Below the pieces are notes generated by a model. That model saw nothing but the letters and a program-made list of their open reading frames with translations, ran no database searches and had not been told where the DNA came from. The position numbers and the translations under genes are program-made. From Candidatus Thorarchaeota archaeon (GTDB lineage: Archaea; Asgardarchaeota; Thorarchaeia; Thorarchaeales; Thorarchaeaceae), in the NCBI GenBank assembly GCA_019894665.1, contig JAGXOC010000005.1, forward strand, positions 6,724 through 60,989: 54,266 bases of DNA. Direction: 5' to 3'. Below are positions 1 through 54,266 of the stretch, one piece after another. How positions within the stretch are numbered: the stretch's first letter is position 1; the number at the start of each line of letters is the position of its first letter.

Positions 1-348
1 AATATCCTGCGAGCTCTCGAGATGGATTTCATAAAAGATCCAGAGGCCGCAAGAATTGGCATAAAAGCGATTCAGCAGCATCTCGACAAGATACTCTCTA
101 TAGAGGGAGTACGTCCCATAGAAACAGTTGGACGGGAGTTCGATCCATACTATCAGCATGCAGCTCAGAGAGCACATGATCCAGAGAAACCAGATGGTGT
201 AATTCTGGAAGAGTATCAGAGAGGATACATGCTAAAAGAGAAGGTCTTGCGTCCTGCAGTAGTCTGTGTGAATCGTCACGAGGTTCCCACTGCCGAAACA
301 GGTAATGATGAAGACATCGATGTTAATTCAGATAATAATGGTGAATAA
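1..348 (+). CDS. grpE: GrpE nucleotide exchange factor, C-terminal part (5' end outside window)
   Basis: GrpE releases ADP from DnaK to restart the Hsp70 cycle in the cytoplasm. The frame is open from base 1 through the ATG at 22, so the gene begins upstream of the window and 22 is not the real start. What is visible is the end of the dimerising helical part and the beta domain, with the family-like stretches [25 protein letters not shown] and [19 protein letters not shown], followed by a short acidic tail (about 20 residues). The stop is 2 nt before the dnaK start, so it is co-transcribed and probably translationally coupled with dnaK. The identification rests on these motifs and on the grpE-dnaK-dnaJ order. 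Confidence 0.93.
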
Positions 349-350
349 TA

Positions 351-2240
351 ATGGCAGGTAAGATTGTAGGTATTGATCTAGGCACTACGAACAGCGGTAT
401 CGCCTATATGGAGGGTGGAAAACCAACCATAATTCCAAATGCAGAAGGAAAACGACTGACTCCCTCTGTTGTTGGTATCACTCCTAAGGGTGAAATCATC
501 GTAGGTGAGCTAGCAAAGAGACAGGCTGTTTCTATGCCAGAACGTACTGTTCGGTCTATCAAACGGAAGATGGGACAGGATTACAAGGTGACGATTGGCG
601 ATAAGGATTACACTCCTCAAGAAATATCTGCTATGATTCTGACCAAGATGAAGAGAGATGCAGAGGCTTTTCTTGGAGAACCAGTTCAAAATGCAGTCAT
701 TACAGTACCTGCGTACTTCAATGATAGCCAGCGACAAGCAACAAGAGACGCTGGCAGAATTGCAGGCTTTGAGGTTTCACGAATTGTAAACGAACCCACT
801 GCTTCGGCACTGGCTTATGGTCTTGACAAGAGCAAGGAAGTCAAAGTCTTGGTTTACGACCTTGGTGGTGGAACATTTGATGTGTCAATCTTAGACATTG
901 GTGCGGTTGATGGTGACACAGTTTACGAGGTCCTATCCACAAGTGGCAACACTCAACTTGGCGGCGATGATTGGGACAAACGAATCATCGATTGGATGGT
1001 TGAAGAGTTTAAGAATCAGACTGGAGTCGATATATCCAAGGATCTTTCTGCTATGCAGAGGATTCGTGATGCAGCTGAACAAGCGAAGATTGAACTCTCA
1101 AGTGTGATGCAGACAAACATCAATCTTCCCTACATCACTGCAGATGAAAGCGGCCCCAAACATCTCAGTTTAGATCTTGCGCGTTCTAAATTTGAAAAGA
1201 TGACAGACGACCTTGTTGATGCTACAGTCGGTCCTATTAGGCAGGCACTAAGTGATGCAAAACTAGAACCTGAACAGATAAACAAGATTCTACTTGTTGG
1301 CGGTGCAACCAGAATGCCGATGATTCAGAATATTATCCGCGATCTGTTTGGTAAAGAAGGAGACAAGAGTATCAACCCTGACGAATGCGTAGCTCTTGGT
1401 GCTGCAGCACAGGCTGGAGTCATGTCTGGAGAAGTAACGGACATTCTCCTATTGGACGTAACACCTCTTACACTGAGTATCGAAACTCTTGGTGGTGTTG
1501 CAACCGCCCTCATTGAGCGTAACACCACTATTCCGACCAGAAAGAGCAAGACATTCACGACTGCTGCTGACGGTCAGACCGCAGTAGACATTCATGTAGT
1601 CCAAGGTGAGCGGAAGATGATTGCAGATAACATGACCCTGGGAAGATTCCAACTTGTGGGTATCCCCCCTGCTCCTCGTAACACTCCTCAGATCGAGGTG
1701 ACCTTTGATATAGATGCAAACGGAATTGTCAATGTCAAAGCCCGAGACACTGCCACTGGGAATGAGCATTCTATTACAATCACTGCCAGTACAAATCTCT
1801 CTGACCATGATGTTGATCAGATGGTCAAAGACTCAGAGAAATATGCAGAGGAAGATGCCAAGCGCGCGGATGAAGTTCAGACAAGAAACAATGCTGACCA
1901 GATGATCTACCAAGGTGAGAAGGTTCTCAAAGATTTAGGGGAGAAAGTTCCCGCGGATCTAAAGAAGGAGTTTGAAACAAAGGCTGCTGAATTACATACG
2001 GCAATGGAATCTGACAACCTTGAGAAGATGAAATCTGGTACAGAGGAACTTCAACAGATAATATACAAAATTTCAGAGAAGGTCTATGGGAGCGAAGGTC
2101 AAGGATCTGCTGGACCTGGAGCAGCAGGATTTGATCCGAGCCAAATGGGTGGCGCGAGTGCAACTGGTCCTACAGCTGGACCGTCATCTCAAGAAGATGA
2201 AGAAAATGTTGTAGACGTAGACTTCGAGGATCTCGAGTGA
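351..2240 (+). CDS. dnaK: Molecular chaperone DnaK (Hsp70)
   Basis: This is the ATP-dependent Hsp70 chaperone of the cytoplasm, 629 residues and close to the usual 600-640. The N-terminal actin-like ATPase domain shows the phosphate-1 motif GIDLGTTNS (residues 7-15), the catalytic region [17 protein letters not shown], the phosphate-2 motif [12 protein letters not shown] and [10 protein letters not shown] substrate-binding domain follows ([14 protein letters not shown]..., then the [14 protein letters not shown] region), then a helical lid and a G/A/P-rich linker with an acidic terminus ([15 protein letters not shown]). The ATG lies just behind the grpE stop. Bacterial-type Hsp70 systems are patchily distributed in archaea and are usually regarded as acquired from bacteria; nothing in the local sequence shows a recent transfer. 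Confidence 0.98.
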
Positions 2241-2263
2241 GTCTAAACTATAGGTGATGCTCA

Positions 2264-3292
2264 TTGGCTGAAGATGACTTTTATGACCTGCTGGGAGTTA
2301 ATCGGCGTGCAACCCAGGAAGAGATCAAGAAGGCATATCGTCGACTGGCCAGAGAGTATCATCCAGATCGAAATCCCGATAAAAACGCCGAAGAGAGACT
2401 CAAGCGAGTGAATGAAGCCTATGATGTCTTAGGCGATTCTGAGAAACGCGCTAATTATGATCGATATGGCACTGCAGATTCTCAAGGAATCAACATGGAT
2501 GGATTTGGAGATATCTTCAGTTCTCTATTTCGAGGGTTTGGTGGTTTTGGTGGAGGACGAGGAAGAGCTGGACCTCCTGCAGGTCAAACACTACGTATGA
2601 CCATCAAACTAAGTTTCTTAGAAGCATTCTTTGGCACAGAAAAGGAGATTGCTTTCAGAAGGAACATCAAATGTGAAACTTGTGGGGGAAGTGGGGCCAA
2701 ACCTGGATCTTCACCAAAGCAATGTAGAACATGTGGTGGACAGGGTCAAGTTGTTAGATCGATGGGTGGATTCATGAGTGTCGCCCAGACATGTCCTACA
2801 TGTCGAGGCCTTGGGGAATCAATTGAATCTCCTTGTAGTGAGTGTAGAGGCCAAGGACTACAGAATGAACGGAAAGAGACGTCCGTGCCCATACCTCCCG
2901 GCGTAGAGGATGGGCAAGGGATTCGAATCCAGGGTGGAGGTAATTTTGGTCATAGAGGTGGTCCTCCCGGAGATCTGATACTGATGTTCTCGGTTGAGCC
3001 CCATGAATCCTTTGTAAGAAGAGGTCTCCATATCTACATGGAAACCGACATTCCTTTTCCAGTTGCTGCAATGGGGGGTGAAATTGAAGTACCGACGCTG
3101 TGGGGGAACAGCAAAATGAAAGTGAAACGAGGTACTGCGGGCGGTACAGTCTTCCGGATGAAAGGTAAAGGAGTCCATACTGAGAATGGTCGGAGTGGAG
3201 ATCAACTCGTACGAGTAAATATCCACATACCTAAGAAACTAAGCAAGGTACAGAAGGAATACTTGGCTCAGTTCGACGATGTCTTTGACTAA
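2264..3292 (+). CDS. dnaJ: Chaperone DnaJ (Hsp40, type I)
   Basis: DnaJ delivers unfolded clients to DnaK and stimulates its ATPase. The 342-residue protein has the J domain (residues 1-69, HPD at 33-35), a G/F-rich linker (about 77-105) and four CxxCxGxG zinc-finger repeats between 137 and 208 (CETCGGSG, CRTCGGQG, CPTCRGLG, CSECRGQG), then the two beta-barrel client-binding domains. It is therefore a full type I Hsp40, slightly shorter than the usual 370-380. The start is a TTG: the sequence GGTGATG at 2253-2259 is a well-placed ribosome binding site and no ATG fits as well. It is the third gene of grpE-dnaK-dnaJ. Its last 4 nt overlap the end of the convergent gene on the minus strand. Confidence 0.97.
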   Translation: MAEDDFYDLLGVNRRATQEEIKKAYRRLAREYHPDRNPDKNAEERLKRVNEAYDVLGDSEKRANYDRYGTADSQGINMDGFGDIFSSLFRGFGGFGGGRGRAGPPAGQTLRMTIKLSFLEAFFGTEKEIAFRRNIKCETCGGSGAKPGSSPKQCRTCGGQGQVVRSMGGFMSVAQTCPTCRGLGESIESPCSECRGQGLQNERKETSVPIPPGVEDGQGIRIQGGGNFGHRGGPPGDLILMFSVEPHESFVRRGLHIYMETDIPFPVAAMGGEIEVPTLWGNSKMKVKRGTAGGTVFRMKGKGVHTENGRSGDQLVRVNIHIPKKLSKVQKEYLAQFDDVFD

Positions 3293-3858
3293 AACTCCAG
3301 AGGTTTGCAGAGGCACGCTCTCATCCTTATTTTTGGAAACGCCTGCGAATTAGCGGGCTTAATCACCCATGCAGTGTCTGCTCCCCTTCCAGTTCCGCCA
3401 ATACATACTACGTCTTGGGTTACAGGAACCAGACCGGCATCAGCGGCCATCATAGCAATCTCAGCACAGACCTTTGTTCCCTGTCCGAATGTTCTAAGTG
3501 CAACAGCAATAATCTCAGTTGGCATCCAAGTACCCAATTCCTTTCTGATGCTACGAGCAACACCTGCAAAGGCATGTGTTGCAGTCAATACTTTGGCACC
3601 AAGCTTCTCAATCTGAACTTTGTTATCCTCACTGAGCTCGTTCTCATTCACCTTCGCAAATCCGGTCTCATGTGATACTACGACTACCTTCATGTCTGAG
3701 AACTCCCTGGCTGCAGCAATCCCCGTTGCTCCTTCTGTTGTTGCAACAACAATGTGTTCGATGTGAGGGTTTTCATTGAGATAGTCCCTGACCAACGACA
3801 GGACTTCGTCAGTATGCTCTAGGCCTGCTTTGTCAAAATAGAATGTTCTTGTTGACAT
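3289..3858 (-). CDS. Stand-alone pyruvate kinase C-terminal-domain protein
   Basis: The 189-residue protein resembles only the C-terminal alpha/beta domain of pyruvate kinase (PK_C fold), which in the enzyme binds allosteric effectors. Recognisable stretches are HIVVATTEGATGIAAAREF, KVVVVSHETGF, LTATHAFAGVARS and the final VPVTQDVVCIGGTGRGADTAWVIKPANS. The TIM-barrel catalytic domain is absent, so it cannot be a pyruvate kinase by itself. Proteins of this stand-alone type are known in archaea, but I know of no assigned function; sensing of a small phosphorylated metabolite is an inference. It ends convergently with dnaJ (4-nt overlap) and lies 3 nt downstream of the membrane protein gene on the same strand, so it probably belongs to the padR transcript. 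Confidence 0.85.
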   Translation of the reverse strand: MSTRTFYFDKAGLEHTDEVLSLVRDYLNENPHIEHIVVATTEGATGIAAAREFSDMKVVVVSHETGFAKVNENELSEDNKVQIEKLGAKVLTATHAFAGVARSIRKELGTWMPTEIIAVALRTFGQGTKVCAEIAMMAADAGLVPVTQDVVCIGGTGRGADTAWVIKPANSQAFPKIRMRACLCKPLEF

Positions 3859-3861
3859 CTG

Positions 3862-4308
3862 TTACGCATCCTTTGTCTGTTGAGTTCTGACCAACCATTC
3901 GAGGACTGCAAAGGCTAGCAACACAACCACTGCAAACATGAAATCAACTGCCCCCTCAGTAACTATTGATACTACCCACGATGCCAATACAACTACCAAG
4001 ATAGCAAGCATCAAGCGCATTGTGTAATAGATCCATCTGTCAGGAGTACTCTTTTTCTCCTCTTCATTAACCTGTACCTTACCATACTCTTCAGCGATTT
4101 CCTCAGGAGTTCCTAATGCCTCAAGCACCTCTGTAATTAGATGCATTTTATCATCATCAGGACTCTTCTGGACCTTTTCGTTATATGACTCATAGATATG
4201 GGATCTCAGATCTTCCAAAAGATCCTCTGTTTCAAAACTATTCGGTAGTAATTTTGCGATCTTCTTCATGTGGTTCTCTATTGTCCGATCTACCTCATTG
4301 TCACTCAT
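3862..4308 (-). CDS. HAAS-like small membrane protein, PadR partner
   Basis: The 148-residue protein has a soluble, charged N-terminal helical part (about 1-85, containing LLEDLRSHIYESYNEKV and LEALGTPEEIAEEYGK) followed by two hydrophobic membrane segments (about 95-115 and 118-138). This layout, with the motif LGTPEEIAEEYG, is typical of the HAAS/DUF1700-like proteins that are commonly encoded directly after a PadR regulator and are thought to transmit or modulate its signal at the membrane. Its start overlaps the padR stop by 4 nt (ATGA type), which supports coupled translation. The precise function is unknown. Confidence 0.8.
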   Translation of the reverse strand: MSDNEVDRTIENHMKKIAKLLPNSFETEDLLEDLRSHIYESYNEKVQKSPDDDKMHLITEVLEALGTPEEIAEEYGKVQVNEEEKKSTPDRWIYYTMRLMLAILVVVLASWVVSIVTEGAVDFMFAVVVLLAFAVLEWLVRTQQTKDA

Positions 4309-4658
4309 TTTTTCAGAGCCTCCAATTTCTCAAAAATGTCCCCAACCAGTATTGTCAGTTGACGAAACACACGGTCTCCTTCCCCGGTCAAAACGTAGAC
4401 CTTCCTGCTTGGTCCGGATTCCGATTTTTCTGTGTGAACATTCAGCAAGCGTTCCTTACGAAGTCTGTGAAGTATTGGATAAAGTGTCCCTTCCTTCATT
4501 TGGAGAAGACCATCTGTCCTCCCTTCGAGCTCACGAGCAATACCATACCCATGAATTCCTTTCTCATGATGATTTACAATAGCAAGGACCGCATATTGAA
4601 GAACACCTCTTCTGATTTCTATCTTCCAACTGTCTTCAAAGCTGGGTCCTTTCTCCAA
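4305..4658 (-). CDS. PadR family transcriptional regulator
   Basis: The 117-residue protein has the winged-helix fold of PadR repressors: LQYAVLAIVNHHEKGIHGYGIARELEGRTDGLLQ, then the characteristic GTLYPILHRLRKERLL recognition region, the wing SGPSRKVYVLTGEGDR and a short C-terminal dimerisation helix, as in the short PadR-s2 subfamily. Such regulators bind palindromic operators near their own promoter and respond to phenolics, drugs or membrane stress. It overlaps the membrane partner gene by 4 nt. An MFS carrier lies about 550 nt upstream on the same strand and may be part of the regulon, but that is inference. Confidence 0.93.
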   Translation of the reverse strand: MEKGPSFEDSWKIEIRRGVLQYAVLAIVNHHEKGIHGYGIARELEGRTDGLLQMKEGTLYPILHRLRKERLLNVHTEKSESGPSRKVYVLTGEGDRVFRQLTILVGDIFEKLEALKK

Positions 4659-4699
4659 AATGATGCAAACCTCTCTGATGTTCGGCGAAGAAAACTCTA

Positions 4700-4849
4700 T
4701 TACATCTCCTTAAGTATGTCTATGACCGAATTCTCAGTTAAGTGATCTTCACTCAAATGAGATTTCTGTGTTCTATCCTTCCTTAGACTAACGTCACCGT
4801 ATCCCTGTATAATTGCCTGTGGGATGTCTAAGGCATTGTCTGCTATCAT
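4700..4849 (-). CDS. Small ORF, 49 aa, unknown
   Basis: This 49-codon frame starts with an ATG that overlaps the TGA of the preceding frame (ATGA at 4846-4849) and ends 41 nt before padR. The predicted peptide begins MIADNALDIPQAIIQGYGDV and ends ENSVIDILKEM. It is hydrophilic with no membrane segment. The overlap with the upstream stop and the operon-like position are the only support. I recognise no family. Confidence 0.35.
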   Translation of the reverse strand: MIADNALDIPQAIIQGYGDVSLRKDRTQKSHLSEDHLTENSVIDILKEM

Positions 4850-5225
4850 CGGGATTGACTCCCTCCTGAAGACCTGGCTTCTTTCTCCTGTTCTTGTGCT
4901 GGTGCATCACTTCTAGCGACAGTGAGCGCTTCCACAGTTCTTACCACGGCGGGGTCATTATCACTCTCACTAGTCGCATCGCTGATTCTAGCGAGGTCAA
5001 AATGGACAAAATGAACAGCCGCGGACTCTCCAAGTTTGATGCTATATCCTTTGAGGAGAGTATGGACTTCCCTTGAGAGTGCTTCTTCTTTTGGGCTTTC
5101 AGTCGTGCACGTCGTCCCTTTTCCAAGACTCTAGTCCACTTACCTAGTCCTTTCACAGAATGAAGTGATGAAGGATCCTTTTGAACTCGTACTGGAATGT
5201 CTATTCTACGCGATATCCCGGTCAT
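4846..5225 (-). pseudogene. Frameshifted small gene downstream of the MFS carrier
   Basis: Two overlapping frames together read like one protein of about 125 residues. The first starts at the ATG at 5223-5225, overlaps the MFS stop by 20 nt, and reads MTGISRRIDIPVRVQKDPSS... to about KGRRARLKAQK. A -1 change near the A-rich run at 5083-5095 leads into the second frame (EEALSREVHTLLKGYSIKLG, ESAAVHFVHFDLARIS...), open from 5130 to its TGA at 4846-4848 but lacking its own start codon. That TGA overlaps the ATG of the next small ORF. The product would be basic at the N-terminus and Glu/Ser/Ala-rich at the C-terminus. No family is recognised. It may be a recent pseudogene, a sequencing error, or a programmed frameshift. 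Confidence 0.4.
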
Positions 5226-6591
5226 GTCGTCTTCCAGGTAAATACGTTCTGAATTCTATCCACAATGTAGAGGCGTATTCCTTGGGTTCTCGAATCAGGA
5301 GATAAAAGAATGATGCAAAGAATCTGAGAATTCCACTCAACATAAGCATGACAAAGACCGAAAAATGAGCGTCTCCAAATACATCAAGAATTACTTGTCC
5401 TAGAATACCAGCAATCAATGAACCAATTAGAAAGAATATTCCAGTGAATGTGGCATACACAGCAAGATGTGAACCCCTTTCTTCCTCAGGTGAAATATCA
5501 TAGATGTAAGCTGTTACGGCATTCATACCAGATGCCACGCAGAAACCTGCAAGTATGTTAGCTGCATAAACGTAGTACACATTCTGAGCAAAAGCATACA
5601 GAATAGGAACCAGGAACAGAAGACCTCTTCCTAGAAGTATCAGTGGTTTTCTCCCAACTTTGTCACTAAGTTTTCCAAATGGTACAGTGAATATGACTAT
5701 GGACACAGTCATGGCAGCAGATGCAATTGCAATTTCAAAATTGGAGTTATTCAACCATGTTTTCTGCACGACAATAAAGTATGACCATGCGATGGACATT
5801 GCAAATGAGAAGAACACAGCTATGAAACAGAATCTTCGAAAAGCACCCGGCTTCGATAGTAGTCGAAGGATTGGTGGGAATTTTCGTGGACCATTCTGGT
5901 CTTTCGGATGCTCTTTGATTCTCGTAGATAGAAGGGATGCGATGATTCCTACAATAGCTGTAAAGAAGAATGGTCCATAGTACGCTTCTCTGAATGATTG
6001 TTCATCCAAATGGACTGGGAAAAGGACTGGACCCAGATCTCCGAATAGGCTCCGAAGGATTGGTACGAGTGCTGGTAGTACTGCGATGAATCCTGAGATC
6101 AATGTTGCAGATAGAGATGCAATGTTTGTTGCAAGCCCAAGCTTTCCAAGTTCATCCCCTCTATTTTCCTCATCTATCAGCCCTCCAACTAGTGACAACC
6201 ATGTAGGGATTTGTATACTGAATAGAACTGATTGAATTCCATAGAGGACAATCATCTCAAAAGGTGTTGCAGCCCACAAGAACATGTACACTACTAATAG
6301 TCCAGTCATCAAACCAAATGCGACAAAGGCCTTAGTATTCCTGACTTTGTCAGAAGTTGCACCCCAAACCGGTTGAAGAACTGCTGGAGCTACATTTCCA
6401 ACACTTCGAAACACTCCTTGTTCAACAAAATTCTGAACACCTCTAAGAGCTTCTTGCATATCAATCAGATATGCTTGAATGAACGGTGAGTACAGACCTA
6501 CTCCAAACTGAGTTAGTGCTCCAACAATGTATGCACGTGCAGGTAGTTTCCTGAATTCAGTTTTCTCAGCTGGTGTGGGTGTTTCTGTCAT
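5206..6591 (-). CDS. MFS transporter
   Basis: This is a polytopic membrane carrier of the major facilitator superfamily with about 12 hydrophobic segments in two halves separated by a charged loop (STRIKEHPKDQNGPRKFP). Motif A-like sequences are visible in both halves: GATSDKVRNTKAFVAFG and, more clearly, GKLSDKVGRKPLILLGRG. The substrate cannot be inferred. I place the start at the ATG at 6589-6591 (MTETPTPAEK...), giving 461 residues; an in-frame ATG at 6661-6663 would add 24 basic residues, and neither has a convincing ribosome binding site. The gene is divergent from the M24 peptidase and is followed on the same strand by the frameshifted ORF and the padR genes. Confidence 0.9.
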   Translation of the reverse strand: MTETPTPAEKTEFRKLPARAYIVGALTQFGVGLYSPFIQAYLIDMQEALRGVQNFVEQGVFRSVGNVAPAVLQPVWGATSDKVRNTKAFVAFGLMTGLLVVYMFLWAATPFEMIVLYGIQSVLFSIQIPTWLSLVGGLIDEENRGDELGKLGLATNIASLSATLISGFIAVLPALVPILRSLFGDLGPVLFPVHLDEQSFREAYYGPFFFTAIVGIIASLLSTRIKEHPKDQNGPRKFPPILRLLSKPGAFRRFCFIAVFFSFAMSIAWSYFIVVQKTWLNNSNFEIAIASAAMTVSIVIFTVPFGKLSDKVGRKPLILLGRGLLFLVPILYAFAQNVYYVYAANILAGFCVASGMNAVTAYIYDISPEEERGSHLAVYATFTGIFFLIGSLIAGILGQVILDVFGDAHFSVFVMLMLSGILRFFASFFYLLIREPKEYASTLWIEFRTYLPGRRHDRDIA

Positions 6592-6712
6592 TCTTGATTC
6601 TCGAAGGCTTTTTGCCCTCCTATTAACTGTAGTTCTTACAACACCCCATGACCTGACCGTCATTGTTATCTAGAAAGGTTCGTATGTTCTCTATGGTTGT
6701 GAGATCTGACAA

Positions 6713-7822
6713 ATGCTCGATGAATCTGTTTACAAGAAAAGGATTGAACAAGTGCAAAAGCATCTTGAATCATCCAGTGTCGATTTTGCATTTCTTACAC
6801 AATCTCCGAATTTTCAGTACTTGGCTGGATTCGAGAATGACATGCGTGAGCGACTCCTCGCACTCGTGATAAGACAGGACGCAGAACCACAGATCGTTGC
6901 TCCTGCTTTCGAGGTATCCGCCCACACATTCCATACATGGATCAAGGACTTAGTTCCTTGGGCCGAGGATGAAGACCCCTATGCACTAGTCGCCGAACTT
7001 GTTGGAGAAAAGAGTGGAGGTCATTCAATCTTTCTTGATGATGACACTCCGCTAGGAGTGTACTGGGCACTTGAGACCGCATTTGGTGGATTTGCCGAGA
7101 CCGCCTCCTTGAGTCCTATGATTAATTCGATGCGTATCATCAAGTCAGACAAAGAAATCGAATTGATGAAAAAAGCAGGTCACATCATCAATGACGCAGT
7201 TCTCAAAGCCTTTAAAGAAGTAAAGATTGGAATGACTGAACAAGAAGTGCAACTGATAGTGCACAAGGAAATTCGTCGCCAAGAAGCAACTCCTACCTTT
7301 GCAGCTATCCAGTTTGGTGAGAACAGTGCGCTTCCTCATGCTGAGGCAGGTAGTAGGGAGTTGAAGAAGGGCGATGTTGTCTTCATGGATTGTGGTTGTA
7401 AGCTAGAAGGCTACAATACTGACATGACCCGAGTAGGTGTCGTAGGTCCTCCTACGGAGGAACTCGAACGCGTGTTTTCAACAGTCCTTCATGCGTTAGA
7501 AACTGCTTTTGAGAACATTGCACCAAGAATGGCATGTGGGGCAGCTGATGGTCTAGCCCGTCGTGTTATTGATGACACAGGATATGGTGATTACTTCACA
7601 CATCGTCTTGGTCATGGGATTGGCCTTGAGATTCATGAACCTCCATATATCGTAAGAGGTAGCTCGCAGGAGCTGCAAGCAGGAATGTGTCATAGCATTG
7701 AACCAGGAATCTACCTCGAAGGCAAGTTCGGTATTCGTATTGAAGACTTGGTGTGTATCCGTGAGGATGGACCTGAGCTACTAACGTTCACGCCACGGGA
7801 TCTCATTCAGATTGATCCGTAG
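6713..7822 (+). CDS. pepQ: Xaa-Pro dipeptidase/aminopeptidase (M24 family)
   Basis: This is a cytoplasmic metallopeptidase that removes residues next to proline, 369 residues with the creatinase-like N-terminal domain (about 1-135) and a C-terminal pita-bread domain. The dinuclear metal ligands are all present: the two aspartates in MDCGCKLEGYNTDMTR, the histidine in the signature HRLGHGIGLEIHE, and the glutamates in SIEPGIY and FGIRIEDLV. The size and motifs fit archaeal PepQ-type prolidases. It cannot be separated from aminopeptidase P-like members by sequence alone. It overlaps the convergent cysteine-cluster gene by 20 nt. Confidence 0.92.
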   Translation: MLDESVYKKRIEQVQKHLESSSVDFAFLTQSPNFQYLAGFENDMRERLLALVIRQDAEPQIVAPAFEVSAHTFHTWIKDLVPWAEDEDPYALVAELVGEKSGGHSIFLDDDTPLGVYWALETAFGGFAETASLSPMINSMRIIKSDKEIELMKKAGHIINDAVLKAFKEVKIGMTEQEVQLIVHKEIRRQEATPTFAAIQFGENSALPHAEAGSRELKKGDVVFMDCGCKLEGYNTDMTRVGVVGPPTEELERVFSTVLHALETAFENIAPRMACGAADGLARRVIDDTGYGDYFTHRLGHGIGLEIHEPPYIVRGSSQELQAGMCHSIEPGIYLEGKFGIRIEDLVCIREDGPELLTFTPRDLIQIDP

Positions 7823-8423
7823 GAGACTCTTCTTCACCAGTAGGTTCTTCTTTGGATTTGGAAATAATCTCATCCATCTTCTTGCGGTCTTCTTCAGAGA
7901 GATTCTGCATTGCTTCACTTGACTGTTTCATCATCTGATTCATCATTACAGAATAGATTGCAGGAAGTGCTGCAGTACTATCTCTACGTTGGTGGAATTC
8001 CTTCTCAGCTAGACTTTTTGCTTCTTGAAGCGCCTCTTTTGTCACTTCGCCTTCCCCTACACCCGGACAGTCCTTGCTGCTCAAGACGTAATTCTCACCA
8101 TTAAACACAAGTGGAAATGTTTGACATGAGATTGGTCTATCATATCTTATCTCACACGAATTTGCTTGTTCATTATAGAATATGCACGCAGTGGACTCTG
8201 GATCGCTCTCTAGAGGTTTCCGGAGTGTTTCAAAGTAAAAGGAATCATGTTCTGATTCTGGCATATGAATAGTGATGCCTGGTAGAATGTTCATTATGTA
8301 ATCATGATTCATCCATCGAGCTAGATCACCAATTGTGACCAGAACCTGTGGTCTGATGTGACATGCTTTCGTATCGCATTTCTGCTCCAAACACTTGAAA
8401 TTATACTTTGATTTCTCCGACAT
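7803..8423 (-). CDS. YkgJ-family Zn/Fe-chelating cysteine-cluster protein
   Basis: The 206-residue protein has the cysteine arrangement of the YkgJ/CxxCxxCC-type cluster family: cysteines in FKCLEQKCDTKACHIRP at the N-terminus and in ACIFYNEQANSCEIRYDRPISCQTFP in the middle, followed by the typical FPLVFNGENYVLSSKDCPG. The family probably binds a zinc or Fe-S centre, and its role is not established. The C-terminal 70 residues are charged and helical with an acidic tail. I chose the ATG at 8421-8423 because AGGTGA lies 5 nt upstream; two in-frame start codons lie slightly earlier. It is divergent from the P-type ATPase and convergent with pepQ. Confidence 0.83.
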   Translation of the reverse strand: MSEKSKYNFKCLEQKCDTKACHIRPQVLVTIGDLARWMNHDYIMNILPGITIHMPESEHDSFYFETLRKPLESDPESTACIFYNEQANSCEIRYDRPISCQTFPLVFNGENYVLSSKDCPGVGEGEVTKEALQEAKSLAEKEFHQRRDSTAALPAIYSVMMNQMMKQSSEAMQNLSEEDRKKMDEIISKSKEEPTGEEESPTDQSE

Positions 8424-8578
8424 CCTCATCACCTAGTGGTGTGGCTAAATGGTTCGTTCCTAGAGTCTCTTTAACAGTTTCGAAACGGATTTTTCCGAGT
8501 CCGATAGGTTTTTGTTCAACTGCCTGCGGACAATATCAATCTCAGAGTAGAGCTTTCTTTACACTCGGAGTCCACAAA

Positions 8579-11386
8579 ATGACTGAGTGGTACAGTAACG
8601 ACATCGATTACGTTATGAAACGCCTTGATACATCAACAGAAGGTTTCTCAAGCGCAGAGGCTGAGGCCAAGTTCAATGAATATGGACCGAATGAGCTTGT
8701 TGAGACTGGAGGTATCAGTCTATTTCGTATGTTCTTCCAGCAGTTCATGGACCCCATGGTGATTATTCTTCTCATAGCCATTGCTATCTCATTAATCACA
8801 ACTTTGCTATCATCTGGGTCTGAACACGAGAGCGGTATAATTGATGCAATTGTCATATCTGCGATTGTGATTTTCAATGCTATCTTTGGTTTTGTTCAGG
8901 AATACAAGTCTGAGCAAGCATTAGAGGCACTGAAGGAGATGGCTGCACCCAAAGCTAGGGTGAAACGAGATGGTTTATGGACCGTCATTGACTCACGTGA
9001 AATTGTACCTGGTGATCTGCTTGGTTTTGATGCTGGGGATCGTATTGCAGCTGATGCTCGAGTTACCTATGCTGTTGGTCTATCAGCTGACGAAGCTCCG
9101 CTCACTGGAGAATCTGTTGCTGTTCGAAAGATGATTGATCCAATTCACCTTACTAGTCCTGTTGTCGGTGACATGAAGAACATGGTGTTCCAAGGGACCA
9201 TAATCACGGCCGGAAAGGGTCGAGCAGTTGTGACTGCAACAGGAATGAGTACTCAGTTTGGCAAGATTGCCGAACTCGTCCAAGAGAGCGAAAAGGACAT
9301 GACTCCCCTCCAGATTGACCTGGATGATCTCGGCAAGAAACTGGGACTGCTAATCATCGTTCTTTGTATCATCGTATTTGGCGCTGAGGTCCTTCAGCAA
9401 GCTGCTGAATCTGTCATGGAAGCACTCCTGGCCGCTATTGCGCTCGCAGTTTCTGCTATCCCTGAAGGCTTACCCGCTGTTGTCACAATTACACTCGCAA
9501 TAGGCGTTCAACGTATGGTCGCGAGAAATGCGATTGTCCGAAGACTCCCCTCTGTGGAAACCTTAGGTTCTACAACTATCATTTGTTCAGATAAGACTGG
9601 TACAATCACAAAGAATGAGATGACCGCCATAACTTTGTTTGTGAATGGAATGACAATCTCTGTTAGTGGTGTAGGATATAATAGAGCTGGCAAATTCACG
9701 AGAGCCAGTGAAGATTACGGTGTCATGGGGGACCCGCATGTTGTCAAACTGCTTGAAATAGGACAACTTTGTACTAACTCAGTTCTACAGCCTGACGTTT
9801 CTGGAAAAGCCGATTGGAGTGTGGTTGGTGACCCCACTGAAGGCGCCCTTCTCGTGCTCGCAGAAAAAGCAGGTCTTACTCATCAAGATACTCTCTCTCG
9901 CAATACTGAGTTAACAGAGATTTCATTCGACTCCTCAAGGAAGAGGATGACCTCAATCATTCAGGATGAAGATGGAAAACTTGTCGCCAACGCGAAAGGA
10001 GCTCCTGAAGTTCTACTACCTCTCTGTAGTCACATCTATGAGAATGATCACATTCGGGAACTATCGGACAAAGAGAAGGAATCGATAATCCAAATAAACG
10101 CAGGATTTGCGGAGAATGCCTTGAGAGTTCTTGCATTTGCTTATCGACCCCTCGAGCAGGAGATCCCTGATTGGGAACCTGAAAAAGTAGAACGCAATCT
10201 CATCTTTGTTGGACTCATTGGGATGATTGATCCACCCCGTGATGAAGTTCGAGATGCTATGCGAATATGCAAGCTGGCAGGAATTCGACCCATCATGATT
10301 ACTGGCGATCATAATCTCACCGCGCGTGCTATTGCTCGAGATGTAGGGTTGATTGAATTTGATGGTGAGGTCCTAAGCGGTGTCGAGCTTGACAAGATGA
10401 CTCCTGCGGAGTATAAAGAGGCCGTCAAGCGTTGTAATGTGTTTGCCCGAGTCGCCCCAGAGCACAAATTACAGATTATAAGTGCCCTGAAATCAAATGC
10501 TCAAGTCGTTGCTATGACAGGAGATGGGGTCAATGATGCACCTGCAATAAAGATCGCAGATGTGGGTATCGCTATGGGTATCCGTGGAGCCGACGTCACC
10601 AAGGAAGCATCAGATGTTATCCTCACTGATGATAACTTTGCTACCATCGTTTCAGCAGTAGAGAAGGGTCGAGAGATATATTCGAATATCAGAAAGTTCG
10701 TTCGATTCTTGTTAGCTGCAAACTTTGATGAAGTGTTTCTGATCTTCACAGTCATCATGCTTGGATTGCCATTACCCATAACTGCCATACAGATCTTGTG
10801 GCTCAACTTAGCAACCGATGGCTTTCCAGCACTGGCTCTTGGAGTAGATCCGTCTGAGACTGGAGTGATGAACAGACCACCTCGAAAACCCGGTGCCAAG
10901 ATGATGGACCGTGGAATGATTTCTTTCATCGTCACTGCAGGGTTTACAGCCTTTTTGGCATCATTGACTGTATTCATGTGGTCGCTTTGGGCATATGGTG
11001 GTTCGATTCCAATCAACGAAGTCATTAATTGGCATGTGGATGTTTCACCTTCTGGCTTACCTTGGGAATATGTTCTGGATCATGCTAGAACTACAGTGTT
11101 TGCAAGCGTGGTTTGTTTCGAACTATTGTTTGTGTGGAACTGCCGTGACGAATACCGTCCTGTGTGGAAAACAGAAATTCGAAGATCTAAAGTCTTGATG
11201 GGTGCGGTGGTTCTGTCAGCAGTATTAACCCTTGTCACAATCTACTTCCCACCAATGGCTGTTCTCTTTGGAACAGTACCCATTAATGCGATTGACTGGG
11301 GCGTGATTCTACTGACCTGCCTTCCCGCACTGTTAATTCCCCCACACATAATCTTTGGGCACCATCGAAAGCCACAGAAGGACTAG
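8579..11386 (+). CDS. P-type (P2A-like) Ca2+-transporting ATPase
   Basis: This membrane pump exports or sequesters a cation, most likely Ca2+, at the cost of ATP. The 935-residue protein has the N-terminal cation-ATPase domain, the actuator TGES motif (EAPLTGESVAVRK), the M4 ion-binding motif PEGLP, the phosphorylation site DKTGT (Asp about residue 338), KGAPEVLLPLC in the nucleotide domain and the hinge TGDGVNDAP, then six C-terminal membrane segments with NLATDGFPALALG. These are SERCA/PMCA-group signatures; Mn2+ transport is an alternative. The start is the ATG at 8579-8581 with GGAG 8 nt upstream. An upstream in-frame ATG at 8408 would overlap the divergent gene and adds a non-homologous leader. 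Confidence 0.95.
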   Translation: MTEWYSNDIDYVMKRLDTSTEGFSSAEAEAKFNEYGPNELVETGGISLFRMFFQQFMDPMVIILLIAIAISLITTLLSSGSEHESGIIDAIVISAIVIFNAIFGFVQEYKSEQALEALKEMAAPKARVKRDGLWTVIDSREIVPGDLLGFDAGDRIAADARVTYAVGLSADEAPLTGESVAVRKMIDPIHLTSPVVGDMKNMVFQGTIITAGKGRAVVTATGMSTQFGKIAELVQESEKDMTPLQIDLDDLGKKLGLLIIVLCIIVFGAEVLQQAAESVMEALLAAIALAVSAIPEGLPAVVTITLAIGVQRMVARNAIVRRLPSVETLGSTTIICSDKTGTITKNEMTAITLFVNGMTISVSGVGYNRAGKFTRASEDYGVMGDPHVVKLLEIGQLCTNSVLQPDVSGKADWSVVGDPTEGALLVLAEKAGLTHQDTLSRNTELTEISFDSSRKRMTSIIQDEDGKLVANAKGAPEVLLPLCSHIYENDHIRELSDKEKESIIQINAGFAENALRVLAFAYRPLEQEIPDWEPEKVERNLIFVGLIGMIDPPRDEVRDAMRICKLAGIRPIMITGDHNLTARAIARDVGLIEFDGEVLSGVELDKMTPAEYKEAVKRCNVFARVAPEHKLQIISALKSNAQVVAMTGDGVNDAPAIKIADVGIAMGIRGADVTKEASDVILTDDNFATIVSAVEKGREIYSNIRKFVRFLLAANFDEVFLIFTVIMLGLPLPITAIQILWLNLATDGFPALALGVDPSETGVMNRPPRKPGAKMMDRGMISFIVTAGFTAFLASLTVFMWSLWAYGGSIPINEVINWHVDVSPSGLPWEYVLDHARTTVFASVVCFELLFVWNCRDEYRPVWKTEIRRSKVLMGAVVLSAVLTLVTIYFPPMAVLFGTVPINAIDWGVILLTCLPALLIPPHIIFGHHRKPQKD

Positions 11387-12237
11387 GCTGGAAGGCGTTT
11401 GTCGAGCCAATTGTAAAGGTCGCCGAGAACCATTTCTTTCTCTGGTTCTTCGTGAAGTTGATGGTAGAGTCCCTCGTAGAGTCTCCAGGTCTTATCAGCG
11501 GAGCTGAGATTTTCGAAGAACTCCTTACTCTTCTCTGGAATCACGAACTTGTCTGCTCCTGCCTGTTGCAGGAAGACTGGCATGATGATGTTTGGTGCAG
11601 AACGAAACGCCTCCTTGGATGCTTTCAACGCCTCCATACCAAACCGGGGTGTGATTCCTTTGAATCTTAGAGGGTCATTTTCTAACCTCTTAACATTCTC
11701 TGGGTTTCTAGAAGCGTCTGAGTAACTCAACTCACTAGTAAAGTACTTCTTCACATTCAAGACCGACAGAATACTGCCTGCGATTAGCTTTCCAGAACCG
11801 AAACCCAAGCTTTGACTAACTGCTGGACACTGCAAGAGAAGTCCATCCACTGTCTTAGGATACTTGGTGACATACCGAATTGCATTTAGACCTCCTAGTG
11901 ACGCTCCGAAGAGGTACGTAATTTTGTTCAGATATGTATCCTTCACTTGCATGACCAAGTTTTGAATATCTTCAATATACTCATCAAAACCCATGACATG
12001 ACCTTTCGTACCCGAGTAGCGTCCAAAACCCCTCAGGTCTGGGGCAAAGACAGCGATCCCCTTTTCAGCGAGCAACTCTCCAATATTCTTCATGTCCCCA
12101 GCGTGACCACCAAGCCCGTGAAGTGCAATTACAAGGGCTCTTGGTTTATCGTCATCTGGTCGCCAAAGCACCATGAACATCCTGGTTCCGTCAAAGCCGA
12201 TGTACTTGCTCTCCTTGTATATCAAAATGGACACCAC
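11383..12237 (-). CDS. Alpha/beta hydrolase, monoacylglycerol lipase-like
   Basis: This 284-residue protein is a Hydrolase_4 (serine aminopeptidase S33/lysophospholipase-like) family member. The oxyanion region is VIALHGLGGHAGD, the nucleophile elbow is FGASLGGLNA (Ser), the acid is in QQAGADKFVIP (Asp), and the base is in YEGLYHQLHEEPE (His). DLRGFGRYSGTKGHVMGFDEYIEDI is the typical PDLRGHGRS region of this subfamily. A role in glyceride, lysolipid or ester hydrolysis is likely, but archaeal ether lipids would not be substrates at their ether bonds. The end overlaps the P-ATPase stop by 4 nt (convergent). The gene lies downstream of the 3-hydroxyacyl-CoA dehydrogenase, separated by a probable terminator. 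Confidence 0.88.
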   Translation of the reverse strand: MVSILIYKESKYIGFDGTRMFMVLWRPDDDKPRALVIALHGLGGHAGDMKNIGELLAEKGIAVFAPDLRGFGRYSGTKGHVMGFDEYIEDIQNLVMQVKDTYLNKITYLFGASLGGLNAIRYVTKYPKTVDGLLLQCPAVSQSLGFGSGKLIAGSILSVLNVKKYFTSELSYSDASRNPENVKRLENDPLRFKGITPRFGMEALKASKEAFRSAPNIIMPVFLQQAGADKFVIPEKSKEFFENLSSADKTWRLYEGLYHQLHEEPEKEMVLGDLYNWLDKRLPA

Positions 12238-12292
12238 TATTTGGCTGTAAGCGGCTACCGCTATTTATCTTGCCTATTCAAAAGAAGAAAGC

Positions 12293-12314
12293 GACTGGCC
12301 CTCAAGGACCAGTC
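12293..12314 (-). terminator. Hairpin plus T-rich tract after the 3-hydroxyacyl-CoA dehydrogenase gene
   Basis: Read on the minus strand, GACTGGTCC and GGGCCAGTC pair over 9 bp (one U-G wobble) around a TTGA loop and are followed by GCTTTCTTCTTTT. This lies 13 nt past the dehydrogenase stop and so fits a transcription terminator. Confidence 0.6.
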
Positions 12315-12326
12315 TCAAAGCAATAA

Positions 12327-13211
12327 TTAGAATCTGTTGGGTTTTGGTTTTTCGCCTGAGTAATCATAGAAGCCCATGCCAGATTTCCTACCTAGCCAGC
12401 CTGCACGGACCATCTTCCGTAGTAGTGTAGGCGCCCTATACTTGCTGTCTTTGAATTCATCAACAAAGTAGTCTGAGATGTGAAGCGTTGTATCGAGACC
12501 CACAAAGTCAAGCAGAGTCAACGGACCCATTGGCCAATTCAATCCAAGACGAATCGACGTATCCATATCTTCTACTGTGGCTACTCCTTCCTGAATGGCA
12601 AATACTGCCTCAAGTAATGCTGGGATAAGTACGCGATTGACAGCAAACCCTGGAGCTTCATTGACTAGCACAGTTTCCTTGCCAATCTTCTTAGACACGT
12701 CCTCAATAACTTGCACAGTCGAGTCATCAGTGGCTTGTCCCTTGATGATTTCAACAAGCTTCATGACTGGGACTGGATTGAAGAAGTGCATCCCAATGAA
12801 TTTCTCAGGCCTCTTAGTCACTGCTGCCATCTGAGTAATACTAATGCTTGAAGTATTCGAAGCAAGAATGCAATGACCTGGCGCTGCCTCATCAACTTCT
12901 TTCCAATTGTCAAGTTTCAGGCTGACAATCTCTGGAATTGCTTCAATGACAAGATCTGCATCCTTCACAGCCTCTTTGAGGTCTAGAACTCCTTCTATCC
13001 TCCCGAAGATGCTATCAACCTCCTCTTGAGTAATCCTGCCCTTCTTGAGACCTCTTTCCAAGTTCTTCTTGATAGTGGCAAGGCCCTTGTCAACGAACTT
13101 CTGTTCAATATCACGCATCTTAACTTCATAACCCGCTTGAGCACAGACATGGGCAATACCATTTCCCATCAAGCCTGCCCCCAAGACTGTTATTTTTTTA
13201 ATCTCCAACAT
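12327..13211 (-). CDS. hbd: 3-hydroxyacyl-CoA dehydrogenase (3-hydroxybutyryl-CoA dehydrogenase type)
   Basis: This enzyme interconverts 3-hydroxyacyl-CoA and 3-oxoacyl-CoA with NAD(P). The 294-residue protein has the N-terminal Rossmann fold (VLGAGLMGNGIAHVCAQAGY, conserved D following) and the catalytic region SNTSSISITQMAA ... IGMHFFNPVPVMKLVEII with the active-site His, then the C-terminal dimerisation domain (APGFAVNRVLIPALLEA, GLNWPMGPLTLLDFVGLDT, GRKSGMGFYDY). The size fits short-chain Hbd-type enzymes rather than fused bacterial FadB. No other beta-oxidation gene is adjacent, so the direction of the pathway cannot be inferred. It is transcribed away from the DUF362 gene. Confidence 0.95.
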   Translation of the reverse strand: MLEIKKITVLGAGLMGNGIAHVCAQAGYEVKMRDIEQKFVDKGLATIKKNLERGLKKGRITQEEVDSIFGRIEGVLDLKEAVKDADLVIEAIPEIVSLKLDNWKEVDEAAPGHCILASNTSSISITQMAAVTKRPEKFIGMHFFNPVPVMKLVEIIKGQATDDSTVQVIEDVSKKIGKETVLVNEAPGFAVNRVLIPALLEAVFAIQEGVATVEDMDTSIRLGLNWPMGPLTLLDFVGLDTTLHISDYFVDEFKDSKYRAPTLLRKMVRAGWLGRKSGMGFYDYSGEKPKPNRF

Positions 13212-13385
13212 AATCCACCTCTAGTTCATTTGTAGATTGCACCTTTGGCTTGTTACTTCCTCCAAATATGTTTGACTGTCGGAGAAACTGACCGCAAGAA
13301 CAAGGATAATTATGGAGTTCCTGCTGTGAGCATTACCATTATTACTAAGACTTCTAACAATTTTGTAACTTTGGAGCTGTGGACT

Positions 13386-15062
13386 ATGGATAAGAATGAA
13401 GATGTATCGAAGGACTGCCGTTACAAGAAGAAGAATAGACGGTTATTTGTGCTAGGTCTGGTTGCTATCGCTAGTGCGTTTTGGATTTTACTTCGGACTG
13501 GAAGGAAACCAACACGCGTTTTTTATCCCTGTCAACAGGTTTCCCTTGTTAATATCCAAGTCTTTAAGGTAGCACTACTAGCGTCAATTCCGAGTATCGC
13601 ATCATTACGATCATCGCTAAGTCCTCTAAAACCGATAGCTGTGCTTGCAGTTTTGTTTGTTGGATCTGCTGCAATTATTAATGACTCTACAATGACCATG
13701 CTAGGATTTTCCTTGGCTGCAGACGATGATTACACTAGAATTCCACTTGACATTCAACCGTTAACATCTCTTAGCCCTGAGGACAGTTCAGATCTTTTTG
13801 TTGTACAGAATGCCAGTAGTCTTGAAGGTGATATGAACCCTGCAGTTGATACTCTAATCTCAATGATGGCCTCCGAAGGATTACATTTCTATAAGACCGT
13901 CACTGAACCCACAGGCTTGATTGGAAGTGATAATGTAATCATTCTGAAAGTGAACGGCCAGTGGTCTTACAGAGGAGGAACCAATACGGATCTGATCAAG
14001 AGTGTTATTGAAGCGATTCTTGATCATCCTGATGGCTTCACGGGAGAAATTGTTATAGCTGACAATGGACAGGGCTTAGGTAATCTAGATTGGTTATTTG
14101 CTAATGCCTTCAATCATAGCCAGGCGGCAACTGATGTAGCTCAATCATTTCCCGTTGAACAAGTATCGACCTTTCTTTGGGATGATTTGCGGCCCTATAC
14201 TGTTGATGATTATGACGAGGTCGATTTTGCTGACGGATATGTCCTGAGTTCTGACTGGAACAACGAAACACAGATGTTTGTGTCATATCCTAAGTTTCAG
14301 ACCTCAAATGGTGTATATCTCAGTTTCAAAAATGGTGTCTGGGAAAATGGAACTGGTTTTGATTCAGACAGATTGAAGGTCATCAATATGCCTGTTCTAA
14401 AGACCCATATGCGTTATGGAGTTACGGCATCTGTCAAGCATTATATGGGTGTTCCAAAGGGTCATATTGTATCCTCGGTTGATCCCGGCATCCCACACGA
14501 ACACTTCTCAATAGCGCTAGGTGGGATGGGCACTCTGATGGTTGAAACCAGAGCTCCAATCTTGAACATTTTAGACATGATTTGGGTGAATCCCCATCCA
14601 CTTGAGAGTTCAGAGAGACGTGGTCCATGGTCTACGTACACATCTGCTAAGTTCACAGACATCATCGGTGTCAGTCAAGATCCGGTCGCTTTGGACTATT
14701 GGTCTACAAAGAATGTTCTGATCCCCACTGCTGCATATTTGGGGTATACAGAATTCTCGTCACTGGATCCTGACTATGAACCTCTCAGTGACCCTTTCAT
14801 TGGGTCCCAAGGAATGGATGAATCGTTTGCCAATTACCTGCATCGGTCAGAAGATGTCCTCAGGGATGCAGGCTTTCAAGTGACGACAAATACATCAGAG
14901 ATGAATGTGTTTGTGTCAGAGATGTCAGGTAATCCTCCTGGTACTTCAACAAACGAACCTGATCCTGGATTCATTCTTGACCCAGTCATGCTAGCCATTG
15001 CAATCCCACTTTCTGCCGGAATAATTGTCCTTGCTGCAGTTATGGCCAGACGAAGAAATTGA
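13386..15062 (+). CDS. Membrane-anchored DUF362-domain protein
   Basis: The 558-residue protein has two N-terminal hydrophobic segments (about residues 19-36 and 72-92), a large soluble domain and a C-terminal membrane helix (LAIAIPLSAGIIVLAAVMA) followed by RRRN. The soluble part carries DUF362 signatures: NVIILKVNGQWSYRGGTNTD, GEIVIADNGQG and VINMPVLKTHMRYG with SVKHYMGVPKG. DUF362 proteins are often ferredoxin-linked, but no Fe-S cysteine cluster is present here and the function is unknown. The start is the ATG at 13386-13388 with GGAG about 9 nt upstream. The frame is open further upstream to 13245, but that stretch is atypical and encodes no recognised extension. Confidence 0.75.
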   Translation: MDKNEDVSKDCRYKKKNRRLFVLGLVAIASAFWILLRTGRKPTRVFYPCQQVSLVNIQVFKVALLASIPSIASLRSSLSPLKPIAVLAVLFVGSAAIINDSTMTMLGFSLAADDDYTRIPLDIQPLTSLSPEDSSDLFVVQNASSLEGDMNPAVDTLISMMASEGLHFYKTVTEPTGLIGSDNVIILKVNGQWSYRGGTNTDLIKSVIEAILDHPDGFTGEIVIADNGQGLGNLDWLFANAFNHSQAATDVAQSFPVEQVSTFLWDDLRPYTVDDYDEVDFADGYVLSSDWNNETQMFVSYPKFQTSNGVYLSFKNGVWENGTGFDSDRLKVINMPVLKTHMRYGVTASVKHYMGVPKGHIVSSVDPGIPHEHFSIALGGMGTLMVETRAPILNILDMIWVNPHPLESSERRGPWSTYTSAKFTDIIGVSQDPVALDYWSTKNVLIPTAAYLGYTEFSSLDPDYEPLSDPFIGSQGMDESFANYLHRSEDVLRDAGFQVTTNTSEMNVFVSEMSGNPPGTSTNEPDPGFILDPVMLAIAIPLSAGIIVLAAVMARRRN

Positions 15063-15064
15063 TC

Positions 15065-15688
15065 CTATTGTTTGCAGTATCTGAACGTACATCGCTTGTC
15101 ACCAGACGCAATGGTCTCATGACGAGTAAACCCTATCCAGCTCTCAATGACGTCTGCTAGGATGTTTTCATAATCACAGAGTATAGGTCCCAACTCAGGT
15201 TTACCTGCCTCTCGAAGGATATCAAAATAGAGGCATTTCTGAATGTCGAAACCGAAGCATCCCTCCTCCTGGTCGACCTCTACAACTTGAAAATGTTCGT
15301 CGTTGTAGTTCGCTTCGTTGCCCTTTCGTGCCCATTCGACAAACGCTTCCCATGGATTGACAGACTGCTCGAGCGCTGCTACTTCAGCCTTGAAGAAATC
15401 CTGAAGCATTGCCCTGTAAATGGAAATTACGGTTTCTTTAAGCTCATTGAAGGAGGCTCTGACTTCACACATCACATCATCCAATGCCATCACGAAGAGT
15501 GAGTTGACACCGTGCCTTTTTGCGATTGGATCTCTCAGCATATTCTCATAATTGTTGTAATGGATCTTGAACTGTCGGGTGAATAGCTTGTGCAATGGTC
15601 CTCCCTTATCGCCAAACTGTTTATTCAATTCTTGGAGGGTCAACTGGGAAAAGTAATCAATTAATTGCTGAATTGGATCTTCGGCCAT
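15065..15688 (-). CDS. L-2-amino-thiazoline-4-carboxylate (ATC) hydrolase-family protein
   Basis: The soluble protein of about 207 residues matches the ATC-hydrolase-like family by its C-terminal half: GCFGFDIQKCLYFDILREAG, ILCDYENILAD and the terminal GDKRCTFRY, with conserved cysteines. In Pseudomonas a member of this family opens a thiazoline ring during cysteine synthesis. Most relatives are uncharacterised, and a ring-opening hydrolase role here is only inferred. I place the start at the ATG at 15686-15688 (MAEDPIQQLIDYF...); the frame is open to 15778 with an unconvincing basic leader. It is convergent with the DUF362 gene (2-nt gap). A second, shorter family member lies at 52098. Confidence 0.72.
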   Translation of the reverse strand: MAEDPIQQLIDYFSQLTLQELNKQFGDKGGPLHKLFTRQFKIHYNNYENMLRDPIAKRHGVNSLFVMALDDVMCEVRASFNELKETVISIYRAMLQDFFKAEVAALEQSVNPWEAFVEWARKGNEANYNDEHFQVVEVDQEEGCFGFDIQKCLYFDILREAGKPELGPILCDYENILADVIESWIGFTRHETIASGDKRCTFRYCKQ

Positions 15689-15835
15689 TGTGAAATCACG
15701 TTTTCTGAACTTGTGATGTTGCACAGGCATTTTGAAACTATTGGTATGCTTGTCTATGCGGTCTATTGCGGATTTCATTCACTTGAGTAGTAACAATATG
15801 TGACTCCCTTTTGTGACCCTAAGAAGTGGCTCCGC

Positions 15836-15843
15836 TATATATA
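15836..15843 (+). promoter_or_regulatory. TATA box for the small-peptide cluster
   Basis: TATATATA follows the GC-containing stretch TGGCTCCGC (possible BRE). The distance of 33 nt to the ATG at 15876 predicts a transcript start just before the first small ORF, which would give a nearly leaderless mRNA. It is the clearest TATA element that I see in the window. Confidence 0.6.
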
Positions 15844-15863
15844 CCAAAACCGAGTAGTATTCC

Positions 15864-15886
15864 TTGTGAAATATCATGGCTCTAAC
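15864..15886 (+). repeat. Leader/start repeat, copy 1 (copy 2 at 16122-16144)
   Basis: TTGTGAAA, four further bases, then TGGCTCTAAC are shared with 16122-16144. The two 23-bp copies differ at only two positions. Each covers a GTGA element six bases before the ATG and the first codons of a small basic peptide (Met-Ala-Leu-Thr). The match shows that peptides 1 and 2 arose by duplication together with their translation signals. Confidence 0.75.
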
Positions 15887-15983
15887 TATTAACTCTGGTA
15901 ACTCATCTGTGGTGAAGAACAAGAGAGGTCGCGGTGTATCAACCAAGGCCTTGACCTACGCTTACATGACCGTTGTAAGGTGA
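15876..15983 (+). CDS. Small basic peptide 1 (35 aa), family of three
   Basis: A 35-codon frame begins MALTINSGNSS, continues with the basic stretch KNKRGRG and ends STKALTYAYMTVVR. It shares the start MALT, the core T-K/R-A-L/I-T-x-A-Y and a basic C-terminus with peptides 2 and 3 downstream. A TATA box sits 33 nt upstream, and the leader including the GTGA element is duplicated in front of peptide 2. The last codons and stop (AGG TGA) form the ribosome binding site of the next small ORF. No homologous family is known to me. It has no membrane helix or signal peptide. It could be a small regulatory, DNA/RNA-binding or secreted peptide; the function is unknown. Confidence 0.55.
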   Translation: MALTINSGNSSVVKNKRGRGVSTKALTYAYMTVVR

Positions 15984-15988
15984 TAGAA

Positions 15989-16117
15989 ATGGTGTACGCT
16001 GAACGACTTATCTATTGGATTTCTGCTGACCTTGGGGTGACTAGCGACTGGTCACACGGTGGTCACAGTACTGGTCAGTTAGTCTCAGAAACAGCATATC
16101 ATGTGACCAACCTATAG
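15989..16117 (+). CDS. Small ORF, 42 aa, in peptide cluster
   Basis: This frame begins MVYAERLIYWISADLGVTSD, contains HGGHSTGQ and ends ETAYHVTNL. Its ATG follows AGGTGAT, which is formed by the last codon and stop of peptide 1, with a 4-nt spacer matching the GGTGA-type sites of other genes here. It is not related in sequence to the three basic peptides. The same DNA carries three GGTCA elements, so the stretch may be regulatory rather than coding. Confidence 0.33.
   Translation: MVYAERLIYWISADLGVTSDWSHGGHSTGQLVSETAYHVTNL
16050..16108. promoter_or_regulatory. Array of GGTCA(C) elements upstream of peptide 2
   Basis: GGTCAC occurs at 16050-16055 and 16061-16066, GGTCA at 16073-16077, and the inverted form GTGACC at 16103-16108. 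A further GTGACC lies upstream of the TATA box at 15813-15818. The three direct copies are 11 and 12 bp apart, about one helical turn, as expected for cooperative protein binding on one face of the helix. The array overlaps the 42-aa ORF. Confidence 0.4.
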
Positions 16118-16121
16118 GAAG

Positions 16122-16144
16122 TTGTGAAAGATTATGGCTCTAAC
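16122..16144 (+). repeat. Leader/start repeat, copy 2
   Basis: This is the second copy of the 23-bp element at 15864-15886, with 21 identical positions. It includes the GTGA element and the ATG GCT CTA AC start of peptide 2, with the same six-base spacing. Confidence 0.75.
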
Positions 16145-16229
16145 AAAGAACGATAACCGATCCGTGCAGACGAACAAACGCGTGCTTCAAACCCGCGCTA
16201 TAACTCATGCTTACACCTACAGGAGGTAA
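16134..16229 (+). CDS. Small basic peptide 2 (31 aa)
   Basis: A 31-codon frame begins MALTKNDNRSVQTNKR and ends LQTRAITHAYTYRR. It aligns with peptide 1 over the start (MALT), the Asn/Lys/Arg-rich middle and the core TRAITHAY. The last two codons and stop, AGG AGG TAA, contain a full Shine-Dalgarno (AGGAGGT, 16221-16227) that serves the next frame. Strongly basic, with no hydrophobic segment. The function is unknown. Confidence 0.55.
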   Translation: MALTKNDNRSVQTNKRVLQTRAITHAYTYRR

Positions 16230-16234
16230 GATGC

Positions 16235-16303
16235 TTGACAAAGAAATACAATTCTCGAAACATCTCAACACGTGCAATTACTGACGTCTACTTTAGAAGG
16301 TAG
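16235..16303 (+). CDS. Small basic peptide 3 (22 aa, TTG start)
   Basis: The frame starts with TTG, 7 nt behind the AGGAGGT at 16221-16227. The overlapping ATG at 16231 is in another frame and only 3 nt from the SD. The peptide reads LTKKYNSRNISTRAITDVYF followed by RR: the same LTK start, TRAIT core, Tyr and terminal Arg-Arg as peptide 2. Its last codons and stop (AGA AGG TAG) again form an SD-like site for the frame at 16309. The frame was only found by its similarity to peptides 1 and 2. Confidence 0.5.
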   Translation: MTKKYNSRNISTRAITDVYFRR

Positions 16304-16308
16304 AATCC

Positions 16309-16482
16309 ATGAGTGTCCCGTCTAAACCTTATAATTTTGGTTTGAAATATAAACAAAATTATGATTTTAAGTACGTGATACAAAATAATGCTTTGAGAAT
16401 AACGCTTATAACCAAACCATATAGTAATTATGGTGTGTCCGACAAACTATATTCTGTTTGGAGTCGAACCATATCAGAGTAG
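16309..16482 (+). CDS. Small ORF, 57 aa, Tyr-rich, in peptide cluster
   Basis: This frame begins MSVPSKPYNFGLKYKQNYDF and ends DKLYSVWSRTISE. It is rich in Tyr, Asn and Lys, and its DNA is clearly more AT-rich than the neighbours. AAGGT at 16297-16301, within the last codons of peptide 3, lies 7 nt upstream of its ATG. The DNA also contains an AT-rich inverted repeat (16331-16362). No family is recognised; other frames are open here as well, so coding status is uncertain. Confidence 0.35.
   Translation: MSVPSKPYNFGLKYKQNYDFKYVIQNNALRITLITKPYSNYGVSDKLYSVWSRTISE
16331..16362. repeat. AT-rich inverted repeat
   Basis: ATAATTTTGGTTT and AAACAAAATTAT pair over 12 bp with one bulged G around a 7-nt loop (GAAATAT). 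It lies inside the 57-aa ORF and may be an operator or an mRNA hairpin. Confidence 0.45.
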
Positions 16483-16614
16483 AGCAATGCGACTTTCACA
16501 TTAGATTCACACCGGACAAATCTCCTATCTCCGAGTCTCCTAAGGTGGAGATTCAGCAGCGGCCCTCGTTTGTGTGATCCGGGGGCCGGTGCACTCCGTA
16601 GGAAGTTGATTGCC
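16483..16614 (+). ncRNA. Structured stretch with two adjacent hairpins before the MFS transporter
   Basis: Hairpin 1 (16533-16554) pairs GAGTCTCC with GGAGATTC, 8 bp with one G-U, loop TAAGGT. Hairpin 2 (16556-16592) pairs GCAGCGGCCCTC with GGGGGCCGGTGC over 12 positions with one mismatch and one wobble, loop of 13 nt. They are one base apart. Three copies of TCTCC (16521-16540) could compete for the single GGAGA, so alternative folds are possible. GC content here is much higher than in the flanking AT-rich DNA. It could be a structured mRNA leader, a small RNA or an attenuator; no known riboswitch consensus is recognised. Confidence 0.4.
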
Positions 16615-16722
16615 ATGAAACGTGAAACAGAATTCCCAAACGAGTGTGCTAAAAATACATGCTCTGAGAGGGTAACAGTTTTGATTTCTTACAAAGATAT
16701 CAACCAAAAAAATGAGTGTTGA
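16615..16722 (+). CDS. Small ORF, 35 aa, three cysteines, before MFS gene
   Basis: This frame begins MKRETEFPNECAKNTCSER and ends NQKNEC, ending 6 nt before the MFS start. AGGAAG lies about 9 nt upstream of its ATG. The Cys-x4-Cys pair plus a C-terminal Cys is suggestive of a metal-binding or disulfide peptide, but the frame is short and unsupported by homology that I know. Confidence 0.3.
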   Translation: MKRETEFPNECAKNTCSERVTVLISYKDINQKNEC

Positions 16723-16728
16723 AATTTC

Positions 16729-18237
16729 ATGAGCAGGACGAAATCATTCCTTGGCTTGCCAGACGCCACTGATAAAGTCATAAGACTGGCAAAAATAATG
16801 GGAATCTTGGGACCATTAGCCAATGTGATATTTACGCTCAGCTCTACATATTTCGTGATCTTTGTAGCTGAGGCTCTTGGTGGAGGTCCTGGAATGTATC
16901 TCCAGGGTATGGGGCTTGTAGGAACTCTCGTGGTTGTGCAAATGCTTGTCCAGATACTACTCGATTATCCAACCGGTGCAATAGGTGACTGGATCGGCCA
17001 ACGATACATAATCGCGGGTGCACAAGTTTCGTACGGTATAGCATTCCTTCTGATTTCTTTTATCACAGTTGATACACCTTTCCCCTATCTCATAGGTGTC
17101 TATGCACTGATGGGCTTTGCTCAATCACAGTCAAGTGGAGCATGGGGTGCATGGTTCGATAACAACTACCGCATAGCAATGCCTCAAGACACAGACCGGA
17201 AGCAGTACGGAGTCTTCTGGGGTCGTATGGGTATGATCATGGCGATAGTGTCAACCGCCTCGCTGATACCTGGAAGCATCCTAGCTGTTGTATTCTCAAG
17301 GGCTTGGGTGTTTCAAGTACAAGGCGTCTTAGCTTTTGTGTTTGCCATGGCTGTCTTTAGATTAGTACGGGACTTCCCGGAGGTCGAAGATGCGAGGGCA
17401 CAGAACGGCGGACGACCTGATATGGGTGAGTACCTCTCTATCCTGAAAGGTGGTGTCAGTCATCTCTTCAGACATGCTTTCATTCGTTACATCGCAATAG
17501 GAACCATGCTAGCAGTGAGTAGCATCATGGTGTGGGGTAACCTCATTCTGTTCCCGATGTACTACCTCTACCTGATAACGGATGTTGGAGTTGCTAGTTT
17601 CAGAACACTACTCTTCATTCCAGGTATCTTCTCACAGGAGCGTTCAGGTATTTGGTCACGTAGGTTTGAGCCAAAGAAGTGGATTCCACGGTTTCGTCTA
17701 ATGCAGACATGTGGGTTCATTTTCTTCTGGGTGTTTGCAACAATCATGACGTTCTTCCCACCTGCAGCATCTAGTACAAACATCTTGACTCTCTATTGGC
17801 CATTGACAAGTATTGAACTCTTGAGCTTACCAGTGGAGAATATCATACCGATTGTCCTCATATTCGGAACCTTTGTATCGACCAGTTTCTTTGGAGGGTT
17901 TGCTGAGATCTTGACTCAACGAGTACTGTTAGATGTCATTCCGAATAGGATCAGGAACTCGATGTACTCCCTGTTCCCAACTCTCGCAACTCTGTTTGCG
18001 ATTCCACAGATAGCTCTGTTTGGTTGGCTAATAACAATCATTGGATTCCCCTTGACTCTTGCGTGTTGCGGTGTGATATCATTCATGGGTGTCATGTTGA
18101 TTCTACACGGTTTCAGACACGAGCCTCCAGAGATTGATGGTGAAGCTTGGGCGAATGGTGGTGCGGTTGTACCTCCAGAAGAATCTACAGCTGATGTAAA
18201 TGAAGAGATTGTTGATGAGATTCCGCTCAAGGACTAA
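16729..18237 (+). CDS. MFS-type transporter
   Basis: The 502-residue membrane protein has about 12 hydrophobic segments in two sets, with the motif A-like loop LLDYPTGAIGDWIGQRYIIAG between segments 2 and 3 and a charged central loop (VRDFPEVEDARAQNGGRPD). The C-terminus is soluble and acidic (about 40 residues). The substrate is unknown. It is the first full-size gene behind the small-peptide cluster and in the same direction, so it could export a product of the cluster or respond to it; this is inference from position only. The initiating ATG at 16729 has no clear ribosome binding site. A terminator hairpin follows at 18246. Confidence 0.88.
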   Translation: MSRTKSFLGLPDATDKVIRLAKIMGILGPLANVIFTLSSTYFVIFVAEALGGGPGMYLQGMGLVGTLVVVQMLVQILLDYPTGAIGDWIGQRYIIAGAQVSYGIAFLLISFITVDTPFPYLIGVYALMGFAQSQSSGAWGAWFDNNYRIAMPQDTDRKQYGVFWGRMGMIMAIVSTASLIPGSILAVVFSRAWVFQVQGVLAFVFAMAVFRLVRDFPEVEDARAQNGGRPDMGEYLSILKGGVSHLFRHAFIRYIAIGTMLAVSSIMVWGNLILFPMYYLYLITDVGVASFRTLLFIPGIFSQERSGIWSRRFEPKKWIPRFRLMQTCGFIFFWVFATIMTFFPPAASSTNILTLYWPLTSIELLSLPVENIIPIVLIFGTFVSTSFFGGFAEILTQRVLLDVIPNRIRNSMYSLFPTLATLFAIPQIALFGWLITIIGFPLTLACCGVISFMGVMLILHGFRHEPPEIDGEAWANGGAVVPPEESTADVNEEIVDEIPLKD

Positions 18238-18245
18238 ACTTGAGT

Positions 18246-18271
18246 AGAGGCTGTTGATTTTAGCAGCCTCT
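18246..18271 (+). terminator. Terminator hairpin after the MFS transporter
   Basis: AGAGGCTG pairs perfectly with CAGCCTCT (8 bp, 10-nt loop) and is followed by TTCCTCATTTT. It starts 9 nt after the stop codon. Confidence 0.65.
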
Positions 18272-18338
18272 TTCCTCATTTTATCTGCAGGCACAAAGTT
18301 AATACTCCCTCTTGTTGATTGAGCATCGGTGCTTATAA

Positions 18339-19103
18339 TTGACAGATAGACCACAGTTTTTGACCGTTTCTTATTCTGGTTCAGGTCTTGATACGATGAG
18401 CCATGAACGTAAGATGGTCCGCGAGAAAGATGTGAAATTTGATGGAGAGGATGGATCTCTCGAGTTAACCGATGTCCGCCTTGTTTGGTATAAGAAACCA
18501 AGTAAGAGCGGTGGATTCAAAAAATGGGGAGCAATTGCTGGCGCTGTTGCTGGCGCTGCTCTGCTTGAGGGGGCCGGACGACAAATGGGTGGAGTTGGCC
18601 GCCATGTCACACGTTCACTAGCTCGAGGAATTACCTATGCGGCTGTTGGGACTGCAATCTCTTCCTGGACAGCTGATTCTTACTATAACAAAGATAAGGA
18701 TGGTAATACGGAGAGCATGGCTCTTCCTCTTATTGCGATCAGTCAAGCAACTCAGAGTGGTGACAATCTTATTGTCGAACTGAAATCAGGCGGCGATATG
18801 CGATTCCACTTCAAGCAGAAGAAAGTGATTCCATCAATCGTTGCAAACGTTTCCTCTGCTCAAGACCAAGGTAAATGTCCCTATTGTGGAACCAATGCTG
18901 GTAACGTTCCCAGTTGTCCCAAATGTGGCGGTGTCATTGAGGGCGGCGGAGGCGGAGCTCCTGCACATGATCAACCAGATTCCGTGACGGTCACAGGGGG
19001 CGGATCTCCTGGTGGCGGTGGTCAAGCTGGTTTCTGCATGAATTGTGGTGTACCCTATCCGCAGGGTGCAAGATTCTGCAATGGCTGTGGCCAAAAAGTT
19101 TGA
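18339..19103 (+). CDS. Glycine-zipper protein with two C-terminal zinc ribbons
   Basis: The 254-residue protein has an N-terminal beta-rich region (about 1-60; KDVKFDGEDGSLELTDVRLVWYKK resembles PH/GRAM-like strands), a Gly/Ala-rich stretch (GAIAGAVAGAALLEGAG...) that may insert into a membrane, another beta region and two zinc ribbons, CPYCG...CPKCG and CMNCG...CNGCG, joined by a Gly/Pro-rich linker. No function is known. The start is TTG at 18339 with GGTG about 8 nt upstream; an in-frame ATG at 18396 is the alternative. It is a single-gene unit between two terminator-like hairpins. Confidence 0.7.
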   Translation: MTDRPQFLTVSYSGSGLDTMSHERKMVREKDVKFDGEDGSLELTDVRLVWYKKPSKSGGFKKWGAIAGAVAGAALLEGAGRQMGGVGRHVTRSLARGITYAAVGTAISSWTADSYYNKDKDGNTESMALPLIAISQATQSGDNLIVELKSGGDMRFHFKQKKVIPSIVANVSSAQDQGKCPYCGTNAGNVPSCPKCGGVIEGGGGGAPAHDQPDSVTVTGGGSPGGGGQAGFCMNCGVPYPQGARFCNGCGQKV

Positions 19104-19120
19104 AAGTTCACATTATTGAA

Positions 19121-19140
19121 GGGCTCTCATTTTTGAGCCC
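19121..19140 (+). terminator. Terminator hairpin after the zinc-ribbon gene
   Basis: GGGCTC and GAGCCC form 6 bp around TCATTTTT and are followed by the pyrimidine tract TCGCTTTCTCTTTT. It also lies 22 nt past the end of the convergent cofE gene. Confidence 0.55.
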
Positions 19141-19161
19141 TCGCTTTCTCTTTTCCAAGAA

Positions 19162-19917
19162 TTATCGGAACATGTCTTCATCTCTAGGTCTGATGATATT
19201 TACGCCGGTTTCATTTCCTTCCTCATACTCGTAACCCCTAATGATGACGACTGGTATTCGTTCACCCGCTTGACCCATGAGAGGTTCTGCAAGGGCTGCA
19301 AGTTCATCAATCTGGCAGATACTTGATCGTTTCAGAGTTCTTCCATGGAGGTCGCTTTTTCCTTTGTTATGCTTGAATGCGTTTATTCCTGCACACCCAA
19401 TAGCTACATTGATTGAACCCTTTCTCCAAGGTCTACCTTGTGTGTCTGAAATTACAACCGCCAGCTTCTGACCTGTTTCTCTCACAAGTTCTTCAAGAAT
19501 TCCCTTTGCAGATTGGTCTGGATCTTTTGGTAGCAGAACATACTCTGCATTAGGGGCATTGGATTTGTCAACACCGCTAAAGTTGCAGACTGAACCTGAT
19601 TGATTTGCTGTGATCAACACACCATCACTTCTAATCACCTCCACACATTCGCGAAGGGCTAGTTCGACATGAATCGGGTCAAATCCATTCTTCTCAGCAA
19701 TCACTGTAGCTCTCTTTGACACCTTAACATCTGATGCCTTCACTAGTCTGTCCTCGGTTTTGGAAACAATCTTAGAAGCGATCACAATAACATCACCATT
19801 AGTCAGGTCGATACCAGTTTCATTTACAGATTCTAGTATCATCTCAACTAGACGATCTCCAGGCTTAACAATCGGAATCAAGGACAGAGCAATTGCACTA
19901 ACGGTCTTGGGTGTCAT
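19162..19917 (-). CDS. cofE: Coenzyme F420-0:L-glutamate ligase
   Basis: CofE adds gamma-linked glutamates to F420-0 with GTP. The 251-residue protein, the usual size of archaeal CofE, shows LIPIVKPGDRL, NGDVIVIASKIVSKTE, the acidic/His-containing DPIHVELALRE, VISDTQGRPWRKGSINVAIGCAGI and KSDLHGRTLKRSSICQIDELAALAEPLMGQ, all characteristic of the family. It indicates that the host makes coenzyme F420. It is transcribed divergently from top6B across a 294-bp region that contains an 18-bp palindrome. Confidence 0.95.
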   Translation of the reverse strand: MTPKTVSAIALSLIPIVKPGDRLVEMILESVNETGIDLTNGDVIVIASKIVSKTEDRLVKASDVKVSKRATVIAEKNGFDPIHVELALRECVEVIRSDGVLITANQSGSVCNFSGVDKSNAPNAEYVLLPKDPDQSAKGILEELVRETGQKLAVVISDTQGRPWRKGSINVAIGCAGINAFKHNKGKSDLHGRTLKRSSICQIDELAALAEPLMGQAGERIPVVIIRGYEYEEGNETGVNIIRPRDEDMFR

Positions 19918-19986
19918 TATCCGCTCTAGTATTTGATGATTATCCTACGGAAAAGTCTGTCCATCCCAAATTCGTAACCGATAAAC

Positions 19987-20004
19987 TTAGAACACGTGTT
20001 CTAA
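19987..20004. promoter_or_regulatory. Perfect 18-bp palindrome between cofE and top6B
   Basis: TTAGAACACGTGTTCTAA is a perfect palindrome in the divergent region 19918-20211. It is about 70 bp from the cofE start and 210-300 bp from the possible top6B starts. It looks like a dimeric-regulator operator. Confidence 0.5.
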
Positions 20005-20007
20005 ATA

Positions 20008-20023
20008 GCATGTATGCATGTAT
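20008..20023. repeat. Tandem GCATGTAT repeat
   Basis: Two direct copies of GCATGTAT follow the palindrome after 3 bp. The remainder of the cofE-top6B gap holds an AT-rich TATA-like stretch (TTAATATA, about 20110) and nothing else that I recognise. Confidence 0.4.
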
Positions 20024-20211
20024 TTCACCCCTAATATGACTTCAAAAGTGTCCTCCGCGGTACAAAATCGCAGAATGACGCGTTTTGAGGGGATTAGTCA
20101 CAGAAATCATTAATATACGATAGAAGAAATCTGACTATTCAACGCAGAATACCGTTTCGTGGGGAAAACTGTCCTAGCGAATTGACATAGGATACATAAC
20201 ATTTCCATCCT

Positions 20212-22257
20212 TTGGAGCGAACTACATTGAGTCCACCCAACACATCCAAGCCTAAGAAGAACGACAAGCCCAAGGCACCCCGTACTCCATCCCCTGAACC
20301 AGCTATGACTGAATCAGGAGATATCAAACAGGGTACGATTGCAAAATTCATGAGAAAGCGAACTCAGCTTGTGGGTTTTGAAACTGGACTCAACAAGCAT
20401 ACACAATATTCGATCGAGTTTCTGGACAATGCGATTGACGCCCTAGAGAGTTGGTGGTGGAAATCAAAGAAACGACCACGGCTTCAGGATAAATTAGATC
20501 TGAAATTGGTTGAAGAAGTTCGCGCTAAACTTGAGGAAGGTCAAATTGATACTATCGCAATTAGCAAACAGCTTGAACGAGATATCAAAGCTGGGAAAGA
20601 AGTTGAGACAACCCCAAGGCGCAAGGAAACTATTGAGGAACGAATCACAGAGTTCAGAAAATTTCTGATGCCTCTACGATCATTATTGTCAAAGAGAGAG
20701 CCTCTTGTGGTTATGGAGCTTAAAGAAGTTCAAATGCCCGACCTTGTTTCTATCGATGATGAAGAAGGATTCAAGGTGTATGAATTCACCTGTTTTGATA
20801 CCGGTGTGGGTATGGTTCCATCTGACCTTGAGAAATTTGGGATATACCTTGCTTCTAGTAAGTCTGAGAAACTTAGACAAACACGTGGGAGTCAAGGTTT
20901 TGGTGCACCCTCTGCATTCAGTGATGCACAGAACACTACTGGAAAACCAATCTTCACCGTATCAAAGAGATTTACATCGGCTGATGCAACTGTCACGAAC
21001 TTCTACACAACCACCGCCAACACAAAGGATTATGTGGGCGGACCTGTTGACATGGACCTCCCATTTAATCATGGGACATACATCAGATTGTATTATCTGA
21101 ACATCCAATACAGACGGGGATATGCCGATATTTATGCTGAAATGGCTTCTCTTCTAAACTCTCATGTGACAATCATCTTCATCGACCCGTACGGGAAAGT
21201 TCACATCTTTCCTCGAAGAGTGATTGGATTCCCTGATGAGCCAAAGTATGCTCAACCACACCCTGCGAGTATCAGAATCGGCGAGTTCCAAGATTTGCTA
21301 CGAGAAACCGGAGAATCCGAATTAAGAGGGTTCCTCACCAAGGCATTTTGTCGACTCAGCTCGAACAGAGCAAAGACGATTGTTTCAAACGCTAGTAAAG
21401 ACCTTCGACGGAGACATCTGGATGATCTCAAAATGACGACTCCTACAGATTCTTTATCCAAGACTGAGGTGGAACTACTTTACCGATCCTTTTCAAACGA
21501 GGATTATATTGCACCTCCTACTGACACAGTCGTTCCTGTTGGTGAAGAGGTGTTTGAGCAAACAATCCAGCTGGCATATAATCCAGATTTTGCCACTGCT
21601 GTCACTAGAAAGCCCACCTCAGGAAAAGGCCTCTCTTTTGCAGTAGAGGTATGTATTGCCTATGGTGGTGAAATAAAACCTGCTTCATCTGCACCAATGG
21701 TTCTTTGGCGGTTTGTGAACCGTGTACCTAAATTGCGAGATAACAGCGATTGCGCGACTTGGAAAGCAGCGGCTTCTGTAAACTGGAAGAACTACAAATT
21801 ACCAACCTTTGATAATGGAATTCCTCGTGGTCCCTTGATGGTGTTTATTCATGTTGCGGGTGCATATGTTCACGTGATGTTCAAGGGTCAAAGTAAACAA
21901 GCTCTTGCAGAAGATGAAGTGCTTCTGAGGGAGATCAAACTTGCTCTTGAGGATGCAGGTCGAAGGTTTAGACGATTCATTACAAGACGCGAAACCGCAC
22001 GAAGGAAAGCTAAGCGTGCAGGAATTCTAGCGATGTACGCAGACCAGTTTGCACAGAGTCTCATCACCATCGCAAACGATGGAAGAAAGAAACCACTCTT
22101 TGATGCTGAAACAATTGCAAGCAAAATACGGGATTCGATAACAGGATTTGAGACCGTAGAGGATCAAGAGGAAACTGAGGCTGATGGCATCGGTTCGGAT
22201 CTCGTTGCCGATATGCCTCTTGATGATGAAGTTGTTGAAGAAGGTGAGCTTGAATGA
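20212..22257 (+). CDS. top6B: DNA topoisomerase VI subunit B
   Basis: This is the ATPase subunit of the archaeal type IIB topoisomerase, which gates ATP-driven strand passage together with Top6A. It is a GHKL protein: the N box is SIEFLDNAIDALES (about 67-80), the Mg/ATP motif CFDTGVGM (194-201) and the glycine loop TRGSQGFGAPS (224-234), followed by the H2TH and transducer domains. It is 681 residues by the longest start, against about 530-630 for most archaeal B subunits. The extra length includes a charged insert of about 80 residues between N box and DTGVG and a Lys/Pro-rich N-terminus. The start is uncertain (TTG 20212, TTG 20227 or ATG 20305). The stop overlaps the top6A ATG by 4 nt. 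Confidence 0.95.
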   Translation: MERTTLSPPNTSKPKKNDKPKAPRTPSPEPAMTESGDIKQGTIAKFMRKRTQLVGFETGLNKHTQYSIEFLDNAIDALESWWWKSKKRPRLQDKLDLKLVEEVRAKLEEGQIDTIAISKQLERDIKAGKEVETTPRRKETIEERITEFRKFLMPLRSLLSKREPLVVMELKEVQMPDLVSIDDEEGFKVYEFTCFDTGVGMVPSDLEKFGIYLASSKSEKLRQTRGSQGFGAPSAFSDAQNTTGKPIFTVSKRFTSADATVTNFYTTTANTKDYVGGPVDMDLPFNHGTYIRLYYLNIQYRRGYADIYAEMASLLNSHVTIIFIDPYGKVHIFPRRVIGFPDEPKYAQPHPASIRIGEFQDLLRETGESELRGFLTKAFCRLSSNRAKTIVSNASKDLRRRHLDDLKMTTPTDSLSKTEVELLYRSFSNEDYIAPPTDTVVPVGEEVFEQTIQLAYNPDFATAVTRKPTSGKGLSFAVEVCIAYGGEIKPASSAPMVLWRFVNRVPKLRDNSDCATWKAAASVNWKNYKLPTFDNGIPRGPLMVFIHVAGAYVHVMFKGQSKQALAEDEVLLREIKLALEDAGRRFRRFITRRETARRKAKRAGILAMYADQFAQSLITIANDGRKKPLFDAETIASKIRDSITGFETVEDQEETEADGIGSDLVADMPLDDEVVEEGELE

Positions 22258-24401
22258 GCCGCAAGAAAACGAAGAAGAAACAGGAGACTGTTCAAGCAAC
22301 TCTTGGTGAGGCTATGGTTGACTCAAAATCTAAGAAGCCAACAAAGAAAAAGCCCGCTAGTAAGCCCAAGAAGACGACCACTAAGAAAAAAGCATCTACT
22401 AAGAAAATAACAACTGCAAAGAAGGAAGCACCAGCAAAGAAGAAACCAACTAAAAAGAAGAGTCCTAGTAAGAAGAAAACACCTCCTAAGAAGAAAGAGG
22501 TTCCTGCTGCTCCAGAAAGTGCATTTAGTTTGAAGGAACTCCCTGGTGTAGGACCGAAATTAGAGGAGAAGCTCCGGAAGGCAAAATATGAAACCGTTGA
22601 GAAGATATCCCGCGCTAGATCAATATCTATAGCGAAGAAAGTGGAGGGACTTAGTAAAGCTGGTGCAAAGAACCTCGTAGATGCTGCAAAGGACTTGGTT
22701 AAGAAAGGCGAGACTGCTGCAGAGCCTTCTGAACCTCAGCCTGAAACAGATGAAGAAATTCGACCTCCGAAGATTTCATTGACCGATGTTCCAGGTTTAG
22801 GATCTAAGTTAGCTCTTTCCATGACACGTGCTGGTTATGATTCCGTTGCCCGAATTGCACGAGCTTCACCCAGAAATGTCGCACAGAAAGTTGACGGTCT
22901 AAGTACTGCAAAAGCCGTGTCGATTGTGAACGCTGCTAAGGATTTGATTCACAATCAGGAAATGGCACAGTTAACTGGAGAACCTATTATTGTAACATCT
23001 GCAAAAACAACAACTGATGCTAAAACACCACCAAAGGACGAAGAGCCAGTGAAAGAGAAGAAAACGCTGAAAAAACCTACAACTAAGAAAGCACCCACGA
23101 AAGCAGCTCCAAAAGGAAAAGCTCCTGCCAAGAAGAAACGTACTAAGAAACTCAAACCCCCTCCAAAAAGAACAAAACCTAAAGCAATTCGTAAGGAATC
23201 CGGTTTGCCTGTTCCTAAAGCTGTGGTAGAATTAGCAGTTGAATTGAAGGAAAAATGGTATACGGCAGATAAGAAGGCGCAAGCCCTCATTGATAGTGGA
23301 GAGATCGATGAATCTCTGGTTGAAACCGTAGAAGTTGTTTCACTAGCCGTTGACGATACAACGGAAAGGATTGTAGATACCGCACTAGATATTCTCAATG
23401 AAACCATGGTGAGCGGGAGACCTGCCTTTGAAATTCCAAGCAGGTCCGGTGATAATATTGTTTGGGATGAGATTCGCGACCTATTGCTTCTAGGAATGAG
23501 AACTATCTCTCGTCCATACCATTCACTTGCATCGGTTGTAGATGCCACCAGAACTGCTCGAGTTATGGAGATTGTATTCAACCTTCTGAAAGCTAACTTA
23601 CATGCAACCAAACGTGAAGTCTACTATAGTGATGTTAACCTGTTCAGAGAACAAAAGTACAGTGACAAGATCATCGAAGATGTCGCCTCTATGATTAAGA
23701 CTACTCGCGATAGCATTCACGTTGTTGCTTCTGCTCGTGGTTCCGCCATGGGTCGTGTTACTATACGAGATGGCGGTGATCTAATTGACCTCACTAAGAT
23801 GGGCACCGGTGGATGGGCTGTAACGCCATTCCTGGATCAACTTGAGATTGTAGAGAGCGATGCTGAATTCATTATACTGTCGGAAAAAGACGCAGCAGTT
23901 ATGCGACTTGCTGAAGCCAAGTATTGGAATCGCCAGCCTTGCATTGTATTAACAGGTAAGGGTTCAGGTGACATTGCAACAAGAGCCTTCCTCAAGATGC
24001 TTGTCAAGGAGCTTGAGATTCCTGCCTTTGCACTGGTCGACTCTGATCCTTATGGGCACTACATCTATTCTGTATTCCTCAGAGGTAGCAAGCGACTTAG
24101 CTATGAGTCACCATTCATTGCAACCCCCGACCTGAAACTATTGGGTGTGTTGAGTCGTGACTTGGATGAGTACAAGATTCCAAAGGCAGTCCGTATTCCT
24201 ATGCAGCCTACTGACATCAAACGTGTCAAGGATATGCTAAAGGAGCCATTTGTTAGACGGAACAAACCCTGGGTGGAAGACTTGGAGCTGATGCTAAAGC
24301 TCAAGGAGAAAGCAGAGATTCAGGCCTTTGCCAGCCACAGCTTTGAGTATCTCACAGATGAATATATTCCGCGCAAGCTTGAGACAGGTGATTGGATCTA
24401 G
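22254..24401 (+). CDS. top6A: DNA topoisomerase VI subunit A with histone-H1-like and HhH extension
   Basis: This is the DNA-cleaving subunit (Spo11 relative). The catalytic part is about residues 345-715: a winged-helix domain with the nucleophilic Tyr in KREVYYSDVNLF (457-458) and a Toprim domain with the acidic residues in FIILSEKDAAV (Glu544) and LVDSDPYGHY (596-598). Usual Top6A proteins are about 370 residues. This one is 715 because of an N-terminal addition: a Lys/Ala/Pro-rich segment (1-82), two helix-hairpin-helix modules (about 91-150, LPGVGPKLEEKL; 173-234, VPGLGSKLALSM) and a second Lys-rich linker (259-312). The additions should bind DNA non-specifically. It is co-translated with top6B (ATGA overlap). 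Confidence 0.95.
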   Translation: MSRKKTKKKQETVQATLGEAMVDSKSKKPTKKKPASKPKKTTTKKKASTKKITTAKKEAPAKKKPTKKKSPSKKKTPPKKKEVPAAPESAFSLKELPGVGPKLEEKLRKAKYETVEKISRARSISIAKKVEGLSKAGAKNLVDAAKDLVKKGETAAEPSEPQPETDEEIRPPKISLTDVPGLGSKLALSMTRAGYDSVARIARASPRNVAQKVDGLSTAKAVSIVNAAKDLIHNQEMAQLTGEPIIVTSAKTTTDAKTPPKDEEPVKEKKTLKKPTTKKAPTKAAPKGKAPAKKKRTKKLKPPPKRTKPKAIRKESGLPVPKAVVELAVELKEKWYTADKKAQALIDSGEIDESLVETVEVVSLAVDDTTERIVDTALDILNETMVSGRPAFEIPSRSGDNIVWDEIRDLLLLGMRTISRPYHSLASVVDATRTARVMEIVFNLLKANLHATKREVYYSDVNLFREQKYSDKIIEDVASMIKTTRDSIHVVASARGSAMGRVTIRDGGDLIDLTKMGTGGWAVTPFLDQLEIVESDAEFIILSEKDAAVMRLAEAKYWNRQPCIVLTGKGSGDIATRAFLKMLVKELEIPAFALVDSDPYGHYIYSVFLRGSKRLSYESPFIATPDLKLLGVLSRDLDEYKIPKAVRIPMQPTDIKRVKDMLKEPFVRRNKPWVEDLELMLKLKEKAEIQAFASHSFEYLTDEYIPRKLETGDWI

Positions 24402-24490
24402 TCCCTAGAGCATTATGTACCACAAGTGAGCTCTTATTACTGGATGAGAGTGTGGTATAATAACTATAGAGAATTTTAGAGGACATCTTA

Positions 24491-25405
24491 ATGGTCACAT
24501 CGAAGGTTGGAACTGAAGTAATTGATAGCCACGCACACTTTTTCACATATGACACCGTCAAGCAATGGTTAGCTAGTGGTGTCTCACTGGAGCGAATACA
24601 GAATAGAGTTACCTTTCAGACTGACATGCCAGAATTAACAATCCCCGATGAGAGTTGGGATCCTGGCCAGATGTGGGCTGACGAACTCGACAAGTACGGA
24701 ATCACAGCTATTGGTATGATGATTGGAAAAGAAGTCTGGGATGAGTTCAATGAAACCAGGAAACGCTTTCCTGGTCGGTTCTTGGGATATGCGAATATAA
24801 ATCCTGCTGAAGAAAATGCAGTTGACATGGTGAAAAAAGCTGGAAAAGACGGTTTTCAGGGAATCAAACTTTACCCAAGCTCTTGGGACCTGCATACATA
24901 TGACGAACGTGTCTATCCAATCTACGAGGAAGCCCTAAAACAGAAATTACTGGTAATTCTGCATTTTGGTATTTCCATTGGAACTCAGGCGAATCTTCGT
25001 TATGGCAATCCTCTTGATATCCAGAAACCCGCACGTGACTTTCCTGACCTGAACTTCATGATTGCCCATTTTGGAGCAGGATTTTTCCGTGAAGTGCTAA
25101 TGCTCATGTATCAGACGCACAATGTTGTGATGGATACTAGCGGGAGTAACAGCTGGATGACATACTTACCATACGACTTGACTATCAGCAAGATCTTTGA
25201 ACGCGCTTTGGGTGCAGGAGCTTCATGCAGGGTGGTATTTGGTACAGATTCATCATTCTTCCCCCGTGGATTTAGATATAATATCCTCGAAGAACAATAC
25301 AACGCAGTGAAGTCTCTGTTACCGAAATTCAACTATACTCAGGAAGATGTTGATTTGATCTTCAGAGACAATATCTTAAGACTCACAGGTTTCGAACCAA
25401 GGTAA
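24491..25405 (+). CDS. Amidohydrolase family 2 protein (metal-dependent hydrolase)
   Basis: The 304-residue TIM-barrel protein has amidohydrolase_2 signatures: the HxH metal motif IDSHAHFF (His14, His16), GFQGIKLYPS, the metal histidines in LVILHFGIS and FMIAHFGAG, and the final aspartate in RVVFGTDSSFF. Family members include ACMSD-like decarboxylases and lactone hydrolases, and the substrate cannot be deduced. AGAGG lies about 9 nt before the ATG, and a TATA-like TATAAT is at about 24455. It stands alone between top6A and the convergent TPR gene. Confidence 0.85.
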   Translation: MVTSKVGTEVIDSHAHFFTYDTVKQWLASGVSLERIQNRVTFQTDMPELTIPDESWDPGQMWADELDKYGITAIGMMIGKEVWDEFNETRKRFPGRFLGYANINPAEENAVDMVKKAGKDGFQGIKLYPSSWDLHTYDERVYPIYEEALKQKLLVILHFGISIGTQANLRYGNPLDIQKPARDFPDLNFMIAHFGAGFFREVLMLMYQTHNVVMDTSGSNSWMTYLPYDLTISKIFERALGAGASCRVVFGTDSSFFPRGFRYNILEEQYNAVKSLLPKFNYTQEDVDLIFRDNILRLTGFEPR

Positions 25406-25416
25406 GATTAGCGCTC

Positions 25417-26652
25417 CTAAGCTTTCCTTATCTTCTTCTCAAGACCTCGGAGTCTTTTCTTCTCGTCGCCCTCACGGAATTTAGCAGCTGCTTCCTGGTA
25501 CTTTGCCAAGGCATCTCTAGAGCTTCCCTGCTTAGCCAAGTGGTCACCCTGTACCTCCAAGTCTTTACCCCACTCAGTATACGCCTCTCGGACTTTCTCT
25601 GAGCAATGGGCTCTCTTTTTCGCATCAGTACTGAACATATAGAGCTCTCTTGCTTTTCTGAATTGAACAACCGCCCATTCAAACTCGTGAGCTTTCATAT
25701 GATTGTCGCCCTGGTCGAAATGGAACTTTGCCATCTCGTCGTATCCAATGTCAACTCTTTTCGTGCTCTCTGCGACACCCTTCTCGTTGCCTGCTCTTTC
25801 GAAAAGCATCTTAGCTATCTCAAATGACTCGATTGCTTTTTCGTGCTCATTCCCATGGAGGTGATGTTCACCATTCTCTAGTCTTGCTTTTCCCATCGCT
25901 TCAAAGACATAAGGTGGATAATCAAACTCATCTGATGAGATGGCAACACCACAATTCGGACAAACCGGAGTCTCAAGCTCTTTGAGGGGTCCTTTTAGTC
26001 CAACCTTTGATGGTTTTCCTACTACAACATCAATGAATGTTGTAGTTGTGCTCCCTCTTCCTTCAGGGAACAAGTGCTCGACAGCTTCTTTTGTTTCCTC
26101 TCGAACTTCTTTGGGGGCACCTTCAGGGAATAGATGTTCAAGTGCTTCTTCAGCAGTTACCGGGACTTCTTCATCATAAACTCTTGGAGGTTCAACCTCT
26201 TTGAAGGGCATACCCACTTTGATTTCCTCAGCACCTTCATCCCACGACATATCCGTGCTTCGACCAGCAGGCGTTTCAGGCTCTCCAATTGGAAGTAGAG
26301 GTGGACCATCTGATTCGACTGCAACTACTGTGGTCTCGTCAAATGAAAGGTCTTCTTCAACTGGTAGTGCCTCAGGTGTTGGCATCGACTCTTCCCAACT
26401 AAGGTCCTCCTCTATAGGAGGCAAGACCTCGGGTTCAGAGACGGCTGGCGTTTCAGATGTTGGGTCCTCGAATTCTGAGTCTTCTAAACTGGGTAGTTCC
26501 TCAGTTTCATCTAAGATTTCAGATTCTTCGAGTGTGGGTTCTGGTGGAGCGGTCGGTAAATTTTCGGGCACTTTGTTTCCACAACCTATACAGAATGTCG
26601 ATCCTTTTCTGATGCGTTTTTCACATGTTGGACAAATTATTTGATCCTGCAT
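25417..26652 (-). CDS. Zinc-ribbon protein with acidic linker and TPR-like repeats
   Basis: The 411-residue protein begins with a zinc ribbon (CPTCEKRIRKGSTFCIGCG, residues 8-26). A long Pro/Glu/Ser-rich acidic region (about 30-215) contains a nearly repeated EALEHLFPEGAPKEVREETKE / EAVEHLFPEGRG motif. A cysteine pair (CPNCGVAIS) follows, and then a helical C-terminal domain (about 250-411) of TPR-like repeats (GEHHLHGNEHEKAIESFEIA, DNHMKAHEFEWAVVQFRKA, DHLAKQGSSRDALAKYQEAA). It looks like a soluble scaffold or adaptor; no enzyme motif is present. The partners are unknown. Confidence 0.75.
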   Translation of the reverse strand: MQDQIICPTCEKRIRKGSTFCIGCGNKVPENLPTAPPEPTLEESEILDETEELPSLEDSEFEDPTSETPAVSEPEVLPPIEEDLSWEESMPTPEALPVEEDLSFDETTVVAVESDGPPLLPIGEPETPAGRSTDMSWDEGAEEIKVGMPFKEVEPPRVYDEEVPVTAEEALEHLFPEGAPKEVREETKEAVEHLFPEGRGSTTTTFIDVVVGKPSKVGLKGPLKELETPVCPNCGVAISSDEFDYPPYVFEAMGKARLENGEHHLHGNEHEKAIESFEIAKMLFERAGNEKGVAESTKRVDIGYDEMAKFHFDQGDNHMKAHEFEWAVVQFRKARELYMFSTDAKKRAHCSEKVREAYTEWGKDLEVQGDHLAKQGSSRDALAKYQEAAAKFREGDEKKRLRGLEKKIRKA

Positions 26653-26761
26653 TTCTGAATCGCATTCCTATAGTTAAACTGCAATGTAACTGTACGTAAG
26701 AAATTCGAGAGTTCACATATGAACTGTTTTCGTACAAAATCATTGATTGCGCATTTCTCAT

Positions 26762-27415
26762 TCATGGTAGATATACGAGGAAATACGCGCCCCACGAAAT
26801 TATAATCGCAATAATTACTCCAGCTATTGATTGCCCCAGAGTATGTTGCTTCAAAGTTATTCGTGAATAGATGACAAGAACCCAAACTATGACAACTATA
26901 AGGGCGGGTAATCCATACACATAGATCAACGCAGCCCCTGGACCTCCAACTCCAGCTCCATGGACGGATATTTTCGATTTCAAACTAACTAGCAGAACTC
27001 CCGCAGTCACAGAGAAATATGCTGCTGCGAGTGTGCTCATGATGTGACAACCAAAGTATCCGTACACAACATACGCTATGACATCGCACATCATCGAGAA
27101 AGCAAAGAATTTGGTCCTACTTTCTCTTTCAGACACATCTAGATCCACATTCCCCTTCCAAGCTGCATACACAATCGGAGTAATGGGAAGAATAACCATC
27201 ACGATGAAACAAATCAAGATTGAGGATAAAGGATCGAGAACAGGTCCAAGTCCTATTGGCGAAGCTAATGAAAAGATAATTCCCACATAGAGATTGATGA
27301 GAGGAGCAGGAGTGAGTCTTGAAATTATACGAGAAAAAGTAACCCGTGTTCCTTCCAATTCTAATATCTCATCGTGGTACTTCACTAGATCCACCAAGTT
27401 AATTCGAGGGTTCAA
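26762..27415 (-). CDS. PAP2-superfamily-like membrane phosphatase
   Basis: The 217-residue membrane protein has about six hydrophobic segments. Between them are motifs like those of PAP2 lipid phosphatases: a basic stretch DVSERESRTKFF (motif 1 position), KISVHGAGVGGPGA (with the His of motif 2) and YSRITLKQHTLGQSIAG (Arg and His of motif 3). PAP2 enzymes remove phosphate from polyprenyl or lipid pyrophosphates at the membrane. Motif 2 is SVHG rather than PSGH. It lies 10 nt behind the ICMT-like gene and is probably in one operon with it. Confidence 0.7.
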   Translation of the reverse strand: MNPRINLVDLVKYHDEILELEGTRVTFSRIISRLTPAPLINLYVGIIFSLASPIGLGPVLDPLSSILICFIVMVILPITPIVYAAWKGNVDLDVSERESRTKFFAFSMMCDVIAYVVYGYFGCHIMSTLAAAYFSVTAGVLLVSLKSKISVHGAGVGGPGAALIYVYGLPALIVVIVWVLVIYSRITLKQHTLGQSIAGVIIAIIISWGAYFLVYLP

Positions 27416-27425
27416 AACCCTATCT

Positions 27426-28010
27426 TCAATCTTTTCTTCTGAATGGAGGGAGAAACCGACCTGACCGTTTCATGTAACTCTGATATTCCTCACCGAATTG
27501 GTCAATTAGCATACGTTCTTCCTTTCTTGATATCCAATGAAAGGGAATAGCAATGAGTATGGCAAAGATGAGTATCAGTAAGTTTGCTGCAATCAATGCA
27601 ACAGCCAGAGAGAATAGAATGAAAACTGTGTACATTGGATGTCTAACCTTTTTGTAAGGACCCGCCTCAATCAGTGCATGTTCTTTTTGAATTTCCAATT
27701 TAGCCGCGTACTGTCTTCCGAGAGTGTGATGAATCCAGACTAGTAGCCCAATACCTAAAGCCGCAAGTACAACCCCTGACCAACGAATGACGACATGCAG
27801 ATCAAGGTGTGCCCAGAATATCCAGTCTGGAAGTAGGATATAGCTGAACATTGCCGCAAAGTAGGAAAGGATGACAATGGAAAGAAAGATGGTTTGAGGG
27901 TCTCTCAGAGATTCTTCCTTCTCACTTTCCCTTCCAATTGTCTGGCTCCTGTAGTAGATTCGAACTACAGCAAAAAGGGAGAAAGTCACCACGAATATTA
28001 TACGAAACAT
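27426..28010 (-). CDS. Isoprenylcysteine carboxyl methyltransferase (ICMT)-like membrane protein
   Basis: The protein of about 194 residues has four or five membrane segments and the C-terminal signature of the ICMT/PEMT methyltransferase group: LIEAGPYKKVRHPMYTV (SAM and active-site region) and EERMLIDQFGEEYQSYMKRSGRFLP. Eukaryotic ICMT methylates prenylated small GTPases, but prokaryotic relatives have varied or unknown substrates. The two GTPases in this window have no C-terminal cysteine, so they are not obvious substrates. I use the ATG at 28008-28010 (MFRIIFVVTF...) as the start; the frame is open to 28088. Confidence 0.82.
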   Translation of the reverse strand: MFRIIFVVTFSLFAVVRIYYRSQTIGRESEKEESLRDPQTIFLSIVILSYFAAMFSYILLPDWIFWAHLDLHVVIRWSGVVLAALGIGLLVWIHHTLGRQYAAKLEIQKEHALIEAGPYKKVRHPMYTVFILFSLAVALIAANLLILIFAILIAIPFHWISRKEERMLIDQFGEEYQSYMKRSGRFLPPFRRKD

Positions 28011-28119
28011 GCGTTCTTCTTCCACGACATTTCCACTCCAAAGCAACTGGTTATATGACAACAAGCTTTTTCTTTGTCCATTTAACACCTTTCAGATACC
28101 AGAACACCCAGAAACTGCT

Positions 28120-28446
28120 ATGGATGTGTACAAAAACATGACCGCAATGCCAAAACGCGAGATATTCGAGAGGATTATTCAAAATATTACAAGCAAGTTT
28201 CCAGATGTCTATGCCGCGCTGTTCATCAGCCCAGAAGGATTTCCCATTAACACATGGGGAGTAACACTAGAGAGGGCTGAAGAAATATCAGCTCTACTGA
28301 GCGCATTAATTGGTAAAACTTGGGAGATAGTAAGGGGTGTTAAGGAAGGTGGAGAATTGGCATTCATCCAAATTCAGACAAACATGGGCGGAATCCGAAT
28401 TGCTCCCCAAGAAGAATTCATACTGGTCACCTTGACACGTGGCTGA
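28120..28446 (+). CDS. Roadblock/LC7-domain protein
   Basis: The protein of about 108 residues is a single Roadblock/LC7 domain: KREIFERIIQNITSKFPDVYAALFISPEGFPINTWGV, AEEISALLSALIGKTWEIV, then the beta-hairpin GELAFIQIQTNMGGIRIAPQEEFILVTLT. Such domains dimerise and, in bacteria and eukaryotes, regulate small GTPases (MglB, Ragulator). Asgard archaea carry many of them. The start is likely the ATG at 28120; ATGs at 28138 and 28147 are alternatives. A TATA-like TTATAT lies at about 28050. It precedes radA in the same direction, but a 214-nt gap containing a TATA-like TTTTTATAC (about 28571) suggests separate promoters. Confidence 0.85.
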   Translation: MDVYKNMTAMPKREIFERIIQNITSKFPDVYAALFISPEGFPINTWGVTLERAEEISALLSALIGKTWEIVRGVKEGGELAFIQIQTNMGGIRIAPQEEFILVTLTRG

Positions 28447-28660
28447 ACTCTCATCTTTCACTGGATTCTGCTACATTCAGTGGTCAAACAGTCGAAGATT
28501 AGTTTGTGTAAGGAACGTAAGCTGCTCGAGAAGTGATATAGTCCCCTCACTCGGCTTGTCCACTAGTGCCATTTTTATACTCAATGAAACGACACTATCA
28601 CGTCTACATACCCAACGGACTCTAATGATGGAAGTTGGGTGACATAGGGAGGTCTTCTAC

Positions 28661-29716
28661 TTGTCACCGAAGAAGGCAGCAGATGCAGAAAAAGACGACG
28701 AGGAATTGGATTACGAGGAATTTGAAGGGAATGAAGAAGATGCCCCGGCGGAAGTTGGGGGTGAAGACTCCAGTGTTTCTGGGATTGAAGTCACTGATCT
28801 TCCCGGTGTAGGTCCAGCTATTGGAAAACGATTAGCCGAATCTGGCTACAAGAATGTTGAGGCGATTGCTGTTGCATCACCAAATGAGCTTGCTGCGGCA
28901 GGTTCAATCGGTGAGACCACAGCTACTAAGATCATCAAGGCAGCTCGTGAGATGCTGGATATTGGTTTTGAGACCGCTGATCTTTTCCTAGAGCGGCGAA
29001 AGCATGCTGGTCGAATCTCAACCGGGTCAAAGGCTCTAGACGAGTTGTTTGGAGGTGGACTTGAGACCCAATCCATCACTGAGATGTATGGTTCTTTCAG
29101 ATCTGGGAAGACCCAAATGGGCCATCAATTAGCCGTGATGATACAACGTCCTCCAGAGGACGGGGGTTTGAGCGCGAACGCTATCTTTGTTGATACAGAA
29201 GGAACATTTCGACCAGAGCGCTTGGTTGACATGGCCGAAGCTTATGGAATGGACACTGCTAAGGTCTTGAAGAATGTCGTGTGGGCTCGAGCCTACAACT
29301 CAGACCATCAAATTCTGTTGTGCGACCAAGCAATGCAGATGTCCAATGAGCTTAACGCTAAGCTATTAGTTTTAGACTCAGTTACAAGCCACTTCAGAGC
29401 TGAGTATACTGGTAGAGGTACCCTTGCAGCAAGACAACAGAAACTGAACAAACATTTGCATCATCTCCAGCGAGGTGCAGAGATCAACAATATGGCTGTT
29501 TACATCACTAATCAGGTGATGTCCCGACCAGATGCTTTCTTTGGTGATCCTACAGCTCCTGTCGGTGGACATGTACTGGCACATGTACCTCAGACTCGTT
29601 GTTATCTTAGAAAGTCAAAAGGCGAGCGAAGGATCTGTCGCCTTGTAGATTCACCTAACCTTCCAGAAGGTGAAGCCGTCTTCACAGTGATGAAAGAAGG
29701 CATTCGTGACGTCTAA
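28661..29716 (+). CDS. radA: DNA repair and recombination protein RadA
   Basis: This is the archaeal RecA/Rad51 recombinase that forms filaments on ssDNA for strand exchange. The 351-residue protein has an acidic N-terminal tail (10-38), a helix-hairpin-helix domain (about 43-100; LPGVGPAIGKRLAE), Walker A GSFRSGKT (144-151), IFVDTEGTFRPERL, Walker B AKLLVLDSVTSHFR, loop regions ARQQKLNKHLHHL and ITNQVMSRPDAFFGD and PVGGHVLAH. It is typical of RadA rather than RadB. It starts with TTG, and GGGAGGT at 28647-28653 gives a 7-nt spacing. A strong terminator follows at 29738. Confidence 0.98.
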   Translation: MSPKKAADAEKDDEELDYEEFEGNEEDAPAEVGGEDSSVSGIEVTDLPGVGPAIGKRLAESGYKNVEAIAVASPNELAAAGSIGETTATKIIKAAREMLDIGFETADLFLERRKHAGRISTGSKALDELFGGGLETQSITEMYGSFRSGKTQMGHQLAVMIQRPPEDGGLSANAIFVDTEGTFRPERLVDMAEAYGMDTAKVLKNVVWARAYNSDHQILLCDQAMQMSNELNAKLLVLDSVTSHFRAEYTGRGTLAARQQKLNKHLHHLQRGAEINNMAVYITNQVMSRPDAFFGDPTAPVGGHVLAHVPQTRCYLRKSKGERRICRLVDSPNLPEGEAVFTVMKEGIRDV

Positions 29717-29737
29717 ATACATAATCTGATTGAAGTG

Positions 29738-29758
29738 GATGGTCTCTGAGAGACCATC
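29738..29758 (+). terminator. Terminator hairpin after radA
   Basis: GATGGTCTC and GAGACCATC pair perfectly over 9 bp with a TGA loop and are followed by TCCTCTTCTTTA. It starts 22 nt beyond the radA stop and directly precedes the convergent reductase gene. Confidence 0.7.
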
Positions 29759-29767
29759 TCCTCTTCT

Positions 29768-31120
29768 TTACTCGAAACTGGCTGACTCGACAATCCCTAG
29801 TACTGTCTTTTCCCAGATATCAAGATTGTCTGGGTTGTTTGGATAATTGCTATAGGCTTTATTCATTTTCTTCATCAAGCCCGCCGCTTTTTGCAGTTTC
29901 AATAAGAGTGAAATCTTACCCGCCCCTCTCTTCACTCTCCTCATCTTATCTGCCATACTAAGTGAAAGTCCATCACCGCGATTTGCTGCCATTAGGTCAT
30001 CTGCCTCTAGGAGTCGTTTTTCGAATCCAAAGTCCATATCTTCATCAGACACAGCCTGTAGGAATCTCCGGAAGATTTCGAGTGATGCAAGACGTTTCCC
30101 AAAATTCGGAAGATATCTCGTGTTGTAAGACCATAAACCATTTGCAGAGAAATTCCTACTAGCTATTGACTCTCGCACGACTTCACCCAGAATAATCCCC
30201 GCTCGCATGCCTGCTCCAATTCCACCGCCATGGATTGGATTGACCTGTAATGCAGCATCGCCGACAAAAGCAACACCATCTCCGACCAAGCTCTTGAGAG
30301 GTCTCCGGACTGGGACTGCGCCTCCTTTTCCATCGATTAATTTTGACCCGAAGAATAGTGGATAAGTTTCCTTGAATTTCATAAAATGTGATTTAGGTGA
30401 ACCTCGACCTTTACCCCCAGTAATCCCCACACCTGCATTGATCTCCTGGACTCCCTTTGGAAAGACCCATGCATATCCTTGTGGTGCAGCCTCACCCCCA
30501 AGAAAGACACGAGCGACCTCTGGTTCAGCTAGAGGCATCTTAAGTCTTAGAATCTCCCTGTAACAGAGTGCGATATCCTCTTTGTCAATATCATTCTCAA
30601 TCAGAGGACTTTCTAGTTTGTTTCTTATCACTGCAGCAAAACCACTTGCGTCAACAACAACCTTACTTTTGACTACGACCGAATCTCCGGATTTGAGGTC
30701 TTTATACTCTACGCCTGTGACCTGATCTCCGAGTGTCATAGGACTGCCAACATGGATATTCGGAAGGAACTTAGCACCAGCACTAATCGCCTCATTCAAG
30801 AGTCGCTGACCGAAAGATAGTCTGTTCACAGTCCACCCGTCGAACTCTGCCCATCCTCTAACATTCAACGCGTTCATCCTGTTCGGTGGATAGACATCTG
30901 CACCAGCAATTGCATAGGAAATTTCGTCACCATCAGGATAATCAATTCCTGTTGCCTCAAAGTGTGCTTTACTGACCTCATCTCCACACACTTTCTGACC
31001 GACTTCTTTCAATGGTTTTCTGTCCAAAAGGAGAGTTTTCAATCCAAGTTCAGCACATCTTCTAGCAGTAACGCATCCCGCAGAACCTGCACCAACAATT
31101 ATAACATCAGGTCTCTTCAA
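29768..31120 (-). CDS. Geranylgeranyl reductase family FAD-dependent oxidoreductase
   Basis: The 450-residue flavoprotein has the N-terminal dinucleotide fold (DVIIVGAGSAGCVTARRCAELG), the substrate-side motif KVCGDEVSKA, VVVDASGFAAVIR, YAWVFPKG and the second FAD motif FVGDAALQVNPIHGGGIGAGMRAG, typical of archaeal geranylgeranyl reductases that saturate the isoprenoid chains of membrane lipids. The C-terminal extension (about 330-450) is basic and helical. Other reactions on isoprenoids or quinones cannot be excluded. It is convergent with radA. Confidence 0.9.
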   Translation of the reverse strand: MKRPDVIIVGAGSAGCVTARRCAELGLKTLLLDRKPLKEVGQKVCGDEVSKAHFEATGIDYPDGDEISYAIAGADVYPPNRMNALNVRGWAEFDGWTVNRLSFGQRLLNEAISAGAKFLPNIHVGSPMTLGDQVTGVEYKDLKSGDSVVVKSKVVVDASGFAAVIRNKLESPLIENDIDKEDIALCYREILRLKMPLAEPEVARVFLGGEAAPQGYAWVFPKGVQEINAGVGITGGKGRGSPKSHFMKFKETYPLFFGSKLIDGKGGAVPVRRPLKSLVGDGVAFVGDAALQVNPIHGGGIGAGMRAGIILGEVVRESIASRNFSANGLWSYNTRYLPNFGKRLASLEIFRRFLQAVSDEDMDFGFEKRLLEADDLMAANRGDGLSLSMADKMRRVKRGAGKISLLLKLQKAAGLMKKMNKAYSNYPNNPDNLDIWEKTVLGIVESASFE

Positions 31121-31226
31121 GGTCTATCGACATCAAAGAAGCGCTCTGTAATTTAAATGCCTGCATGATTACCAACCTCAGACGCTAAACAGAATGGTTA
31201 TCTGTATCAAACGCCGGCACCGAATC

Positions 31227-31896
31227 ATGAACTCCTTCCAGAGCTTAGTCGTTGTGGGGCTACAATGGAGTGATGAAGGGAAAGGAAAGATTGTCGATGT
31301 CCTTTCTGAAACACAACTCAAACTGTGTTTCAGCTTCAGCTTCAAAAGGGACAGGGGTTTCATTCTCACGCCTTGGTTCAGTTCTTGGGATTTGCAAGGC
31401 GTATTTAACACGAGTTGGTTCAGGACCCTTTCCAACTGAAGTTGAAGGTGACATCGAACAGATGATCCGAGACCGTGGACAAGAATTTGGCACAGTCACG
31501 GGACGTCCGCGAAGATGTGGATGGTTGGACCTTGTCGCACTAAAGTAGGCTATTCGTCTCAATGGTTGTGAGTACCTCGCGATTACAAAATCAGCTGTTC
31601 TGACTGGGATTGATTCACTGAAAATCTGTCTAGCCTATGATATCAACGGGACTGAAATAACAACCTTCCCAACCAGTGCGCAATTTCTCTCAAAAGCAAT
31701 TCCGGTCTATGAAGAGATGGATGGTTGGGTTGAGGAGATTGAAGTATTATCAGATGCAGATGGTCTGAAGAGTCTCCCCGATCAATTACAGAAGTATCTC
31801 TCCCACCTCGAGCGGTCAACTGGTTCCAAGATTGCATTAGTTTCCGTTAATCCGGATCGAGCAGACACCATTGTACTTCAAGAAACCGGACTCTAA
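31227..31896 (+). pseudogene. purA: Adenylosuccinate synthetase remnant (internal deletion, frameshift, stop)
   Basis: The first part (31227-31310) encodes the PurA N-terminus, [20 protein letters not shown], in one frame. After about 37 nt of unrelated sequence another frame (31348-31545) continues with the much later [20 protein letters not shown] and [20 protein letters not shown] at 31546-31548 then interrupts it, and the same frame goes on (AIRLNGCEYLAITKSAVLTG ... GSKIALVSVNPDRADTIVLQ) to a TAA at 31894. About 130 central residues, a large part of the IMP/GTP site, are missing relative to a roughly 340-residue archaeal PurA. The product cannot work. Either another purA copy exists elsewhere or AMP synthesis from IMP has been lost. 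Confidence 0.9.
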
Positions 31897-31899
31897 CTC

Positions 31900-32436
31900 C
31901 TATTCATGCTTCATTTCTATCATCACAATAGAAACGATGATGACTGCTGCTATAATGAGAAGCAGTGGTGGTGCATAATTGAGGAATATCCCAAAGTACT
32001 GGACAATTCTTGCAGGGGCTAATGCAATTATAGCAAGATGTCCCCATACTAGGAGAAATCCATAGATTGCAAAAATCGGGAAAAGGATTGGACCCCCTGT
32101 TATCACAAGAAGTAGAATGAACACCGCTAACCGATTCTTAGTAGGGTCAAACAAAGGCACTTTAATGGTTTCCTGATCACTGATCTCAAAGTAGTACGTT
32201 ACGAGAATAGTCGGTAATCGCATGCGAATCAATTCGAGAATTTGTACTCCTTGCTGCACCGAGAGAAGAATGAATGTATGAGTAAGCATGTATCCTAAGA
32301 CCATTGCGTTGAGGATAGGCAAAGATGGTGTAAAGAGTTGCAAACTCTCAATGATTCCAACTAAAACAGAAAAGTTGACCAGGAACAGGAACAGATGTCC
32401 AATTGTGCCTTTCAGATACTGAAATTTAGTGGCCAT
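31900..32436 (-). CDS. Membrane protein, four or five TM segments, downstream of small GTPase
   Basis: The 178-residue protein consists mainly of hydrophobic helices (about 12-32, 40-60, 108-125, 130-145, 153-172) with a charged cytoplasmic stretch in the middle (YYFEISDQETIKVPLFDPTKN). No family is recognised. It starts 23 nt after the stop of the small GTPase gene on the same strand, so the two are probably one transcript and the protein may be a membrane partner of the GTPase; this is inference from the gene order. Confidence 0.7.
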   Translation of the reverse strand: MATKFQYLKGTIGHLFLFLVNFSVLVGIIESLQLFTPSLPILNAMVLGYMLTHTFILLSVQQGVQILELIRMRLPTILVTYYFEISDQETIKVPLFDPTKNRLAVFILLLVITGGPILFPIFAIYGFLLVWGHLAIIALAPARIVQYFGIFLNYAPPLLLIIAAVIIVSIVMIEMKHE

Positions 32437-32459
32437 CCATATCCTTCCTAGTAGTCCTC

Positions 32460-33059
32460 TCAGACGCCTAGCTTGAATGGTTTTGGTGGTTGCGATCCTG
32501 ACATTGGATCATGGGGACCTGCTTCCGCTTGTTTGGCAATCGCTCTCTGAACAAGATCGGTGAAGAGAGTGTTAACATTCTCACCTGTCTTGGCTGACGT
32601 TTCATAATGCAGGACGTCCAACCATTGAGTGACCATCGTGCCGGCTTCTGGAGGAACCAGTCTGTCCTCACGGTCGATCTTGTTGGCTACGACCGCAACT
32701 ACGGCGTTAGGACACACCGTGATAAACTTGGTGAACCACTCTCCAAGATCCAAAAACGTCTGAGGCCGGGTCACATCATATACAATAATGGCCATTGTAG
32801 CGCCTGCCATATACCTGCGTCTAAGTTCGTTATAGGAGGGCTGACCTGCGAGATCCCAAAGCACAACTCGAGCTGTAACTTTGCTTCCACTTGGCAAAAC
32901 CGTGTTTATGGTCTTCAAAGCAAATGTAGTTCCAATAGTAGCAATATAGCGTTCGCTGAAACTGTCCTCCGTGTATCTCTTAATACAACTAGTCTTGCCG
33001 ACTGCCCCATTTCCTAGGGCAACCAATTTGAACATATGACTAGCGTCCTCTGTTGACAT
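32460..33059 (-). CDS. Ras/Rab-like small GTPase (first)
   Basis: The 199-residue protein has the complete set of small GTPase motifs: G1 GNGAVGKTS (16-24), G2 Thr in ATIGTTFA, G3 DLAGQ (69-73), G4 NKID (126-129) and G5 ETSAK (153-157). The switch II glutamine of Ras/Rab proteins is present, so intrinsic hydrolysis should be possible. The C-terminus (SGSQPPKPFKLGV) has no cysteine, so lipidation as in eukaryotic Rab/Ras is not expected. Such eukaryote-like GTPases are abundant in Asgard archaea. It lies upstream of the membrane protein gene and divergent from the Pro/Ala-rich protein. Confidence 0.95.
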   Translation of the reverse strand: MSTEDASHMFKLVALGNGAVGKTSCIKRYTEDSFSERYIATIGTTFALKTINTVLPSGSKVTARVVLWDLAGQPSYNELRRRYMAGATMAIIVYDVTRPQTFLDLGEWFTKFITVCPNAVVAVVANKIDREDRLVPPEAGTMVTQWLDVLHYETSAKTGENVNTLFTDLVQRAIAKQAEAGPHDPMSGSQPPKPFKLGV

Positions 33060-33070
33060 GACACGACGTC

Positions 33071-33214
33071 CTAAGTTTCACTACTAAGTATTTCTTCCGA
33101 GTTTTGATTAATAATAGTTCTGAGTATATCCTCGTAGTATCGTGCAAATCCCCGAGAATTGAACACTGATGCTTTAGGTTCATCATAGTAAGGATTATAC
33201 TGGACATTTTCCAT
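33071..33214 (-). CDS. Small ORF, 47 aa, upstream of GTPase 1
   Basis: This frame begins MENVQYNPYYDEPKASVFNS and ends IINQNSEEILSSET, 11 nt before the GTPase start, in the same direction. The amino-acid composition is that of a normal soluble acidic protein. There is no clear ribosome binding site, and it occupies the space where a divergent promoter is expected. No homologue is recognised. Confidence 0.35.
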   Translation of the reverse strand: MENVQYNPYYDEPKASVFNSRGFARYYEDILRTIINQNSEEILSSET

Positions 33215-33247
33215 GTTCGAATGAAATTTCGACTGTTGGTGAGTACC

Positions 33248-34000
33248 ATGGCAGAACAATTCCTTAGCCGGTTGACGAAGATAGAAGATAGCATTAACCA
33301 ACTTGGTGAAACCCTGAAACGAATGATCACAATTCTAGGCACAGTTACTGAGATAAAATCCGAGGTGCGTGTCGCCAAAGAAGAGATCATCTCCGCTCTG
33401 GGAAATCAAGTTCAGGCTGCTCCAGCACCTGACAATCAGGAAGCTCTAGCTTCAATGGTGGTACAGGAAGTTGGTGCCATCAGGGTCTTCGTTCAAGAAT
33501 CTATGGAGAAACTGAGGAATGAGATGGTTGAATTGATTGCTGAGATGCCAGCTCTTGCTCCTGCAGCTCCGGCACCTGCACCCGTTGCTCCAACTCCCGC
33601 ACCTACTCCTCCCCCCGTGAAAACCCCAGCTCCTGCTCCTCCACCTGAACCAACACCAGCTCCCACACCCGAACCAGCTCCTGCACCCGATCCAGCTTCT
33701 GCACCTAGAGTATCTCCATCCTCAATCCCTGCAGATAGAGCGATGCAGATTGCCGACCATCTTAATTCTATCGTTAAATCTCTAAAGATGGGATGCAAAG
33801 CCGGTGCTGTCTTGGAAGTCATGGCTGAATCTAAGGCCGCCATTACAAATATTGTTCCAAGTGACCCAATCATGGTTCATATTGATAGATGGGCCAGTGT
33901 AGTAAGTGGGTATCAGAAACGCAAAGAAATGCAAGCTAGAGACATTATACAAATGAAGAAAGAAATCAAAGCCGAGATACCAAAATACCAGCCTGCTTAG
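33248..34000 (+). CDS. Pro/Ala-rich linker protein between the small GTPases
   Basis: The 250-residue protein has an N-terminal helical, probably coiled-coil domain (about 1-95; EQFLSRLTKIEDSINQLGET), a roughly 55-residue Pro/Ala/Thr-rich linker (PAPAPVAPTPAPTPPP...) and a helical C-terminal domain (about 165-250; ADRAMQIADHLNSIVKSLKM, then KAGAVLEVMAESKAAI). It is probably an adaptor; no enzyme motif is seen. GGTGA lies 5 nt before the ATG at 33248. The gene is flanked by two small GTPase genes on the other strand, divergent from the first, which suggests but does not prove a link. The end overlaps the CBS gene by 4 nt. Confidence 0.78.
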   Translation: MAEQFLSRLTKIEDSINQLGETLKRMITILGTVTEIKSEVRVAKEEIISALGNQVQAAPAPDNQEALASMVVQEVGAIRVFVQESMEKLRNEMVELIAEMPALAPAAPAPAPVAPTPAPTPPPVKTPAPAPPPEPTPAPTPEPAPAPDPASAPRVSPSSIPADRAMQIADHLNSIVKSLKMGCKAGAVLEVMAESKAAITNIVPSDPIMVHIDRWASVVSGYQKRKEMQARDIIQMKKEIKAEIPKYQPA

Positions 34001-34419
34001 TCTTCGTCTTGTGGTGCTCCATCGGCAATTAGCTTCATGGTTGCTAATACTCTGATTATGTCAGTGGTAGCTACAAGCCCGATTATGTCATTTCCTTCAA
34101 TGACTGGTATGTGGCGTTTTCCTGTCTGATTGATTAGGGAAATCGCTTGTCCAATATCCGCCTCTGGACCAATAGTCACAACGGGTGTGGTCATGATATC
34201 TTTCACACGAAGATTGTGATATGACTCTTCAGAGAGGAGTTGTGCTGCAATGACCTCACGACGTGTGACCATCCCTGCTAGTACATCTGCTTTTGTAATA
34301 AGCAGGCTACCAATATCTTCTGCTGCCATCAGTCTAGCAGCATCAACAACAAGAGTTTCTGCCTCAGCTGTGATAATTAACGAAGTCATGATGTCCCTTA
34401 CTCTCACGTTCCCGTTCAC
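33997..34419 (-). CDS. CBS-domain pair protein
   Basis: The 140-residue protein is a tandem CBS (Bateman) module: VRDIMTSLIITAEAETLVVD ... GSLLITKADVLAGMVTRREVI and VKDIMTTPVVTIGPEADIGQ ... KRHIPVIEGNDIIGLVATTDIIR. Such pairs bind adenine nucleotides (AMP, ATP, SAM) and act as sensors. No effector domain is attached, so it must act in trans. The start is GTG at 34417-34419 with AGGTGAGG directly before it; a GTG four codons on is an alternative. It is 15 nt behind the second GTPase gene and likely co-transcribed. Confidence 0.93.
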   Translation of the reverse strand: MNGNVRVRDIMTSLIITAEAETLVVDAARLMAAEDIGSLLITKADVLAGMVTRREVIAAQLLSEESYHNLRVKDIMTTPVVTIGPEADIGQAISLINQTGKRHIPVIEGNDIIGLVATTDIIRVLATMKLIADGAPQDED

Positions 34420-34434
34420 CTCACCTAGAAGAAA

Positions 34435-35043
34435 TCACATCAGAGGACCTTTGCTCTCTGAAAGTGCCTTTTCTAGTACAATCTCAGCAATGCGAGTAAA
34501 CACGTTATCAACCGCATCGCCAGTCTTTGCCGAAGTCTCGAAATATTCCGCTTGGAACCAATCGCGCAGCATCATGCCGGGCTCATGAGGGACCATTCTC
34601 TTATCTAATAGATCCACCTTGTTAGCACTGATTAAAACCGGTGAAGCAGGACAAACTTCTCTGAATGATTCAAACCAGTTGTTCATCGCCATGAACGTTT
34701 CAGGACGAGTGACATCATACACAACAATGGCTGCTGAAGCGCCTTTCATGAATTGTCTGCGAAGTTCTCGGTAGGTCGATTGACCTCCCATGTCCCACAC
34801 ATTCAAGCGAACCATACGAACGGTACCATCACTGCCAGTCACATTGATGTCCTTTGTAGCAAAGGTTGTTCCAATGGTCTGTTTGTACTCCTCATCAAAA
34901 GCGTTCTCAGTGTATCTCCTCACAAGCGACGTTTTACCCACGCCTGCCTCGCCTAGCAAAACCATTCGAAACTTGTATCCTTCGAACCCATCGGACGCAT
35001 CTGTGTCAGATTTGGTTTCTGAACTATCGTTTCTCTGAGTCAT
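34435..35043 (-). CDS. Ras/Rab-like small GTPase (second)
   Basis: The 202-residue protein begins with a roughly 22-residue Ser/Asp/Thr-rich tail and then shows G1 GEAGVGKTS (31-39), G2 QTIGTTFA, G3 DMGGQ (84-88), G4 NKVD (141-144) and G5 ETSAK (169-173). It is clearly paralogous to the first GTPase (shared RRYTE, TIGTTFA, YRELRRQFM/YNELRRRYM, YDVTRP). It too lacks a C-terminal cysteine. The order GTPase-CBS suggests a nucleotide-responsive signalling pair. Its function is not known. Confidence 0.95.
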   Translation of the reverse strand: MTQRNDSSETKSDTDASDGFEGYKFRMVLLGEAGVGKTSLVRRYTENAFDEEYKQTIGTTFATKDINVTGSDGTVRMVRLNVWDMGGQSTYRELRRQFMKGASAAIVVYDVTRPETFMAMNNWFESFREVCPASPVLISANKVDLLDKRMVPHEPGMMLRDWFQAEYFETSAKTGDAVDNVFTRIAEIVLEKALSESKGPLM

Positions 35044-35146
35044 GCTAAAGCACCCCAGGTTGTCGCTTTCCGGACGTACTCTGACAATTCTCGGTCTTTG
35101 TCTTATATCTTTTCTGCGGAGAGTCTCATGGATTCAGTTTGGCATT

Positions 35147-36817
35147 TCAGTGGGTCCAATCGGTGCTCCTAGGCAGAAAAATCTCGAAAGCAACAACTGG
35201 ATAGCCAATTCCAAAGTTTGAGAGTATTTCCGGTGATATCTCCCCGAAGAAACCCCTCTGTTCACCATCGATTTTGATATTTGCAGATCTACCTTGTATG
35301 AAGTCTGAGTTCACTTCTGATTCGAAAGTGAAGTGTTCATCCAACCCAAGGTTTCTCAACAAAAATCCAATCTCAGCCATGAGTTTTGTAATGTTCACTC
35401 TTACGTCAGTCAACAGACCACAGACTGAGGGGACCTGATCAACACGTGTCTCTTTAGACTCATCTGGAATCGCAATGTCTCCAACCTCGAAGATTTTCTG
35501 TGGATAGTCAGCATGTTGGTTCTGCGAGATGAAATCCAGAAGAATGGGTAGGAGTGAGTTCCTGAGAACAGAATAGTTACGACTCTTTGGATTCCCTGTC
35601 GTAACCACGGGGCGATCCCGAAGCATTCTATCATTGAGTAATTCAGGCGAACTCATGATGTAATTCATTACTTCGTGATAACCCATTCCCACCATGAGGT
35701 CTCGGACCTTGTTCTTGAGTCTGGTAACTGGATTGACCTTTCCCAAAGTCATTGTCTGAGGCATTGCTGGTAGCAGATTGTCGAAACCATATCCTATAGC
35801 AATGTCTTCTATAACATCGACAGGATGAAGTATGTCCATTCTGTACTTGGGAATAAGAACCTGAACTTGCTTCACCTTCACCAATTTTGCTCCAAATCCA
35901 GTTCTTTCTAGAGCCTGGATTATCTCATTTCCAGTTAGATCAAGTCCAATCATTGCGTTGATGTCAACAACATCGATTGTCATGTTCTCTGGTCTGAAAT
36001 CTGGAGTTTCATCAGTGGTACCATCCGGGTATTCCACAGTGACAGATTCGACTTTTCCACCTCTCTCAGCAAGAGACGCCGTGATGATATTCAATGCTTG
36101 ATGGACTGTGAGAAGATGAGTCCCTGTAACCTCTACAAAGAGATTCCTAGTTTCGGTCGTCATACGACCTAGGTAGTTGCTGTTGATGATTGGTGGAAGA
36201 CTTAGCACCTGGTCTTTCGAGTCATAGAGTAGAGGCCATTTCTTATGAGCCTGGATAATTGGTCCAAATTCTACGCCTTTCTCATGATCTTTCATGATTG
36301 TTGGGCCATCCATCTCAATCTCATAACCTAACGGTACAAACTTTATCTTCTCAGGAATTTGAGGTCCATAGAATACTGGGAATTCAAGGTCATCATAGAC
36401 ATAGAGACCTATGCTTGCCTTCTTTCTGTTTCTGCCATGGGTTGATGTGAGAGCATCTTGTAGATGCATGTATTCCTTGATCAACTCGTCGTCAGATGGA
36501 ATCCCCTTAATGATTGAACAGCAAATGAATGGCCTAATTTTATTGAGACCTGGTTTGACGATGATCTGTTTGCCGGACTTTTTCACCGGATATTTCTTCA
36601 ATCCTGATTCAAAACGTAAGAAAGCCCTGACGACCCGTGCAATGCCCTCGGTGGAGAGCATATCTTGACGGTCTGGATTTACTTCAATCTCAATGATGTT
36701 GCCTTCAATCTTCTCAATCTCGGCTTTCACTAGGAAGAGCGTATCCTCTAGTTTTTTCATGGAAAGTTTCTTTCCAATCAGTGAAAGAAGGTCATCGATT
36801 CTACATTCTACAATCAT
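35147..36817 (-). CDS. pheT: Phenylalanyl-tRNA synthetase beta subunit
   Basis: PheT forms an (alpha-beta)2 enzyme with PheS that charges tRNA-Phe. The 556-residue protein has the short archaeal/eukaryotic form, lacking the bacterial N-terminal EMAP and C-terminal anticodon-binding domains: an N-terminal B1-like domain (VEVNPDRQDMLSTEGIARVVRAFL), the B3/B4 editing-type region (GLYVYDDLEFPVFYG ... ITASLAERGGKVESV), B5 (MLHPV-like DILHPVDVIEDIAIGYGFDNL) and the catalytic-like core (NPKSRNYSVLRNSLLPILLD). AGGTGA from the end of pheS lies 5 nt before the ATG at 36815-36817, so I prefer it over the in-frame GTG at 36826. Confidence 0.96.
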   Translation of the reverse strand: MIVECRIDDLLSLIGKKLSMKKLEDTLFLVKAEIEKIEGNIIEIEVNPDRQDMLSTEGIARVVRAFLRFESGLKKYPVKKSGKQIIVKPGLNKIRPFICCSIIKGIPSDDELIKEYMHLQDALTSTHGRNRKKASIGLYVYDDLEFPVFYGPQIPEKIKFVPLGYEIEMDGPTIMKDHEKGVEFGPIIQAHKKWPLLYDSKDQVLSLPPIINSNYLGRMTTETRNLFVEVTGTHLLTVHQALNIITASLAERGGKVESVTVEYPDGTTDETPDFRPENMTIDVVDINAMIGLDLTGNEIIQALERTGFGAKLVKVKQVQVLIPKYRMDILHPVDVIEDIAIGYGFDNLLPAMPQTMTLGKVNPVTRLKNKVRDLMVGMGYHEVMNYIMSSPELLNDRMLRDRPVVTTGNPKSRNYSVLRNSLLPILLDFISQNQHADYPQKIFEVGDIAIPDESKETRVDQVPSVCGLLTDVRVNITKLMAEIGFLLRNLGLDEHFTFESEVNSDFIQGRSANIKIDGEQRGFFGEISPEILSNFGIGYPVVAFEIFLPRSTDWTH

Positions 36818-36826
36818 GATCTTCAC

Positions 36827-38335
36827 CTACCTCACGAAATGGCTCCTCCTAAGCCAATTCAGATCCCGCGAGAAGAGATCTCTGATATCATTGATTCCCA
36901 TTGCCGCCATGTAGAGCCTTCCGGACCCGAGACCCCATGCAAGAACTGTCTCCTTAATTCCCAGTGGCCGAGTAACCTCTGGTCTAAAGATACCTGACCC
37001 TCCAAGTTCTATCCATCCAAGTTTTTCGTGCTTTCCGAAGGTTTCTACACTGGGCTCAGTGAATGGGAATTGCCCTGGCTTGAACTTCAACTTCTCAATA
37101 CCCACTCCTTTGCATATTGAAGTGAGGTATCCAAGAAGGTCTCTTAGTGATAATCCCTTATCCATAATTATGCCTTCACACTGGTCGAACTCTTGACCGT
37201 GCGTTGCACTAAGTGTTTCAGACCTGAAGTTGCGGTCAATGATGAACATCTTCTGAGGACCCTCCCGGTGTTCGTAGAGGAACCTCATGGATACTGGAGT
37301 TGTGTGTGGACGTAGACAGAGTCTGGTGGCCACCTCTTCACTATAAGGCCAATCCCATCCCTTTGACCCAGTATCACCACCATTTTCATGAACTGCCTTC
37401 ACCGCCTTGTAGTATTTCCTGTCCATAATGAACCCATGGTCATAGGGGGCTGCAACTCTGAATTGGTCCTGGACTTCACGCGCAACATGGTCTTGCGGAA
37501 CGAAGAGCGTATCATGACCCCAGAATTCAGTTTCAACATAAGGTCCGAACCATTCTGTGAACCCTAACCCAACCATAATTTCTCTGAGCCAGTCATTGAA
37601 TTCAGCATAGGGGTGTTTTTTCCCATAGTTTGCATACGCTGGTTGGATGTCAACATTGTACGGTCTGAATGATTCTTTTTTCCAAGCACCGCTAGAAAGA
37701 ATCTCCGGTGTGAGGTCACCAAGGCCTTTTACTCCGACAGAGAGCAATTGGTCTACCTCTCCGAGTTTTGCTCCAATAATCTCAGCTTCGAATTTCTTTG
37801 TAACCACCTCGGAGACCAGTTTTCTTTCGAGGGCTTGCTTCAAAGATTCGGTATGTGTCGTGGATACTGACTCTTTTCCTGTGGAAAGTTGTTCGAGCAC
37901 ATCTGACATTTCAGATTCAGGAGTATCGACCAAGGAACGTAGTACAGTCGTTCCATCCTCTTTGGATATCTGTACCCATCCATTCTTGCGAGCCCAGTTC
38001 ATAGCAATGCCTTTGGTATTTGGATCAAGTCCTGAATGAGCAACAGCATCATCAAAGGTGGCCTTGCCGCCAAGCACTTTCACTCCACTAAAGAGTAGGA
38101 CCTCAGGAAGCCCAGATTCAACATATCCCAGTCCTTCATTTGTAAGTGAATGCGATACTATCTCTCTAGTATGAATCTGTACAAGACTCCTACTTGCCAG
38201 CGAGTTGAGAATCGAAATTACTCGTTCCTCTCCCTGATTGAGATTATTCGCAAGCTGTGAGGCTGGAACACGCTGACCTAGGTTCATTAGTTCTCTGAGT
38301 ACGGTTCGCTGTCCTTCTGTCAACTGTTCGCTCAT
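36827..38335 (-). CDS. pheS: Phenylalanyl-tRNA synthetase alpha subunit
   Basis: PheS carries the class II catalytic site for Phe activation. It has 502 residues, as in archaea. The N-terminal part (1-180) holds winged-helix DNA/tRNA-binding modules (LTEGQRTVLRELMNLGQRVP ...). The class II core shows motif 1-like LREIMVGLGFTEWFGPYVETEFWGHDTLFVPQDHVAR, motif 2 VSMRFLYEHREGPQKMFIIDRNFRSE with HGQEFDQCEG, and motif 3 AWGLGSGRLYMAAMGI. The gene ends 9 nt upstream of the chosen pheT start, with the pheT ribosome binding site in its last codons. Its own promoter lies in the 326-bp gap shared with the aRF1 gene. Confidence 0.97.
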   Translation of the reverse strand: MSEQLTEGQRTVLRELMNLGQRVPASQLANNLNQGEERVISILNSLASRSLVQIHTREIVSHSLTNEGLGYVESGLPEVLLFSGVKVLGGKATFDDAVAHSGLDPNTKGIAMNWARKNGWVQISKEDGTTVLRSLVDTPESEMSDVLEQLSTGKESVSTTHTESLKQALERKLVSEVVTKKFEAEIIGAKLGEVDQLLSVGVKGLGDLTPEILSSGAWKKESFRPYNVDIQPAYANYGKKHPYAEFNDWLREIMVGLGFTEWFGPYVETEFWGHDTLFVPQDHVAREVQDQFRVAAPYDHGFIMDRKYYKAVKAVHENGGDTGSKGWDWPYSEEVATRLCLRPHTTPVSMRFLYEHREGPQKMFIIDRNFRSETLSATHGQEFDQCEGIIMDKGLSLRDLLGYLTSICKGVGIEKLKFKPGQFPFTEPSVETFGKHEKLGWIELGGSGIFRPEVTRPLGIKETVLAWGLGSGRLYMAAMGINDIRDLFSRDLNWLRRSHFVR

Positions 38336-38661
38336 GTGTCACTCAAAACTCCTAAGCCCATTAGATTCAATCGGGATTGACACGCCGTATAACCTCTGTT
38401 TTGGTACAATGAATGACCCCTCATGGGGTGGGTGTAAATTGGCGGTTATCCATCCGTCCTTCACCTATTTGAACCTGACACATCGGGTTCACCTTTTTAA
38501 TCTGTCGCCAAAAGCCTGTTTTCGTAACTAAAGGGAGCCTTTGTGGTAGTGTTACGTCGCAATGTTCAAATACGCTCACTCAGGCATTCCAGTCGGCAGG
38601 TATAAACCGCCTCTGATTTTGATGAAATCAGCAAAACCGTATTACTGTGAAGGTGAAGGAT
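38336..38661. promoter_or_regulatory. Divergent promoter region pheS / aRF1
   Basis: For aRF1 a TATA box, TATAAA, is at 38601-38606 behind a possible BRE (CGGCAGG). For pheS a weaker TATA-like TTATAC is at about 38388-38395 on the minus strand. Two small hairpins are visible: ACCCC-TCAT-GGGGT (38416-38429) and TGAACC/GGTTCA (38470-38475 with 38486-38491). No gene is evident. Confidence 0.5.
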
Positions 38662-39741
38662 ATGTCCGCAGAGAGACACAAGCTTAGGCGTAAGGTAGAA
38701 CAGCTCAAGGCTTACCAAGGACGCCATAGTTCGTTCACCACAATTTATATTCCCCCCTCAAAGAACCTTACAGATGTCATCAGCTTTGTGAAGTCGGAGC
38801 TTGCTGGTGCTGAGAATATCAAGAGCAAGGCTAACCGAAAGCATGTTTCTGACAATCTTACTGCCATACTTAGCGAACTCACAATAATAGGTGGGATCCC
38901 TGAGAACGGATTAGCCTTCTTCTATGGGGTTGAGGAAGAAGGTGGTACGGAGAGTGAGATTCGAGAGCTTGTTGTTCCACCTACACCGGTATCCCAGTTC
39001 ATCTATCTCTGTGGGAGAGAGTTTGTCACCGAAGAACTCGAAAACATGACGAAACCTAAGAGCCTGGTTGTAATTGTTCTAATCGAAGGTGGCAAAGTCA
39101 CGGTCGGATACCTCCGTGGCAAGCACATGGAGCTTATTCGCGACGAAGACTTTTTCATCATAGGCAAGACACGAGCTGGGGGTCAATCGGCGAAAAGATA
39201 CATGCGACTTCGCGAAGAGAAAATGATGGAGTTCTTCAAGTTCGTGGGTCGGTTGCTTAACAATCTCCTGGTTGATGATCTTGAGAACATCGATGCAATT
39301 GTCTTGGGAGGGAACACAATTCGGGCACAGGAGTTCCTAGAGAAGGGTGACCTTGACTATAGACTCCGAGAGAAAGTTGCAGAGACTATCATTCCTGTGA
39401 GTATCATTGATGAGACCGGTCTCTTTCAAGCCATGAAAGAAGCCTCACGGGTTCTTCGTGAAACGGAGATCTATGCTGAACGAGAGACTTGGGAACAATT
39501 CATAGATGACTTGATGAAGGGCTTAACAACTGTGACCTATGGAAAGACAGAGGTCATGGATGCGCTTCATGAAGGTCGCGTGGATACCATCATGGTGCTT
39601 GAAGATCTCTCTGATCAGATGGATGAACTTTATGATGACGTAACCGCATATGGCAGCAAATTACTAGTTTTCTCAAACCAAACTGAATCCGGAGCACAAC
39701 TGAAGGGTTTTGGTGGGATAGCTGCCCGTCTCCGATGGTAA
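38662..39741 (+). CDS. prf1: Peptide chain release factor aRF1 (eRF1 family)
   Basis: aRF1 recognises stop codons and triggers peptide release. Domain 1 carries the stop-decoding NIKS motif (ENIKSKANR, 52-55) and domain 2 the catalytic GGQ (RAGGQSAKRY, 173-175). The C-terminus ends with the family-typical GFGGIAARLRW. At 359 residues it is shorter than the usual 410-420. The loss maps to domain 3, where the Cys-containing minidomain normally found between ISEDL-like and DELxxL-like segments is replaced by a direct junction (MVLEDLSDQMDELYDDV). AGGTGA lies 5 nt before the ATG at 38662; an in-frame GTG at 38647 is less likely. Confidence 0.96.
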   Translation: MSAERHKLRRKVEQLKAYQGRHSSFTTIYIPPSKNLTDVISFVKSELAGAENIKSKANRKHVSDNLTAILSELTIIGGIPENGLAFFYGVEEEGGTESEIRELVVPPTPVSQFIYLCGREFVTEELENMTKPKSLVVIVLIEGGKVTVGYLRGKHMELIRDEDFFIIGKTRAGGQSAKRYMRLREEKMMEFFKFVGRLLNNLLVDDLENIDAIVLGGNTIRAQEFLEKGDLDYRLREKVAETIIPVSIIDETGLFQAMKEASRVLRETEIYAERETWEQFIDDLMKGLTTVTYGKTEVMDALHEGRVDTIMVLEDLSDQMDELYDDVTAYGSKLLVFSNQTESGAQLKGFGGIAARLRW

Positions 39742-39757
39742 TGAAAATGGATAATTT

Positions 39758-40237
39758 CTAACCTCTTGGTGGTCGAGGCATGCCTTTCAAAGTTTCAATA
39801 TCCTCAATCCACTTTACCAATTCATTGCTAATTCCGTTGATGTATTCTACTAGCACCTGTTGATATTTTCGCAAATGGTGCTGCTCCAGCTTTTTTGATT
39901 TTGCAAGGAAGTCCTTAGCTCTTCTTGGAAATCCCGTTGACCACCGTCGAAGACTGAGCTCAGCTTTTCTGTCCTCAAGTATCTTCTTCGCCACACGGAT
40001 TGTACGTCGCTTAGCGATGAGATCTTCAAGTAACTTCTGGAGTGTGATGGTTGCTGCTACAAGCTCTTTGGCATCTAGTTTTGCATCCTCATTACGACTG
40101 GTGTAGTAGACTCGTTTGAGGTCTCTTTTGGCTGACATCACATGCGTCAGAAGCCTTGTCAATGAATGAACCATGGCATCTTTCTGTTGTGTCCGTGACG
40201 TAAAAAGGTCTGTGTTGCTATATCCCCCAGCCGTCAA
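39758..40237 (-). CDS. Helical coiled-coil protein, downstream of split Cas4-like genes
   Basis: The protein of up to 159 residues is almost entirely charged helix (SAKRDLKRVYYTSRNEDAKL, LLEDLIAKRRTIRVAKKILE, LEQHHLRKYQQVLVEYINGI), basic overall, with a short PRPPRG tail. It contains no cysteine or membrane segment. I recognise no family. The TTG at 40235-40237 is only 3 nt after the upstream nuclease ORF; an ATG at 40174 is the alternative start. The spacing makes it the third gene of an operon with the two nuclease halves, so a DNA-binding or structural role in that system is a reasonable guess. Confidence 0.65.
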   Translation of the reverse strand: MTAGGYSNTDLFTSRTQQKDAMVHSLTRLLTHVMSAKRDLKRVYYTSRNEDAKLDAKELVAATITLQKLLEDLIAKRRTIRVAKKILEDRKAELSLRRWSTGFPRRAKDFLAKSKKLEQHHLRKYQQVLVEYINGISNELVKWIEDIETLKGMPRPPRG

Positions 40238-40240
40238 ATG

Positions 40241-40900
40241 TTAAGCTATGGAAAAATTGCATTTGCCGTTGCTATAGGGACATACTTTGCATCTACTTTG
40301 TTCCTGGGCAGGTCTGGGTTTTCGGCTGTGGTACCACACCTCATCCAATTTTCTGAGCTTTCTAAGCACACTCTTTGGTTTGAAGTGGTTCACGAATACC
40401 TTTCCATCACCACATTTCCAACATTCCCTGATTGATTTTCGATCCAGGCATCTCTTTGCATTGTCCTGCAGGCAATAGATTGTCACTAATCTTGTTGACG
40501 AACATGACGCACCACTATCAAGAAGTGCAAGTGCATAGAGCCCTGACTGAAACACATCCTCCTTTCTTGCTTGTTTTGGAAGATGTTTCACAGGAAACTT
40601 ATACTCGATGATAAGATCCAATATTGTTGCCTTTCTCCAATGAAGAACTGCACCATCAAGCCTTCCAACAAATCTATGACCCAATGACCTCACATTCTCT
40701 TCAGAGAAGAAATAATATTGATTTAGTTTCCTTCTATTGGTTTTAAATTTGAGGAACTCTGCTAGACTCCAAGGTGCTGAAATTGCCCTCCTCATCTTCA
40801 TTCCAATTGTAGCGAAACCCGTTCCTGGTTGTAATTTGAGAAGGAGAACTATTCCACTGATGAACACGACCATCAAGAACAGAGCAGCTAGGTTACTCAT
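40241..40900 (-). CDS. Cas4/RecB-like membrane nuclease, C-terminal half
   Basis: The 219-residue protein starts with a transmembrane helix (about 3-22) and continues with the PD-(D/E)XK core of the Cas4/Dna2 exonuclease group: FVGRLDGAV (Asp82), ILDLIIEYKFP (Glu99, Lys101) and the QSGLYALALL motif (Gln118, Tyr122). It then ends with the Fe-S cysteines CKVCPYSNGKC (204, 207, 214). The first cysteine of the cluster and the upstream His motif of Cas4 are not in this ORF but in the preceding one. The ATG is preceded by GGGTGAT, formed by the end of the upstream gene. It is not near any CRISPR array, so a house-keeping or repair role is more likely than CRISPR adaptation. Confidence 0.78.
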   Translation of the reverse strand: MSNLAALFLMVVFISGIVLLLKLQPGTGFATIGMKMRRAISAPWSLAEFLKFKTNRRKLNQYYFFSEENVRSLGHRFVGRLDGAVLHWRKATILDLIIEYKFPVKHLPKQARKEDVFQSGLYALALLDSGASCSSTRLVTIYCLQDNAKRCLDRKSIRECWKCGDGKVFVNHFKPKSVLRKLRKLDEVWYHSRKPRPAQEQSRCKVCPYSNGKCNFSIA

Positions 40901-40904
40901 TTAA

Positions 40905-41174
40905 TCACCCGAAAATCCACACGAATCCTGCAATTAGTATCAAGATAATTATCACCAAAGGTGCCAGTCGATTCTCTGTCTTCTCAACATTCAGCTTGTA
41001 TGACTGAATAGACACACGACTGTGTAGCTCTGTCCCGATTACGCTAGCTAGCGAATGAGTGTCTCCAAGTTTTTGCTTCAGATACAGACGATATTCGCAC
41101 TGAAACTGCGTTCTCAGTGCAGAAACTTCTCGCATCTTATGATAAGGTCCTTTTTCTGCCTCGCTTAGCCTCAT
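40905..41174 (-). CDS. Cas4/RecB-like membrane nuclease, N-terminal half
   Basis: The 89-residue protein contains VSALRTQFQCEYRLYLKQKL (Cys26, equivalent to the first Fe-S cysteine of Cas4) and SVIGTELHSRV (His51, the Cas4 His motif), and ends in a membrane helix (LAPLVIIILILIAGFVWIFG). By itself it lacks the catalytic Asp/Glu/Lys. Its stop is 4 nt before the ATG of the C-terminal half, and the two ORFs are in different frames with stop codons in both frames at the junction, so this is not a single indel. The two chains would together supply four cysteines and a two-helix membrane anchor. Confidence 0.72.
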   Translation of the reverse strand: MRLSEAEKGPYHKMREVSALRTQFQCEYRLYLKQKLGDTHSLASVIGTELHSRVSIQSYKLNVEKTENRLAPLVIIILILIAGFVWIFG

Positions 41175-41302
41175 AGCAGGTCAGAGTACTGTTTTTGACA
41201 ATCCTACAAAAGGACCACACATCAGACAAAACAGTAGAGATTCACTTATATTCGAGTTTGAGGAGTTACATCATCAGGATTTCGCTACGGAGACCAAAGC
41301 TG

Positions 41303-41725
41303 ATGTCAGACGAAACCTACGAAGGTGCAACCGCCGGAAAAGTATTAGTTTTTGATGCAAGTGAGACCGTTAAATTTCCATCTGCTTTCAAAAACGCTAT
41401 GGGGACCAATCAAGGTTTGATGGTTCTAGTGCACAAAGACCGACTCATCAAGATATTCCCCCTCGAGAGTGATGAAGTTTTATTCCTCAGTCTTGAGATT
41501 GGAAAACTCACAAATGACTTCTTGACCAAACTTTCTCAGATTTTCAAGAAGGCAGGTCTCGTTGATCTCTTATTCTCAACGGGAGTGTGTCTCCGTGGAA
41601 CAAGATGTTTTTACGAGTGCTACTTTAACCCTGGACAACTCAGTTCGGATCTTGCTGAACTTGAGAATTCACTCAAGGTTCTAGATGGAGTTCAAAGAGT
41701 TGTTGTTGAACGGGTATCAGTTTGA
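41303..41725 (+). CDS. AbrB-like / ACT-like small regulatory protein
   Basis: The protein of 140 residues has an N-terminal part resembling a swapped-hairpin AbrB fold (KVLVFDASETVKFPSAFKNAMGTNQGLMVLVHKDRLIKIFPL) and a C-terminal alpha/beta part that looks ACT-like (EIGKLTNDFLTKLSQIFKKA, then DLAELENSLKVLDGVQRVVVE), with three cysteines between (CLRGTRCFYECYF). Both assignments are by eye. A transcription factor or ligand sensor is plausible. GGAGA lies about 9 nt before the ATG at 41303. Its stop overlaps the TTG start of the next gene. Confidence 0.6.
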   Translation: MSDETYEGATAGKVLVFDASETVKFPSAFKNAMGTNQGLMVLVHKDRLIKIFPLESDEVLFLSLEIGKLTNDFLTKLSQIFKKAGLVDLLFSTGVCLRGTRCFYECYFNPGQLSSDLAELENSLKVLDGVQRVVVERVSV

Positions 41726-42459
41726 GTGAGAATCAACTAATTTCAACAAGTAGCATTGGTGTCATTAGTATGCAGGATATTTTCCAATTTATTACAGAGA
41801 TGATTAGTCAAGGCTATGTAGGTCTCTTCATCATCTGTTTTGCAATCAATATGATCCCATTCCTCAGTCCGAGCAATATGGTCCTTGCGGGAGCCGCAGT
41901 TTTGACTTTCTCGATTTTGGGGCCCGTTGGAATACCTGAAGCAGTCCTTATTGGAATAATAGTAGCGATAACCGCCACACTAGCTAAGCTGATTCATTTC
42001 TATGTTGTCAGAGGATCTAGAGTGATTCTCTCAGAGGAGCGACTGAAATCTCTGGATTCAGAAAAGGAACGAGTCAAGAAATGGGGTGCTCTAGCTCTCT
42101 TTATTGCCGCAGCGTCTCCTGTTCCTGATGATCCATTGATTGTCTATGTTGGTCTTACGAAATATAGCACTATCAAGTTCCTAATCAGCTATTTCACAGG
42201 AAAAGTAGCCGTGACAATTGCAGGAGCAATCATTGCTCTTCTTGGACTCGCCTTGGGTGGAGGATTCTTCGAGTCAATGCCTATCGTTGTGGCGTCGATT
42301 GCACTTACTGCCATCATCACTGGAATACTATTCAAACGAAAAACCGAGGGGCAAGAGTCGGATATGCTCCAAGATATTCTTGAAGATGAGCTGATTGGTG
42401 ACGAAGAGTCCGTGAACGAAAGAAATGATACTAATTCATCAGATATTGCGGATTTATGA
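41722..42459 (+). CDS. VTT-domain (DedA/SNARE-associated-like) membrane protein
   Basis: The 245-residue protein has five or six membrane segments. The hydrophobic core includes MIPFLSPSNMVLAGAAVLTFSI, a charged loop (RGSRVILSEERLKSLDSEKERVKKWGALALFIAA) and AASPVPDDPLIVYVGLTKYSTIKFLISYFTGKVA, reminiscent of the VTT/YqaA-type family with its conserved P-x-P-D-D and G-K residues. The family includes lipid scramblases and putative transporters. The C-terminal 35 residues are acidic and soluble. The start is the TTG overlapping the previous stop, or the ATG at 41770, which has GGTGT 8 nt upstream. Confidence 0.78.
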   Translation: MSENQLISTSSIGVISMQDIFQFITEMISQGYVGLFIICFAINMIPFLSPSNMVLAGAAVLTFSILGPVGIPEAVLIGIIVAITATLAKLIHFYVVRGSRVILSEERLKSLDSEKERVKKWGALALFIAAASPVPDDPLIVYVGLTKYSTIKFLISYFTGKVAVTIAGAIIALLGLALGGGFFESMPIVVASIALTAIITGILFKRKTEGQESDMLQDILEDELIGDEESVNERNDTNSSDIADL

Positions 42460-42517
42460 CTGGTACGGAATTCTTAAGAGGACAGCCAAGAACTTCAATG
42501 TAGTTTAGGTGACAATT

Positions 42518-42913
42518 TTGGTTGGTACAAGTTTAACAGAAGTGAAATGTTCTAAATGCAAGAACGTCTATGAATCAGATGTAATAGACCACATTGATTT
42601 GTCCGAAGACCGAGATATGATTAAATCCCTTAAAACTGGCAAAGCAAATCGGACTCAATGTCCGAAATGCAAGAAAGTCATGTATCTGTCACGAAGTATT
42701 GTTGTGAACTTTGAACCCGAAAATAGAATTGTTGTCTTTGACCCGTCGGCTCAAACTAAAGAAGCCAAGGACGAATTCATAGAAGATTATCGCAGTGTGA
42801 CTTCATACAACGAAACCCTTAGTGAGGTCGGCGAGGAAACCGAATTCATTGTCATCAGCAAATTGGACAAACTCAAGGAAATGCTTGATGAATATGTGAA
42901 AGCACGTAAGTAA
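42518..42913 (+). CDS. CpXC-domain zinc-binding protein
   Basis: The protein of 131 residues has two cysteine pairs, VKCSKCKNVYE and TQCPKCKKVMY, framing a short helical segment, as in CpXC-domain proteins, followed by a beta strand region (SIVVNFEPENRIVVFDP) and a helical C-terminus. The role is unknown. The start is chosen as TTG at 42518 because AGGTGA (42507-42512) lies 5 nt upstream; the GTG at 42509 is inside this ribosome binding site. It is followed at once by the duplicated ino1 tail on the opposite strand. Confidence 0.75.
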   Translation: MVGTSLTEVKCSKCKNVYESDVIDHIDLSEDRDMIKSLKTGKANRTQCPKCKKVMYLSRSIVVNFEPENRIVVFDPSAQTKEAKDEFIEDYRSVTSYNETLSEVGEETEFIVISKLDKLKEMLDEYVKARK

Positions 42914-42917
42914 TTTG

Positions 42918-43017
42918 CTAGAGCTTTCGTTTTCCTAACAGGAACTCCTCAACCCAACGTTCTGCCCTATACATGGTTGTAGGTGTTGGTGGCATTTTGA
43001 AACCATAGGCTGAGATT
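42918..43017 (-). pseudogene. Duplicated 3' fragment of the inositol-1-phosphate synthase gene
   Basis: On the minus strand this stretch encodes LISAYGFKMPPTPTTMYRAE followed by RWVEEFLLGKRKL and a stop. That is nearly identical to the last 33 residues of the intact synthase whose stop is at 43603 (there ISAYGFKMPPVPTTMYRAE...GKRKV). DNA identity over about 100 bp is high, including the stop. No start or upstream part exists. It is a gene remnant and shows that the ino1 3' end was once duplicated or that a second copy was replaced by the segment 43024-43602. Confidence 0.88.
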
Positions 43018-43110
43018 AACCATTGTAAGTGGTTATTCTCCTGTTCAGTGTGAGTTGGGTGAAACAAAGGATTAATTATGATTGTTTACCATATAACGCA
43101 GTTGAGAAAA

Positions 43111-43491
43111 ATGAAAACAGTTGGTTATTTTGACGGGACAGACTCATCACTTCTTACAATATTAGCTGCAAGTGGATTCTGTACTTTGCCACTGGGAAAT
43201 GAATGGGACAATCATGGAAAGATTGCATCCCACCTTCAACCCGGTGAAGTGGACATCATAATTGCATATTTGCACAAACTACTACCAACCAGTAAAGACG
43301 TGGAAAGACCAATACCAATACCTCTTAATTTGCTCTACCCGGCTAAGACGTATAATATCCCAGTCTTAGTAGTTGTTCCCAAAGATTTTCATGAGAAGGC
43401 AGAAAATCTCTTGGGGAAAGCTGCAGACTTTGTCAACATTGTGACACCCGAGGACCTTGAGGAGAACGTTCGAAAGATTCTTGATTTCTGA
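43111..43491 (+). CDS. Unknown alpha/beta protein inserted near ino1
   Basis: The 126-residue protein (MKTVGYFDGTDSSLLTILAA...) has alternating hydrophobic strands and helices: VDIIIAYLHKLLP, YNIPVLVVVPKDFHEKAENL, VNIVTPEDLEENVRKIL. This suggests a small nucleotide-fold or response-regulator-like domain without recognisable catalytic residues. I do not recognise the family. It lies on the opposite strand between the duplicated ino1 tail and the intact ino1, so it may have arrived with the rearrangement. An ATG at 43078 would add 11 residues; the ATG at 43111 reads more naturally. Confidence 0.6.
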   Translation: MKTVGYFDGTDSSLLTILAASGFCTLPLGNEWDNHGKIASHLQPGEVDIIIAYLHKLLPTSKDVERPIPIPLNLLYPAKTYNIPVLVVVPKDFHEKAENLLGKAADFVNIVTPEDLEENVRKILDF

Positions 43492-43501
43492 TAACACTCA
43501 G

Positions 43502-43606
43502 ATGCAATATTGGAATCGTGCATTAACCAAGTGGCAAGAGGTTGAGGTTCCTAAGGACTACAACCAGACGCGATTAGGGAGCTTCTATAGCAAACTGGTT
43601 AACTAG
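43502..43606 (+). CDS. Small ORF, 34 aa, between unknown gene and ino1
   Basis: This frame begins MQYWNRALTKWQEVEVPKDY and ends LGSFYSKLVN. Its stop overlaps the ino1 stop (CTAG). It looks like a normal hydrophilic protein sequence but is short, has no clear ribosome binding site, and could be the tail of a lost gene. Confidence 0.3.
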   Translation: MQYWNRALTKWQEVEVPKDYNQTRLGSFYSKLVN

Positions 43607-44679
43607 ACCTTTCTCTTCCCTAACAGGAACTCTTCAACCCATCTCTCAGCTCTATACATTGTTGTAGGTACTGGGGGCATTTTGAAGCCATAGGCTGAGA
43701 TTGATTCTAGAGACCCACTAAGACCTCTCTTCAAAGCTAGCTTTGTACCTCTGATAGCATCCATGAGTATAGGACCTGCGTTGGGGCCGTCCGTGACTTC
43801 CATTCGGATGTCTATTTTTACTGGAGCCCCTCCAAACTGACGTCCGTGAATATAGAAGAAGGAATCCCGGCTATTGTCCATAAATGAAACGAAATCGCTA
43901 GATCCTGCAACCAATGGGGCATCATAGGGCAAGTCTTGGCTAATCGCTTCGCTCTTAACGCCTCGTTTCCTCATCCTACCCCTGTAGTGGGAATCAAGTG
44001 ACTCCGCCCCACCACCAATATCGAGCTGGTAGCTTTCATCCACCTGGACACCTCTTGATACTAAGAGCTGGAGGATGCTGCGATGAAGTACTGTAGAGCC
44101 TAACTGGTCTTGAATGTCATCTCCAACTAATGGGAGACCTTTCTCTTCAAATTTCTTACTCCATTCAAGATCTGATGCAATCGGTATTGGGGCACCATTG
44201 ATGAAGGCACAACCAGCTTCGAGAGCTACGTTTGCATAATACTTGGTGGCTTCTTCTGCTGAACCGGGAATCAGGTTGATGAGAATCTCGGCTCCTGAAT
44301 CCTTGAGAACCTTCACCACATCCGCATCTTCAGCCGTTGAAACAGTGACAAGCGCCCTGAGCACGTCATCAATACCATCAAGTGCAGGCCCCTTCATCAC
44401 TTCAACACCAGTTTTTGGAACTTTGGCAAAAGCCATCACGTTGTTTGGTTTCGCAAATATTGCGTCTGCAAGATCAACACCCACTTTGGTGTCTGCTACA
44501 TCAAAAGCTGCAACAAACTGGATGTCTTTCACATGAAATCCTGCAAAATCAGGATGCCCAAGACCAATGACATCTTCACTAGATGTTGCTTTCATGTAGA
44601 ACTCAACACCCTGTACAAGCGCGCTTGCACAATTACCTACTCCAACAATCGCGACTTTTATTCCGTTCAAATGTGACAC
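43603..44679 (-). CDS. ino1: Inositol-3-phosphate (myo-inositol-1-phosphate) synthase
   Basis: The enzyme converts glucose-6-phosphate to inositol phosphate with catalytic NAD, the first step to inositol and archaetidylinositol lipids. The 358-residue protein has the N-terminal NAD site VAIVGVGNCASALVQGVEFY, INLIPGSAEEATKYYANVAL, FINGAPIPIAS, the catalytic-domain stretch VGDDIQDQLGSTVLHR and DIGGGAESLDSHYRGRMRKRG, matching archaeal/actinobacterial-type synthases. AGGTG lies 6 nt before the ATG. A TATA element (CTTATAAG) and a perfect 20-bp palindrome stand directly upstream. Confidence 0.96.
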   Translation of the reverse strand: MSHLNGIKVAIVGVGNCASALVQGVEFYMKATSSEDVIGLGHPDFAGFHVKDIQFVAAFDVADTKVGVDLADAIFAKPNNVMAFAKVPKTGVEVMKGPALDGIDDVLRALVTVSTAEDADVVKVLKDSGAEILINLIPGSAEEATKYYANVALEAGCAFINGAPIPIASDLEWSKKFEEKGLPLVGDDIQDQLGSTVLHRSILQLLVSRGVQVDESYQLDIGGGAESLDSHYRGRMRKRGVKSEAISQDLPYDAPLVAGSSDFVSFMDNSRDSFFYIHGRQFGGAPVKIDIRMEVTDGPNAGPILMDAIRGTKLALKRGLSGSLESISAYGFKMPPVPTTMYRAERWVEEFLLGKRKV

Positions 44680-44713
44680 CTCTGGCTCTTGTCGTGCGAA
44701 ATCCGGTGGATTT

Positions 44714-44742
44714 CTTATAAGTTATTCTATGTACATAGAATA
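44714..44742 (-). promoter_or_regulatory. ino1 promoter: TATA element and perfect 20-bp palindrome
   Basis: CTTATAAG (44714-44721) is placed 35 nt upstream of the ino1 ATG, as expected for an archaeal TATA box. Directly upstream of it TATTCTATGTACATAGAATA (44723-44742) is a perfect palindrome at the BRE/activator position. A dimeric regulator bound there would contact or block TFB, so ino1 is probably regulated. Confidence 0.6.
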
Positions 44743-45212
44743 GTTGACGCCTCAAAATCCGGGCGAAGGACTTATGTTGGTATGTTGCGTATATTATCTT
44801 GGACGATTGGCTGATACCCTTTTGCTCCGTGCATCGTGGAAATGATGCAGCCATGTTGAATCGGCATATACGAATGTCCTCTGCAGGGAAATTCGGATCT
44901 CTCACCCCCGAGGGTTCAGAGAAGTGTCTTGACAACGTGTGAATTGGAGCGCCACTCATGTTCAAAATAACAAAAGAGGGTGGACCTCGAGCCCGCAAAA
45001 TGGGCACAAAGTCTTAGGTGTCTGCCATCGTCCACCTCATTTTGAGATTTCCAATTATTAGCTAAGAATTATTAGGGATTTATTCCACCACGAGAAACAG
45101 CAGTACCCTCAAGATTAATTGAATCACAATCTATAGAGTTCCAGACATAGCTTTGCGACCCCTGAGGAAGATTCTACTTTTGAAGACCTGCAAATGTAAG
45201 AAGTGAGCGATC
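44743..45212. other. Non-coding gap between ino1 and the OB-fold gene
   Basis: No gene is convincing here. A plus-strand frame starting at 44853 (MLNRHIRMSSAGKFGS...) is stopped by TGA at 44940-44942. It continues in frame for 24 codons (IGAPLMFKITKEGGPRARKM...) to a TAG at 45015. A minus-strand frame (44633-45007) overlaps ino1 and reads as shadow sequence. The region should contain the promoter of the OB-fold gene, but I see no strong TATA box. Confidence 0.4.
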
Positions 45213-45635
45213 ATGGGATATCAAGAGAGAGAGCCGATTGAGGCTCATATTTCAGAACTCAAACCAAGAATGAAGAGCGTAAACATCTCATTCAAGGTCG
45301 TCGAAAAAGGTGAAGCCAGGGAAGTGACATCCAGAGCTGATGGAGAACAGCACCGCGTATGCGACACTGTTGTTGGTGATAGCACTGGTCTTGTGACAAT
45401 CCCCCTATGGGATGCTGCGATTGATGAAGTCGAGGCTGATAAGACCTATCGTCTTGAGAATGGTTACACTACCCTCTTTCAAGGACATCTTCGCCTCAGT
45501 ATAGGGCGCTACGGCACACTGAAAGAGGCTGAGGAAGCAATTGAAGAAGTCAACAGTGACGTTGATTTGAGCGCTGAAGAACACGAGCGCCGACCAAGTT
45601 ATGGCGGTGGAGACCGCGGTGGCGGTCGCTACTAA
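45213..45635 (+). CDS. OB-fold single-stranded DNA-binding (RPA/SSB-like) protein
   Basis: The 140-residue protein is one OB fold (ISELKPRMKSVNISFKVVEKGEAREV ... DTVVGDSTGLVTIPLWD ... IDEVEADKTYRLENGYTTLFQGHLRLSIGRYGTL) with an acidic helix and a Gly/Arg tail (SYGGGDRGGGRY). This is the pattern of the small crenarchaeal/thaumarchaeal-type SSB and of RPA-like proteins that coat ssDNA or bind RNA. The flexible RGG-like tail could mediate further nucleic acid or protein contacts. It stands alone. Confidence 0.88.
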   Translation: MGYQEREPIEAHISELKPRMKSVNISFKVVEKGEAREVTSRADGEQHRVCDTVVGDSTGLVTIPLWDAAIDEVEADKTYRLENGYTTLFQGHLRLSIGRYGTLKEAEEAIEEVNSDVDLSAEEHERRPSYGGGDRGGGRY

Positions 45636-45701
45636 TCCGAGTTCAGAATCATTCTATTTCGGGTGACATTACCATTGGTAGCGTCTGCCCATTTTTCTTT
45701 T

Positions 45702-45950
45702 TCATTTCAGACTTTCAGCAAGTAAGTCTACAACATCCACAACACGTATCGAGCTGTTAATCTGTTCTGCACCTGCGATGAGATTATGCTCACAGAATGG
45801 ACAAACAGTAGCGATTACTTCAGCATCAATTTCTTCTGCACTCTTCACTCTGTCCTCAGCAATCTTCTTGGACAATTCAACGTCATAAGAACGCAGACCT
45901 CCACCTGCACCGCAGCACATTGCAGCCTCTCTGGTAGTTTCCATTGCCAC
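45702..45950 (-). pseudogene. Truncated CCG-domain (HdrB/GlcF-like) Fe-S protein
   Basis: The 82-residue frame contains AAMCCGAGGGLRSYD and ATVCPFCEHNL, the second half of the CX31-39CCX35-36CXXC domain found at the C-terminus of heterodisulfide reductase HdrB/HdrD and GlcF/LutA-type oxidoreductases. The preceding cysteine and the rest of such a protein are missing, and a TGA sits immediately before the GTG start. Even so, AAAAGGAG lies 5 nt before the GTG, so the fragment may still be translated. It follows the SCP2 gene by 17 nt. It is probably a decayed remnant; a small stand-alone metal protein is an alternative. Confidence 0.6.
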
Positions 45951-45967
45951 TCATTCTCCTTTTAGAT

Positions 45968-46294
45968 CTAGAAAATGTGTCTTATCTTCATTAAATCGGA
46001 TGTTGACCCTTTCACCTTTAACTTCCGTTTGAAGAGCGCTGAGGTTGCACTCATTTCTTCGAGGAAAAGCTTTCGAATTGTTACTTCATCACTCTGAATT
46101 CTCATGTCTGGATTTTCTAACAGTCCTTCATGAACTGTGATATTGTTGTCCTTGACAACAAAGTGATATTCCGATCCTTCCTTCAAGGTAAGTTGTGCTG
46201 TTCGTTCCCATCCCTCGATGGCATCTTTAGTCTCTTCTCGTTCAAGTCCAATTGCGATTCGTTCTCGCATAAGTTTTAGCAGGTCTTGGGTCAT
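45968..46294 (-). CDS. SCP2 sterol-carrier-like protein
   Basis: The 108-residue protein matches the SCP-2 lipid-binding fold: GWERTAQLTLKEGSEYHFVVKDNNITVHEGLLENPDMRIQSDEVTIRKLFLEEMSATSALFKRKLKVKGSTSDLMKI. The G-xx-xP-D-xxI and the K-V-K-G-xxxDxMK signatures are clear. It would bind a lipid or acyl-CoA-like ligand in the cytoplasm. Its neighbours give no specific partner. Confidence 0.85.
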   Translation of the reverse strand: MTQDLLKLMRERIAIGLEREETKDAIEGWERTAQLTLKEGSEYHFVVKDNNITVHEGLLENPDMRIQSDEVTIRKLFLEEMSATSALFKRKLKVKGSTSDLMKIRHIF

Positions 46295-46376
46295 CTCTTA
46301 GCACTCCAATGTCCACGAGCAGGCTAAGGGCTAGATTTAGTTGTTTCCTTTCTGAACCGGTGATGTTCTAGATAAT

Positions 46377-46649
46377 TTATTCATCCCATTTTAATACTTC
46401 AATAAATTCAATTCCAACTCTATGCTCTCCATCAGGAAAATCAAAGGTGTTAAGTTTCACTTTGATTCTTCTCCCGCACACACCGACCATGTACATTGTT
46501 AAATGAACAGGGTCATACTCCTCAAGCACTTCTCTCAGTTTGAATATTTTCTTGTTTCCAGCATTGTTAAGGGCAAACTTCTCAAGTTCACCGAACTTTT
46601 TCTTTTCAATTGCTTTTACTAGTTTCTCTTTATCATATCCTTCTATCAT
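46377..46649 (-). CDS. Small conserved-looking protein of unknown function (90 aa)
   Basis: The 90-residue protein has a charged helical N-terminus (GYDKEKLVKAIEKKKFGELEKFAL) and a beta-rich C-terminus (LTMYMVGVCGRRIKVKLNTF, then HRVGIEFIEVLKWDE). Its start overlaps the stop of the KDPG aldolase gene by 4 nt (ATGA), so it is translated with the sugar-acid genes. No family is recognised. Confidence 0.7.
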   Translation of the reverse strand: MIEGYDKEKLVKAIEKKKFGELEKFALNNAGNKKIFKLREVLEEYDPVHLTMYMVGVCGRRIKVKLNTFDFPDGEHRVGIEFIEVLKWDE

Positions 46650-47344
46650 TCTAGTCGTATCTCCTTACCACTTGTGATTTTGAGGAAGCAATCCTCACTT
46701 CTGTATGCCTTTACAATATCAAGGAATTTTCTGACGTTCTCTGTAATCACTTCAAACCTACCTTCCTTGATTGCATTCTTGTCGGTAATGGCTCCACCTA
46801 CCCCAAGCGCATAGGCACCTGCTTCAAGCATAGGTCCTGCTGTGTCAAGATTCACGCCGCCGGTTGGAACAAGTGGAATCTGTGGTAACGGACCTCTGAT
46901 AGCTTTTAGATATGTAGCTCCCCCCACCGTGCCACAGGGGAAAACCTTCACAGCATCTGCTCCCAAAGTGTATGCATTATAGATCTCTGTAGGAGTGAGT
47001 GCTCCGGGGATGATAGGTTTGGAATGCTTAATGGCAGTTTCAATCAGGTCTCGCGAATAATTCGGACTCACGATGAACGCACTACCAGCTTTGATTACTT
47101 CTTCTGCCATTTTCCCATCAACAACTGTACCTGTTCCAATCAGGACCTTGTCTCCAAATTGCTCGACGAGCTGTTTCACGACATCGATTGCACCTGGGAC
47201 GCTCATGGTCACCTCAATAATGTTTACGTCTCCTTCTAGAAAGGCATCAGCCACATTGAATGCAATATCTGCAGACTCGACCCGGATTATCGGAATGAGA
47301 CCGGTGTCATAGATCAGTTTCATCGCTTTTTCTTTTGTCCACAT
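46646..47344 (-). CDS. 2-keto-3-deoxy-6-phosphogluconate (KDPG) aldolase family
   Basis: This class I aldolase cleaves KDPG (or a related 2-keto-3-deoxy sugar acid phosphate) to pyruvate and an aldehyde. In the 232-residue protein the Schiff-base lysine is in ADAVKVFPCG (Lys133), the general base Glu in NIIEVTMSVPGA (Glu44), and the phosphate site in IGTGTV and VPTGGVNLD. The C-terminus is somewhat longer than in bacterial Eda (about 205-215). It follows the PfkB kinase gene by 6 nt, so kinase and aldolase likely form a phosphorylative 2-keto-3-deoxy-acid branch. KDPGal or other stereoisomers are possible. Confidence 0.93.
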   Translation of the reverse strand: MWTKEKAMKLIYDTGLIPIIRVESADIAFNVADAFLEGDVNIIEVTMSVPGAIDVVKQLVEQFGDKVLIGTGTVVDGKMAEEVIKAGSAFIVSPNYSRDLIETAIKHSKPIIPGALTPTEIYNAYTLGADAVKVFPCGTVGGATYLKAIRGPLPQIPLVPTGGVNLDTAGPMLEAGAYALGVGGAITDKNAIKEGRFEVITENVRKFLDIVKAYRSEDCFLKITSGKEIRLE

Positions 47345-47350
47345 CTTGGC

Positions 47351-48346
47351 TCACCTATCGATACGAAGGCCTCTCTCGCGGCCCTTGATTAACTTCTCAA
47401 CCTCTGACTTGTAAACGAAGGCTAGATCTCCAGGAACCGAGTGTTTCAATGCGGAGAATGCTGAACCAAAATCAACTGCTTTCTGCAGGTCCTTCAACTC
47501 AAGATATCCATAGATGAATCCTGCACTACAGGAGTCACCTCCGCCTAGACGGTCCACAACTTCCACATCATAGACTGGACTCTTGTAGACTTTACCATCA
47601 GAATATGCAAAGACTGACCATTTATTCAGCAAGACTGAAGGAGTTTCTCTGAGTGTGATTACAACGACCTCGAATCCAAACTTGTCTATTAGTTTGGCAG
47701 CCACATCTTCGTAGTCCTTTCCTTCAATACCGTAGACTACCTTCGTGTCTTCTTCAGTAGTGATTAATATATCAATGAACTCAGATGCTGGCTCTGTGAA
47801 CTTCTGGGCTTCCTTGGGAGTCCATAGTTTTCCTCGGTAGTTGACGTCGTAAGATATCTTTGCACCTTGCTCCTTTGCGACTCTGAGTGCTTCGCTTGTT
47901 GCATCTGCACAACTGGAACTTAGCGCAGGAGTGATCCCACTGGTGTGGAACACTTTGGTCTCTTTCAGGACCTTCTTCCAGTCAACTTCTCCCGGTTTTA
48001 TCCTACTGATAGCGGACTCCTTGCGATCATAGATCACGCGATTAGTTCTAGGAGCCGCTCCAAACTCAACAAAGTAGACTCCACATCGACTGTCTGGATC
48101 CCAGAGAATGTGGGATGTATCAACTCCATGCTCTCGAGCCTTGTTTCGGATGAAATGTCCGATGGAGTTGTCTCCTAGCTTGGTGACATATGCTGAGTTC
48201 AACTCTAATCTCGCACAGGCCACTGCTACGTTCATCTCTGCACCACCTGCATGAGCATTGAAACTCTCAGTCTGTTCAAATCGCTTAAAGTCTGGAGGGG
48301 AGAGGCGAAGCATCACTTCTCCAAAGGTAACAACGTCATAACCCAT
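47351..48346 (-). CDS. PfkB-family sugar kinase, probable 2-keto-3-deoxygluconate kinase
   Basis: The 331-residue ribokinase-fold protein begins with VVTFGEVMLRLSPPDFKRFEQTESFNAHAGGAEMNVAVACARL, the pattern of KDG kinases (GExMLRLxPP, GGAxxNVA). It ends with the PfkB signature DRLGGGDSCSAGFIYG, in which the Asp is the catalytic base. With the aldolase gene 6 nt downstream it most likely phosphorylates 2-keto-3-deoxygluconate or -galactonate at C6 before cleavage. Fructokinase or another sugar kinase cannot be excluded by sequence alone. Confidence 0.9.
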   Translation of the reverse strand: MGYDVVTFGEVMLRLSPPDFKRFEQTESFNAHAGGAEMNVAVACARLELNSAYVTKLGDNSIGHFIRNKAREHGVDTSHILWDPDSRCGVYFVEFGAAPRTNRVIYDRKESAISRIKPGEVDWKKVLKETKVFHTSGITPALSSSCADATSEALRVAKEQGAKISYDVNYRGKLWTPKEAQKFTEPASEFIDILITTEEDTKVVYGIEGKDYEDVAAKLIDKFGFEVVVITLRETPSVLLNKWSVFAYSDGKVYKSPVYDVEVVDRLGGGDSCSAGFIYGYLELKDLQKAVDFGSAFSALKHSVPGDLAFVYKSEVEKLIKGRERGLRIDR

Positions 48347-48420
48347 CTGTCACAACTCAACGTGTTTAACAAGTGAATACATACGCTTCGAAATGTTAAA
48401 TCTACCGTTGAGACTGGTCT

Positions 48421-50733
48421 TCATGAGAATTCAGTTCGTGCTATCACTTCATCTTGCACGAATGGATCTAGCTCAATGAAATATGCACTGTATCCCGCGA
48501 CCCGGACAATCAGGTCTCTGTGTTGTAGGGGGTTCACTTTGGCATCTTCTAGGGTCGCTCGTGATACCACGTTGTATTGAACGTGGAATCCCCCCATACC
48601 AAAGTACGTGTCAACCATGCTGATGAATTTCTTTCTTCTCGATTCAGTATCAAAAAAGTCGGGTGTGAATTTCATGTTGTAGAGGGTGCCATTGTAGCAC
48701 AAGGCATGATCAAGCCTAGCAACTGATTTCATGGCTGCAGTAGGTCCGTTAATATCCCTATTCTGAGTGGGTGAAACGCCATCTGAAATCATGTAACCCG
48801 CTTTGCGGCCATCTGGTGTTGCTCCAAGGACTTCTCCCTGTGGAATATACATGGACACGGAGAAGAGAGCTCCATGATATGGACCGTTCCTTGTTGTCAT
48901 CCTACTCTGAATCGAATTACAAAAGGCTCTCCCGGTATCTCTAGCAAGAAAGTCCACTCTCTCAATGTCATTACCATACTTTGATGAATCGTTCTCGAAT
49001 TTGACCCTAAGTTCTTCATGGTCCTTATAGTCGTTGGCGAGAATCTGAAGGAATTTATCCATCGATATCTCGTTCTCTTCAAAGACAAATTTTCGGAGAA
49101 CTTCAAGCGAATCCGCTACGATTGCGATTCCGACTCCCATGATTCCTCCTGAGTTGTAGAGAACTCCACCGTCCTGCATGGTCTTTCCAGACTCATTGCA
49201 CCCTTCAAGAAGAGAGGAGATGAACGGTGTTGGTGTGTGCTCTGATATGATGCCTGCTGCAATCCTATCTGCGCTTGTCAACATCTCAATGGTGTAGTCG
49301 ATCTGTTCCTCGAAAGATAGCCATAGGTCATCAAATGCTTTGAAACTTCGAGGGTCTCCGGTTTCCCTCCCAACCAGTTCACTTGTCTTTGGGTCCCTTC
49401 CATTGTTCAATGTAACCTCGAGTATCTTTGGTAGGTTGACATACCCAATATTCTGTCGAGGATCTGACTTACCACCAATGATTGGTTCAACACATCCGAG
49501 TACTGAATACTCATGGACGTCTGATGGGTCGGTACCCTTCTCAAGCATCATTGGAATAATCTCATCGTCATTGAACAGACCCGGGATTCCAAGACCCTTT
49601 GAGATCACATCGACTACGTGAAGTTTGATGTCTTCAGGTGTGTTCTTGTGCCATCGGAAAGAAACACTCGGTTGAGTTACTCTGATGTTTGCAGTAGCTT
49701 GGAGGATCAATCTTGTGAGGTCATTAGATGCATCTGTCCCATCTGCATTCTGCCCCCCAATAGTGAGGTTTTGGAACATCGGATGGCCTGCAAACGCAAT
49801 GCTGTAGTACTCATTTCTAATCTTGATTAGTGAGGTCAGTTTGACCCAAAGCACCTCAAGAAGTTCCAATGCATACTCCTTGCCTATCCCTCCACTCTTA
49901 ATGTTTGAATCATAGAATGGATAGACGTATTGATCAAACCTGCCTGTAGATATGGAATGTCCATTAGACTCGGTCTGGATCAGTAAATGGATAAACCAGA
50001 ACGACTGGAGTGCCTCCTGGAATGACTTTGCTGGTTCAGCTGGAACTTTCTGACAAATGCGCGCTATCTCTAGTAACTCACCTTTTCGGATTTCATCCGA
50101 TTCCTTTTCTGCTAACTCACCTGCTAATTGGGAGAAACGTTCTGCGAATCTGATGACTGCAGTTATCTCGGTTCTGACAGCCTCATAATAATCGCCATCT
50201 TTCCCCTCTATCTCATCAAGGATTCCCCCTAAACCATTCCTCAGGACTTTCTCATAGTCTACAATGACATGTCCAATCCCTGTTCCTGGAGCACCAATCG
50301 TGAATAAGCCTGCTTTGGATGCTTGAATTGATTTCTTCGGCATAGCTGTTCCAGCAATTTCTGCTGTGCTCTTGTCCTTCCAGAAGGTGAAGACTTCGCG
50401 GAGATTTTTCTTGTCTTCATTACTGATTGAGAACCGCTCAGTCCTTCTCTTGTCAAACTTATCGAGCTCTTCCTCAATCCATATCCAGCTATACTCTGGA
50501 AACACCTGACAAGAACGAGGAGTGGGCCCCATGTTACCAACGATCAATTCCTCCGGCTCTATTCTGATTGTTATATTATCCAGAACATGAGCAAAAGCAC
50601 CAGCGAAGCGTAGCATTGCAGGCTCAGACCAATTCTCCTTAACGTACTCAGTGAAAAGGACAGCTCGCTCCGATGAGATCGTAGGCTCGGAATCAAGCAT
50701 CATTTGCTTGAGTCGTTTACTCCGGGATGTCAT
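48421..50733 (-). CDS. Glycyl radical enzyme, PFL-like, dehydratase/eliminase type
   Basis: The 770-residue protein is a glycyl radical enzyme: the C-terminal radical loop RVAGYSAYFIELD holds the glycine (Gly747), and the active-site loop reads SVLGCVEPIIGG with the thiyl Cys414 and Glu416. GCVE, rather than the Cys-Cys of pyruvate formate-lyase, is typical of eliminases (glycerol, diol, hydroxyproline dehydratases, choline lyase). GIGHVIVDYEKVLRNGLGG and NIGYVNLPKILEVTLNNG are further family stretches. The substrate is unknown. The enzyme is oxygen-sensitive, which implies an anaerobic host. Its radical-SAM activating enzyme is not in this window. Confidence 0.92.
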   Translation of the reverse strand: MTSRSKRLKQMMLDSEPTISSERAVLFTEYVKENWSEPAMLRFAGAFAHVLDNITIRIEPEELIVGNMGPTPRSCQVFPEYSWIWIEEELDKFDKRRTERFSISNEDKKNLREVFTFWKDKSTAEIAGTAMPKKSIQASKAGLFTIGAPGTGIGHVIVDYEKVLRNGLGGILDEIEGKDGDYYEAVRTEITAVIRFAERFSQLAGELAEKESDEIRKGELLEIARICQKVPAEPAKSFQEALQSFWFIHLLIQTESNGHSISTGRFDQYVYPFYDSNIKSGGIGKEYALELLEVLWVKLTSLIKIRNEYYSIAFAGHPMFQNLTIGGQNADGTDASNDLTRLILQATANIRVTQPSVSFRWHKNTPEDIKLHVVDVISKGLGIPGLFNDDEIIPMMLEKGTDPSDVHEYSVLGCVEPIIGGKSDPRQNIGYVNLPKILEVTLNNGRDPKTSELVGRETGDPRSFKAFDDLWLSFEEQIDYTIEMLTSADRIAAGIISEHTPTPFISSLLEGCNESGKTMQDGGVLYNSGGIMGVGIAIVADSLEVLRKFVFEENEISMDKFLQILANDYKDHEELRVKFENDSSKYGNDIERVDFLARDTGRAFCNSIQSRMTTRNGPYHGALFSVSMYIPQGEVLGATPDGRKAGYMISDGVSPTQNRDINGPTAAMKSVARLDHALCYNGTLYNMKFTPDFFDTESRRKKFISMVDTYFGMGGFHVQYNVVSRATLEDAKVNPLQHRDLIVRVAGYSAYFIELDPFVQDEVIARTEFS

Positions 50734-50782
50734 CTCTTACCCTACAGCTTTTTCCATTCATTACTGTTCGCATCTGACATAA

Positions 50783-51943
50783 CTAAGGCAGTAATTTCGG
50801 TAGATAGCTATCCAGTATGCTCAGGGCTTCATTGATTCTCTCAGTCGAAACAGCATAACAGAGTCTGAGGAATCCTTCTCCGTATTCTCCAAAGGCTGTC
50901 CCATGTATAGTGACCACTTTTGTGTCCTTCAGGATTTTATGAACAAGATCGAATGATTTCATACCATAGGCTGACACGTCTGGAAATGCGTAAAATGCAC
51001 CTCCAGGAGGTTGCATATCAACACCCTCAATGTCATCGAGTCCTTTTGTGATCAGGTCCCGTCGCTTCCGAAATGTCTGAAGCATTTCATCAACACAGTC
51101 TTGAGGACCAATAGCTGCGGCCTCTGCTGCTTTTTGTGAAATTGAAGTTGGCATTGCTATGATGTGTTCTTGCAATTTAGTCATTGCACTGATGATTTTG
51201 CTAGAACCCGTTGCTACAGCGATACGCCATCCTGTCATTGCATATGTTTTTGAGAATGAGAAAATTGAAACTGTTCTCTCTTTCATTCCAGGGAGTGAAC
51301 CTATGAATAGGGGGTCTTCATCTACATATCTGAATTTCTCATAAGCCTCATCAGCAATCACATAGATGTCGTTCTCGATGCACAATTCTGCAATTCTTTT
51401 CAATTCTTTATTGGTAATGACACCACCCGTGGGGTTGTTCGGTGAGTTGAGGACAATCATCTTTGTCTTGGGTGTTATCTTCCTTTCAACGTCTTCTGCA
51501 GTGAAACCGAATCTGTGCTCCTTCTTCAATTGAACTGGAACTGGGACTCCATATGCGAGTTTGATTTGAGCAAAGTGGCTCACAAAACCCGGGTCTGGGT
51601 AAATCACTTCATCACCTGGATTCACAAGGACCAAGTTTGCGAGAACGAGAGCCCCCATCCCTCCTGCTGTGCAGACCAGTTCAGATTCAGGGTCCGCAAC
51701 GATGTTATTGTCGCGCTTCAACTTCTTTGCAAGCGCTTCTCTGACCTCAATGTAACCCGCATTGTGGGTGTAAGTTGTGAAGCCATCATCGATTGCTTTC
51801 TTTGCAGCTTCCTTGATGTGCTCAGGTGTGTCAAAATCAGGGATGCCAACAGTCATGTCATAGACATCAGTTCTTCCGATGATCTTGTTGAAGATCTTTC
51901 GGATTTCGCTAGCAGGAACGTCAATGTTTCTCTCAGCAAGCAT
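50783..51943 (-). CDS. Class I/II aminotransferase (aspartate aminotransferase-like)
   Basis: This PLP-dependent fold-type I transaminase of 386 residues shows YDMTVGIPDFDTPEHI, the cofactor-binding NSPNNPTGG and VIADEAYEKFRY, the Schiff-base lysine in SIFSFSKTYAMTGWRIA and the C-terminal carboxylate-binding Arg in GFLRLCYA. These are typical of archaeal class I gamma aminotransferases with aspartate, alanine or aromatic specificity; the amino-acid preference is not readable. The start is the ATG at 51941-51943 (MLAERNIDV...); an in-frame start 9 nt upstream is possible. Confidence 0.93.
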   Translation of the reverse strand: MLAERNIDVPASEIRKIFNKIIGRTDVYDMTVGIPDFDTPEHIKEAAKKAIDDGFTTYTHNAGYIEVREALAKKLKRDNNIVADPESELVCTAGGMGALVLANLVLVNPGDEVIYPDPGFVSHFAQIKLAYGVPVPVQLKKEHRFGFTAEDVERKITPKTKMIVLNSPNNPTGGVITNKELKRIAELCIENDIYVIADEAYEKFRYVDEDPLFIGSLPGMKERTVSIFSFSKTYAMTGWRIAVATGSSKIISAMTKLQEHIIAMPTSISQKAAEAAAIGPQDCVDEMLQTFRKRRDLITKGLDDIEGVDMQPPGGAFYAFPDVSAYGMKSFDLVHKILKDTKVVTIHGTAFGEYGEGFLRLCYAVSTERINEALSILDSYLPKLLP

Positions 51944-52097
51944 CAGTACCACCTGTCTGAATCTGCTGGATAATCCCCAGTTAAATAACCTCTCGAATGG
52001 ACCACTTTTGTTTAAGAAATTACATAACCAGTTCTCAGAGGAGTTTTAAGATACATTTCTATTCCTCTGTACAACTCTCAACGGATAGTGTTGTGTT

Positions 52098-52571
52098 ATG
52101 TCAGATCCAAGTGCAGATGATGTTCGAAGAGCCAACATGAATACACTCGCTGCCACACATGTAATCTATGTAGAAGCAATTCGTAGATTGATGGGCGATG
52201 AAGGATTGAAAGCCATCGGTGAGGTTAATCGGCTCCATGGTCTAAAACTGGGCAAAGATGGTATTGAACAGGGCTCTCTGCGGAAAGGAGACCTTCGTTC
52301 TATTTTCGACTTCTTTGATGGTGCTCATCCATTCTTTGGATTTGAACTATCGATAGGCACCTCGACTGACAAGAGCTTCAACCTAAAGGTGACGTATTGC
52401 CCATGGATAGAGTCATTCAAGACTCAAGATGCTGGATCGGACATTTGCGAACATGTGACCAAGATAGATGAGGGAATAGGTCAGGTTGTAGACCCTGATG
52501 TATCAATGTCAATTCCAAAATGTATGATGCGTGGCGATGATCACTGCATCTATCGTTGGGAGAAGGAGTGA
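52098..52571 (+). CDS. ATC hydrolase-like protein (second copy, short)
   Basis: The 157-residue protein starts with a helical part and has the C-terminal pattern of the L-2-amino-thiazoline-4-carboxylate hydrolase-like family: LKVTYCPWIESFKTQDAGSDICEHV and CMMRGDDHCIYRWEKE, comparable with ILCDYEN...GDKRCTFRY in the protein at 15065. The function is not known. Its stop lies 5 nt before the ATG of the RraA-family gene, and the ribosome binding site of that gene is within its last codons. Confidence 0.65.
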   Translation: MSDPSADDVRRANMNTLAATHVIYVEAIRRLMGDEGLKAIGEVNRLHGLKLGKDGIEQGSLRKGDLRSIFDFFDGAHPFFGFELSIGTSTDKSFNLKVTYCPWIESFKTQDAGSDICEHVTKIDEGIGQVVDPDVSMSIPKCMMRGDDHCIYRWEKE

Positions 52572-52576
52572 ACCCT

Positions 52577-53245
52577 ATGACAACTGATAGGAACGCCATA
52601 ATTGATCGAACAATGAAACTCTATGTAGCTGCACTTTCTGACGCCGCAGATGAGATCGGTCTTGGAACAGTGTGTATGGACCGAGGTATAGTACCTCTTA
52701 CCAAGAATAAACGAATGGCCGGATTTGCGAGAACTGGAAAACTGACCCGTTCTCCTGCTACTCGACCCTATGATGAGAAGCAACTGGACATGTTCATGAG
52801 CCTTGGAACTGAGGCCGTGGACGGTGATTTACTCGTCATTGATATGGCTGGTGCAACTGATTGCTCTGCTTGGGGTCAGATATTGACAAAGATTGGAATA
52901 TCAAAGGGAGTCCGAGGTGCGGTGGTTGATGGTACTTCAAGAGACATCCATGATATCGATAAGACGAATTTCACAGTTTTTGCTCGTGGTCGACATCCCG
53001 GCACCATGAGAGGTCGTTTAGACATGGAGTCTGTACAGAGTTCGATTACTTGTGGTGGTGTCACTGTTAATCCTGGCGACCTAATATTCGGGGATGATGA
53101 CGGAATCGTTGTGATTCCCGCTGATCGTATCGAAGAAGTTCTCACTCATGCAGAGGAAGTTGTAGCAACTGATGACTGGTGGTCTGAGAAACTAGATGAT
53201 GGTGAAGACCCCCACGATCTTCACAAAGAGAAACCTATCCCTTGA
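52577..53245 (+). CDS. RraA-family aldolase/decarboxylase (HMG/CHA aldolase-like)
   Basis: The 222-residue protein has the RraA/4-hydroxy-4-methyl-2-oxoglutarate aldolase fold. GISKGVRGAVVDGTSRDIHDI carries the substrate-binding Arg-Asp, and VNPGDLIFGDDDGIVVIPADRI is the second family signature. Catalytic members cleave 4-carboxy-4-hydroxy-2-oxoacids to pyruvate or decarboxylate oxaloacetate with Mg2+. The regulator RraA, which binds RNase E, is an unlikely role in an archaeon. AAGGAG lies 8 nt before the chosen ATG at 52577; a frame-open start at 52556 overlaps the previous gene. Confidence 0.88.
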   Translation: MTTDRNAIIDRTMKLYVAALSDAADEIGLGTVCMDRGIVPLTKNKRMAGFARTGKLTRSPATRPYDEKQLDMFMSLGTEAVDGDLLVIDMAGATDCSAWGQILTKIGISKGVRGAVVDGTSRDIHDIDKTNFTVFARGRHPGTMRGRLDMESVQSSITCGGVTVNPGDLIFGDDDGIVVIPADRIEEVLTHAEEVVATDDWWSEKLDDGEDPHDLHKEKPIP

Positions 53246-53251
53246 TTCTCT

Positions 53252-54266
53252 TCATTTCAACGGATAGACGCCTCTCTTAGTGGCGTAATCATACAGCTCT
53301 AGGATCTTCTCCGGAGTAGACTCTGGTTGAATGTTATGTGCAGGAGCGAGGATGTAGCCTCCACCATGTGCCAGTGCATTTATTCGGGTGTCAACCTCTA
53401 CACGTACATCTTCAAGTGATCCTTGTGCAGCCATAGCATGCTGTAGGTCTATTCCTCCATGGAATGTCAGTCTATCCCCATAATTCTCCTTGAGCTCAGC
53501 TGATTCCATACCCTTTGCTAGAGGTTGGATTGGATTCAGGATGTCCACATCCACTTCAATCAGGTCCGGTATCAATTGTTCAATAGCTCCACATGAGTGA
53601 TAGAGAATCTTCACATGCGGTGCTCTCCGGTGGATGTCACTGTAGACCTTCTTGTGTCTATGTTTCACTAGAGACCTGTAAATCCTTGGATTGATGAGAA
53701 GTCCATCCTGATGACCTAAGTCATCACCGACTTGCACAATGTCTAGATATTCACCTACTTCATCCAATAGAACCCGGTTCATCTCAATTGCCAGTTCCAT
53801 GCTTTTGTCCATCATAGCCTCTGCTAGGTCTGGACGTCTTAGGAGGTCAACTAGGAACTTGTCAAAACCTCTCATATAATGAGCAGCTATCTCGAAAACT
53901 CCCCATGGTCCTCCTACCATACCCACAACTGCATAGTCAGTCTCCTTGTGAAGATGCTTTGCCCAATCTCGGACACCTTCCATTCTTGAGGGGTCATCTG
54001 GGTCAATCCACTCGAACTCTTTCACTTGTTCTACTTCTGTGAACTCAGCCCAAGGATAGTAGGTGACCTCGTCATATCCACCAATCAGTTTCATTCCGCA
54101 TTTGAACTCTGTTTCAGTAGACCCATCTGGAAGAGGTTGAGGTACAAAGCCTGCAGCAGGATTCATGTATACTCGCCTGAAGTCCACATTCAACCGTTTC
54201 AGCAGCTCTTCAGATGTTTTCCATGAAGCCATAATTCCCCATTCTTGGGTCTCGGGCGCTGTTATT
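53252..54266 (-). CDS. Uroporphyrinogen decarboxylase-family (URO-D/MtaA-like) protein, 5' end outside window
   Basis: The TIM-barrel protein of the URO-D/cobalamin methyltransferase superfamily reads GGPWGVFEIAAHYMRGFDKFLVDLLRRPD, DIVQVGDDLGHQDGLLINP, ILYHSCGAIEQLIPDLIEVDVDILNPIQPLAKGM, RLTFHGGIDLQH and GGYILAPAHNIQPESTPE. The HSCG and GGID motifs are those of MtaA/CmuA-like methyltransferases rather than of true HemE. An ATG at 54232 is present, but the frame stays open (ITAPETQEWGI...) to the window edge, so the N-terminus probably lies outside. The likely role is methyl transfer to or from a corrinoid or thiol, with unknown substrate. Confidence 0.85.
   Translation of the reverse strand, partial: ITAPETQEWGIMASWKTSEELLKRLNVDFRRVYMNPAAGFVPQPLPDGSTETEFKCGMKLIGGYDEVTYYPWAEFTEVEQVKEFEWIDPDDPSRMEGVRDWAKHLHKETDYAVVGMVGGPWGVFEIAAHYMRGFDKFLVDLLRRPDLAEAMMDKSMELAIEMNRVLLDEVGEYLDIVQVGDDLGHQDGLLINPRIYRSLVKHRHKKVYSDIHRRAPHVKILYHSCGAIEQLIPDLIEVDVDILNPIQPLAKGMESAELKENYGDRLTFHGGIDLQHAMAAQGSLEDVRVEVDTRINALAHGGGYILAPAHNIQPESTPEKILELYDYATKRGVYPLK

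Follow-up and report, generated by a model that had tools for sequence, protein, structure and literature searches.

The locus analysed here lies in a 54,266-nucleotide stretch (the window) of contig JAGXOC010000005.1 from a Candidatus Thorarchaeota archaeon, and consists of a composite promoter followed by three very short genes and, further downstream, by an MFS transporter gene (Table 1). The three short frames are members of one orphan microprotein family, here called alpha, whose proteins are 22–38 aa long and basic and carry the core S-T-x-A-[ILV]-x-x-A-[YF] close to the C-terminus. An initial annotation, made from the window alone, had described three related frames with the lengths and cores listed in Table 1, and we find them in place as described, with pairwise peptide scores of 53, 38 and 41, where shuffled peptides average 18–20; the observed scores of the three pairs were reached by 0, 0 and 6 shuffles per 5000. 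The shared start of alpha1 and alpha2 was likewise recovered by a repeat search as a 30-bp repeat of 83% identity, with 21 of 23 bp identical over TTGTGAAAxATxATGGCTCTAAC. Orthologues of alpha2 are present in three further loci (L040, L044 and L104), and the alpha3 frame is retained in L040 and L104; the end of alpha2, AGG AGG TAA, could act as a Shine-Dalgarno sequence for alpha3. An ATC-hydrolase-like gene (PF14196; 15065–15778) is divergent from the peptide operon, its predicted start and the operator palindrome being about 10 bases apart; this gene places the group among Candidatus Thorarchaeota such as AB_25.

Table 1. Features of the alpha locus in the window (coordinates are those of the window)
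Feature	Position	Strand	Remarks
Operator palindrome AGTAACAATATGTGACT	15789..15805	.	One mismatch to consensus AGTCACAnnATGTGACT
Second promoter element TGTGACCC-N6-GTGGCTCCG	15812..15834	+	Exact match in the window
TATA box CTATATATAC	15835..15844	+	Conserved in the 70-locus promoter alignment
Leader TTGTGAAATATC immediately before ATG	15864..15875	+	TTGTGAA nearly invariant across 70 loci
alpha1 gene, MALTINSGNSSVVKNKRGRGVSTKALTYAYMTVVR	15876..15983	+	35 codons, ATG start at 15876, core TKALTYAY
Conserved nucleic-acid element, TGGTCAC direct repeats, closing TGTGACCA	16060..16120	+	Overlaps open frame 15989–16117
alpha2 gene, MALTKNDNRSVQTNKRVLQTRAITHAYTYRR	16134..16229	+	31 codons, ATG start at 16134, core TRAITHAY
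alpha3 gene, MTKKYNSRNISTRAITDVYFRR	16235..16303	+	22 codons, TTG start at 16235, core TRAITDVY
MFS transporter gene	16729..18237	+	PF07690; ~425 bp downstream of the alpha cluster

Whole-genome searching revealed alpha paralogues in the same genome, with 80% and 62% identity, and further matches in relatives, all free of internal stops. A profile (A1) built from 25 members was then searched against 228 Asgard genomes. Homologues in related genomes, on which the initial annotation had made its proposal depend, were found throughout the window's own family: all 47 of its genomes match, 42 at E<=2.2e-5 and five weakly (E 0.013–0.057). None of the 181 Asgard genomes outside that family has a match at E<0.01; two gave weak ones (E 0.025 and 0.057). 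Alpha is usually present in multiple copies per genome, in several syntenic loci and mostly as two or three tandem genes: among 80 loci read with a strict core pattern, 52 have two alpha frames, 13 have three and 15 have one. The genomes are largely fragmented MAGs, and copy numbers are lower bounds. Within the family the ends of the peptides are conserved and the middles variable, the mean charge of alpha1 is +4.6, and cysteine occurs in only 3 of 71 alpha1 peptides. Codon bias in alpha1 (AAC 0.89, AAG 0.87) exceeds that of six comparison genes.

The loci were grouped by neighbours conserved across species, with SMC, PolX, transketolase and EF-1alpha named by eye from sequence. Locus A, to which the window belongs, adjoins the ATC-hydrolase-like and MFS genes; locus B adjoins a gene for a 1123-aa SMC-like protein and an MFS gene that starts a few bases past the last alpha stop; locus C lies near desulfoferrodoxin and transketolase genes, locus D after a PolX-like gene and locus E after EF-1alpha. 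In L037 and the locus B orthologues the peptide operon and MFS gene are found on the opposite strand, between genes of 219 and 172 aa beside the SMC-like gene; that these two small genes are ScpA and ScpB is a guess by eye.

Pooled pairwise counts over syntenic loci gave dN/dS values for alpha1 of 0.43, 0.35, 0.37, 0.41 and 0.40 in loci A, B, C, D and E, with third-position change in excess, so that the DNA is not conserved without its reading frame, the outcome that the initial annotation had named as contrary to its proposal. Two neighbouring open frames are not claimed as proteins because their dN/dS values are 0.86 (15989–16117, MVYAERLIY...VTNL, considered as a fourth peptide) and 0.88 (16309–16482). 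The first of these also has no third-position excess and is broken in several loci, and is probably a nucleic-acid element rather than protein-coding. Folding of the element at 16060–16120 revealed no covariation. The TGGTCAC repeats between alpha1 and alpha2, which occur without alpha1 in L205, are possibly a second operator.

In many loci alpha is followed by a second frame, gamma, which ends in EVLALEAT or EVLMLEAT and is acidic, most gammas being negatively charged. Gamma has a dN/dS of 0.50 over the whole frame and 0.25, with third-position excess, over the last 12 codons. Profile searching detected it in 37 of the 228 Asgard genomes, all within the window's family (10 of the 47 family genomes gave no detection at E<=0.01), and placed a copy in the window's own genome at C332. 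It is close to certain that these genes represent a real, lineage-specific microprotein system: the sequences show alpha and gamma to be under selection as proteins, to occur in a single archaeal family and to share one promoter module with larger genes.

The first alpha gene is usually preceded by a composite promoter in which the palindrome AGTCACAnnATGTGACT is followed by TGTGACCC-N6-GTGGCTYCG and then by a TATA box. Alignment of 70 loci resolved this as AGTCACAAnATGTGACT, TGTGACCC-N6-GTGGCTTCG, the TATA box and TTGTGAAATATC before the ATG, and the strong TATA promoter proposed by the initial annotation thus stands as part of a module conserved over these loci. Transcription probably starts near the 5′ end of the leader TTGTGAAATATC, as judged by TATA spacing. 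Alpha loci that do not have the composite promoter include L038, L039 and L090. A palindrome search of 16 genomes of the genus returned a handful of sites per genome, and reversed-pattern controls mostly returned zero. Sites read in the genus that do not precede alpha include those at a bactofilin-like gene (PF04519), a membrane-protein gene and an MFS gene; the last is the paralogue (L195) of the window MFS gene, 56% identical to it and directly behind an operator-TATA module. A pattern search placed the second element ahead of alpha genes and also, with mismatches, ahead of the bactofilin-like gene. The operator-linked membrane protein has an acidic N-terminus and, by eye, many hydrophobic segments, with no convincing Pfam family, and a TPR gene lies on the far side of its operator. 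In further genera of the family the operator was again found ahead of the bactofilin-like and membrane-protein genes, and some of the sites read there have no recognised gene. A nitroreductase gene behind the operator is a single case. The operator palindrome, the genome-wide loci, the acidic partner elsewhere and the larger genes behind the same module all go beyond the initial annotation.

That annotation knew of no described family, and neither database nor literature searches provided one. The three window peptides had no Pfam match at E<=1, 25 alpha members had no NCBIfam match, PHROGs returned only isolated single-member matches (best E 0.035), and a PDB profile search gave no alpha match at E<=10. 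Rfam had no match over 15000–17500, phage records contained no match to one alpha1 peptide, and the exact promoter pattern did not occur in viral contigs. A global small-protein catalogue exists (PMC11364881); our literature search found no paper describing such alpha peptides. The nearest likeness in kind is to the one-domain zinc-finger microproteins of Haloferax (PMC6562870, PMC10716476), which are also archaeal, shorter than 70 aa and have cellular roles; however, these use C(P)XCG zinc motifs, whereas alpha is almost without cysteine and shows no homology to them. Halofilins, or archaeal bactofilins, have a reported part in controlling cell shape according to the title of Curtis et al. 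2024 as cited in PMC7617734, and resemble the present case in that a bactofilin-domain gene lies here behind an alpha-type promoter module, but operator-linked microproteins were not found in the literature searched.

Structure modelling of alpha gave a mean pLDDT of 65, with one C-terminal helix at residues 23–32 and weak structure over the N-terminal two thirds. An amphipathic nature of the helix was considered and dropped, hydrophobic-moment tests being not significant, and with so weak a model no interaction surface is therefore predicted. Reading the KRGRG of the window alpha1 as an AT-hook was also rejected, as the stretch is not conserved.

Expression, regulator, binding partner and process are what we infer from these data. 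The locus would represent one member of a dispersed family of regulated operons for microproteins, specific to Thorarchaeota. In it a putative transcription factor probably binds the GTCACA-N3-TGTGAC palindrome and the TGTGACCC/GTGGC repeats and would thereby govern a strong TATA promoter. From the predicted transcript, two or three closely spaced alpha genes would be translated into small basic proteins, and the AGG AGG codons (Arg-Arg) that close one gene would often double as ribosome-binding site for its successor; in other loci acidic gamma or an MFS transporter comes after alpha. The functional product is probably the peptides, which may most readily be seen as charged adaptors working inside the cell in a response of the envelope or cytoskeleton, because the same module precedes the bactofilin-like gene and that of the polytopic membrane protein. 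We tie the role of alpha to this bactofilin/membrane regulon only tentatively; genes behind the same promoter need not share a function, and the MFS genes could equally point to efflux or export. A bolder proposal, which we regard as rather doubtful, is that basic and acidic microproteins, bactofilin, membrane protein and transporter together build or remodel part of the envelope or cytoskeleton under one regulator, as a regulon peculiar to Asgard archaea and without known counterpart. What emerges is a conserved system, present across a whole Asgard archaeal family, of genes too short for the usual limits of annotation, and one promoter module ties these microproteins to bactofilin and membrane proteins. 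A regulon of Asgard cell biology is thereby opened to direct tests by metatranscriptomics and peptide mass spectrometry.

Among the alternatives to an adaptor role, alpha proteins could bind nucleic acids or the ribosome inside the cell and be induced under stress. Their strong basic charge, the weak structure of their N-terminal two thirds and a codon bias that fits high expression are all consistent with this, but a known binding motif is absent, the KRGRG stretch of the window alpha1 is not conserved, and the acidic gamma partner is left unexplained; we consider it a doubtful possibility. The nucleic-acid-binding regulators suggested by the initial annotation are not supported by any DNA-binding fold.

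Export of alpha, and of gamma, as signals or antimicrobials, with the MFS proteins exporting them or conferring immunity, is unlikely. The closeness of the MFS gene to the last alpha gene in locus B, the MFS gene downstream in the window, with its paralogue behind the same promoter module, and the small, basic peptides with their variable middles would suit such a role. Nevertheless, inspection revealed no leader, double-glycine motif or hydrophobic segment, MFS genes are absent from most loci, and the peptide ends are conserved rather than varied. RiPP and bacteriocin precursors also occur as several short related frames in tandem, a feature they have in common with alpha, but alpha has no leader motif and its conserved part is the C-terminal end. 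No RiPP modification enzyme was recognised among the annotated neighbours, which were clustered by blastp and of which about ten representatives were scanned against Pfam, several without a match. The secreted or toxin-like peptides and the precursor peptides envisaged by the initial annotation are not established, and evidence for secretion or toxicity was not found.

Bacterial leader peptides before efflux genes consist of a short frame, a Shine-Dalgarno sequence overlapping its end and a transporter gene next. Alpha peptides acting likewise, as leader or arrest peptides with control over how the following gene is translated, would account for the C-terminal conservation, the Shine-Dalgarno sequence at each frame end and, in locus B, the MFS gene that follows directly. 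In contrast to such leaders, most alpha operons have no downstream transporter and alpha is under protein-level constraint; locus E operons have by eye no next gene, gamma is often last, and the C-termini are conserved anyway. A simple leader role is argued against because several loci end in alpha or gamma with no close downstream gene on inspection, and we judge it improbable. That the alpha frames are chance readings of a conserved DNA or RNA element, as is probably true of the two rejected neighbouring frames, is scarcely credible in view of the dN/dS values of alpha1 and of the gamma C-terminus, the third-position excess and the stop-free matches.

Two further arrangements were observed. 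Near-identical blocks of ~410 bp (88–98%) occur in L108, L110 and L111 of one genome (G022) and in L092, L094, L095 and L098 of another (G032), where they extend from the operator to the end of gamma, marked by a hairpin and a T-rich stretch. Their flanks are unrelated, which would fit intragenomic copying of a cassette, although no terminal repeats or target-site duplications were established. At L152, an alpha-type promoter precedes a short MALT frame, after which comes a very long open frame with an acetyltransferase-like start.

Follow-up and report, generated by a model that had tools for sequence, protein, structure and literature searches.

Cas4 proteins (DUF83, PF01930/TIGR00372; among them Sso0001, Pcal_0546 and the structures 7mi4 and 8d3l) combine RecB motifs I, II and III and a QhXXY motif with one N-terminal and three C-terminal cysteines (PMC4176176, PMC3466216), and their cleavage needs the residues of motif II, motif III and QhXXY (PMC4176176). 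Upon removal of the Fe-S cluster, cleavage persists in single-chain Pcal_0546 and SSO1391 and is abolished in SSO0001 (PMC4176176). The archaeal solo-Cas4 genes are reported to be CRISPR-independent, mainly vertically inherited and under ordinary selection (PMC5704561), features that they share with the locus described here. In the accounts cited above Cas4 proteins are single chains, as is EXO5 (PF09810; human 7lw7–7lwa) in its structures, whereas the predicted Thorarchaeota enzyme consists of two chains with a hydrophobic helix each. The locus lies in a stretch of 54,266 nucleotides of a Candidatus Thorarchaeota archaeon (contig JAGXOC010000005.1), referred to in full as the window. We hold, with a probability of roughly three in four, that the pair forms a two-subunit, membrane-tethered RecB/Cas4/Exo5-type iron-staple nuclease that acts outside CRISPR and clears linear DNA.

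Results and Discussion

The N half (89 aa, positions 40905..41174, minus strand) carries the segment VSxLRxQFxCEYR with Cys26 and the segment G-x-x-LH with His51 (RecB motif I), and ends in a putative transmembrane (TM) helix at about residues 70–87, followed by two residues and a TGA stop. The C half (219 aa, 40241..40900, minus strand) starts with a putative TM helix at about residues 4–22 and continues into a PD-(D/E)XK core comprising E67, G79-R-x-D82, E99-x-K101, Q118-x3-Y122 and the cysteines C204, C207 and C214. The junction (40898..40909, minus strand) reads TGA-TTAA-ATG, with the C-half ATG 4 nt past the N-half TGA and with a TAA of the C frame immediately before this ATG, so that both frames are closed. 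The N stop lies within GGTGAT, which matches the Shine–Dalgarno (SD) consensus. Thus the original prediction of two ORFs, one with a hydrophobic end and one with a hydrophobic start, with stops in both frames at the junction and with an SD for the second ORF, was borne out, and so was its assignment of Cys26 and His51 to one chain and of the Asp/Glu/Lys and Q-Y residues and C204-x2-C207-x6-C214 to the other, all of which proved invariant as well. Two features had been missed at that stage: a second invariant group of four cysteines in the C half (C143-x7-C151-x8-C160-x2-C163; 40412..40474, minus strand), a possible second metal site, and a third co-directional gene of 159 aa (39758..40237, minus strand), 3 nt downstream of the C half and without a known family. 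On the other side, the 176-aa ORF (41195–41725, plus strand) probably starts, going by its homologues, at ATG 41303 and not at TTG 41195, leaving about 128 bp to the N-half start.

The two ORFs are two adjacent genes, conserved within a single Asgard family whose members mostly bear the name Ca. Thorarchaeota. A real C half is present in 37 of the 47 family genomes (cut by a contig end in one, G028), and the N half is recognisable directly upstream on the same strand in 36 of these 37, uninterrupted in 34; a fused ORF occurs in none of the 37. Protein searches of 59 genomes, the window's own included, returned the C half in 31 (one being a remnant) and the N half, at E values up to 0.1, in 30 (two being fragments), with best homologues in other genomes at E 6e-115 and 4e-36, respectively, well outside what chance would give. 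When 227 Asgard genomes were searched by profile, the C half turned up in 38 of the 47 family genomes, a mere remnant in G007 among them, and three of the 180 other Asgard genomes gave weak matches to its C-terminal part; among the non-family matches at E up to 1e-3 none was a fused version with a membrane hairpin. This search for a fused form covered the 227 Asgard genomes, and other phyla through one pattern scan of genome contigs, which gave 27 loci titled Thorarchaeota (25), Lokiarchaeota (one) and "archaeon" (one). A contig titled Candidatus Lokiarchaeota (L084, JALVPN010000094.1) has the pair in the same gene neighbourhood; its matching genome, G027, belongs to the window's family, and the title is probably wrong.

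Base-by-base reading of 29 pairs puts the C frame at an offset from the N frame of +1 in 17, of +2 in 10 and of 0 in two (L020 and L028, each with a single TGA between the halves), and the spacing between the halves varies. TGA serves as the N stop in 28 of the 29, and GGTGA spans it in 22. The same split is found in two single-contig genomes, G034 and G036. The three different offsets, the zero offset with a stop between the halves, exclude assembly error, frameshifting and general readthrough. Where dS is finite (five of eight pairs for the N half and six of eight for the C half; dS exceeds 1 or is saturated in more distant pairs), dN/dS ranges from 0.08 to 0.25 across both halves and from 0.10 to 0.25 for the N half, which points to purifying selection on both. 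The claim of a true two-gene arrangement therefore stands, on the same split in independent assemblies, on varying frame relations, on the halves occurring together in other genomes and on a homologue search that yielded no continuous ORF.

These data bear on two simpler explanations of the split. That a sequencing or assembly frameshift, or decay of a single-chain gene, produced it in the window's genome has in its favour that the assembly consists of 442 contigs and that a single-base indel can split a gene, as well as the in-frame stop inside the N half of L107 and the broken N halves in three genomes of one genus; against recurrence of the split in 36 of 37 genomes, single-contig ones included, three frame relations, variable spacing, and halves that are each bounded by a hydrophobic helix and under purifying selection, we give it next to no credence. 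Recoding, by which both ORFs would be translated as one protein through frameshift or stop readthrough, might be read from the two in-frame pairs and from the near-universal TGA, yet 27 of the 29 pairs lie in different frames, which no single recoding mechanism fits, the window's C frame is closed by its own TAA, and the TGA preference follows from the overlap of the stop with GGTGA; we consider it very improbable.

Some N halves are damaged. In L107 an in-frame stop interrupts the N half, in L016 only its 3′ part is left, and in L106 nothing of it is visible beyond a piece of the helix, while the C half stays open in all three; this does not speak for strict interdependence of the halves, though the damage may be recent. 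The N half of L029 lacks the usual start codon upstream of its motif. The three same-genus genomes with a broken N half are G018, G029 and G225, with different break codons in G018 and G029. A TnpB-like end (PF07282) adjoins the breaks in L016 (G029) and L106 (G225) and a MerR-HTH resolvase (PF00239) that in L117 (also G029); in L115 (G018) visual inspection showed no more than a short stretch of similarity. A TnpB-like end and a MerR-HTH resolvase are features of IS607-type elements.

A hydrophobic helix is found in both halves in 27 of the 29 pairs, the exceptions being L018 and L029, in which the C start chosen by our script falls past the helix. Lysines and arginines flank the C-half helix asymmetrically (mean 3.0 after versus 0.17 before it), and the net charge after it is at least +1 in 27 of the 29 pairs, suggesting that the soluble C part faces the cytoplasm. 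The tail of the N half past its helix is in most pairs one or two residues long with almost no lysine or arginine, and the stretch before the helix has 1.9 such residues on average at a net charge of about zero; its orientation is tentatively assigned, mainly because the N half must meet the C half.

The closest relatives by profile comparison, reached through the weak matches outside the family, are Exo5/Cas4-like proteins that other Asgards have as one chain (L123, L124 and L127; L125 and L126). The N-half profile aligns with columns 45–92 of an alignment of these five (hhalign, pairwise E 2.9e-8, probability 95%) and the C-half profile with columns 121–280 (pairwise E 3e-9, probability 96%). 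The relatives thus contain both segments in order, and since the segments follow one another, the break falls between motif I (His) and motif II (Asp), where the two hydrophobic helices of the pair stand. They differ from the pair in being one ORF, in the absence, judged by eye, of a hydrophobic pair between the segments, and in having no second four-cysteine group. L123 passes PF09810 (27.4 bits versus a cut-off of 25) and has no match at E 1e-4 among the 47 genomes of the window's family. In L125 (560 aa) and L126 (548 aa), also single-chain frames, the first Fe-S cysteine is missing and a long extra C-terminal part is present.

A joined model was built from the natural in-frame pair L020 with its TGA read as Trp (pLDDT 80.1, pTM 0.71); its confidence drops in the N part, with block means of 88, 76, 73, 67 and then 45, and its helix part is poorly informed because in the underlying alignment the helix columns of the N rows overlie the C-row helix. 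The model of the window's C half alone has a pLDDT of 83.6. The best structural match of the joined model is Cas4 7mi4 (Z 12.7, 162 residues, rmsd 3.5, chain 5–203), to which the C half alone matches with Z 10.8 over 136 residues (chain 54–199). The joined model is also predicted to share the PD-(D/E)XK fold of human EXO5 (7lwa: Z 10.7, 171 residues, rmsd 4.0, 18% identity) and matches MGME1 with Z 11.1. In the main structural matches the range covered is longer for the joined model than for the C half alone: 70–357 versus 147–351 for EXO5 7lwa, 120–334 versus 212–334 for MGME1 8xa9, 785–1039 versus 890–1039 for AdnA 9np6, and 19–202 versus 63–202 for SSO0001; for 4r5q, 5zyw and 5yeu it is not shorter for the C half alone. 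Judged on these main matches, the N half would contribute the roughly 50 initial residues that the C half alone lacks from the fold, a comparison that is biased in that a joined chain forces the halves close together and the two models come from different species. With Foldseek the joined model has three matches at E up to 0.001, to Cas4 and MGME1, at low TM-scores (normalised by query length, none above 0.33 in the first 50 rows). On these models, the two chains are predicted to complement each other into one Cas4/Exo5 fold.

By score, the pair lies outside the curated Cas4 and Exo5 families. Both halves stay below the cut-offs of all curated Cas4 and Exo5 profiles, and Pfam has no match to the window's N or C half. 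TIGR00372 reaches 17.2 bits (cut-off 65). PF01930 matches two of 28 C halves (best E 0.027) and scores 12.9 bits on P0001 (cut-off 22.7); PF09810 matches three of 27 N halves (best E 0.013) and one of 28 C halves (E 0.23), with 12.2 bits on P0001 (cut-off 25). The PD-(D/E)XK superfamily profile PF12705 matches seven of 28 C halves at E up to 1 (best 2.7e-4), the window's C half not among them, and gives 22 bits on P0001 at a cut-off of 22. The PADLOC Cas4 model aligns with C-half residues 55–211 at E 1.7e-5. Against PDB sequences the C-half profile has EXO5 as its only plausible match (E 0.0011), and the N-half profile has chance-level matches only. The designation of the pair as a Cas4-like nuclease split in two is thus upheld as homology to successive segments of a single-chain protein and by the fold comparison, and fails as curated Cas4 membership by score; Exo5 and Cas4 being about equally close, Cas4/Exo5-like is the safer name.

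The residue set nonetheless matches that of Cas4, divided over two chains: H51 on the N half, D82, E99-x-K101 and Q118-x3-Y122 on the C half, and the four Cas4-type cysteines as C26 on the former and C204, C207 and C214 on the latter. Invariant in 27 aligned N halves, the window's included, are L20, Q23, C26, L32, G47 and H51; not in this alignment are L016, whose N half is interrupted, L021, which the motif search had missed, and L029, without the usual start codon. In 28 aligned C halves, again with the window's and without L021 and L025 (cut by a contig end), E67, G79, D82, E99, K101, D115, F117, Q118, L121 and Y122 are invariant, and so are G130, Y142, C143, Q145, A148, C151, C160, C163, C204, C207 and C214. 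The second four-cysteine group, which the pair has in addition to the Cas4 set, sits between the QxxxY helix and the putative Fe-S cysteines, is not conserved in the alignment of the five single-chain Asgard relatives, and may form a Zn or a second Fe-S site. The extra cysteines and the membrane anchoring are unusual for a nuclease, and one Cas4 descendant has become a viral nucleocapsid protein (PMC4625639), so that one may think of a pseudo-nuclease, in which a membrane Fe-S/Zn protein with a structural or sensory task retains the fold but no longer catalyses. Against this stands the invariance of all of H51, D82, E99, K101, Q118 and Y122 in the aligned sequences, which include the motif II, motif III and QhXXY positions required for Cas4 cleavage (PMC4176176), and we regard loss of catalysis as improbable.

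The pair is flanked by a divergent block (the 176-aa protein, a VTT protein, a CpXC protein and INO1) and by aRF1, PheS, PheT and a Ras-like GTPase. In 27 named loci the 176-aa gene is present in 24 and the 159-aa gene and aRF1 in 25 each; the gaps coincide with contig ends in L065, L073 and L081 and not in L066 and L074. No repair or defence gene was recognised near the pair. The 159-aa gene occurs in 41 of the 47 family genomes and in none of the 180 other Asgards; its usual place is immediately downstream of the pair, and in G221 it lies about 12 kb away. Its role as an obligate partner is unsupported, as it is kept where the pair has been lost and lies apart in G221. Loss is seen in four genomes, all of which retain the 159-aa gene and none of which keeps an intact half: in G007 a single deletion joins N codons 1–18 to the last C-half codons (scar L116, 1207–1325), neither half is left in G025 and G035, and in G018 the N half is truncated and the C half was not found. 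The pair is therefore dispensable, having been lost in at least four genomes. Six further genomes are uninformative on loss, as the 159-aa gene is likewise absent (G001, G004, G017, G222 and G224) or cut by a contig start (G223).

As the original prediction had it, there is no CRISPR context: neither Cas4 (PF01930) nor Cas1 (PF01867) was found in the window's genome, and Cas1 was found in 11 of the 47 family genomes and not in the other 36; a CRISPR link was rejected on these grounds. A mobile-element or viral origin was also rejected: of eight pattern stretches in viral contigs none was confirmed, no relatives were found in phage records, and a plasmid search gave one match, at E 1. Dispensability, the mostly fixed position and the absence of Cas1 from those 36 genomes together speak for an accessory role on the chromosome and apart from CRISPR, as has been proposed for solo Cas4 (PMC5704561). 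A narrower form of this reading is a specific anti-virus nuclease acting on membrane-injected DNA. Tethering would put an exonuclease at the site of DNA entry, solo Cas4 has been suggested to serve in uncharacterised kinds of defence or repair (PMC5704561), and the halves are less conserved than their neighbours (in L061, 70% identity for N and 74% for C versus 78–92%). The pair, however, mostly keeps its place beside aRF1/PheS/PheT and not in a recognisable defence island, with E 1 as the limit the PADLOC matches are to the Cas4 model and, weakly, to Cas1g (E 0.03), and dN/dS is low; we deem so specific a function unlikely, if worth keeping in mind.

For the broader reading, a two-subunit nuclease that clears linear DNA, we propose the following mechanism. 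What is a single chain in the relatives would be broken in the loop that joins RecB motif I (His) to motif II (Asp), with one TM helix on each side of the break, and both chains would probably be translated in a coupled fashion from one mRNA. The helices would lie side by side in the membrane and the soluble parts dock in the cytoplasm, where His51 of the N half and Asp82, Glu99, Lys101, Gln118 and Tyr122 of the C half would form the metal site. Cys26 and Cys204, Cys207 and Cys214 are predicted to hold one four-cysteine Fe-S cluster assembled across, and stapling together, the two chains, so that the enzyme would work only once both pieces have met in the membrane. Its substrate would be free-ended DNA, probably single-stranded, degraded at the cytoplasmic membrane face; by analogy with Sso0001, as reported in PMC3466216, the activity may be that of an exonuclease directed at single-stranded DNA ends. 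The role would be a dispensable, chromosomally encoded clearance of linear DNA, either incoming or membrane-associated. A more speculative extension, which we put forward as doubtful, is that the cluster is a reversible staple: when present it would lock the chains and complete the active site, its loss under oxidative or iron stress would part them and switch the enzyme off, and the second four-cysteine group would hold another metal. If so, the enzyme would, through being split, need the cluster to be active.

Conclusions

To our knowledge, fission in the middle of the catalytic domain, with an active site and a metal cluster shared by two helix-bearing chains, is undescribed for Cas4/Exo5/AddB iron-staple nucleases. 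Among the literature matches listed there was no report of such a split enzyme, and the main text of the solo-Cas4 study (PMC5704561) has no "split", "truncated", "Asgard" or "Thorarchaeota" and uses "membrane" only when naming another gene. We file the pair as one that would work like a Cas4/Exo5 iron-staple nuclease but breaks the single-chain rule and stands outside the curated Cas4 and Exo5 families by score. As such it would be a natural two-piece enzyme for testing whether the disputed Fe-S cluster of Cas4/Exo5-type nucleases is structural or regulatory, and an Asgard archaeon would thereby have a predicted DNA exonuclease at its membrane.
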